From Leucothrix mucor (GTDB lineage Bacteria > Pseudomonadota > Gammaproteobacteria > Thiotrichales > Thiotrichaceae), in NCBI GenBank assembly GCA_015663245.1, contig DQSN01000245.1, forward strand, positions 1 to 39,767: a stretch of DNA of 39,767 bases, read 5' to 3'. Made by a program: the position numbers and the translations under genes. The notes under the pieces were generated by a model that was given only the letters and a program-made list of their open reading frames with translations, had not been told where the DNA came from and did not search any database. Positions 1 through 39,767 of this stretch are shown one piece after another (positions within the stretch are counted from its first letter, which is position 1; each line of letters begins with the position of its first letter).

Positions 1-122
1 AATTATATTATTTATTAGGGAGTACGTATAATATACTTAAAATTAAATTACAATCGTAAGGCTCAAAATCTAAGGGGGGATTTCTTGGTTTTTGTCAGCC
101 AAATAATTATTGGAGAATATAG

Positions 123-614
123 ATGAGTAATACAGACGAATTGACCAGCCGTGTCATTGAGACTTGCCCAAGTTTTTGTGCAGCACTAACTCGTGATGAA
201 GTGGCTACCTTTGTCAGCTTTACTAATGTCGTTGAGGCTGAAGCAAAAGATATTGTTGCCGAGATAGGTAATGTTGAGGATCATTTTTTTTTGGTGATTG
301 GTGGAGTTTTAAAGTTAAGCCGCGATGAAGCTGGTAATGAAATTGAAGTAGGCCGTTTAGATGCAGGTTGTTTAGCTGGCGTTATGTCATTTTTTGATAA
401 GCAACCTCGTTCTATTCGCTTACGTGCGGCTAAAAAAGGGGTCACATTGCTATCTATTACAGAACCTATGTATAAACGCTTATGTGTTGAACATTCTTAT
501 ATCGCGGTAAACTTATTAGAGTTTATTGTTTTAAGTTTAGACAAATTAGTGCGTAGTACTAGCCAAGAAGTATCGACCATGCACAAGCAGATGACAGGGC
601 TTGGCTACCGCTAA
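123..614 (+). CDS. Stand-alone cyclic nucleotide-binding (Crp-like) domain protein
   Basis: The 163-residue protein fits the cupin-like cNMP-binding domain of the Crp/Fnr family: a beta-rich stretch at about residues 35-110 with FFLVIGGVLKLSRDEAGNEI, followed by helices. It stops before any helix-turn-helix, so it is shorter than Crp (about 210 residues) and probably does not bind DNA itself. The phosphate-binding cassette of true cAMP sensors (RxE near an Arg-Ser/Thr pair) is only loosely present: QPRSIRLRA at about 95-103 falls in that position. A GGAG ribosome site 7 nt upstream supports the ATG. It lies 68 bp ahead of xthA on the same strand and may or may not be cotranscribed. It could be a sensor or adaptor subunit; ligand and partner are unknown. 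Confidence 0.75.
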   Translation: MSNTDELTSRVIETCPSFCAALTRDEVATFVSFTNVVEAEAKDIVAEIGNVEDHFFLVIGGVLKLSRDEAGNEIEVGRLDAGCLAGVMSFFDKQPRSIRLRAAKKGVTLLSITEPMYKRLCVEHSYIAVNLLEFIVLSLDKLVRSTSQEVSTMHKQMTGLGYR

Positions 615-682
615 ATAGAAAACCTAATAGGCTCAGAAACCCCGTCACATTACCAATATAAAATCATAGAAAGTATTTCACT

Positions 683-1465
683 ATGCGCATTATTACCGCT
701 AATACCAACGGCATTCGTGCCGCCGCCCGTAAAGGTTTCTTTGACTGGCTACCTCTGCAACAAGCCGATGTGGTTTGTATCCAAGAAACCAAAGCTCAAG
801 TGCATCAATTAGAAGACCCCATGTTTCACCCTGCGGGCATGCATTGCTATTATCATGATGCGGTAAAAAAAGGTTACAGCGGAGTTGCTTTGTACTGCAA
901 ACATAAACCCGATAAAGTCATTGTAGGCATGGGTAATGAAGAATTTGATTCAGAAGGTCGGTATATCGAAGCGCAATTTGGCAAGCTCAGTGTTATCTCA
1001 CTGTATATGCCATCTGGCTCTGCCAAAGAAGAGCGTCAACAATATAAATATCAGATGATGGACTTCTTTATGGAGAAGATGCAGGCGATGAGAGCATCAG
1101 GGCGTGATTATGTGATTTGCGGTGATTGGAATATCGCGCATAAAAATGAAGATATTAAAAACTGGAAGGGAAACAAAAAGAATTCGGGCTTTCTGCCAGA
1201 AGAGCGCGCTTGGTTAGACACTTTATTTGATGATGTTGGCTTTGTTGATGCCTTTCGCGAAATAGATCAAGAAGAACATAGCTACACTTGGTGGTCTAAT
1301 CGAGGGCAGGCTTATGCTAATAATACGGGCTGGCGTATTGATTATCATATTTTAACACCTTCCTTAAAAGGCACTGTTTTAAACTCATCTGTCTATAAAA
1401 CTGAACGTTTTTCCGATCATGCCCCTCTAATCATCGACTATGACTACGAGGTTCCCACCGAATGA
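683..1465 (+). CDS. xthA: Exodeoxyribonuclease III
   Basis: This is a 260-residue member of the exonuclease-endonuclease-phosphatase family, which cleaves DNA at abasic sites and removes 3' blocking groups in base excision repair. The expected active-site landmarks are in order: NTNGIRAA at residues 7-14, the metal-binding Glu in IQETKAQ at about 35, GDWNIAH near 147-153, a WWSNRGQAYANNTGWRIDYH block near 213-232, and the catalytic SDHAPLI near the end. Length is normal. The stop codon overlaps the start of the next gene by 4 nt (ATGA), so the two are translationally coupled. Within the family it is closer to the Neisseria/plant-type ExoIII pattern with NWKGNKKNSGF than to E. coli Nfo, which is unrelated. 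Confidence 0.93.
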   Translation: MRIITANTNGIRAAARKGFFDWLPLQQADVVCIQETKAQVHQLEDPMFHPAGMHCYYHDAVKKGYSGVALYCKHKPDKVIVGMGNEEFDSEGRYIEAQFGKLSVISLYMPSGSAKEERQQYKYQMMDFFMEKMQAMRASGRDYVICGDWNIAHKNEDIKNWKGNKKNSGFLPEERAWLDTLFDDVGFVDAFREIDQEEHSYTWWSNRGQAYANNTGWRIDYHILTPSLKGTVLNSSVYKTERFSDHAPLIIDYDYEVPTE

Positions 1466-3090
1466 GTACAGAAATAGCTAAACAAAGCTGGCTAGAAACC
1501 ATCGCCAGTTTCGGACACCCTCGCGTTCTTACCATGCTTTTTCTGGGTTTTTCGGCAGGCGTTCCTATTCTACTGATTTTCTCATCGTTAGGGTTATGGC
1601 TACGTGAAGCGGGTGTCGAACGCTCGGCAGTTACCTTTTTTAGTTGGGCAGCACTAGGCTATTCATTCAAATTCGTTTGGGCTCCTCTAGTTGATAAATT
1701 ACCTTTACCCTATTTGACCAAGTGGTTAGGACGACGACGCAGTTGGATGTTGGTTTCACAGTTTGCCATTATTGGTGCTATTTTATGGATGGGGATGACC
1801 AATCCATTAGATAATGAAAACAGTCTAACTATTATGGCACTTGCGGCTGTTTTACTCGGTTTCTCTTCCGCCACACAAGACGTTGTTATTGATGCTTATC
1901 GTATTGAATCTGCCAAAAGTGATTTGCAGGCAATGATGTCATCAAGTTATATCGCAGGTTATCGTATTGGCATGTTGGTTGCAGGCGCAGGTGCATTGTA
2001 TCTAGCGAGTTATTTTGGCTCTGAAAAAGGCAGTTATAGCTATCAAGCATGGCAGTGGACCTATGCGATTATGTCAGGCGTGATGCTGGTTGGCGTAATA
2101 ACCACCTTGATTATTCCCGAGCCTGAACAGCAACGTGAAGACAAAGCTAAACATAGCGCCTCAGAATATTTACGCTTTTTATTATTATTCGCTCTAGCTG
2201 TTGTTAGTTTTATTGCTGTTTTTTACTTCAGTTCCGACATTGTAAAATATGCTAAGACAGCATTAGCAGCAACCTTGTCTGATACTTTTAATTACCTATC
2301 CACTATTTTCTTTACTCCAGATATTTCAGATTCAATTGAAAGCGTATCGACGCAAAGCTCTTCAAATAAGAACTTAGCCAGTTTTATTATTGAAACCTTA
2401 CGTTTATTTACGGCGGTTATCATCGCAGGTGTCGTTGCTAAATTAGTAGTTGCTGTCGGCTTAGTGCGTCAATCGATGCTAAATGAAACCTATGTTGAGC
2501 CTGTTAAAGACTTCTTTAAACGCTATGGCATGACTTTAGCTTGGTTGCTATTAGCTTTGATCGGTTTGTATCGTATTTCTGATATTGTACTGGGTGTTAT
2601 CGCCAATGTTTTCTATCAAGACTTAGGCTTTACCAAAGCTGAAATTGCTAGCGTGGTTAAAACTTTTGGCTTGTTTATGACGATTGCAGGTGGCTTCTTA
2701 GGAGGCTTACTCTCAGTACGTTATGGAGTTATGAAAATACTTTTCTTGGGTGCGGCTCTTTCGGCAGCAACCAATATTTTGTTTATGGTATTGGCTAATG
2801 CAGGGCATGACTTAACGATGCTTTATATCGTTATCTCTGCTGATAACCTTTCCGCAGGCTTAGCCAGTGCAGCTTTTATCGCCTTTTTATCAAAGCTGAC
2901 CAATATTTCGTTTACTGCCGCTCAATATGCAATTTTTAGCTCATTAATGACCTTGCTACCGAAGATATTAGGCGGCTATTCTGGCTCAATGGTGGATTCT
3001 ATGGGTTATCCTAATTTCTTTATTTTTACCGCACTTTTAGGAATACCTGTCTTGATTTTAATATTAGTAGCAGGAAAACGGTTTAATTAA
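1462..3090 (+). CDS. ampG: AmpG-like muropeptide permease (MFS)
   Basis: This 542-residue inner-membrane protein belongs to the AmpG branch of the major facilitator superfamily, which imports GlcNAc-anhydroMurNAc peptides for cell-wall recycling. The N-terminal signature SAGVPILLIFSSLGLWLREAG, the loop KFVWAPLVDKL (about 69-79), the basic GRRRSW motif near 90 and SSATQDVVIDAYRIE near 134-148 are typical of AmpG. It is about 50 residues longer than the E. coli protein. The extra length appears to lie in a central insertion at about 235-340, which adds hydrophobic segments around a polar loop rich in Ser and Asn. It overlaps xthA by 4 nt, and a strong hairpin follows the stop. The transported substrate is inferred from the family. 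Confidence 0.85.
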   Translation: MSTEIAKQSWLETIASFGHPRVLTMLFLGFSAGVPILLIFSSLGLWLREAGVERSAVTFFSWAALGYSFKFVWAPLVDKLPLPYLTKWLGRRRSWMLVSQFAIIGAILWMGMTNPLDNENSLTIMALAAVLLGFSSATQDVVIDAYRIESAKSDLQAMMSSSYIAGYRIGMLVAGAGALYLASYFGSEKGSYSYQAWQWTYAIMSGVMLVGVITTLIIPEPEQQREDKAKHSASEYLRFLLLFALAVVSFIAVFYFSSDIVKYAKTALAATLSDTFNYLSTIFFTPDISDSIESVSTQSSSNKNLASFIIETLRLFTAVIIAGVVAKLVVAVGLVRQSMLNETYVEPVKDFFKRYGMTLAWLLLALIGLYRISDIVLGVIANVFYQDLGFTKAEIASVVKTFGLFMTIAGGFLGGLLSVRYGVMKILFLGAALSAATNILFMVLANAGHDLTMLYIVISADNLSAGLASAAFIAFLSKLTNISFTAAQYAIFSSLMTLLPKILGGYSGSMVDSMGYPNFFIFTALLGIPVLILILVAGKRFN

Positions 3091-3421
3091 ACCCACCAAT
3101 AAAAGATTAATATTTAATCAATATGATTATTAATTATACTTTAGTTGATCAATTAATAATCATATTGTTTATATTTCTTGCTTTATCTCCTTTTTTCTAT
3201 ATATTCCCCTCCCCAGCAGAAAGGAGCGCCTTATAAAAGGCTCTCTTCAAAAATTAAAATAATAAAAGCTCTGTAAATTCTTAGACACATACTTTAAAAA
3301 AGAATCTCTTTTTAAGTTATTTATAGCAATAAATTTTCAAGCAATTTATGTAGCAGGTTTCTACATTCACATTATTTTATTTTTTGTTAATCAGCTTTCA
3401 ATTAACAAATCTGGGGAAAGT
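3091..3421 (+). other. Intergenic leader with a series of inverted repeats
   Basis: This 331-bp stretch between ampG and the large secreted protein has no credible gene. It holds at least five short perfect or near-perfect inverted repeats: GATTAA/TTAATC near 3105-3119, a 17-bp one at 3119-3167, a GC-containing hairpin at 3224-3245, an AT-rich one near 3291-3317, ATAAATT/AATTTAT near 3329-3349, and GTTAAT/ATTAAC just before the ribosome site. The first ones may terminate ampG transcription; the later ones lie in the likely promoter and leader of the next operon. Confidence 0.6.
3119..3167 (+). terminator. 17-bp perfect AT-rich hairpin, probable ampG terminator
   Basis: CAATATGATTATTAATT at 3119-3135 is exactly complementary to 3151-3167 with a 15-nt loop. 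It lies 29 bp after the ampG stop and is followed by a T-rich tract (TTTATATTTCTT). The low GC content is unusual for an intrinsic terminator, so a protein-binding role is also possible. Confidence 0.55.
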
Positions 3422-6007
3422 GTGTTGAATAAAAATAACAATAAATTAAACCTTCTTATATTAAGCATTGCCACTGCTGTTGCAACTTTATTTCATCCGA
3501 TCAATTCGGTGGCTGAAATAAATGATAAAGGCGGGGTGTTTTTCTATTCTGATAACTTACAAATAGGCATCAATAAACATGCTGCATTTGGTTCTGATAA
3601 AAAATCAGGAATAGCCCCCTATAATAATGCTCCTAATAAACTAGGCTTCATCTCCGATCCAAATGGTAATCAATTTACCAGCTCTTATGATGGCGATTTT
3701 TTTATGCCTGATACTACGGAGTCAGGATGGGGTATACGCTTCAATGAAACTGATTATCACAACTCTCGAAACTATCAATATGACAGTGGCTTAGCGAGTA
3801 TTGTGGGAAGCTTTAGTAACTTCCAAAACACTGGGGATACCCAAGAAGTTACTTGGACTGGCAATATTGATAACAAATTAGATATTAAACAAATATTTAG
3901 TGTCTATCAAAAAGGTTTAACAGCCATTGTTGACATTGAGCTAACAAATAATACCGCAGAAGTTATGAATGATGTTTACTACATGCAAACAGTAGACCCA
4001 GACAATAACTACCAGAGTAGTGATGAGCCTATTGATCTTAAAACAACAAATAGCGTTATCGCACAAGGGGATACAAATGGCATGGCGGTTGTTTCTGCAC
4101 GTCAAAAAAGACAGGGCGGCGATGCGACAGGATATTCAGAAGTCAAACTCATTGGATACGCTAAAAATGCACGCGTTACTTATGGTGGAAAGACCAATCG
4201 TAACCCTGTTGATGTTTACACGGGAACAGCAGTATTAAAAAATACGGGTTCAGACTTTATTGATGAGTCTATCTCTTTGGTCTTTAAGTATGATGAAATT
4301 GCTCCAGGAGATACGGTTAAATTTAAACTTGCTTACCAAATATCTGACTCTGATATTCCACAGATAGACCTAGATAAAAATGATAGCTCAAACGCTACTT
4401 CCGATAATGCTTATAAAAGTATATTTATTGCAGGTGGGACAGCCACTGAAGTTGTTGACTCGGATATAAAAATCACCGTTGCTAACAATGCAAACTTGCA
4501 GGGAGTCGAAATACTTCTCATCACCCCTCATACTAATGATTTTCTTAGTGTATCTGCCAGTTTACCTACAGGCATAGAGATAGATACCACTCGAACGACT
4601 GACACCAAACTCATACTAACTGGTGAGGCTTCTGCGGCAGACTATGAGACGGCTTTAAAGTTGGTTCGTTATGCTAATACAGCAGCACTACCTAAGCTTG
4701 CAGAACGCATTATTAATATCTTAATATTAGATAATATTTATACCTTGAGTAATGCCGCCCAAGCTCAAATTGGTGTAGTCATGCCAGTAACGATCGTCGG
4801 TAGTATTACAAGCGATAATATTGTTAATGTTAATGAAAAAGGCCATGTTTCTGCCACAGGGCAAGCATCACCAAATCTTGATGTCGCTCTTGTTTTTACC
4901 GATAAAAATGGAAAAACAGTGACTGCTAGTAGTCCTGCTAATACTCAGGGAAGCTGGGATAGCAGCAATGCTCAAGTTGATATTACTAGCCTAGTAGACG
5001 GAGAAATCACACTAACCGCGACGACAACCGATACTAAAGGCTACACCTCAACTGCCAATAAAGTCTTTGAAAAAGATACCACTATTGCAGATACGATTAT
5101 TTTAAAGCCTGTTATTGATGAGTTATTAGCAGGTACTGATCTACTTGTTTCAGGGACGGCCGATCCTAAAGCTAGCCTAGAAGTAAAAGTAGATGATGAC
5201 CATACCTGTACAACAACTGTTGATACTGATGGAAAATGGAGTTGCTCGATAGCTAATCTTGTACTTGATACCGAGTATCCATTAGAAGTTATTGCAACAG
5301 ACGATGCGGGTAATACCAAAAAAGTCACAAGCAGTTTTTCTACACCTCCTTTGACCTTGGAAATTTTAAATCCACAGGATAAAGCAACTGTTGCCAATAG
5401 CTCACCCTTAATTGCAGGAACAAGCTTAGCAAACAGTTCCATCATAGTAAGTATTGCAGGAAAAAGTTGCTCTACAACCACTAATAGCTCAGGAAATTGG
5501 AGCTGTTCTTTAGATAATCTTCCAACAGGCGATTCACAAGATCTTGTTGTTGTAACAGAAGTTAATGATGGTACAAAAAAATCAAAATCTATACAGATTA
5601 ATGTTCCTAGTACACCACTACTCATTAGCTCACCTCAACAAAATACACTACTAAGCTCATCACAAATTAATATCGAAGGCACATCAGACCCTCTCGCAAA
5701 AATCACCGTATCCACGGGTATTGATGGTGAAACCTGCAATACCATTGCTGATAGTAGCGGTAATTGGAGTTGTAGTTTTAAGGTAAAAGAAGCCACTACG
5801 AACAAAACATTGAGCATAGAATCTGAATTAGCAGGTATAAGCAAAAAAGTGGCAACAGTAGTTGTTCGTTATGAAGTGCTAGCTGATAAAAAAGAGGATG
5901 GGGTTACATCAGTTCTCAAGGGTAGTGGCAGTAGCTCCCCATTTATTTTGCTACTCATAGGACTGGGTATATTTTTAACTAGAAAGATACTCAATAAAAA
6001 ATATTAG
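3422..6007 (+). CDS. Secreted Ig-like repeat protein with C-terminal membrane anchor
   Basis: The 861-residue protein starts with a signal peptide (hydrophobic LNLLILSIATAVATLF, cleavage near NSVA-EI at about 32). Residues about 33-300 form a beta-rich domain I do not recognise, with GWGIRFNETDY and VYYMQTVDPDNNYQ. From about 455 on there are four bacterial Ig-like repeats. The last three each carry a cysteine pair about 12 residues apart (for example C596 and C608) around a D/S-G-x-W-S-C motif, so a disulfide per domain is likely. The end (about 833-861) is a GSGSSS linker, a hydrophobic helix and a basic tail, as in GlyGly-CTERM-like sorting tails. GTG 3422 is the longest start; TTG 3425 is better spaced from the GGGGA site. 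It is probably cotranscribed with the OmpA-family gene 46 bp downstream. A surface or adhesion role is inference. Confidence 0.8.
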   Translation: MLNKNNNKLNLLILSIATAVATLFHPINSVAEINDKGGVFFYSDNLQIGINKHAAFGSDKKSGIAPYNNAPNKLGFISDPNGNQFTSSYDGDFFMPDTTESGWGIRFNETDYHNSRNYQYDSGLASIVGSFSNFQNTGDTQEVTWTGNIDNKLDIKQIFSVYQKGLTAIVDIELTNNTAEVMNDVYYMQTVDPDNNYQSSDEPIDLKTTNSVIAQGDTNGMAVVSARQKRQGGDATGYSEVKLIGYAKNARVTYGGKTNRNPVDVYTGTAVLKNTGSDFIDESISLVFKYDEIAPGDTVKFKLAYQISDSDIPQIDLDKNDSSNATSDNAYKSIFIAGGTATEVVDSDIKITVANNANLQGVEILLITPHTNDFLSVSASLPTGIEIDTTRTTDTKLILTGEASAADYETALKLVRYANTAALPKLAERIINILILDNIYTLSNAAQAQIGVVMPVTIVGSITSDNIVNVNEKGHVSATGQASPNLDVALVFTDKNGKTVTASSPANTQGSWDSSNAQVDITSLVDGEITLTATTTDTKGYTSTANKVFEKDTTIADTIILKPVIDELLAGTDLLVSGTADPKASLEVKVDDDHTCTTTVDTDGKWSCSIANLVLDTEYPLEVIATDDAGNTKKVTSSFSTPPLTLEILNPQDKATVANSSPLIAGTSLANSSIIVSIAGKSCSTTTNSSGNWSCSLDNLPTGDSQDLVVVTEVNDGTKKSKSIQINVPSTPLLISSPQQNTLLSSSQINIEGTSDPLAKITVSTGIDGETCNTIADSSGNWSCSFKVKEATTNKTLSIESELAGISKKVATVVVRYEVLADKKEDGVTSVLKGSGSSSPFILLLIGLGIFLTRKILNKKY

Positions 6008-6053
6008 GCATTTCTTTAGACTAACTCTCTTTAAATTAAAAAATAATAAAAAC

Positions 6054-7145
6054 ATGAAATATATAAAACTCATATTTATAGCATCGTTCTCTATGAACGC
6101 TTACGCACAAGAACCTCGTAATTGGCAGGAAAGTTGGTATATCGGTGGCAGCATTGGTCAGAGTAAATTAACCCCTGATGGAGGAACGCAATGGCACGTC
6201 ACGGATGACACATCGGGGACTAAAAAGCTGTATACAGGTGTTAATGTCACTAAAGATACCAGTCTCGAAGCTTTTTGGGCTGACCTTGGAGATGCTGATC
6301 TAAAAAGCAGTACACAAACGGGTAGTATTAATTATAAAGCTATCGGGGTTGCAGGGGTCTATAAGCCACCTATTAATATCGCGGGTATACGTCCTCTAGG
6401 AAAACTTGGTATTGCTAGATTCACAACCAAAGACAAAGGCACAATCAGTAGTAAACAGCTCCATGATAACTCCTTATTTCTAGGTCTTGGGGCTGAATAT
6501 GCTTTAACGCATAATATAAATTTGCGTGCAGAATATGAACGCTACGATAAAGACATCAAACAATATAGCTTAGGCGTAAACTGGCGACCTCTGCAAAGAA
6601 ACCACAGGAATAGGGTAGAAAAAGTCACAATATCTGAGCCTGTACCCACTCAAAAAATAATGTACGCTCCACCTACTCCTGTCGTGATAAAACAGCCAAA
6701 GCCACCTGTAGTAGTTGTCCAAAAACCTCGTTACCTACCAGCTCCAGTGGCTAAAAAACCTGTAATGCAAGTGATTCATAGCTCGCTTTCAGGTGGTTCA
6801 AATTTCAATACAGCTAGTTCGCAGCTAACTCCACGTGGTGAGAATGAGCTACAAAAAATAGCCCATGACCTCCAATCTGATGGTATGAAGGTGCGTTCTA
6901 TTCAAATTACTGGTCATACTGACAATGTAGGTGATAATGCATCAAACCAGTCTCTGTCTTTAGCCAGAGCTAACTCTGTCGCTGATTTTCTAGTCGGTAT
7001 GGGCATTAAACGTCATCTGATGAGAATTGATGGCAAAGGTGAAACTCAGCCAATCGCAACAAACCAAACAGAGACAGGGCGAGCACAAAATCGGCGTGTA
7101 AAAATCAGTATCAAAGGTATGAGAACCGTTGTAAAAAACCACTAG
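6054..7145 (+). CDS. OmpA-family outer-membrane protein (beta-barrel plus peptidoglycan-binding domain)
   Basis: The 363-residue protein has a signal peptide (cleavage near NAYA-QEP, about 18/19). An eight-stranded-barrel-like domain follows (about 22-185: WYIGGSIGQSKL, LFLGLGAEYALTHNINLRAEY, YSLGVNWRP). Next come a Pro/Lys/Val-rich linker (about 205-245) and a C-terminal OmpA domain. The last contains TGHTDNVGDNASNQSLSLAR and NRRVKI, the residues that bind diaminopimelate in the peptidoglycan. It would link the outer membrane to the wall. Its placement 46 bp behind the Ig-like secreted protein suggests the two act together at the surface, but this is inference. A 7-bp hairpin (7142-7165) overlaps the stop. 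Confidence 0.88.
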   Translation: MKYIKLIFIASFSMNAYAQEPRNWQESWYIGGSIGQSKLTPDGGTQWHVTDDTSGTKKLYTGVNVTKDTSLEAFWADLGDADLKSSTQTGSINYKAIGVAGVYKPPINIAGIRPLGKLGIARFTTKDKGTISSKQLHDNSLFLGLGAEYALTHNINLRAEYERYDKDIKQYSLGVNWRPLQRNHRNRVEKVTISEPVPTQKIMYAPPTPVVIKQPKPPVVVVQKPRYLPAPVAKKPVMQVIHSSLSGGSNFNTASSQLTPRGENELQKIAHDLQSDGMKVRSIQITGHTDNVGDNASNQSLSLARANSVADFLVGMGIKRHLMRIDGKGETQPIATNQTETGRAQNRRVKISIKGMRTVVKNH

Positions 7146-7177
7146 AAAGTTTTGCACATTTCTAGCCCACATGCAGG

Positions 7178-7340
7178 CTAAGGGACTTTAAAGAAATTAA
7201 GTTACCCTATTGGGCAGGCATTTTGTTTCTGATTGGATTATCTCAAGTGGCGCATAGTTATTCTACGCAACGAGTGAGATGATTCAATCAGGAGTAAAGG
7301 ACAACTAAGAGGGTAACTTAATTTATTTAGAGTTCCTAAG
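7178..7340. repeat. 163-bp imperfect inverted repeat, MITE-like or structured RNA
   Basis: The ends are long inverted repeats. The outer 16 bp match with 4 differences. The next 15 bp (7194-7208, AAATTAAGTTACCCT) match 7310-7324 exactly. An inner pair (7229-7245 and 7275-7291) matches at 15 of 17, with both differences G-U compatible in plus-strand RNA. CTAAG is found at both outer ends (7178-7182 and 7336-7340), as a 5-bp target duplication would be. There is no transposase gene. It occupies most of the 346-bp gap between the OmpA-family gene and the convergent mazG-like gene. It could be a miniature element, or an RNA made as the 3' end of the upstream transcript. Confidence 0.65.
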
Positions 7341-7491
7341 TGGAATATGAGAGATCATAGCAACGAGCTATCCTGTATTGCCTAACATCCATACGGGATA
7401 TAAATGTGTAAACTAATTTACTATTAGGTTCTGTAGGCATTTGCTTATATTTTCACTCTTAGTCAATTTTGTCTTATCTAGTACTCTACCA

Positions 7492-7842
7492 CTATAGCTT
7501 ATTGTATTTATCAGCAATGCCTTTTGATTTTTCGATGGGATATTTAATTGCATTCAAGCCAATTTTTCGGTCTACAGCTTGTAATAAGTCTACGTCTAGC
7601 TTGTCTGCTAGGCGAATTAAATAAATCATAATATCCGCCATTTCTAGGGATACCTCATCCAAAGTTTCTGCTGGTAGATTTTTGCTTTGCTCATCTGAGA
7701 GCCATTGAAAGTGCTCTACTAACTCGGCACATTCGACAATCAATGCCATCGAGAAATTTTTTGGGGAGTGAAATTGATCCCAGTCACGTTCTTTAGCAAA
7801 TTCTTGTAAACGGATTTTGATCGACTCTAAGTCTTTTGACAT
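7492..7842 (-). CDS. MazG-like nucleotide pyrophosphohydrolase
   Basis: This 116-residue protein is of the MazG-like / RS21-C6 (dCTPase) type, which hydrolyses non-canonical or excess nucleoside triphosphates to monophosphates. The metal-binding pattern ExxE...ExxD is present as E37, E40, E67 and D70 (VECAELVEHFQW and SLEMADIMIYL). An N-terminal tryptophan and KNFSMALIVE, typical of this small family, are also present. Length is normal for the single-domain form; full MazG has two domains. It lies 65 bp downstream of the phosphatase-kinase gene on the same strand, but a strong hairpin separates them, so it probably has its own promoter. The exact substrate cannot be read from sequence. Confidence 0.87.
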   Translation of the reverse strand: MSKDLESIKIRLQEFAKERDWDQFHSPKNFSMALIVECAELVEHFQWLSDEQSKNLPAETLDEVSLEMADIMIYLIRLADKLDVDLLQAVDRKIGLNAIKYPIEKSKGIADKYNKL

Positions 7843-7896
7843 GATGATTTATCTTTGATTTTAGGTTTATGGGTTGAGCAAATATATATAGAAATA

Positions 7897-7931
7897 TTAT
7901 TGGTGATTTACTTATTATAAATCACCAATAA
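7897..7931 (-). terminator. 13-bp perfect hairpin overlapping the kinase stop codon
   Basis: TTATTGGTGATTT at 7897-7909 pairs exactly with 7919-7931 across a 9-nt loop. Read on the minus strand it is followed by a T-rich run (AATATTTCTATATATATTT), as in an intrinsic terminator. The stop codon of the phosphatase-kinase gene lies inside the stem. Confidence 0.75.
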
Positions 7932-9653
7932 AACAACAATAATCAGAATAAACTCTATTACTGCGATAGTTTTCCAAAAGGCTAGTGGGTTTCGCTCCAT
8001 TAAAGGTTCTGATTTACTGGAAGATAACAGGCTGTTATTAGGTTTTGCTAGGTCGGTTACAAACTCTGAGAGTAAATCATAACGTTTTTCGGGGTTTGAA
8101 TTTACTGCTTTGCGAATGGCTAGATCAACCCATTCGGGTACATGTGGGTTGTACTCACGTGCAGAGGTGTAGGTGAATTTCTTTTTTGCGGCTCTTTCTG
8201 GACTTATTTCGCCATAGGGTAATTTTCCTGTAAACATTTCATAGGCGATAACGCCAAGTGAGTAAATGTCGGAACTATTTGTTCCTTGTTCACCTTTAAA
8301 ATATTCAGGTGCAGAGTAGTTTGCCGTACCAACTATGCTGTTATGTTCAACGACAGATTTTATTTCGGCAAGCCCTGCCACTTTAGTTGAGCCAAAATCA
8401 ATAATAATCAAAGTGTTACTTTCATCGATGATAATGTTATCGGGTTTGATGTCCTGATGAATCATTTCCATGCGATGCATGCAACGTAAACCATGTGCTA
8501 TTTGCGTAATGCTACCTCTTACCTGTGTAACACTTGCTTTGGGGTTTTCCTGCATCCACTGCGCTAAAGTCTGACCGTGTATGTATTCAACGACAGTATA
8601 AAGAAAGTTACGTTGTCGTTTAAGATCACAAACTTTAATTAAGTGCGGTGAATTAAGACGCTTTGCTACCCATTCTTCGTGGAGAAATAAGTCAATATAG
8701 GAGGGGTCATCCTCAAAATTAACTGAGGGTGTTTTTATAACGACTTCACGGGTTCCGCTCTCATCCCGTATATCATCATAAAACGTGTCTTCTGCTAAAT
8801 AGACTTGGCTGCGTGAGGTGGCATTTAGCTCGCGGATAATTTTAAAGCCATCAATAGTATTGCCTGCTTTTAAATCAGGCGGAAACGGTAAGCTGGTAAG
8901 CTTTTCGTAATACTCTTCTTTATTTGCTTTGGATATTGCATCAATGCGTACCACTTGGCAGGTGATATTATCATCACTTTTATTCGCAACAGAGGCATCG
9001 AGTATTGCTTGGCTGGCGTTTTGTGGATTGTCGCGATGAGTCTTGAGATGCTCTCGCAATTCGCTATCAGACACAAAATCATGCACACCATCGGTACTGA
9101 GAAAGTAAATATCACCCGCTTGAATGGTGGTTTTACGATAATCAATTTCTAGATGACTATCGATCCCCAGCGCACGACTTAAATATTCGCGGTCATTGCT
9201 GATCCAAATACGATGATCATTGGTGAGCTGTGCAAAGTCATTGCCACGCAGGCGGTAAATACGGCTATCACCGACATGAAATAAATGTGCGGTTTGCGAT
9301 TTCAGCACCATTGAACTAAACGTGGTGACTAGACCTTTTGAGGAACTATAGCGTTTCTGCCCTTGCGAGAACAACATGCTATTGAGTGCCGACATGATAC
9401 GGTTAACCGAGTGTTTAACCGTCCACGATTCGGGTGTGCTGTAATAGTCAGTGAGAAATTGTTGCACACTGAGTTGACTCGCTTCCTTGCCGCCGTCACT
9501 ACCACTCATACCATCCGCAATTGCGATGGTGATTCCCTTGTTTTCTAGTTGCGCACCATCTTTAGGAAGATACGCACCATAGAAGTCTTCATTATCATCC
9601 TTGATACCTTTAGATGAGCTTTGACCTAGCGTGATGGCAAGTTGTTGTTTCAT
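7908..9653 (-). CDS. PP2C phosphatase-Ser/Thr kinase fusion with C-terminal membrane anchor
   Basis: The 581-residue protein joins two opposing signalling enzymes. Residues 1-240 are a PP2C phosphatase with the metal-binding motifs NEDF (21-24), ADGMSG (46-51), HVGDSR (126-131), STDG (186-189) and DDN (227-229). Residues about 267-545 are a Hanks-type kinase with lysine K307 in VVIK, catalytic HQDIKPDN (399-406), DFG (419-421) and a SAPEY segment. HQD replaces the usual HRD, so it is a non-RD kinase and may not need activation-loop phosphorylation. Residues about 558-578 are a membrane helix, which puts both enzymes in the cytoplasm. It lies 10 bp downstream of chrA and is probably cotranscribed with it. 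Targets are unknown. Confidence 0.9.
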   Translation of the reverse strand: MKQQLAITLGQSSSKGIKDDNEDFYGAYLPKDGAQLENKGITIAIADGMSGSDGGKEASQLSVQQFLTDYYSTPESWTVKHSVNRIMSALNSMLFSQGQKRYSSSKGLVTTFSSMVLKSQTAHLFHVGDSRIYRLRGNDFAQLTNDHRIWISNDREYLSRALGIDSHLEIDYRKTTIQAGDIYFLSTDGVHDFVSDSELREHLKTHRDNPQNASQAILDASVANKSDDNITCQVVRIDAISKANKEEYYEKLTSLPFPPDLKAGNTIDGFKIIRELNATSRSQVYLAEDTFYDDIRDESGTREVVIKTPSVNFEDDPSYIDLFLHEEWVAKRLNSPHLIKVCDLKRQRNFLYTVVEYIHGQTLAQWMQENPKASVTQVRGSITQIAHGLRCMHRMEMIHQDIKPDNIIIDESNTLIIIDFGSTKVAGLAEIKSVVEHNSIVGTANYSAPEYFKGEQGTNSSDIYSLGVIAYEMFTGKLPYGEISPERAAKKKFTYTSAREYNPHVPEWVDLAIRKAVNSNPEKRYDLLSEFVTDLAKPNNSLLSSSKSEPLMERNPLAFWKTIAVIEFILIIVVLLVIYNK

Positions 9654-9663
9654 GCTTGTATTT

Positions 9664-11013
9664 CTATATTATGAAGGAGTAACCCAAACCTATTACCGCA
9701 CTCGCAGCAATCACAGGAACAATCCCGACTTTAAATCTAAATAGTGCGATAAAAGCAAGGATACCAATAATAGCGGCAAACCATTCAAATTTAGCCTCTA
9801 AACCTTGAGGCCATAGCACATGATAGGCAAAGAACACAGCTAGATTAAGAATCACACCAACGACAGCAGCGGTAATAGCGGTGAGCGGGGCAGTAAATTT
9901 CATGTCGCCACGCGTTGCTTCTACCATTGGTCCACCCAAAAGAATGAATAAAAATGAAGGTAGGAAAGTGAATATTGTTGCAATCGTTGCGCCTGCAAAA
10001 CCTGCAAGTAACAACATATCAGGACCAAATATTTCTTTTGTCCATGCACCGACAAAGCCAACGAAGGCAACAACCATTATCAATGGGCCAGGAGTTGTTT
10101 CTCCCAGTGCGAGACCATCAATCATTTGTGTACCTGTTAACCATTGATACTGTTCAACGCCACCTTGATAGACATAAGGTAACACGGCATAAGCACCACC
10201 GAAGGTGACGAGAGCTGCCTTAGTGAAGAAAAACCCCATTTGTGTCAGCGTGCCTTCCCAGCCATACAGCATCATCAGCGTCGCCATAATCGCTCCGCCA
10301 ATTACTAAGCCAATTGTGATGAACACCATAAAACGACTCCACTTAAACTGCGCATGAGGCGGTGGCGGGGTGTCATCATCAATAATTGCAGACCCAATAG
10401 TTTTACTTGAGCCACCATGATGTCCACCTGCTTTAAATTTCTCAGGCGCATAGCGAGAACCGATATAACCAATAATACCCGCCGCTAATACAATATAAGG
10501 GAAGGGAATGTGAAACAGAGTTATAGCAACAAAAGCTAGTACCGCTAAAAAACGTAATAGATTATTAGGCAGTGCTTTGGAGCCAATACGATAGGCAGCG
10601 AACAATACAATGGCGGTAACAGCAGGTTTGATGCCATATAAAATACCTGCTATGGCGGGAACATTGCCATAGACAAGATAGACCCATGTTAAACCACTGA
10701 GTATAAATAAAGAGGGGAGAACAAATAGAAAACCTGCTGCGATTCCACCTTTAACACCGTGCATTAACCAGCCGATATAGGTTGCTAGTTGTTGCGCTTC
10801 TGGTCCTGGTAGCACCATCGTATAGTTAAGCGCATGTAAAAAACGTTGCTCAGAGATCCATCTACGTTTTTCAACCAACTCTTGATGCATCATGCTGATC
10901 TGACCAGCAGGACCACCGAAGCTAATAAAACCTAGCTTTAACCAGTAGATAAAAGACTCCCAGAATGAAACAGGTTCTGGGGCTTTGAGCTGTTCTTGTT
11001 CCCTTATTGACAC
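9664..11013 (-). CDS. chrA: ChrA chromate ion transporter (two CHR domains)
   Basis: The 449-residue integral membrane protein belongs to the CHR family and carries two homologous halves. The first has FISFGGPAGQISMMHQELV and LNYTMVLPGPEAQQLATYIG. The second repeats the pattern with KAALVTFGGAYAVLPY and LGETTPGPLIMVVAFVGF. About 11 hydrophobic segments are visible, with a His/Gly-rich cytoplasmic loop near 195-215. The family exports chromate, and sulfate-related roles are proposed for some members. It is the first gene of the minus-strand pair with the phosphatase-kinase and lies 37 bp downstream of ccmI, so readthrough from the ccm operon is possible. No ChrB-type regulator is in the window. 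Confidence 0.9.
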   Translation of the reverse strand: MSIREQEQLKAPEPVSFWESFIYWLKLGFISFGGPAGQISMMHQELVEKRRWISEQRFLHALNYTMVLPGPEAQQLATYIGWLMHGVKGGIAAGFLFVLPSLFILSGLTWVYLVYGNVPAIAGILYGIKPAVTAIVLFAAYRIGSKALPNNLLRFLAVLAFVAITLFHIPFPYIVLAAGIIGYIGSRYAPEKFKAGGHHGGSSKTIGSAIIDDDTPPPPHAQFKWSRFMVFITIGLVIGGAIMATLMMLYGWEGTLTQMGFFFTKAALVTFGGAYAVLPYVYQGGVEQYQWLTGTQMIDGLALGETTPGPLIMVVAFVGFVGAWTKEIFGPDMLLLAGFAGATIATIFTFLPSFLFILLGGPMVEATRGDMKFTAPLTAITAAVVGVILNLAVFFAYHVLWPQGLEAKFEWFAAIIGILAFIALFRFKVGIVPVIAASAVIGLGYSFII

Positions 11014-11050
11014 GTTTATCTTCCCTTTTTTAGCATAGGAAGAGAACTTA

Positions 11051-12364
11051 TTACTTTTTCAATATGGAATCAATCACTAGCGTTTGTTTTGTGCCTTTTT
11101 TAACCGATGACTTTTCAGTATATAAATCACCATTTACACCAATTGCATTACCACTTTTAGAAACTCTGGCACCAATTTTTATATTTGGGAAAGCTGAGAG
11201 TTTCATCGTTGGCATCATCGCAGTGCTATCGTCTAAAGTAATTGTTACTGGTAAATCTTTTACTTGAAGACGTTTAGCCGCCAAAGGCATCGGTGGGCCT
11301 GTCATTGCTTTTGCGTAAATAAAGACGGTATCTGTAGGGTTTGCTTGACTTTTAAGCTCCTCAGATAACGAAACTGTTACAACAATACTTTGTTTTACGT
11401 CTGTTTGGGATGCGACCTTTGCTGGTGGAATTTTCTCCATCGAGGCTACTGGTGCTTTGGGTGCTTTTGGGGCAATAGGTGCTGCAACTTTAGGGATTGC
11501 CGCTAAAGCCTCTGGTGATAACTCCTTTTGGGAGGTTGCCATCATCGCTTTAACTTCTGCAACCTGAGCCGCATCATCACCTAATAGTGGAATCAAAGCT
11601 GTCCAGCGTTTAATTGCCAGCGTGTGTTTGCCTTGTTGTTGTGAAATCATGCCGCCCAACCATAAGCCCGTAATGCTGTTTGGCTCTATTTCTAGTGACT
11701 TTTCGATGAGAGTGGTGGGTCGCCCAGACATATTTCCGCCTTGAGCCATTGCATCAGCATCGGCTAAAAACAACATAACCTTTGCATCATTCGGCTTTAG
11801 CTCAAGGAGTTTTTCATAAGATTCAACTGCTCCTTTATAGCGTTTAAGTGCCATATAAGAGCGTCCCATCATGTACCAGCCTTTTGGATTATTTGGCTCT
11901 GCATCTAACTTTTTACGCAAGCCTAATACCATCGCATCTACATCTGGTTTACCTTCAGCAGTCATAGGAACTTTGCTAGCAACTTTTGCTGTTTCAGGAT
12001 CAGCAGCTTTGCTATCACCATATTTAGCATACATTCCAACGGCAATTAGAGGAATCATTAAGGCGACGATACCCGCCGTTATGAAAGTTGGCTTGGCATA
12101 TTCAACTTTTGTGACATCTTCGCTATCAATATCGACATGAAGTGCCTGCTCTAACTCATCACGACGAGCTTCATATTCAGCCTGTTCTACATCTTTATTA
12201 GAAAGTGAAGTTTCTAATTCAAGCAGTTGATCTTTGGCAATTTGTATATTTTGATTACGGCGATCATCCTCTTCCTCTTCTTCTACCGTTGTTTTTTTCA
12301 ATAACGTTGGCAAAATAATCGCTAAAGCGAGAACGATGAGTAAAACGGCAAAAATCCAAAACAT
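11051..12364 (-). CDS. ccmI: Cytochrome c maturation protein CcmI (TPR apocytochrome chaperone)
   Basis: The 437-residue protein has one N-terminal membrane helix (2-22) and an acidic coiled segment (about 28-80) with QLLELETSLSNKDVEQAEYEARRDEL, which is typical of CcmI. A second hydrophobic helix lies at about 92-110. A periplasmic TPR domain (about 150-270) contains GWYMMGRSYMALKRYKGAVESY. The C-terminal part, beyond an Ala/Pro/Lys-rich linker, is a beta domain seen in long CcmI/CycH proteins. CcmI holds unfolded apocytochrome c by its C-terminus and hands it to CcmFH. It is the last gene of the ccm operon, 85 bp after ccmH. Confidence 0.88.
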   Translation of the reverse strand: MFWIFAVLLIVLALAIILPTLLKKTTVEEEEEDDRRNQNIQIAKDQLLELETSLSNKDVEQAEYEARRDELEQALHVDIDSEDVTKVEYAKPTFITAGIVALMIPLIAVGMYAKYGDSKAADPETAKVASKVPMTAEGKPDVDAMVLGLRKKLDAEPNNPKGWYMMGRSYMALKRYKGAVESYEKLLELKPNDAKVMLFLADADAMAQGGNMSGRPTTLIEKSLEIEPNSITGLWLGGMISQQQGKHTLAIKRWTALIPLLGDDAAQVAEVKAMMATSQKELSPEALAAIPKVAAPIAPKAPKAPVASMEKIPPAKVASQTDVKQSIVVTVSLSEELKSQANPTDTVFIYAKAMTGPPMPLAAKRLQVKDLPVTITLDDSTAMMPTMKLSAFPNIKIGARVSKSGNAIGVNGDLYTEKSSVKKGTKQTLVIDSILKK

Positions 12365-12449
12365 GATGTTAATCCTTAGAGGGGATATTCAAGACTCGAA
12401 AGTAAATAATACTCGGTTTCAGTTCCGCATTTTATTTAACTTTGAATCC

Positions 12450-12908
12450 TTATTTTAATAAATCGCGTACTGAGTCGCGCTGTTTTTTATCAAGTATTAC
12501 TTCTGCTGCCTGTGGTTTTTTACGCATGTAATTAACCAAAAAAATCAGGCTGATTAGCAAAAATAAAGGCGGTCCTACCCAAAGTAATAATGTTTTAACC
12601 TTAAAGGGAGGACGATACATGACAAAGTCACCATAACGAGTAACCATAAAATCAACTACTTCATCACGAGAAGCCCCTTTCATGACCATCTCATAAGTTT
12701 GTCGACGCAAGTCTTGTGCAAGCTCAGCATTAGAGCCTGCTATATTTTGATTCTGACAAACTAGGCAACGTAGTTCTTCGATAAGCTGTTTGTAGATAGC
12801 ACCTTGCTTAGGATTATCAAAAGAGTAGGTTTCGATACTTCCTGCCAATAAACCTGCTGATATGCTCATTAAAAAACTAAACAGTAATATTCTAAAAGAA
12901 TGTTTCAT
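12450..12908 (-). CDS. ccmH: Cytochrome c maturation protein CcmH (thiol reductase)
   Basis: The 152-residue protein has a cleavable signal peptide (cleavage near LLAGS, about 22). It carries the conserved LRCLVCQNQNIAGSNAELAQDLR block with redox cysteines C48 and C51, and a C-terminal membrane helix at about 105-125. This matches the N-terminal, thioredoxin-interacting half of E. coli CcmH. The second half of the E. coli protein is supplied here by the separate CcmI. It keeps the CXXCH cysteines of apocytochrome c reduced. Its start overlaps the ccmG stop at position 12908, which shows tight coupling. Confidence 0.93.
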   Translation of the reverse strand: MKHSFRILLFSFLMSISAGLLAGSIETYSFDNPKQGAIYKQLIEELRCLVCQNQNIAGSNAELAQDLRRQTYEMVMKGASRDEVVDFMVTRYGDFVMYRPPFKVKTLLLWVGPPLFLLISLIFLVNYMRKKPQAAEVILDKKQRDSVRDLLK

Positions 12909-13459
12909 TAAGCTGGCTCCTCGCGTAATTTTAAGACAAGGGGAACGAGAGTTTCAAAGACTGCTTGTTGAGTAATAGGCCCCGTAAATTTATAACGAAT
13001 AATACCTTTTTTATCGATCACAAAACTTTCTGGCACGCCATAAACACCCCAATCAATGCCCGTACGTCCTTCTGTATCGACCGCAACATAAGTATAAGGA
13101 TTACCAAGTTGTGTCAGCCAACTTAATACATCTTTACCATAATCTTCTGAGCCGTAGTCTTTGTAATTTAAACCAATAGTTGGCACTTTATGTTCACGAA
13201 TAAAACGAGTCAGTACCTTATGTTCGGCACGACAAGAGACGCACCAAGAGGCAAACACGTTCAGTACCCAAACCTGCCCTTTCATTTTCTCAACAGATAT
13301 GTGCTCATTGCTTTGATATAAACGAGGCAGCTCAAAGGCTGGAGCTGCTTTGCCAATAAAAGGTGAGGGCACAGTTCGAGAATCTAAGCTAAAGCCACGG
13401 TACAACAAAGCAACTAAGAGAAACAAAATGAGCAAAGGGAGTAAGTAGATTTTTTTCAT
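12908..13459 (-). CDS. ccmG: Thiol:disulfide interchange protein CcmG (DsbE)
   Basis: The 183-residue periplasmic thioredoxin is held by an N-terminal membrane helix (about 3-21). The active site is WCVSC with cysteines C73 and C76, inside VWVLNVFASWCVSCRAEH. The CcmG signature GVYGVPESFVIDKKG near 138-152 supplies the cis-proline region. It reduces CcmH or the apocytochrome with electrons from DsbD; no DsbD gene is seen in the window. It overlaps ccmF by 4 nt and ccmH by 1 nt. Confidence 0.95.
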   Translation of the reverse strand: MKKIYLLPLLILFLLVALLYRGFSLDSRTVPSPFIGKAAPAFELPRLYQSNEHISVEKMKGQVWVLNVFASWCVSCRAEHKVLTRFIREHKVPTIGLNYKDYGSEDYGKDVLSWLTQLGNPYTYVAVDTEGRTGIDWGVYGVPESFVIDKKGIIRYKFTGPITQQAVFETLVPLVLKLREEPA

Positions 13460-15429
13460 GCGGTCGCTTCTTTTTTCGTCGTCATTGCTTTGTTTTTTCG
13501 ATCTTTCAAAAAGACTTTGCGAGTACGACGATAACGTCCATCAAATGCTGCTAATAAACCACCAATAGACATTAAAATACCACCAAGCCATATCCAACGT
13601 ACAAATGGTTTGTAATAAATGCGGAAGCTCCATGCGCCTTTACCAACTGGCTCACCCAGTGCAATAAATAAGTCACGGAAGAAGCCTGCATCGATGCCAG
13701 CCTCTGTCATCGGCATTGTACCTGGACCGTAGTCACGTTTCTCAGGGTACAAGGTAACTAACGGTTGATTGTTTTTCAGAATCTCTACAGTCGCACGGGT
13801 TGCCTTATAGTTTTTCCCTTTATGATCTTCGATTTTGATAAATTTGAATTCGTAATCACCAACGACATAACCTTTTTTATTGGTCTCTAAACGCACATCG
13901 TTTTCAATACTGTACATAGAGGTTAATGTAACGCCCGTTACCATCACCGCCATGCCAAGATGCGCCAAGGTTGCTCCCCATACAGCGAGTGGCTTTTTAA
14001 AAGGCGAACGTCCCTGACCGCTAAACCAAAGTAATGCAGTAAAGGCAACCCAACTGGCTAATAACAAGCCTAGAACAGTGCGCCAATGAAATTCTGGTAC
14101 AAAGAGTAGTGGCAGCACCACGGCAATAACTAAAGCCATAATGGCAGGAATGCGTAGTATTTTAATCAAACGTGCTGGTTTATCTTTTTTCCAGCGCAAA
14201 AATAAGCCTACACCCATCATAAGCAATAATACGGTTCCTAAAGGAATAGTAATATTATTAAAGTAAGGGGGACCTACAGATATTTTCCCCACCCCTAAAG
14301 CATCGATAAGTAGCGGGTACAATGTACCTAGTAGTACTGTTGCAGTCAGTGTTATTAAAGCAATGTTATTAACTAATAAACCAACTTCGCGAGAAACAAG
14401 CTCGAAACGTCCTGTTGATTTTAACTTGGGTGCGCGTACTGCATATAATACTAATGATGCGCCTACTGTAATCAGTAAAAACATCAAAATAAACACGCCA
14501 CGCTCTGGGTCTGCTGCAAAAGAATGTACCGACGTTAATACACCTGAACGCACAAGAAATGTACCAAGTAAACTGAGTGAAAAAGCAAGGATAGCGAGTA
14601 ATACCGTCCATGATTTAAAGGCGGCTCGCTTTTCGGTAACGGCAAGTGAGTGAATGAGTGCTGTGCCAACTAACCACGGTAGTAAAGAGGCATTTTCAAC
14701 AGGATCCCAAAACCACCAACCGCCCCAACCTAGCTCGTAATATGCCCACCAACTGCCTAACGTAATTCCACCTGTTAGGAATATCCATGCTACATTTGTC
14801 CAAGGTCTTGCCCAGCGCGCCCACGCTACGTCTAACTTACCACCTAGCATCGCTGCAATGGCAAAAGAGAAGGCAACTGAAAATCCCACATACCCCATAT
14901 AAAGCATAGGTGGGTGTATCGCCAAACCAAAATCTTGTAATAGTGGGTTAAGTGTACGACCTTCTAGTGGAGGAAAAGGGAGACGCTCAAAAGGGTTGGA
15001 GGTCATTATCATAAATAATAAGAAACCTATCCCTATAAAGCCCATCACACTCATCACACGAGACAGCATTACAGGAGGAATACTTTTGCTAAAGATCGAA
15101 ACGGCTAATCCCCATGCCGATAAGATATATGCCCATAGTAATAAAGAGCCTTCGTGATTTCCCCATAACGCCGATACTTTATAAATAGTTGGCATTTGGG
15201 TATTTGAATGACCTGCCACTAACTTAACGGAGAAATCACTGGTGATAAAGGCGTAGAGTAAACAAGCAAATGAAATAGTTAAAAGCAAAAATTGCGCTCT
15301 AGCAGTAGGCTTTGCCAACGCCATCCATTGCGGTTTACCTAAACTTACCCCTGCTAAGGGTAAAATGGCCTGAACCACCGCAATGGCTAAGGCTAAAATT
15401 AAGGCAAAATGTCCAATCTCTGGAATCAT
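13456..15429 (-). CDS. ccmF: Haem lyase subunit CcmF
   Basis: The 657-residue polytopic inner-membrane protein has the tryptophan-rich WWD domain (GWGGWWFWDPVENASLLPW at about 232-250). It also has conserved histidines in AIHPPMLYMGYVGFSVAF, in the TALIHSL segment and in a late periplasmic region. About 14-15 hydrophobic helices are visible and the length is usual. With CcmH and CcmI it attaches haem from holo-CcmE to the cysteines of apocytochrome c. It follows ccmE by 106 bp, the widest gap in the operon, which holds a 12-bp perfect hairpin. Confidence 0.96.
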   Translation of the reverse strand: MIPEIGHFALILALAIAVVQAILPLAGVSLGKPQWMALAKPTARAQFLLLTISFACLLYAFITSDFSVKLVAGHSNTQMPTIYKVSALWGNHEGSLLLWAYILSAWGLAVSIFSKSIPPVMLSRVMSVMGFIGIGFLLFMIMTSNPFERLPFPPLEGRTLNPLLQDFGLAIHPPMLYMGYVGFSVAFSFAIAAMLGGKLDVAWARWARPWTNVAWIFLTGGITLGSWWAYYELGWGGWWFWDPVENASLLPWLVGTALIHSLAVTEKRAAFKSWTVLLAILAFSLSLLGTFLVRSGVLTSVHSFAADPERGVFILMFLLITVGASLVLYAVRAPKLKSTGRFELVSREVGLLVNNIALITLTATVLLGTLYPLLIDALGVGKISVGPPYFNNITIPLGTVLLLMMGVGLFLRWKKDKPARLIKILRIPAIMALVIAVVLPLLFVPEFHWRTVLGLLLASWVAFTALLWFSGQGRSPFKKPLAVWGATLAHLGMAVMVTGVTLTSMYSIENDVRLETNKKGYVVGDYEFKFIKIEDHKGKNYKATRATVEILKNNQPLVTLYPEKRDYGPGTMPMTEAGIDAGFFRDLFIALGEPVGKGAWSFRIYYKPFVRWIWLGGILMSIGGLLAAFDGRYRRTRKVFLKDRKNKAMTTKKEATA

Positions 15430-15481
15430 TGTTTTGCTCCGTTAGTTATCATCATGTTCTATCTAATTAAAATTTTTAACT

Positions 15482-15525
15482 TAGACCTTGTAAAAGGTTT
15501 ATACATGAACATCTTACAAGGTCTA
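15482..15525 (-). promoter_or_regulatory. 12-bp perfect hairpin between ccmE and ccmF
   Basis: TAGACCTTGTAA at 15482-15493 is the exact complement of 15514-15525. The 20-nt interior can form a further 3-bp stem (GTT/AAC) across a symmetric internal loop. It starts 10 bp after the ccmE stop in operon direction. No long T tract follows, so it is more likely an mRNA processing or stability element, or a partial attenuator, than a full terminator. Confidence 0.55.
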
Positions 15526-15535
15526 GATTTAATAC

Positions 15536-15988
15536 TTACTTTACTGAGCCCTTAACTGGAGCTGGGCTATGTTCTTTCTTTAAAATATCTTCTACTTCTT
15601 TTGGCATATAGTTCGCATCATGTTTTGCAAGCACTTCCTCCGCATAAAACACGCCTTCTTTTAAAATGCCACGAGAAACAGAGCTTTGACCTTCTTTAAA
15701 TAGATCGGGTAATATTTTATCCGTAACGACTGTTACTTCATTGCCACGATTATCTGTCACGACAAAACGTGCTTCAAGCTTAGTATCGCTACGTTTTAGG
15801 CTACCTTTTTTGACTAAACCACCAAGGCGAATAACTTTTCCTGTCGGTACTTCACCTGCCAATACTGCTTCTGGCGCATAAAGATAAGCTAAGTTACCTT
15901 GCATCGCTTTAGTAATTAAAAAAGATGCTCCAACAACAGCTACCAAACCCAATAAAACAAAGATAAGTCGCTTTTTTCTTGCTTTCAT
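15536..15988 (-). CDS. ccmE: Haem chaperone CcmE
   Basis: The 150-residue protein has one N-terminal membrane anchor (about 8-28) and a periplasmic OB-fold domain. The haem-attachment motif HxxxY is present as H123 and Y127 in LAKHDANYMPKE. CcmE binds haem covalently through the histidine after CcmABCD delivers it, then passes it to CcmF. The flexible Lys/Pro-rich C-terminal tail is as in the family. It lies 65 bp after ccmD. Confidence 0.95.
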   Translation of the reverse strand: MKARKKRLIFVLLGLVAVVGASFLITKAMQGNLAYLYAPEAVLAGEVPTGKVIRLGGLVKKGSLKRSDTKLEARFVVTDNRGNEVTVVTDKILPDLFKEGQSSVSRGILKEGVFYAEEVLAKHDANYMPKEVEDILKKEHSPAPVKGSVK

Positions 15989-16053
15989 TTGTCTTTACTC
16001 TCACTTTAAACATCCCTTTCAGTTTTTATAAAAAACACGAGGGGAGCTATTAA

Positions 16054-16224
16054 TTATCTATTTCTTTCGTTTATTCTTTTGTTGCGCTTAATTCGCTGCA
16101 ATAAACCCTTTCTCTGTAGCTTTAAGCTAAGTGGCTCAAACACCATCACGAGTAAGACCAATAACATAATTCCCCAGACATGATAGCCATAGCCACCCAT
16201 CGTAAAAAACTCAGTAATACTCAT
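16054..16224 (-). CDS. ccmD: Haem exporter small subunit CcmD
   Basis: A 56-residue reading frame between ccmC and ccmE begins MSITEFFTMGGYGYHVWGIM. It contains one membrane helix (about 15-31, WGIMLLVLLVMVFEPL) and ends in a very basic tail (QRKGLLQRIKRNKRINERNR). The GGYGYHVW pattern before the helix, the basic tail, the size and the position are those of CcmD. This subunit is needed to release holo-CcmE from the CcmABC complex. The start is 10 bp from the ccmC stop. It is too short for most gene-length cut-offs. Confidence 0.93.
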   Translation of the reverse strand: MSITEFFTMGGYGYHVWGIMLLVLLVMVFEPLSLKLQRKGLLQRIKRNKRINERNR

Positions 16225-16234
16225 TTATTGACTC

Positions 16235-16978
16235 CTACTTTTTTGTATCTGGTAACTCAGATACCCATTTGGCATTCATTTCACGTTCTAAAATAATGTT
16301 CCGTACACGCGTTAGAATAACGGCAAAACTATACATCCAAAAACCTAAAGCAGTGACTAACATACCCAATAAGATATTCGATTCAACGCCTTTAAAGGAT
16401 GATTCTTGATGCAGGGAAGCACACTCATTTGGGTTAGGACAATTCACTGAATAATAAATCACAGGAACTATCGCCAAGCCAACTAGGGCAAGCACCGATG
16501 AAGCTTTATCAGCGCGACGTGGATCATCAATAGCAGATTGCAATGCAATATAACCAATATAGAGAAACAGCAAGATAAGCGACATGGTTAAACGAGGATC
16601 CCAGTCCCACCACGTTCCCCAACTTACTTTCCCCCAGACCGCGCCTGATGCTAATGCGATGGTCGCCATCAAAGCTCCTGTTATAGAGGTTGCTTTCGCC
16701 ATCATGAAAGACACTCGTGTATTAAAAACCAAACCCACTAAGCCCCAAAATACCATCATGGCGTATAGCCACATACCCATCCAACTCGCAGCTACGTGTA
16801 CAAAAATTATGCGATAATATTGCTTCTGATCACTGAGTACATCAGGTGTTTGAAAGAATCCCCAGTAAAGTCCAAATCCTGTTAGCGTAATTGCTAAAAA
16901 CCAAAACAGTGGAACCAATTTACCCACAAGCGGATAAAAGTTCATTGGTGCAGCGTATTTAAACCAATTAAAGGACAT
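16235..16978 (-). CDS. ccmC: Haem exporter protein CcmC
   Basis: The 247-residue protein has six membrane helices and the WWD motif GKVSWGTWWDWDPRLT at about 114-129. It also has a histidine before the motif (RIIFVHVAASWMGMW near 62-76) and one after it (LHQESS), the usual axial haem ligands. CcmC presents haem to CcmE on the periplasmic face. It lies 22 bp after ccmB and 10 bp before ccmD. The family is also called HelC or CycZ. Confidence 0.96.
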   Translation of the reverse strand: MSFNWFKYAAPMNFYPLVGKLVPLFWFLAITLTGFGLYWGFFQTPDVLSDQKQYYRIIFVHVAASWMGMWLYAMMVFWGLVGLVFNTRVSFMMAKATSITGALMATIALASGAVWGKVSWGTWWDWDPRLTMSLILLFLYIGYIALQSAIDDPRRADKASSVLALVGLAIVPVIYYSVNCPNPNECASLHQESSFKGVESNILLGMLVTALGFWMYSFAVILTRVRNIILEREMNAKWVSELPDTKK

Positions 16979-17000
16979 AGATTAAGTTTTCCTAAGAGAT

Positions 17001-17672
17001 TTATTCTAATGATATTTTCAATGCAGACGCTGTTGCCCACGGTGAGAATATTAATGACAGTAACAAAAAAGCTGATAATAACAATATATGAGGTTCAATA
17101 TTACCCGATTGTAACGTGCTTTCATTGATAGCCCCTGCGCCATAGACGAGAACAGGGATGTACAATGGTAAAATTAGCAATGAAATCAAGACACCACCAC
17201 CACGCAAGCCAAGTGTTAGTGCTGCACCTATAGCACCGACCATACTTAGAATCGGGGTTCCAAGCAGTAGCATTAACATCATAGTTCCTACGGTTTCTGT
17301 CTCTAAGTGATAGAGAACTCCGACTACAGGAGCGACTAAAACTAGAGGTAAGCCCGTTAATAACCAATGAGCTGTCATCTTAGCGAGAACCAAAATGGAA
17401 AGAGGCTGAGGCGCTAATAGCATTTGTTCTAGCGTTCCATCTGCATAATCACTCGAAAACAAACGCTCTAAAGCTAACATCGACGCTAATAAAGCGGCTA
17501 TCCATGCTACCCCAGGTGCAATGTTTTGTAGCATTTTTTCATCAAAACCTACACCTAATGGAAATAAGCTCACCACAATGACAAAGAAAAATAATACCGT
17601 AAATATTTCACTACGACGACGCAACGCCAATTTCAAGTCACGTTTTAAAATTATCAGAAAGGTCTTAATCAT
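17001..17672 (-). CDS. ccmB: Haem exporter ABC permease CcmB
   Basis: The protein (223 residues from the ATG at 17672) is a six-helix ABC permease of the CcmB type. It has LKRDLKLALRRRSEIFTVLFFF at the N-terminus and the conserved GVAWIAALLASMLALERLF plus DGTLEQMLLAP block. A GTG at 17687 would add five residues, but the ATG start (MIKTFLII) lines up with other CcmB proteins and keeps a small overlap with ccmA. It forms the membrane part of the CcmAB transporter, which uses ATP to release holo-CcmE. Confidence 0.94.
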   Translation of the reverse strand: MIKTFLIILKRDLKLALRRRSEIFTVLFFFVIVVSLFPLGVGFDEKMLQNIAPGVAWIAALLASMLALERLFSSDYADGTLEQMLLAPQPLSILVLAKMTAHWLLTGLPLVLVAPVVGVLYHLETETVGTMMLMLLLGTPILSMVGAIGAALTLGLRGGGVLISLLILPLYIPVLVYGAGAINESTLQSGNIEPHILLLSAFLLLSLIFSPWATASALKISLE

Positions 17673-18318
17673 AGGATACCGCACCACTCTGACTCGCGTA
17701 TTGATCTAAGTTTAAATGATGAATTACTCCCTGAGTAAGCGGGACTTCTTGATGAGTGGTTATAATTACCATCCCGCCCGCTTCTATATGATTGGAAATT
17801 ATACTTTGCAATAGCTCAACTGCGGCTACATCAAGCGCAACAAATGGCTCATCTAAAATCCATAGGGGAGACTTGTTCACCAATAAACGCGCTAAAGCAA
17901 CTCGGCGTTTCTGACCTTGTGATAATTGACGTGTGGGAAAATCTTCGTAGCCATATAAACCAATACGATCAAGTGCATCAAACAAATCATCATCACTACT
18001 CTTTTGTGCTGATATTGCATGATTAAATTGTAAATTTTCTAAGGCGGTTAAATCACCTTTAATAGCATTTAAGTGTCCGAGGTAAAACAAAGCTTCTCTA
18101 TAGGTTTCCAAGTGCTCTTGTATAGGTAAATCTTGCCAAAGAACTTTGCCTTCATCTGCAACAAACAAACCACACAAAGTACGAATTAATGTCGTTTTCC
18201 CACTACCATTTCTACCTTCCAAGAAAAGTAATTGATTGCTGTTAAGCTGGAAGTTTAATCCCGAAAATAGCTGACGATCGCCACGCGTACATTGTAAGTT
18301 TGAAACACTAAGGGACAT
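17665..18318 (-). CDS. ccmA: Haem exporter ATP-binding protein CcmA
   Basis: The 217-residue ABC ATPase has Walker A EGRNGSGKTT (about 34-43), signature LSQGQKRRVALARLL (about 127-141) and Walker B LWILDEPFVALD. The short length and LNAIKGDLTALENLQF fit CcmA. It is the first gene of the ccmABCDEFGHI operon, so the operon promoter should lie upstream of 18318 in the 142-bp gap before the hypothetical gene. I could not place a convincing promoter there. Confidence 0.95.
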   Translation of the reverse strand: MSLSVSNLQCTRGDRQLFSGLNFQLNSNQLLFLEGRNGSGKTTLIRTLCGLFVADEGKVLWQDLPIQEHLETYREALFYLGHLNAIKGDLTALENLQFNHAISAQKSSDDDLFDALDRIGLYGYEDFPTRQLSQGQKRRVALARLLVNKSPLWILDEPFVALDVAAVELLQSIISNHIEAGGMVIITTHQEVPLTQGVIHHLNLDQYASQSGAVSYD

Positions 18319-18460
18319 ATAAGGGGATAAGGTTTATTTATTAACTAAGGGAATCGATACTAGCATACTAAACATTAAATAAATTTGATATTGCGCAATA
18401 GCTCAGGGCTCTACCCAGAAACGATACTACCTCTTTGATTTGCTCTAGGAGCGCTCTCAA

Positions 18461-19405
18461 TTAATTAATAATTTTATTTTTTTCTAATGAAAAATTGCCT
18501 GTCAAACAGTTACCAACCTGTAATTTCAGCCAGTTTGACTCTTCTTCTGAAGAAACAAACATCATTTTTTCTCCATAGATTTTTCTATTCTGAAATTCAA
18601 TACGTCGCTGTATAGCATGTAGGGATACTTTTAAATTATGGCGATGTCTTTTGTGACTCAGTAGCTCATAACTTGACATCTCTCCTTTAAGAATCAAGCC
18701 GTAGAGATAAACAGCTTCTAGTATTTTTTGTTTTTTATTCTTAGGGAATTTTAGCGATACAAAAACAAGATGATTGTGTTCCGTCACTGATACCGTTAAA
18801 TCATCGCTGAGTTTTTTATACTCCATAATTTTATGCAGGTAATGCAACAAAGACTTTCCAGCTTGCTGATGGCGTGTTGATAATGAAATTTTATATTTAA
18901 CCTTCTCATAAGAGAGAATACTTTTATGTTCATCACATAAAATACTATCTAATAGATCAACCACACTCCTGACTGTCATCTCACAATCAACATACATTTT
19001 AAAACGTACGTTGATCAAGGACTCTTCAAAAATATTATTTTGCTCTGACTCAATAGTGTAAATATCACCTAAGCGTTCGCGCAAATCATCCAGAAAAGAG
19101 AGTAGGTTTATTTTTTCTTTCCAAGCAAGAAGCCAATAGTTCACATCCACAGTTATCATCAACTGATCGTTGCTACGAAAAAGTTTAATATATTCGAGGT
19201 TTGAATAGCAACAGTGCTGGCTAACATCACAGCTCATGACAAGGTTTCGCGGCAGATTATAGCCCTTCAAGTGAGCGACTTCCTTGAAAGGTACATCATC
19301 ATTAAGCTGAGCCTTAGTATTTTTAAACACATCTATCCCATAGTTTTTGTGATTAAAATATAAAAACTTGGCATTGTTTTTTTCGTGGAAAATCATTTTC
19401 CCCAT
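18461..19405 (-). CDS. Hypothetical protein, 314 residues, family not recognised
   Basis: I recognise no domain. The protein is hydrophilic and rich in Lys, Asn, Leu and His, with no signal peptide or membrane helix, so it is probably cytoplasmic. Visible features are a Cys-Cys-containing segment (SQHCCYSNLEY near 64-74), alternating amphipathic helices, and a basic stretch near 255-275 (LLSHKRHRHNLKVSLHAIQRRIEFQNRKI split by hydrophobic positions) that could bind nucleic acid. Start may be Met1 or Met4; neither has a clear ribosome site. It stands alone between the ccm operon and a divergent lipoprotein gene. AT content is as high as in its surroundings, and it may be lineage-specific. Confidence 0.6.
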   Translation of the reverse strand: MGKMIFHEKNNAKFLYFNHKNYGIDVFKNTKAQLNDDVPFKEVAHLKGYNLPRNLVMSCDVSQHCCYSNLEYIKLFRSNDQLMITVDVNYWLLAWKEKINLLSFLDDLRERLGDIYTIESEQNNIFEESLINVRFKMYVDCEMTVRSVVDLLDSILCDEHKSILSYEKVKYKISLSTRHQQAGKSLLHYLHKIMEYKKLSDDLTVSVTEHNHLVFVSLKFPKNKKQKILEAVYLYGLILKGEMSSYELLSHKRHRHNLKVSLHAIQRRIEFQNRKIYGEKMMFVSSEEESNWLKLQVGNCLTGNFSLEKNKIIN

Positions 19406-19645
19406 AGTCTAAATTACCATTGATTAGTCTTTTTATTCTTATAAAATTATTATCCCCTCCTAGATTACTAATTAGTAACATAAATTAGTTTAATAATCAT
19501 TATGAAATTCCGTAATAAATATAACTTATCTTTTATTGATCAAAATAAATACAAATATGCCTAAACTCAACCTTGTAATAATTTTTAAAAAATTGTTCTA
19601 CACTATAAAGGTATATAGAGCGAAGAGTTGATAGGGAGACAATAT

Positions 19646-19960
19646 ATGAAAACGAATATAATAATTTTTTCAAGTGCTATCATTGCGGTACTATTTATAT
19701 CCGCATGTCAGGATAATAAACCCAGCAACCCACAAACACCTGACCCTAAAGTACCTGTTGGAATATACACCGAATGCACAGACCCACGTCCTCAGGTATG
19801 TACACGTGAGTTTAGACCTGTTTGTAGCAAGGTGGACACAGGCATTAGATGCGTAACAACACCTTGTCCGTCTACTGAAAACAAAACCTCATCCAATGCT
19901 TGTACTGCTTGTGCCGACCCTAAGGTTCATGGTTATTGGCCTAGCGCATGCCCAGAATAA
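19646..19960 (+). CDS. Small cysteine-rich lipoprotein, Kazal-like domain
   Basis: This is a 104-residue protein from the ATG at 19646, which has AGGGAG 7 nt upstream; a TTG at 19628 is in frame but less likely. The N-terminus is a lipoprotein signal with lipobox LFISAC. The mature part is Pro/Thr-rich and then has eight cysteines in CTREFRPVC...CVTTPCPS...SSNACTACADPK. The CxxxxxPVC plus NACxAC spacing resembles Kazal-type protease inhibitor domains as found in some bacterial surface lipoproteins. The target is unknown. The gene is convergent with rapA with a 4-bp gap. Confidence 0.75.
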   Translation: MKTNIIIFSSAIIAVLFISACQDNKPSNPQTPDPKVPVGIYTECTDPRPQVCTREFRPVCSKVDTGIRCVTTPCPSTENKTSSNACTACADPKVHGYWPSACPE

Positions 19961-19964
19961 ATTC

Positions 19965-22868
19965 CTAATCAGTAACAAAAGCAAGGCGGATAGCATCAAG
20001 CCTTAATTGTGCTGTACTAAGGTAGTCCTTTAATGAAGTAGCATTATTACTTAGTTGCTCTATTTCTTCTTGACGGATATTAGGGTTAACCTCGGCCAAA
20101 GCAATAAGACGTTCAATATCATCATGCCCTTCTTCGGCAATGGACTTTAATGCACTATCAATTAGAGCCTGTTGCTGAGGTTCTGCTAAGTTCTGAGCTT
20201 GTTCAATGAGGTGGGTAATCTGTGGTCTCGCATACTGAATAATTTCATTGGCGGTATGTTTTTTGACACGCTCTGAGAGTGAGTTTAATTCATCATGTGA
20301 TAGTGTTTCACTCAAATTCAAACCATTGCTACTAACAACAATGCGCACCATATTGACGGGCAAATACCGATGTATTTGTAGATGCTTTGGTGCTGGGCAA
20401 CTTACACTAAAAATGGTTTCTACCACCAGTGTTCCTGCATCAAGTTCTAGCTCTGACTCATCTGGCAGGGTAATCGAGCAAAAAGTAGCATTGCCAAACT
20501 CTCCATTACTTACCATATCCATCGCCCCGATCACCATCGGATGTTCCCATGTAAGAAAATGCACATCTTCACGCGATAAAGCAGCTTGACGCTGATAAGT
20601 TGCTGTCATTCCATCTTCAGAAAGCCCAGGAAAGTGAGCATTCATCATGTTCTCGGTGGGTTTTATAATGATGCAATCGCGACTTTGAGGCTGTTGGTCC
20701 ACACCCGAGTGATCAAATACCTTATCCATATAGCGAGATAATATAGATGGATTCGCAGAGAAATTCACCTCATCCACAACCTCTGAGGCATGGACTTTAT
20801 GGCAAGAATTTAACTCTAATAGTCGATCTCTTCCTTGCTGCATCTGCTCTAAAGCATCCTCACGCAAAACTTCTACGCGTTTAAGAAAGTCATCAAACGC
20901 GTCACTTTCTGCAGTGCTATTTTCGACTATTAAAGCTGCCATCAGCTCATCTTGTAACTTTTCATACAAACTATGTCCCACCGAACAGACATGTAAGAAT
21001 GCATTTAGCCCTTGATGATACCAGTATGTTAAGCGAGCCTGAGCACCTGTTTCAAAGTGGGGGACATGCAGTTGAATTGTTTGTGTTTGACCGATTCGAT
21101 CTAAACGCCCTATGCGTTGCTCCAAAAGGTCGGGGTTTAGTGGCAAGTCAAATAAGATCAAATGATGTGCAAACTGAAAGTTTCTTCCTTCACTCCCAAT
21201 CTCCGAACAAATAAGGATATTGGCTCCTTCTTCATCCTCAGCAAAATAAGCAGCTGCGCGGTCACGTTCAATAATACTTAGATTCTCATGGAAAACCGCC
21301 GCTCGTGTCGCTGTTTTTATACGTACATAATATTCTAAAGCAAGTGCCGTTTCTGCATAAGCACAGATCAGTAGTACCTTTTCATCAAAGTGGTTCTCTA
21401 GCCAGCTTATTAACCATGTAACCCTTGGATCAAATTCAAGCCAAGTATCTTGCTGCCAATATGATTTTTCTGGATGAAGCTTTTGATCTAGCAGTGTGGA
21501 AAGGTCATCTTCATGACCTTCAGCGTTAACCACATATTGCTCTGGTAGTGCTAAAGGGTATAGGTGTAATTTTCTTTCTGGAAAACCTGCCACCGTATCA
21601 CGTGTATTGCGAAATAATACGCGCCCTGTGCCATGCCGATCTAACAGACTTTGAATGAGGTGATCCACACTTAGATCAGCATCTTCCGCCTTTTCAAACT
21701 CAGCAACTATTTCTTCGCCTAAATAGGTTTCTAACTCCGTAAGTAAACCTGCGTCTTGTTGTGCATTACTGGGGTTTTCTAAGAGTGACTGCACTAGCTC
21801 ATTAACAGGTCGGTAGTTATCCTGCTCTTTTTGGAAGCTATTGATGTCGTAAAAGCGGCTAGGATCTAATAGACGTAGGCGTGCAAAGTGACTCTCAATG
21901 CCTAGTTGCTCAGGTGTTGCTGTTAGTAGTAATAAACCTGGGATACAGCTGGCTAGCTTTTCTATGCACTGATATTCCTCGCTCACCTTGTCTTCAGACC
22001 ACATTAAATGATGTGCTTCATCGACAATCATCAAGTCCCAACCTGCATCACTCGCTTGTTGTTGGCGCTCTTTATCGTTACTTAAAAAGGATAAATTACA
22101 AAGAACCAGTTGTGATGTTTCAAAAGGGTTTCCCTCTTCTGTTTCCTCTAACAACTGACAACGCTCACTATCAAGAATTGAAAAATGTAGATTAAAGCGG
22201 CGCAGCATTTCGACCAGCCATTGATGAATCAAACTTTCGGGGACAACAATCAGCACACGTTTTACACGCTCTGTCATCAGTTGCTGATGGAGGATTAAAC
22301 CTGCTTCTATGGTTTTACCTAAACCAACTTCATCGGCCAATAACACTCGTGGTGCATGACGTAGCGCAACTTGATGTGCGATATAAAACTGATGCGGTAA
22401 TATTTGGACTCTAGGTCCTAACAGACCATAGGTATCGGATGATTGTTGCCTTTTTATATGTTGTAGCGTTTCAATGCGTAAGCGGAAATAGGTGTCTTTA
22501 TCAATCTGTCCCGCAAACAAACGGTCTTGTGGTTTACTAAATTGAGCAAAACTATTTAGTTCTAATTCGTGTAGATGAATCTCCTCACCACTATCATCAA
22601 TGCCTTTGTATACGATACAACCATTGTGTTCTATATGTCCTGTTACAGTGATACGAACACCTGTCTCACTTGTAATTTTTTCTTCAAGCGGATACTTAAC
22701 ACGACTTAGTGGTGCATTGTTCGCTGCATAAACGCGCGTTTCATCGGCAGCAGGAAAAACAAAGGTAATGTGTCTCCCTTCAATTTTTTCCACAAAACCT
22801 AAACCTAACTCAGATTCGGTATTACTTATCCAGCGTTGTCCTCGATGAAAATCAGGGCTCATAGACAT
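19965..22868 (-). CDS. rapA: RNA polymerase-associated ATPase RapA (HepA)
   Basis: This 967-residue SWI2/SNF2-family ATPase recycles stalled RNA polymerase. N-terminal Tudor-like domains (about 1-110, GQRWISNTESELGLGFV) are followed by the helicase core. That core has Walker A ADEVGLGKTIEAG (178-190), DEAHH (Walker B), LLLTATPEQLG (motif III) and, in the second lobe, EIGSEGRNFQFAHHLILFDL and QRIGRLDRIGQ (motifs V and VI). Length equals E. coli RapA (968). It is transcribed alone: a hairpin terminator lies upstream after gor, and its 3' end abuts the lipoprotein gene. Confidence 0.96.
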   Translation of the reverse strand: MSMSPDFHRGQRWISNTESELGLGFVEKIEGRHITFVFPAADETRVYAANNAPLSRVKYPLEEKITSETGVRITVTGHIEHNGCIVYKGIDDSGEEIHLHELELNSFAQFSKPQDRLFAGQIDKDTYFRLRIETLQHIKRQQSSDTYGLLGPRVQILPHQFYIAHQVALRHAPRVLLADEVGLGKTIEAGLILHQQLMTERVKRVLIVVPESLIHQWLVEMLRRFNLHFSILDSERCQLLEETEEGNPFETSQLVLCNLSFLSNDKERQQQASDAGWDLMIVDEAHHLMWSEDKVSEEYQCIEKLASCIPGLLLLTATPEQLGIESHFARLRLLDPSRFYDINSFQKEQDNYRPVNELVQSLLENPSNAQQDAGLLTELETYLGEEIVAEFEKAEDADLSVDHLIQSLLDRHGTGRVLFRNTRDTVAGFPERKLHLYPLALPEQYVVNAEGHEDDLSTLLDQKLHPEKSYWQQDTWLEFDPRVTWLISWLENHFDEKVLLICAYAETALALEYYVRIKTATRAAVFHENLSIIERDRAAAYFAEDEEGANILICSEIGSEGRNFQFAHHLILFDLPLNPDLLEQRIGRLDRIGQTQTIQLHVPHFETGAQARLTYWYHQGLNAFLHVCSVGHSLYEKLQDELMAALIVENSTAESDAFDDFLKRVEVLREDALEQMQQGRDRLLELNSCHKVHASEVVDEVNFSANPSILSRYMDKVFDHSGVDQQPQSRDCIIIKPTENMMNAHFPGLSEDGMTATYQRQAALSREDVHFLTWEHPMVIGAMDMVSNGEFGNATFCSITLPDESELELDAGTLVVETIFSVSCPAPKHLQIHRYLPVNMVRIVVSSNGLNLSETLSHDELNSLSERVKKHTANEIIQYARPQITHLIEQAQNLAEPQQQALIDSALKSIAEEGHDDIERLIALAEVNPNIRQEEIEQLSNNATSLKDYLSTAQLRLDAIRLAFVTD

Positions 22869-22951
22869 ACTCTTCCTACACAGACACTTAAAATAAAGCG
22901 GGATAAAATAACAGATTTAGCCCAAATAATCGTATTATTTTTTCCTATAAA

Positions 22952-22977
22952 AAAAGGCCTCACTAAGGAGGCCTTTT
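22952..22977 (-). terminator. Intrinsic terminator after the reductase gene
   Basis: AAAAGGCCTC at 22952-22961 pairs perfectly with 22968-22977 across a 6-nt loop. A/T tracts on both sides make it potentially bidirectional. It lies 23 bp beyond the stop of the reductase gene in its direction and upstream of rapA. Confidence 0.9.
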
Positions 22978-22999
22978 ATAATACGATATGTCGTTGTGG

Positions 23000-24358
23000 T
23001 TATTTCATCGTTACTAGCTCTTCTGCACTAACAGGATGTATCGCAATGGTGTCATCAAAGTCTTGTTTCGTTGCTCCCATGCGGATAGCAACAGCAAATC
23101 CTTGTAGCATTTCATCTGCACCTAAGCCCATTATATGACAGCCTACTATTTTTTCTTCTTCACCAATCACAATCAACTTCATAAGCGTTTTTACTTTGTT
23201 ACGCGTCATTTGGTGATATAAAGGTACAAAGCTGGTTTGATAAACTTTTACCTGCTCACCATACTCTTCTCGTGCTTTCTCTTCACTGAGTCCAATTGTA
23301 CCAATGGGGGGGTGAGTAAACATAACCGTAGCAATATGGTTATATGACATTTTTCGATCAGGCTTGCCACCATATAAACGATCACCTAGGCGCCTTCCAG
23401 CAGCTATCGCAACAGGTGTTAAGGGCGCTTTGCCAATAATATCACCAATGGCATAGATACCTTTTACGGTAGTTTTTTCTTCATCGTCAACGACGACCAT
23501 GCCACGAGGGTCTAGCTCTACAGTTGTATTTTCCAAGCCAATATTATCAGTATTAGGAACACGCCCTATTGCCCAGATAAGAGCATCTACATCTGTTATT
23601 TCACTGCCATCTTTAAAATGAATCGTTAGATTATCATCTGCCTGTTTTTCTACTTTACTGATAATGCCATCATCATTTATCGCAATGCCATCTGACTCCA
23701 TTTGCTGGCGTAATGTTGTTTGTATCGCCGAATCGAAGCCTTCCAGTACTGGCCATGCTTGATGTAATATTGAAACATCAGAGCCTAAACCATTTAGTAA
23801 CATGGCAAACTCTAAGGCGATATATCCGCCACCTACCACAACTACTTTTTTAGGTTGGTCTTCATCGATGTCTTCAAAGAAACCATCCGATGTCATGCCA
23901 TATTCAGCACCTTCTATATCAGTCGGTATAATAGGGCGACCACCTGTAGAGATGACGATATGATCTGCGGTGTATTGCTCGCCATCTACTTCTAAGGTTT
24001 TATCATCAATAAATTTTGCATAGCCTTCTATGAGCTCAACTTTAGATTCGGCTAGAAAGTCAAAATACCAATCATTGATTCCTCCAATAAAGTTTTCTCT
24101 TTTCATGACTAATTTTTCCCAGTTGAGATCACCAATTGTGACATCAAACCCATAGTCTTTTGCATCATGTAGAGCATGAGCAACTGATGCTCCGTACCAC
24201 ATAACTTTTTTCGGAACACAACCTAAATTGACACAAGTACCACCTAGATTTCCTGATTCAATAACGGCTGTTTTTGCACCGTAGGAAGCCGCTCTCTCCA
24301 CAACAGATAAACCGCCACTACCCGCTCCTATTGCAATTACATCAAAGTGATTACTCAT
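23000..24358 (-). CDS. gor: Glutathione-disulfide reductase-like flavoprotein
   Basis: The 452-residue pyridine nucleotide-disulfide oxidoreductase has the FAD motif GAGSGG (11-16) and the redox disulfide [13 protein letters not shown] (C42 and C47). The dinucleotide motif is [10 protein letters not shown] (176-185), and the dimer-domain catalytic His/Glu pair is [11 protein letters not shown] near the end. These place it with glutathione reductases, which keep glutathione reduced. The two arginines that hold the NADPH 2'-phosphate in E. coli Gor (R198 and R204) align with Q200 and E206 here, and the third motif residue is Gly, so coenzyme preference may differ. Downstream of the glutathione-using hybrid peroxidase, it completes a peroxide-detoxifying pair. 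Confidence 0.87.
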
Positions 24359-24402
24359 ATTTTTTCCTATTCTTAAAATTCATTTGTATTTTTAAATAAT
24401 AC

Positions 24403-24437
24403 AAAACCCTATTCCGTGATTAGTGGAATAGGGGTTT
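24403..24437 (-). terminator. Hairpin terminator between the hybrid peroxidase and gor
   Basis: A 13-bp stem with one mismatch (24403-24415 with 24425-24437, core CCCTATTCC) and a 9-nt loop begins 23 bp after the peroxidase stop. On the minus strand it ends in a T-rich run. It may terminate the peroxidase transcript fully or partly, leaving gor with some independent expression. Confidence 0.75.
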
Positions 24438-24459
24438 ATATCATTGGTATTTATACTTT

Positions 24460-25191
24460 TTATGCATCAAACCATTCTTCTAGTTCACTTGAGCCACCTA
24501 TTAAATCACCATCAATAAATATCTGTGGCACGCTGCTTGTACCAGAAATAGCACGCAGAGTTCTGTCCGTATAGTCACGTCCCATTACTAGCTCTTCATA
24601 CTCGATACCTTCTTTAGCCAAGCGTGCTTTAGCTTTCGCACAATAAGGGCATCCTGGACGAGAGAATATACTTGCACTTAAAGGACGCTCAGTATTTGGC
24701 GCTATGTAATCAAGCATTGTATCTGCATCTGATACTTCAAAAGGGTCGCCTGGTTCATTTGGCTCAATAAACATTTTATCAATCACGCCATTCTTAACCA
24801 GCATCGAGTAGCGCCATGATCGTTTGCCAAAGCCTAGATCATCTTTATCAACTAAGAGCCCCATTGCTTCGGTAAAATCACCATTACCATCTGGGATGAA
24901 GTTTATATTATCTGCATTTTGGGCTTTGCTCCACTCATTCATAACAAAGGTGTCATTCACCGACATACAAATAATATCATCAACACCATTAGCTATTAAT
25001 GTTGAATGCAGTTGGTTAAAACGTGGTACATGTGCGGAGGAGCAGGTGGGGGTATATGCACCTGGTAATGAAAAAACAACAACCGTTTTATTGTTAAATA
25101 AATCATTGCTTGCAACATCTACCCACGCATTATTTTGATAAGTGTGAAAGGTGACTTCTGGAACTTGTTGTCCTTCTTTATTTTCAAACAT
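24460..25191 (-). CDS. Hybrid peroxiredoxin-glutaredoxin (Prx5-Grx)
   Basis: The 243-residue fusion has an N-terminal Prx5 peroxiredoxin domain with the peroxidatic cysteine C50 in [18 protein letters not shown]. Its C-terminal glutaredoxin domain (about 172-243) has the active site CPYC (181-184) and the glutathione-binding [11 protein letters not shown] and GGSSELE segments. Such hybrids, known from Haemophilus and other gammaproteobacteria, reduce hydrogen and alkyl peroxides with glutathione through their own glutaredoxin. It lies divergent from oxyR and upstream of the glutathione-reductase-like gene, so control by OxyR is likely. Length is normal. Confidence 0.95.
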
Positions 25192-25216
25192 CTTTTTACT
25201 GCCTCGTAATATTAGT

Positions 25217-25240
25217 GAAATGATTCAAATTAATCATTTC
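25217..25240. promoter_or_regulatory. 24-bp inverted repeat in the peroxidase leader
   Basis: GAAATGATT at 25217-25225 and its exact complement at 25232-25240 flank a 6-nt spacer. It lies 26 bp from the start of the hybrid peroxidase gene, in the 135-bp divergent region shared with oxyR. It could be an operator or an mRNA leader hairpin. Confidence 0.55.
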
Positions 25241-25279
25241 TTGTTTGTGATGTTTGTAGTGTATGGGCTTATATTAATT

Positions 25280-25321
25280 CTGTAAAACAGATTGTTTATA
25301 TTATTACATTCTATAAAATAG
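25280..25321. promoter_or_regulatory. Two repeated 11-bp palindromes, candidate OxyR operator
   Basis: CTGTAAAACAG (25280-25290) and CTATAAAATAG (25311-25321) share the pattern ATTCTRTAAAAYAGA. Their centres are 31 bp apart, about three helical turns, so they lie on the same DNA face. LysR-type regulators bind such spaced dyads. The second copy ends 5 bp before the oxyR start, as expected for autorepression. Confidence 0.55.
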
Positions 25322-25326
25322 AACGC

Positions 25327-26229
25327 ATGAAACTACCTACGATCAAACAACTGTATTACTTCGTTGCTCTAGAAAGAAACCAGCACTTTGGTAAAGCCGC
25401 TAAAGAATGCTTTGTATCCCAATCAGCATTTAGTGTCGCGATTAAAGAGCTAGAATCACAATTAGGTGTTCAACTTGTTGATAGAACCAACAAACATGTA
25501 ACCATTACTTTGACTGGTCGAGAAATTGCAACTCAAGCAAGACTTTGTTTGCGGGATATGGAGCACCTCACTGAAATAGCACACAGTAATGAAAAGCCTC
25601 TAACAGGAAAACTCAATCTTGGTGTGATCCCTACTATTGCCCCTTTCCTACTGCCTAAGTTAATGCCTTCCTTGAGAAAATCTTACCCTGATTTACAATT
25701 ATATCTACGTGAGGATACTACACAGTCTGTGCATAAGCATTTAATGGATGGAGAGCTTGATTTAATCCTTATCGCTTTGCCCTATAAGCTAAGCAATATA
25801 GAAATCATGACGCTCTTTAGAGACCCTTTTAGTTTAGCTTGTCATAAAAACACTAAAATTCTTAACCCTAAAAAATATGATATTAATACGCTTGCCGCTG
25901 AAAGCATTTTATTACTGGAAGATGGTCACTGCCTCAGAAATCACGCTTTATCCGCCTGCCATATTAAAAATCAAGATACGGTTAGCCGCTTCGCTGCGAG
26001 TAGTTTGTTAACACTGATTGGAATGGTTGACTCTGATATTGGTATTACCTATCTCACCGAAATATCTCAAGGCTCTACGCTTTTGCACAATACCAATGTT
26101 GCCACCTATCCCTTAGATGACTCTAGCTATAGAGAAATAGGCTTGGCTTGGCGTAAAGGTAGTGCACGTGCGAAAGAGTTTGAGTTATTGGGAGATTTAA
26201 TTAAAGGCATATACAAAGGAGATAAATAG
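25327..26229 (+). CDS. oxyR: OxyR-type LysR-family peroxide sensor and transcription regulator
   Basis: The 300-residue LysR-type regulator has an N-terminal winged helix-turn-helix (about 1-60, FGKAAKECFVSQSAFSVAIKELESQLG). Its effector domain has the OxyR signature LLEDGHCLRNHALSAC. Cysteines C202 and C211 are nine residues apart, as are C199 and C208 of E. coli OxyR, which form the peroxide-induced disulfide. This makes it a true OxyR rather than a general LysR protein. It is transcribed away from the hybrid peroxidase and the reductase, and two dyad repeats lie in the shared promoter region. Confidence 0.93.
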   Translation: MKLPTIKQLYYFVALERNQHFGKAAKECFVSQSAFSVAIKELESQLGVQLVDRTNKHVTITLTGREIATQARLCLRDMEHLTEIAHSNEKPLTGKLNLGVIPTIAPFLLPKLMPSLRKSYPDLQLYLREDTTQSVHKHLMDGELDLILIALPYKLSNIEIMTLFRDPFSLACHKNTKILNPKKYDINTLAAESILLLEDGHCLRNHALSACHIKNQDTVSRFAASSLLTLIGMVDSDIGITYLTEISQGSTLLHNTNVATYPLDDSSYREIGLAWRKGSARAKEFELLGDLIKGIYKGDK

Positions 26230-26292
26230 TCTATTAGTGCTTCAAACATAGGACTTGAGCCTACTTAATACTAGCCTCACAAGCCAGCTTAA

Positions 26293-26862
26293 TTATTGAG
26301 GCTCATTGCCTAGTTTCCACTTTATATTACAACCTAAAGAAGCCAGTTGTTCTGTTGGCGCGGCTTTATTTTCTAGTAATAAAGTAGCCGCTGCTATCAT
26401 ATCTACACCTGTAACAGGCTCATCATTTCTTGGACGAGAACCATCAAACTGCCCTCGATAATATAACTCGTGATTAGTATCAAATAAATAAAAATCAGGG
26501 GTACAAGCTGCTCGATAGGCTTTAGCTACAGACTGTGTCTCATCATAAAGATAAGGATAACTAAGGCTGTGCTTTTTTATACTTTCAATCATTTTTTCTG
26601 GGGAATCATCAGGGTAATTCTCGATATCATTTGAGTTGATTGCTATTACAACCAAGCCTTTAGCCGAAAACTCTTTCACAAAACGAGTGAACTCATCTCT
26701 AATGTGTACAACATAGGGGCAATGATTACAAAAAAATGCAATCAGTACGGGTTTAGCCTTGAAGTCGGTCAGAGAAATAGTTTTTCCTGTTAGTGGCTCT
26801 AGTAGAGAAAACTCAGGTGCTTTCGTACCCAAATCAATCATCACTGATGGTGTTCTTGCCAT
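26293..26862 (-). CDS. Thioredoxin-fold (AhpC/TSA-like) redoxin
   Basis: The 189-residue protein has a redoxin fold: GTKAPEFSLLEPLTGKTISL at the start, an active site CNHCPYVVHIRDEF with C45 and C48, and VVIAINSNDIENYPDDSPEKM. Later come AKAYRAACTPDFYLFD (cis-Pro region) and YRGQFDGSRPRN. The CxxCP motif and NSND match the cytoplasmic PRX-like2/thioredoxin-family group found across proteobacteria, which has no known specific substrate. There is no signal peptide. It is convergent with oxyR and 43 bp downstream of the DUF1287 lipoprotein gene. Confidence 0.82.
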   Translation of the reverse strand: MARTPSVMIDLGTKAPEFSLLEPLTGKTISLTDFKAKPVLIAFFCNHCPYVVHIRDEFTRFVKEFSAKGLVVIAINSNDIENYPDDSPEKMIESIKKHSLSYPYLYDETQSVAKAYRAACTPDFYLFDTNHELYYRGQFDGSRPRNDEPVTGVDMIAAATLLLENKAAPTEQLASLGCNIKWKLGNEPQ

Positions 26863-26905
26863 TCCTAATCCCTATATTGTTTTTAAAAAACTGATATCCA
26901 CCTAC

Positions 26906-27982
26906 TTACTTCCCAAGTAATGTTCTTAAATCTGCATCTGAAATACCTGATTCAGATTTAAGCTGTGCAATATTAATCACACTTACTGATTTTTTCTTCT
27001 GTCGATGATTTGTTTTCTTTGTTGGTGTAGCAGCTAATTCGCGCATCAAGCGATTATAATCTGTTCTCACACTCGCTAAGTTATTTGTTTGAAAACGTCG
27101 GCCCGCAATTAATTTATTATTTTTGGTATAGCGATAATGACCTGTTATACGAAATGCAAACAATATGTCCTCCATCTTAGGCCCGTGCGCGATATTGTGT
27201 ACAATCAAGTGGCGACGTGGATCTGTTTTGGAGCGTTGCTCAACAACCACACCTATATGTGGCAAGCCAGGTCCAACCATCCATGTCACGAGATCCCCTG
27301 GGCGATAATCACGTGGATTACGGCTAATCGGTAGTGCTGCACCATGACGGCGGAAAAACGCTTGTAGATTGTAAACACGACGGTGATCTATATTTTTATC
27401 AGGAGCTGATAGTTTCCATTTTTTGATATTAGGGTAATCATAAAATCCCCCTTTAGTCATATCTTCATGGACAGCTTTTTGTAGATCAATCCCCAAACGA
27501 CGGTAAGATCGAATAACAACATCAGTACACACACCAATATTTGCAGGAACATCGCCCCACGGATAGTCTAATTTCACATAGCGACCATCATATCTAACAT
27601 GTTGACGTGTTCTCGCCATCGCTGCATTGGATAGTGCTTTAGCAAAAGAGGGGGAACCATAGCTTCGTCGAGGATAGTTCGGGGTGATACGACGTACATG
27701 TCGTTTTTTCGCATATCGTCGCTGGTAGTTTTTTCTTGGTTGAGCTTTTCTAGTTTGATAACGATAGCTACTTTGTTTTTTCGCGCGAGATGACTTTTTG
27801 TTTATCTTCTTTTTTGCTGTCTTTAGTACTTTTATATCATTGCTTTTATTGATTACTATACTTTTCTTTTTTTGATAAGGCACAGCTTCGCTCTTATCTT
27901 CTTTGATAGTAGTATTATTTGAGCATGCTGTTAACAACCACCCAAAAAAAATTAACAATGATAATGAATAGTATTTTTGCAT
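26906..27982 (-). CDS. DUF1287-family lipoprotein with polybasic linker
   Basis: The 358-residue protein has a lipoprotein signal with lipobox LLTAC (Cys about 20). It continues with a very basic linker (about 30-110), rich in Lys, Arg and Tyr. The DUF1287 domain (about 115-285) has NIGVCTDVVIRSYRRLGIDLQ, VHEDM, YRPGDLVTWMVGPGLPHIGVV and HLIVHNIAHGPKMED. The Cys-Thr-Asp / His / His arrangement recalls NlpC/P60-like cysteine peptidases, so cell-wall hydrolysis is possible, but this is inference. E. coli YijF is a family member. The polybasic linker could bind membranes or wall polymers. Confidence 0.8.
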   Translation of the reverse strand: MQKYYSLSLLIFFGWLLTACSNNTTIKEDKSEAVPYQKKKSIVINKSNDIKVLKTAKKKINKKSSRAKKQSSYRYQTRKAQPRKNYQRRYAKKRHVRRITPNYPRRSYGSPSFAKALSNAAMARTRQHVRYDGRYVKLDYPWGDVPANIGVCTDVVIRSYRRLGIDLQKAVHEDMTKGGFYDYPNIKKWKLSAPDKNIDHRRVYNLQAFFRRHGAALPISRNPRDYRPGDLVTWMVGPGLPHIGVVVEQRSKTDPRRHLIVHNIAHGPKMEDILFAFRITGHYRYTKNNKLIAGRRFQTNNLASVRTDYNRLMRELAATPTKKTNHRQKKKSVSVINIAQLKSESGISDADLRTLLGK

Positions 27983-28251
27983 AATTTAATCCTTTTGCCC
28001 CGTTAGCATAGATCATAGTATGTCTAACAGGCTGACTTAAAGCTGAACAAAGAGCTTTTAAAGTTAGTACCCAAGTGATTATAAAGAAGTTTATTATTTT
28101 CGATAATGAGCACATAAAAACTAAAGGCATTTAAAAACCTCTAGTATTTATGGTCTATTTCACAGAACTACGCGGTACCTAGCATTAGATGATAAATAGA
28201 TTAGGATTCCCCTATAGCTGTGTTGGATAAGTAACTTATATTAATATTAGA

Positions 28252-30759
<2,508 letters not shown>

Positions 30760-30811
30760 TCACTCCTGCAATATGGTCTAATGAAACTACGGGCAAAGTC
30801 CAACCGTCTTC

Positions 30812-31900
30812 TTACATATTTGCTTCCGACACAACACCATGTTTCACGTGAAACATTTTAAGCTCTATATTACTGAACACTTCTGATAACACAGGGACTG
30901 TTAAAATCACCTGCTGTTGTAATGTACTCAAAGTATCTAACAATAGCGCCTGATTATGTCTATCTAATTCAGAGCTAATATCATCAATAATCACAACACC
31001 TGATTGTCCACCCCTTTTATTGATTGCATTACTTTGGGCAAGGTATAACAATATAGCCATTAATTTTAGCTGCCCTCTAGAAGCAGAAATGTTAGCGGGG
31101 CTATCATCCAATATAATTTTCATATCCGACTTATGCACACCGTAAAGTGTTCGCTTCATTTTGACTTCTTGTTCTAACTTGCTTTTATAAAAGGACAACG
31201 TGTTAAATGTATTTAATTCTCCGTTACTAGAAAATCCATTACCTAATCTCAATGAGATTTTATTATTTGGTAACAGCATATTTCTAAATACCTCAACATT
31301 TTCCTCCAATAAAGAAATAATAAAGTGACGTTTCTCGTGGATAATAGCTTGCGCTAAGATGAGTTCGTTCGTCCAATAATCAAAGTCACCACCTATCTTA
31401 TTCAAACGTAAGTAAGCATTCCTTTGCTTCAATATTCTTTGATGGTGTTTCCATAAGCGGTGGTACTCTGGCATTAGATAGAAACCTACCCAATCAATGT
31501 AACTTCGCCTCTCTGATGGAGAACCTACTATTAGTTTTATTGATTCTGGGTGGATAACGGTGACAGGAATATATTGACTAAGTTCTGCTTGAGAGCGTAT
31601 ATCTATTTGATTGATACGTATACGAGTCTCTGCTGATGATTTTTCTATGCCTATCTGCAATGTCACATCATCAGAAGATAGCTTAGATGTAATTAAAACT
31701 TTTTCTTTATTTTTACTGATCACATCGACTATACGTCGCGTACGAAAAGAGCGCCCACTAGATAAAATAGAGAATGCTTCCACAATACTTGTTTTACCTG
31801 AGCCATTTTCTCCAACAATTAAGTTGATCATTGGTGATAACTCTAATACGGCTTTATCTATCCTTCGACAGTTTTCTATCGTGATATTTATAAGCTTCAT
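30812..31900 (-). CDS. recF: DNA replication and repair protein RecF
   Basis: The 362-residue SMC-like ATPase has Walker A GENGSGKTS (30-38), the ABC-type signature ASRGQLKLMAILLYLAQ near 272-288 and Walker B VVIIDDISSELD near 301-312. It loads RecA at gaps with RecO and RecR. It starts 15 bp after the dnaN stop. The last codons (MFHVKH) are spelled by a perfect parS-type palindrome, so this end of the gene carries a second, DNA-level function. Confidence 0.96.
   Translation of the reverse strand: MKLINITIENCRRIDKAVLELSPMINLIVGENGSGKTSIVEAFSILSSGRSFRTRRIVDVISKNKEKVLITSKLSSDDVTLQIGIEKSSAETRIRINQIDIRSQAELSQYIPVTVIHPESIKLIVGSPSERRSYIDWVGFYLMPEYHRLWKHHQRILKQRNAYLRLNKIGGDFDYWTNELILAQAIIHEKRHFIISLLEENVEVFRNMLLPNNKISLRLGNGFSSNGELNTFNTLSFYKSKLEQEVKMKRTLYGVHKSDMKIILDDSPANISASRGQLKLMAILLYLAQSNAINKRGGQSGVVIIDDISSELDRHNQALLLDTLSTLQQQVILTVPVLSEVFSNIELKMFHVKHGVVSEANM
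30839..30856. promoter_or_regulatory. parS: parS centromere site (ParB-binding palindrome) inside recF
   Basis: The 16-bp sequence TGTTTCACGTGAAACA at 30840-30855 matches the widely conserved chromosomal parS consensus at every position. One further base on each side keeps the palindrome (18 bp). It lies about 3.8 kb from dnaA, as expected for the ParB-loading site that directs origin segregation. parA and parB are not in the window. Confidence 0.93.
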
Positions 31901-31915
31901 ACGTAGCTACAAGCT

Positions 31916-33022
31916 CTACAATCTGATCGGCATTACAACGTACTTAGTTGCTTGATCACCAACAGCCGTTAATAAAGCACTGCTATCAGGGTTGCTTATT
32001 TGCAGGTCTACTGTTTCTGTATCGAGGTGATTAACCGCATCTAACAGATAGCTTACATTGAACCCTATTTCTAACAAGTCACCTTCATAATTCACATCAA
32101 TCTCTTCTTCCGCCATTTCTTTTTCTGGGTTTGTTGAATGTAAAGTCATAACACCATCATAGAAACGCAAACGAATACCACGAAATTTTTCATTAGATAG
32201 TATTGCTACACGAGCAAGAGTATCACGAAATACTAGGCGGTCTAATTCGATATGGTAAGTACTAGATGCTGGAATTGCAGCTTGATAATCAGGGTATTTT
32301 CCATCTATTAATTTTGATGTGAATCGTATATTACCTTTTTTAACTCTAATGTGATTATCACTTAGGTATAACGTTAGCGGTAAATCACTACTACTATCCA
32401 ACAGCCGAGATAATTCTAATACTCCCTTTCGTGGAATAATTAAACTACTGTCTGATCCCCCAGTTCCTGTATCACTGCTATATTCACTAACAGCAAGTCT
32501 ATGCCCGTCGGTTGTAACGGTCTTTATTATATTCTCCTGAATATCTAAAAACAGTCCATTCAAATAATAACGCACATCTTGATTAGCCATTGAAAATGCG
32601 GTGCTATCAAACAAATGCTTCAACTCTTTTTCAGGTATAGATATTTCATTACTAAATTCAATATCATCCAATAAAGGGTAATCATCGGCTGGCAATATAG
32701 ACAGCTCAAATCGGCTACGTACGCCTTTTAAATTAAGCCTAGTATCATCTGTTTCTAATAAAATAAAACAGTCTGCAGGAAGAGCTTTGCAAATATCCAA
32801 CATCTTTTTCGCTGATGTTGTAATTGAACCATCTTCATCTGAACTAATATCACTCGATGATGATAATTCTATTTCTAGATCCGTTCCTATAAATGTCAAT
32901 TTTTCATTTTCTACCGATATGTAAACATTTTCTAAAATCTTCTTTGTTTGTTTTTTTTCAATCGCTCCTATGACGTGATTTAGTTGCTCTAACAATGTAT
33001 CTCTAGATATTGTAAGTTTCAT
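31916..33022 (-). CDS. dnaN: DNA polymerase III sliding clamp (beta subunit)
   Basis: The 368-residue protein starts MKLTISRDTLLEQLNHVIGAIEKK and shows the three-fold repeated clamp domain. It has DGHRLAV at about 171-177, FRGIRLRFYDG near the start of the third domain, and the terminal YVVMPIRL, as in E. coli DnaN. It encircles DNA as a dimer and tethers polymerase III. It lies between dnaA and recF on the minus strand; a 253-bp gap with DnaA boxes precedes it. Confidence 0.98.
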   Translation of the reverse strand: MKLTISRDTLLEQLNHVIGAIEKKQTKKILENVYISVENEKLTFIGTDLEIELSSSSDISSDEDGSITTSAKKMLDICKALPADCFILLETDDTRLNLKGVRSRFELSILPADDYPLLDDIEFSNEISIPEKELKHLFDSTAFSMANQDVRYYLNGLFLDIQENIIKTVTTDGHRLAVSEYSSDTGTGGSDSSLIIPRKGVLELSRLLDSSSDLPLTLYLSDNHIRVKKGNIRFTSKLIDGKYPDYQAAIPASSTYHIELDRLVFRDTLARVAILSNEKFRGIRLRFYDGVMTLHSTNPEKEMAEEEIDVNYEGDLLEIGFNVSYLLDAVNHLDTETVDLQISNPDSSALLTAVGDQATKYVVMPIRL

Positions 33023-33178
33023 AATTATTTTTTGGAAAATTTAAGTAGAATTAGTAGTAGTAATAGGGGGACTACTTTTATGTGTGTATCTTACCTTTAG
33101 TTTAATATTTCATATACTTAAACATAAAATACTGATGATTACACACAGGTATAAAGTAAGTCTAATATGTGTTTAATA

Positions 33179-33187
33179 TGTGGATAA
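33179..33187 (-). promoter_or_regulatory. DnaA box
   Basis: TGTGGATAA on the plus strand is the exact reverse complement of the consensus DnaA box TTATCCACA. Confidence 0.85.
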
Positions 33188-33235
33188 GTCTGATGTTTTT
33201 AGATTTTTCATAGTTATTCATGTTTCTTCCTTGGG

Positions 33236-33244
33236 TTATCCACA
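33236..33244 (+). promoter_or_regulatory. DnaA box
   Basis: TTATCCACA matches the consensus exactly. It faces the box at 33179 and lies about 30 bp from the dnaA stop. Confidence 0.85.
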
Positions 33245-33275
33245 GTTTATAAAGAGGGTTGTGTTTAGTTTTTTG

Positions 33276-34667
33276 TTAGCTTGTTAATATACGATGGAGA
33301 ATTGTATAACCCTCTTCTATTTGAGGATCTTCATTACGTAATTGCACGACCTTTTTACAGGCATGCATGACAGTTGTATGATCTCTACCTCCAAAATTTT
33401 CACCTATCTCAGGGTAACTATGATTTGTAAGTTCCTTTGATAGAGCCATCGCTATTTGCCGTGGTCTAGCTAAAGAACGCGTTCTTCTTTTTGAATTAAG
33501 ATCAGATACTTTAATGTAGTAGTGTTGTGCGACTGTTTTTTTAATATTATCAATGGTGATCATTTTTGCTTGGCTAGCTAGTTGGTCACGCAATGCATCA
33601 TGTACAAAGTCGAGTGTGGCCTCTGTTTGTTTTCTGAGGCGTAATGTAGCGACTACTTTTTGTAATGCACCTTCTAAGTCACGGACATTTGAGCTAAAGC
33701 GCTTAGCAATAAAAAATGCCACATCATTAGGTAATACAAGAGAGAATACATCCGCTTTTTTACGCAGTATCGCGACTCTTGTTTCTAGGTCGGGTGGGTC
33801 TATGGATACAGACAATCCTGAATTTAAACGTGTTCGTAAGCGATCATCAATGCCTTCTACATTTCTTGGGTATTTATCACTGGTTAATATTATTTGTTTT
33901 TGACCTTCTAACAGGGTGTTAAATGTATGGAAAAACTCTTCCATTGAACGTGTCTTGCCCGCAAAAAACTGTATGTCATCGATAAGCAATGCATCAGCAG
34001 TACGATAAAAAGTTTTAAATTCATTAATTTGGTTATTACGCAAGGCACTAACAAGGTCATTTACAAAATTTTCTGAGGTTAAGTAAACAACATGTGCACC
34101 AGGCTTTTGTTCTAGTATGCTGTTACCGATGGCATGCATCAGATGGGTTTTACCTAGACCAGAGCTGCCATAAATAAACAGAGGGTTATATGAGAAGCCT
34201 GGGTTTTCACTTACCTGCAAAGCAGATGCTCGAGCTAGTTGGTTCGACTTCCCTTCTACAAAATTATCAAATATCATCCCTTGGTTGAGATTATTAGTAA
34301 ATAGGTGTTTGACATCAGGAATAGGGGGTTGAGGTATTGGTTGTGAGTTATATTGATCGGTAGATGGGTATGATGGTTGGTTTTGTACCGCTGTAATTGG
34401 AATGTCTTTTTGGGGAGTGTTTTCTATAGGGTTTGATGAGCCTATTTGTAAAAATACTTGTACAGCATTGTTATTGGTGATTAAACGGGCACATTCACAT
34501 ATTCTAGGTAAGTGATGAGTACGCACATGTTGTAAAACAAACTCATTGGGAGCAAGTAATAATAGTGCATCATCATGTTGTGTGCCGTGTAATGTGCGTA
34601 ACCACGTATTAATTTCTTGATCTGGTAGCTCTTGTTCTAGATGTTTTAAGCATTGTTGCCAGAGCAT
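33276..34667 (-). CDS. dnaA: Chromosomal replication initiator DnaA
   Basis: The 463-residue AAA+ initiator has the four expected domains. Domain I (1-80, WLRTLHGTQ) binds DnaB helper proteins. Domain II is a flexible Pro/Gln linker (about 80-120). Domain III has Walker A GSSGLGKT (167-174), Walker B ALLIDDIQFFAGK and the box VII arginine region. Domain IV has the DNA-binding signature RPRQIAMALSKELTNHSYPEIG plus GGRDHTTVMHACKKV. It melts the origin and regulates genes. It is the first gene of the minus-strand block; its leader has an 11-bp inverted repeat. Confidence 0.98.
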   Translation of the reverse strand: MLWQQCLKHLEQELPDQEINTWLRTLHGTQHDDALLLLAPNEFVLQHVRTHHLPRICECARLITNNNAVQVFLQIGSSNPIENTPQKDIPITAVQNQPSYPSTDQYNSQPIPQPPIPDVKHLFTNNLNQGMIFDNFVEGKSNQLARASALQVSENPGFSYNPLFIYGSSGLGKTHLMHAIGNSILEQKPGAHVVYLTSENFVNDLVSALRNNQINEFKTFYRTADALLIDDIQFFAGKTRSMEEFFHTFNTLLEGQKQIILTSDKYPRNVEGIDDRLRTRLNSGLSVSIDPPDLETRVAILRKKADVFSLVLPNDVAFFIAKRFSSNVRDLEGALQKVVATLRLRKQTEATLDFVHDALRDQLASQAKMITIDNIKKTVAQHYYIKVSDLNSKRRTRSLARPRQIAMALSKELTNHSYPEIGENFGGRDHTTVMHACKKVVQLRNEDPQIEEGYTILHRILTS

Positions 34668-34743
34668 TATCGCCTTTCCTTGTAAAATATATAGAGATGG
34701 TTAATATTTGATAGTCGACAACAGCAGTGGAGCGTAGAGTGAG

Positions 34744-34779
34744 TATTCTAAAGTAAAACCAAACATTAACTTTAGAATA
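34744..34779 (-). promoter_or_regulatory. 11-bp inverted repeat in the dnaA leader
   Basis: TATTCTAAAGT at 34744-34754 is exactly complementary to 34769-34779, with a 14-nt spacer. It lies 76 bp upstream of the dnaA start, where a repressor or the dnaA promoter would be expected. Confidence 0.5.
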
Positions 34780-34866
34780 TGATGCGTTTTTATGTTTGAA
34801 AAGTAAGAAAATATAGATGCTGTATTAATGTGTCGGAGCGCACGACATAATACCCTAAATCACTAC

Positions 34867-34875
34867 TTATCCACA
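34867..34875 (+). promoter_or_regulatory. DnaA box next to an AT-rich stretch
   Basis: TTATCCACA matches the consensus exactly. The following 80 bp are strongly AT-rich, the arrangement of a box beside a DNA unwinding element. Confidence 0.85.
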
Positions 34876-34977
34876 AGCAAATATGTGCTTTTTATATATT
34901 TTTTGAAAACCACACTTTTAAGTTAACTATTTGATAGTATTATTTTTATTTAATTTTTTCGCGGGGTTATATTTAAG

Positions 34978-35069
34978 CTACTGTTTCTATTGGGGTAAAA
35001 TGAAATTGTGATTTCATTCTACGTCGTACTTACGATTTAGATAGCTTATCTATTGTTTCTATGGGGGTA
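34978..35069 (+). repeat. Imperfect 20-bp direct repeat upstream of rpmH
   Basis: The 20 bp at 34978-34997 (core TGTTTCTATTGGGGTA) recur at 35050-35069 with two differences. A shorter relative (TATTGGGG) appears near 35116. The spacing is 72 bp. They may be regulator sites or tandem promoter copies for the rpmH operon. Confidence 0.5.
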
Positions 35070-35308
35070 TTGACGAGTGGCGTTTATTATTGGCTTGCTA
35101 TGTAAAAATACAGCGTATTGGGGAATAGTAATAATGAAGTTTGATGACAATATCACTAGCTTGTCTAAAACAGTTGACAATAGATTATTCTTAGCTTATT
35201 TTTCACGCCTTTTTCCTTATAATACTAATTACGGTGATGTTTCAGCAAAATACGTCATCCATTTTAGTATTACAAAAGTTAAGTATTTAAGCATTAGGTA
35301 ATTTAGTC

Positions 35309-35443
35309 ATGAAAAGAACATTTCAACCAAGCAATATTAAACGTGCTCGTACCCATGGTTTTCGTGCTCGTATGAGTACTGTTGGTGGTCGTAAAGTTAT
35401 AAAGGCACGCCGTGCTAAAGGTCGTACTCGTCTTTGCCCATAA
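35309..35443 (+). CDS. rpmH: 50S ribosomal protein L34
   Basis: This 44-residue basic protein begins [20 protein letters not shown] and ends in a Lys/Arg-rich tail (GRTRLCP). This is the L34 family pattern along its whole length, and the position ahead of rnpA is the conserved one. It is a structural protein of the large ribosomal subunit. A perfect 16-nt palindrome, TTTTAAGTACTTAAAA (35445-35460), directly follows the stop and could process or attenuate the rpmH-rnpA transcript. Confidence 0.98.
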
Positions 35444-35500
35444 GTTTTAAGTACTTAAAAGCTCAGCGCTAGTTAGCCCTAAAGAATTTCATATATATTT

Positions 35501-35857
35501 ATGTCAGGGCAAACTTTCACCCGCGATCTCCGTCTATTGACTGCAAAACAATACAGTCATGTGTTTTCTGATGCGCGTCGTTTTGGTAATAAGTCATTTA
35601 CTTTATTAGTTAGGGAAAATGACTTATCACATCCACGTTTAGGTCTAGCAATAGCGAAAAAGAGTATCAAGCTTGCCGTTGGTCGTAATCGCATTAAACG
35701 GCTTTTACGTGAAAGTTTTAGAAATAATCAGCATTTATTACCCCCTATCGATATTATTGCCATGTGTCGCCCTGCGGCTGTTCAGTTGAGTAATGAGCAG
35801 ATTTTAGAGCAACTAGAAAAGCAGTGGTGTTATATGCAGAAAAAGTTCAACTCTTGA
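35501..35857 (+). CDS. rnpA: Ribonuclease P protein component
   Basis: The 118-residue basic protein has the RnpA signature RLGLAIAKKSIKLAVGRNRIKRLLRESFR at about 47-75, split here by the conserved GRNRIKR. It binds the catalytic RNase P RNA for tRNA 5' processing; that RNA gene is not in the window. It is 57 bp after rpmH. The yidD gene that commonly follows rnpA is absent; yidC starts 70 bp later. Confidence 0.96.
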   Translation: MSGQTFTRDLRLLTAKQYSHVFSDARRFGNKSFTLLVRENDLSHPRLGLAIAKKSIKLAVGRNRIKRLLRESFRNNQHLLPPIDIIAMCRPAAVQLSNEQILEQLEKQWCYMQKKFNS

Positions 35858-35927
35858 GCAACTGTATTAATGAAGTAATCTAGAAAACTCTGCTGGATAG
35901 TCATACTTCTTTTATCAAGGATAGATC

Positions 35928-37577
35928 ATGGATCAACAACGCCCCTTATTATATTTTACCTTGTTGTTTTTAGGTTACTTAATTTGGACAACATGGTTAC
36001 AAGATCATGCACCTAAACCAAGTGTACCTATCTCGAATAATGGATCTATTACACAAAGCGCTACCTCACCTTCGCAGCAGTTGGATGTGCCTGCTGGTGT
36101 AGCTACGCCAGCGACGACTACTAATGGTAGTGTTCCAACAGAAGCAGCTCAAAAAAATAATGGTAGTGAGATTCATGTAAAAACGGATGTTTTGGATATT
36201 ATTATCAGTACGGTGGGTGGTTCTATCGTTCAGGCTGATTTATTAAGTTATCCTGTGAGCTTAGAAGAAAAAGACAATCCTATACGTGTTCTGGATCGTA
36301 ATAAATCCTATGCGGCACAATCGGGGCTAATTGGTGAGTCAGCAGAGTTAGCACCTAACCACTATGCAAAATTCACCTCACCACAATCAGAATACCAATT
36401 ATTGGATGGCAGTAATGAGCTGGTTGTTCCATTAAGCTGGACAAATGGGCAAGGTATTACTGTTACAAAGCGTTTTATATTCAAAGAAGGTAGTTTTTTA
36501 ATAGCGGTAGAACAAACTATCGATAATCAGTCGGCGGTTGTTTGGAAAGGTAGCCATTACCAACAAATTACGCATGGCCCAAATAATGTATCTAACGGCA
36601 TGATGGGGAGACAAGCTTATGTAGGTAGTGCTTACTACAATGATAAGTATGATAAAATCAGCTTTTCTGATATGGAAGATGAAACGCTAAGTAATGTGGT
36701 AAAAGGCGGCTGGGCGGCAATGCTTGAACATTACTTTGTAAGTGCATGGATTCCACCTAAAGATCAAGATAATACTTATTATACGAATTATCTCAAAGAT
36801 AATAATCGCTATATATTAGGTGTGAAATCTCCTGCAATTCAGGTTGCAGCAGGTACCAAAGGTAATCTAAATAGCCAATTTTATGTGGGTCCAAAAAATC
36901 AGGCTGACTTGGAAAAAATATCCCAAGGTTTAGATCTAACGGTAGACTATGGTGTATTTAGTTTTGTTTCCAAGCCTTTATTTTGGGTAATGCAATACAT
37001 ACATGATGTTGTTGGAAACTGGGGTTGGACGATTATTTTAGTTACCCTATTGATCAAAATAGTCTTCTTCTATCCTTCTGCAATTAGTTATCGTTCGATG
37101 GCACGAATGAAGAAAATGGCGCCTAAAATTAAAGAACTCAATGAAAGGTTCAAGGGTGACCCACAAGGAAAACAGAAAGCAACTATGGATTTTTACCGCA
37201 AGGAAAAAATTAATCCATTAGGTGGTTGTTTGCCGATGCTCATCCAAATGCCCGTTTTTATGGGATTATATTGGGTACTATTAGAAAGTGTAGAATTACG
37301 TCAAGCACCGTGGTTGGCTTGGTATCAAGATTTATCTGTTCTTGATCCTTATTATGTACTACCACTGATTTTTGGTGCGAGTATGTTTATCCAGCAAAAA
37401 TTGAATCCACCACAAATGGATCCAATGCAGCAGAAAATATTTGCATTTTTGCCGATAATATTTACTGTAATGTTCTTATTTTTCCCCGCAGGCTTAGTGT
37501 TGTACTGGGTTGTTAATAATATATTATCGATATTACAACAGTGGTATATCACCAAACAGATTGTTGATAGCGATTGA
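35928..37577 (+). CDS. yidC: Membrane protein insertase YidC (Oxa1 family)
   Basis: The 549-residue protein has an N-terminal membrane helix (QRPLLYFTLLFLGYLIWTTW), a Ser/Thr-rich segment and a large periplasmic beta domain (about 80-340). The five-helix insertase core (about 355-545) has MARMKKMAPKIKELNERF, NPLGGCLPMLIQMPVFMGLYWVL and FFPAGLVLYWVVNNILSILQQW. This is the full-length Gram-negative form. It inserts proteins into the inner membrane with or without SecYEG. A hairpin terminator follows the stop. Confidence 0.97.
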   Translation: MDQQRPLLYFTLLFLGYLIWTTWLQDHAPKPSVPISNNGSITQSATSPSQQLDVPAGVATPATTTNGSVPTEAAQKNNGSEIHVKTDVLDIIISTVGGSIVQADLLSYPVSLEEKDNPIRVLDRNKSYAAQSGLIGESAELAPNHYAKFTSPQSEYQLLDGSNELVVPLSWTNGQGITVTKRFIFKEGSFLIAVEQTIDNQSAVVWKGSHYQQITHGPNNVSNGMMGRQAYVGSAYYNDKYDKISFSDMEDETLSNVVKGGWAAMLEHYFVSAWIPPKDQDNTYYTNYLKDNNRYILGVKSPAIQVAAGTKGNLNSQFYVGPKNQADLEKISQGLDLTVDYGVFSFVSKPLFWVMQYIHDVVGNWGWTIILVTLLIKIVFFYPSAISYRSMARMKKMAPKIKELNERFKGDPQGKQKATMDFYRKEKINPLGGCLPMLIQMPVFMGLYWVLLESVELRQAPWLAWYQDLSVLDPYYVLPLIFGASMFIQQKLNPPQMDPMQQKIFAFLPIIFTVMFLFFPAGLVLYWVVNNILSILQQWYITKQIVDSD

Positions 37578-37590
37578 TATTGATCGTGGT

Positions 37591-37627
37591 AGCCCCCTAT
37601 TAAATAATAGATAGAGGGCTGCTTTTA
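37591..37627 (+). terminator. Hairpin terminator after yidC
   Basis: AGCCCCCTAT at 37591-37600 pairs with ATAGAGGGCT at 37611-37620 with one mismatch across a 10-nt loop, then GCTTTTAT follows. It separates the rpmH-rnpA-yidC unit from mnmE. Confidence 0.75.
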
Positions 37628-37658
37628 TCTTTTTGATAGAAATAGAGCGAATCTAAAG

Positions 37659-38996
37659 ATGATACCTCAAGATACGATAGTCGCAGTTGCAACACCTGCG
37701 GGACGAGGTGGTGTTGGCATTATTCGTGTCTCTGGTGATTTATCGGCACAGATAGCAATGACCATATTAGGTCATCTACCCTCCCCTCGAAAAGCCGTTT
37801 ATACAGAATTTAAATCAGAAAATGATGATATTCTAGATAGTGGCATTGCTATTTATTTTCCCTCCCCTCGCTCATTCACGGGCGAAAATGTAATTGAGTT
37901 TCAAGGTCATGGCGGACCTGTCGTGCTAGATATGGTACTAAAGCGCTGTCTTTCTTTAGGTGCTAGGTTAGCTAGACCAGGCGAGTTTTCTGAACGTGCT
38001 TTTTTAAACGATAAATTAGATTTGACCCAAGCAGAAGCCATCTCTGATTTAATCGATAGTAGCTCCGAACAAGCGGCACGTTCTGCTTTACGCTCACTGC
38101 AAGGTCATTTTTCTTCCGCTATTGATGATTTGCTTAATAAACTTATTGAGCTACGCGTCTATGTCGAAGCGGCACTGGATTTCCCCGAAGAAGAAATTGA
38201 TTTTTTAGCGGGAGATGCAGTTACAAATCGTTTGGATGAGATAAAGCAGCAACTACAGCAGATATTTAATAAAGCAAAACAAGGTAGTTTACTGCGCGAA
38301 GGCATGCAATTAGTGATTGTGGGGCAGCCCAATGCAGGTAAATCGAGCTTGCTAAATGCCTTATCAGGTAATGATAGCGCAATTGTCACGGAGATTGCAG
38401 GTACGACTCGGGATGTTTTACGTGAAACAATAAACTTGGATGGAATGCCCCTACATATCATCGATACAGCAGGTTTACGCGATAGTGACGATCCCGTTGA
38501 AAAAATAGGTATAGCACGTGCATGGCAAGAAGTAGAAAAAGCTGATCTAATTCTCTTATTAATTGATGACACAGACGATAATTTAGAAGGCAATACAAAA
38601 ATCTTACAGCGGTTACCTACAGCACTTCCTATTTTACAGGTACACAATAAAATAGATTTAAGTAAGAGAGAATTAGGTGAAAGAGACGGGAAGATTTATA
38701 TTTCTGCCAAGCAGCAGATAGGTATCGATTTATTAAAAAAACTACTTAAACACTATATGGGTTATCAAAGTGAGCAAGAAGATAGCTTTATAGCACGGCG
38801 TCGTCATTTACAAGCTTTGGAAGAAACACAACAAGCTGTTGATAATGCAGAGTATCAACTAAAAGAGTGTAATGCAGGAGAGCTAATGGCAGAAGAGCTA
38901 CGGTTAGCCCAAGACTCCCTAGGACAGATAACAGGTCGATATACATCTGATGATTTGTTAGGGGAAATATTCAGTAATTTTTGTATAGGAAAGTAG
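37659..38996 (+). CDS. mnmE: tRNA modification GTPase MnmE (TrmE)
   Basis: The 445-residue protein has the N-terminal folate-binding domain ([21 protein letters not shown] at the start). The inserted G domain has Walker [10 protein letters not shown] (222-230), [12 protein letters not shown] (245-256), DTAGLRD (269-275) and NKID near 328. The C-terminal catalytic CIGK (cysteine 442) completes the family pattern. With MnmG it makes 5-carboxymethylaminomethyl-uridine at tRNA wobble positions. mnmG, normally next, is not present downstream: an integrase remnant follows instead. Confidence 0.97.
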
Positions 38997-39108
38997 TATC
39001 TAAAATCAAGACATGGCAATAGACACTAAATACCACACTCCATCCCCAATAATCAATCCTTTACCCTTTATTGCTGTCTACTAAGAACTCCTAAAAGCTC
39101 TGTTTTTA

Positions 39109-39157
39109 TGTTCCCATTCTTATATTTTGTACTTTAGATGGGAACAATCGGGGAACA
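39109..39157. promoter_or_regulatory. Repeated GGGAACA words before the integrase, candidate arm-type or operator sites
   Basis: TGTTCCCAT (39109-39117) is the exact inverse of ATGGGAACA (39138-39146), and a further GGGAACA follows at 39151-39157, 11 bp on. Such short repeated words lie before many tyrosine-integrase genes and bind the integrase N-domain or a control protein. The last copy is 18 bp before the integrase start. Confidence 0.5.
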
Positions 39158-39175
39158 CCTAAAAAGGGAGTGGAT

Positions 39176-39652
39176 ATGGCATTGTCTGATACAGCACTTA
39201 AACGCTTGAAACCAAAAAATAAAAATTATTCTAAATTAGATGGGCGTGGTTTGTTTATCGAGGTGCTAAAAACTAAAAAAATATGGCGCTTGAGGTACAG
39301 AATAAACGGTAAACAAGAAAAAATAACCTTTGGTGAATACCCTACCGTACTACTAGTAGAAGCAAGGAAAATGCGAGAAGAGGCGAGAGGGTTAATAGCA
39401 AAGGGTATTTCACCTGCAAGGCATAAACAGCAAGCAAAGAGAGAAGAGACCAAACGATACACTGTAGAAGATTTTGCTAATGCTTGGTTTGTCGATGTAG
39501 CCAGTAAAGCAAATAAAAATCCAAAAACAATTAAGTCCGCATTAACAAATGATGTGCTTCCTATCGTGGGGCATTTAAAACTGGAAGATGTGATCGTTCA
39601 GGATGTATCAGCCGTTGTAGATAAAATAAAAGCACGAGGTTCTGATCATTAG
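39176..39652 (+). pseudogene. Truncated tyrosine-type integrase (DUF4102/P4-like), catalytic domain missing
   Basis: From the ATG at 39176 (ribosome site AAAAGGGAG) the frame codes for 158 residues. Residues about 1-85 are the DUF4102 N-terminal domain (LSDTALKRLKPK, GLFIEVLKTKKIWRLRYR, GEYPTVLLVEARKMREEA). About 95-158 are the start of the SAM-like core-binding domain (YTVEDFANAWFV, KTIKSALTNDVLPIVGHLKLEDV). The frame stops after ARGSDH. The R-H-x-x-R...Y catalytic domain of about 200 residues is missing, and none of the following 115 bp resembles it in any frame I read, so a rearrangement or insertion lies near 39652. It could not catalyse recombination as it stands. Confidence 0.85.
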
Positions 39653-39767
39653 GCATTGTTTACCCGAAACTTGGCATCCTTCATTTTCCAGTTGACACTT
39701 TTAAAATAAAAAGTGCCTCTATGGGATAACGAGACTCTAATTTGTTCTAAACTAGAGTCCCTTTAAC
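39653..39767. other. Non-coding right edge with two hairpins, possible mobile-element junction
   Basis: Two inverted repeats occur: CACTTTT/AAAAGTG (39696-39715, 6-nt loop) and GACTCTA/TAGAGTC (39733-39759, 13-nt loop). Neither is typical of an integrase gene's interior, so this stretch may be the end of an inserted element. On the minus strand a frame can be read that ends in a stop at about 39681; its owner would lie beyond the window. Confidence 0.4.

Follow-up and report, generated by a model that had tools for sequence, protein, structure and literature searches.

Does a palindrome with the parS consensus that lies within the coding sequence of recF serve the segregation of the chromosome, or does it only mirror what the RecF protein needs? 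The question is raised by a stretch of 39,767 nucleotides from contig DQSN01000245.1 of Leucothrix mucor, which was analysed as a whole and is called the window in the following.

The parS word and its neighbourhood

The recF gene occupies positions 30812-31900 on the minus strand and encodes 362 aa (TIGR00611, 287.7 bits at a cut-off of 172, E 1.2e-85). By a sequence scan, the 16-bp parS consensus TGTTTCACGTGAAACA was located at 30840-30855 (no strand assigned) with 0 mismatches, and flanking A/T extend it to a perfect palindrome of 18 bp (30839-30856). In the frame of recF the sequence reads ATG TTT CAC GTG AAA CAT and gives MFHVKH, codons 349-354 of 362, the stop codon residing eight codons past the site. 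The first-pass annotation had described an exact and extended consensus match, situated near the end of the gene and not between genes, and both statements were confirmed.

Within the 2.7-Mb genome only this one exact copy of TGTTTCACGTGAAACA exists. From the base composition, 0.001 exact copies per genome and 3e-6 per 10-kb zone would be expected by chance. Three further parS-like words exist: mnmE contains one with a single mismatch, and a pair deviating at two positions lies on other contigs (C21 and C167); the scan for clustering that the first-pass annotation had recommended thus disclosed no convincing cluster. The mnmE word TGTTTTACGTGAAACA (38414-38429, no strand assigned), whose codons encode VLRET, was rejected as a conserved parS: at one mismatch it is missing from all genus-mates, and the same 16-mer was found in unrelated genes of other genera, a HemN-like gene and a response regulator. 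It is probably coincidental and only a weak parS candidate. Beside mnmE, at the end of the window (39170-39652), an ORF was noticed which by eye resembles the start of a P4-type integrase; no tRNA was found within the window.

The gene order on the minus strand is gyrB-recF-dnaN-dnaA. The next gene downstream of recF is gyrB (28252-30666), ahead of whose start codon parS begins at a distance of 189 bp, while dnaN (31916-33022) is the upstream neighbour, followed by dnaA (33276-34667; TIGR00362, E 2.9e-166). The dnaN-dnaA gap (33023-33275, no strand assigned) is the probable oriC, as judged from two exact DnaA boxes (33179 and 33236), whose count by itself is not above chance, together with a sign change of the GC skew. 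The palindrome lies about 2.3 kb from this probable origin and hence in the origin domain. It is separated from dnaA by 2.4 kb (3′ end) or 3.8 kb (start), which agrees with the roughly 4 kb given previously.

As a reading of the site as a ParB target presupposes, a ParB gene is present in the genome. A single ParA-ParB operon was identified (locus L005; 260 aa and 287 aa), and the genome gave only one ParB-domain match. This ParB possesses the CTP motif GERRWRA, and its nearest solved structures are chromosomal ParB proteins. By alignment to Caulobacter ParB it retains R173 and G201 (Caulobacter numbering), the residues that select parS over the Noc site (PMC7383237). The equivalent of Q162 is H, and positions 179 and 184, which are variable among ParBs, are occupied by L and E. 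Noc with its NBS site belongs to a paralogous DNA-binding family, and the NCBIfam Noc model scores the genome's ParB with 223.8 bits, below the cut-off of 315. Unlike Noc, however, the protein adjoins ParA, is encoded by a single copy and carries R173/G201 instead of Q173/R201, so that parS rather than NBS specificity is to be expected.

Conservation of the DNA word within recF

Of 30 recF loci from the family of the window, 28 contain the word at identical codons of the gene, 23 of them in exact form (Y/R being permitted at two wobble bases) and five with one mismatch. The two genes devoid of it have the tails LFEVKQG and LFTVQQG. After adding 150 further gammaproteobacterial recF genes (n=180 in total), a tail parS with at most one mismatch was found in 152 of 180. 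Such a word also stands in 123 of 180 genes at a second slot, WG-x-FHVE, which precedes the tail by about 620 bp, and at least one of the slots is occupied in 166. ACC is the ending of many words at the second slot and agrees with the Pseudomonas aeruginosa consensus TGTTCCACGTGGAACM (PMC5098823). Two recF sites are therefore typical of the class sample, though not required of a parS; the RecF of the window reads FYLMPEY at the internal slot and has the tail site only. Placement within the recF frame is conserved, the codons being common to 28/30 family genes and most recF genes of the class.

In this frame, NTG-TTY-CAC-GTG-RAA-CAN specifies [MVL]-F-H-V-[KE]-[HQ], which is compatible with the C-terminal F-x-V-x-x-G motif of RecF. 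Exactly CAC, GTG and AAA/GAA are used by 149 of 154 tails of the type FHV[KE]. From the codon usage of each gene, CAC-GTG-RAA would be expected in 12.2 cases, and 20,000 simulations never exceeded 28. In an unbiased scan of 126 RecF columns, the six with the strongest codon bias were the H, V and E positions of both slots, tail and internal, with z-scores from 8.6 to 15.9. Moreover, the third base of the tail F codon covaries with K/E as the palindrome requires (odds ratio 12, P 8e-9). Owing to kinship among the sequences these counts are not independent and P values are inflated; firmer evidence comes from the contrast with other columns of these recF genes, to which the same tree applies. 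Taken together, the alignments yield strong evidence that the DNA word, and not only the peptide, is kept in recF, and the check suggested in the first-pass annotation, whether peptide and word are retained together, turned out positive.

Loss of recF and loss of ParB

The genus of the window offers cases in which the word can be followed without the gene. Four genus-mates (G002, G004, G005 and G007) lack recF according to protein searches, and in all of them a parS that is exact when Y/R wobble is permitted stands 97-196 bp ahead of gyrB. Three of the four have dnaN and gyrB on a single contig, separated by 163-353 bp that contain the parS, whereas the contig of G002 stops near the site; these junctions were taken as assembled. 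The GyrB tree indicates at least two independent losses of recF within the genus. Since close relatives that lost recF kept parS, the word is retained for its own sake. Outside the genus, 30 recF-less genomes were taken class-wide. In 26 of them gyrB was found, in 19 adjacent to dnaN, and 14 of these 19 dnaN-gyrB gaps contain parS with no more than one mismatch.

Some of these loci showed further peculiarities. Short dnaN-gyrB gaps with one or two parS words, some of them within palindromes of 20-30 bp, were seen in the recF-less loci L293, L300, L302, L304 and others. Directly upstream of gyrB, the recF-less G160 has about 14 tandem units of 43 bp, most of them with TGTTTCACGTGAAACC, that look like a parS array (L301, 816-1430). 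In G004 (L286, 9420-9455) a half-site precedes the parS on the gyrB side, TTTTAGGTGTTTCAC-TATGTTTCAC-GTGAAACACCTAAAA, forming a long inverted repeat into which half a parS is inserted. In the genus of the window (L006-L010, L286-L289), recF diverges fast, with 61-69% identity versus about 85% for GyrB. The fast divergence and the repeated losses suggest a relaxed need for RecF.

The opposite situation, recF without ParB, was encountered in Enterobacterales. Enterobacteriaceae are known to lack chromosomal par genes (PMC4368675). In a test of 24 named genomes, ParB matches at about 2e-54 or better were obtained for all 11 non-Enterobacterales, and none better than 6e-39 for the 13 Enterobacterales. 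Among the named genomes, Enterobacterales kept recF and the exact word was present in 0/23, while 49 of 57 others have the tail word within one mismatch. The RecF tails of Enterobacterales read MFTVEKG, MFRVEHG, MFAVDQG and the like. Five of the 23 nevertheless have a one-mismatch word despite the lack of ParB, with MFRVE tails and, in one displayed, CGC for CAC; the decay of the word is thus partial. The same relation recurs within one genus of family f28, where G086 has ParB and both words intact and G215 and G309 have no ParB and decayed words. Exact sites persist in G174 and G402, two fragmented MAGs without a ParB match; perhaps their ParB is encoded on missing contigs.

Exactness is also lost in some lineages with ParB. 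Vibrio, Photobacterium and Shewanella (L207-L272) have ParB and keep FHVEH, and a shared silent change of CAC to CAT, read in the loci displayed, breaks the parS core. The exact word can consequently vanish while the peptide remains. ParB-bearing lineages without a recF site are f52, f63 and f134, as well as L024/L029 of the window's own family. Several ParB-bearing families of this kind carry parS elsewhere, and sites at a distance of tens of kb were met in other lineages. Since some ParB-bearing lineages have none, the recF site is not indispensable.

Function of the site and alternative explanations

Judged from sequence and comparative data, we are highly confident in predicting that 30839-30856 is a working parS for the cell's single ParB, and ParB very likely has its main loading site on the chromosome in this word of the recF tail. 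We infer that ParB would occupy the site and be loaded there as a CTP clamp, and that the site would act as the main or only centromere. According to this model, a single ParB dimer would bind the word and close as a CTP-dependent clamp; clamps sliding outward would build up the partition complex, which ParA would move, making the oriC region the first to segregate. Lying in a gene of the operon, the word would have to encode RecF as well, and selection for ParB binding would fix synonymous codons together with the histidine and lysine/glutamate residues of the RecF tail. The view of the first-pass annotation that this end of RecF is constrained by segregation as well as by protein function is well supported by the codon bias, by the word outliving recF and by the loss of its exactness without ParB.

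The palindrome might instead be a by-product of RecF conservation, FHVKH being needed by the protein and codon bias happening to spell parS. The peptide is indeed partly under protein constraint, as F, V and G of the motif stay even in RecFs without a site, and Vibrio-type RecF retains FHVEH with a broken word. The codon choice (149/154 versus 12 expected) is nevertheless at odds with such a by-product, as is the loss of the flanking histidines in lineages without ParB, and the persistence of the word after deletion of recF already contradicts it; we consider this explanation very improbable. For a chance match nothing speaks beyond the general occurrence of short palindromes. The low number of copies expected per genome and the recurrence of the same codons throughout the family stand against it, and with the comparative data excluding it, its probability is practically nil.

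It is also quite improbable that the site acts mainly in the control of dnaN-recF-gyrB operon transcription by ParB and not in segregation. In several relatives parS is located 107-220 bp upstream of gyrB, and an excess of ParB in P. aeruginosa reduces expression around parS1-4, gyrB included (PMC5521831). However, at the native ParB level the P. aeruginosa genes beside parS1/parS2 were unchanged on loss of ParB or parS (PMC5521831), and two separate recF slots, with sites tens of kb away elsewhere, are more in keeping with a loading site than with an operator. Our preferred reading of the palindrome thus remains that of a segregation site.

A parS within recF is not new, as it is already documented in P. 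aeruginosa. There parS1 and parS2 lie inside recF, about 4 kb from oriC (PMC3909081, PMC5521831), and are bound by a Spo0J-type ParB (PMC5521831, PMC5098823); one of the four parS is enough for segregation, and sites with two mismatches are unbound in vivo (PMC5098823, PMC4368675). The window shares with this system a chromosomal parS in recF near oriC, but has the tail slot only and one exact genomic site versus a cluster of four. parS1/parS2 are probably the counterparts of the two-slot layout that most Gammaproteobacteria show, Halopseudomonas pelagia (L275) among them, the assignment of the slots being putative. With the chromosomal parS of Bacillus subtilis and Caulobacter the window has in common the 16-bp consensus, the ParB family and the parS-type specificity residues (PMC7383237), and differs from them by a site in the coding sequence of recF whose placement is conserved across a class. 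Relevant papers on parS with recF, dnaN and gyrB dealt with P. aeruginosa only. In the open-access literature covered, which does not include the main survey of parS distribution, nothing turned up on conservation at two fixed recF slots throughout the class, nor on a parS that outlives recF or resides in the dnaN-gyrB gap.

We regard it as fairly likely that the dnaN-gyrB segment is an ancestral stationary centromere of Gammaproteobacteria, whose words are dual-encoded at two recF slots, have shaped RecF residues and outlive a deleted recF, so that gain and loss of ParB may be read from the RecF tail. The comparison shows that selection for segregation has left its mark on a protein-coding gene for a very long time, and the dissociation is double: the site is kept without the gene, and the exact site is lost without ParB. 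Conserved RecF residues may accordingly serve something other than RecF, which is a warning for their interpretation. The lineages also represent natural replicates for asking why parS keeps so close to oriC, within a few kb, though larger zones are permissive experimentally, and the pattern makes the main centromere of uncultured Gammaproteobacteria simple to predict.
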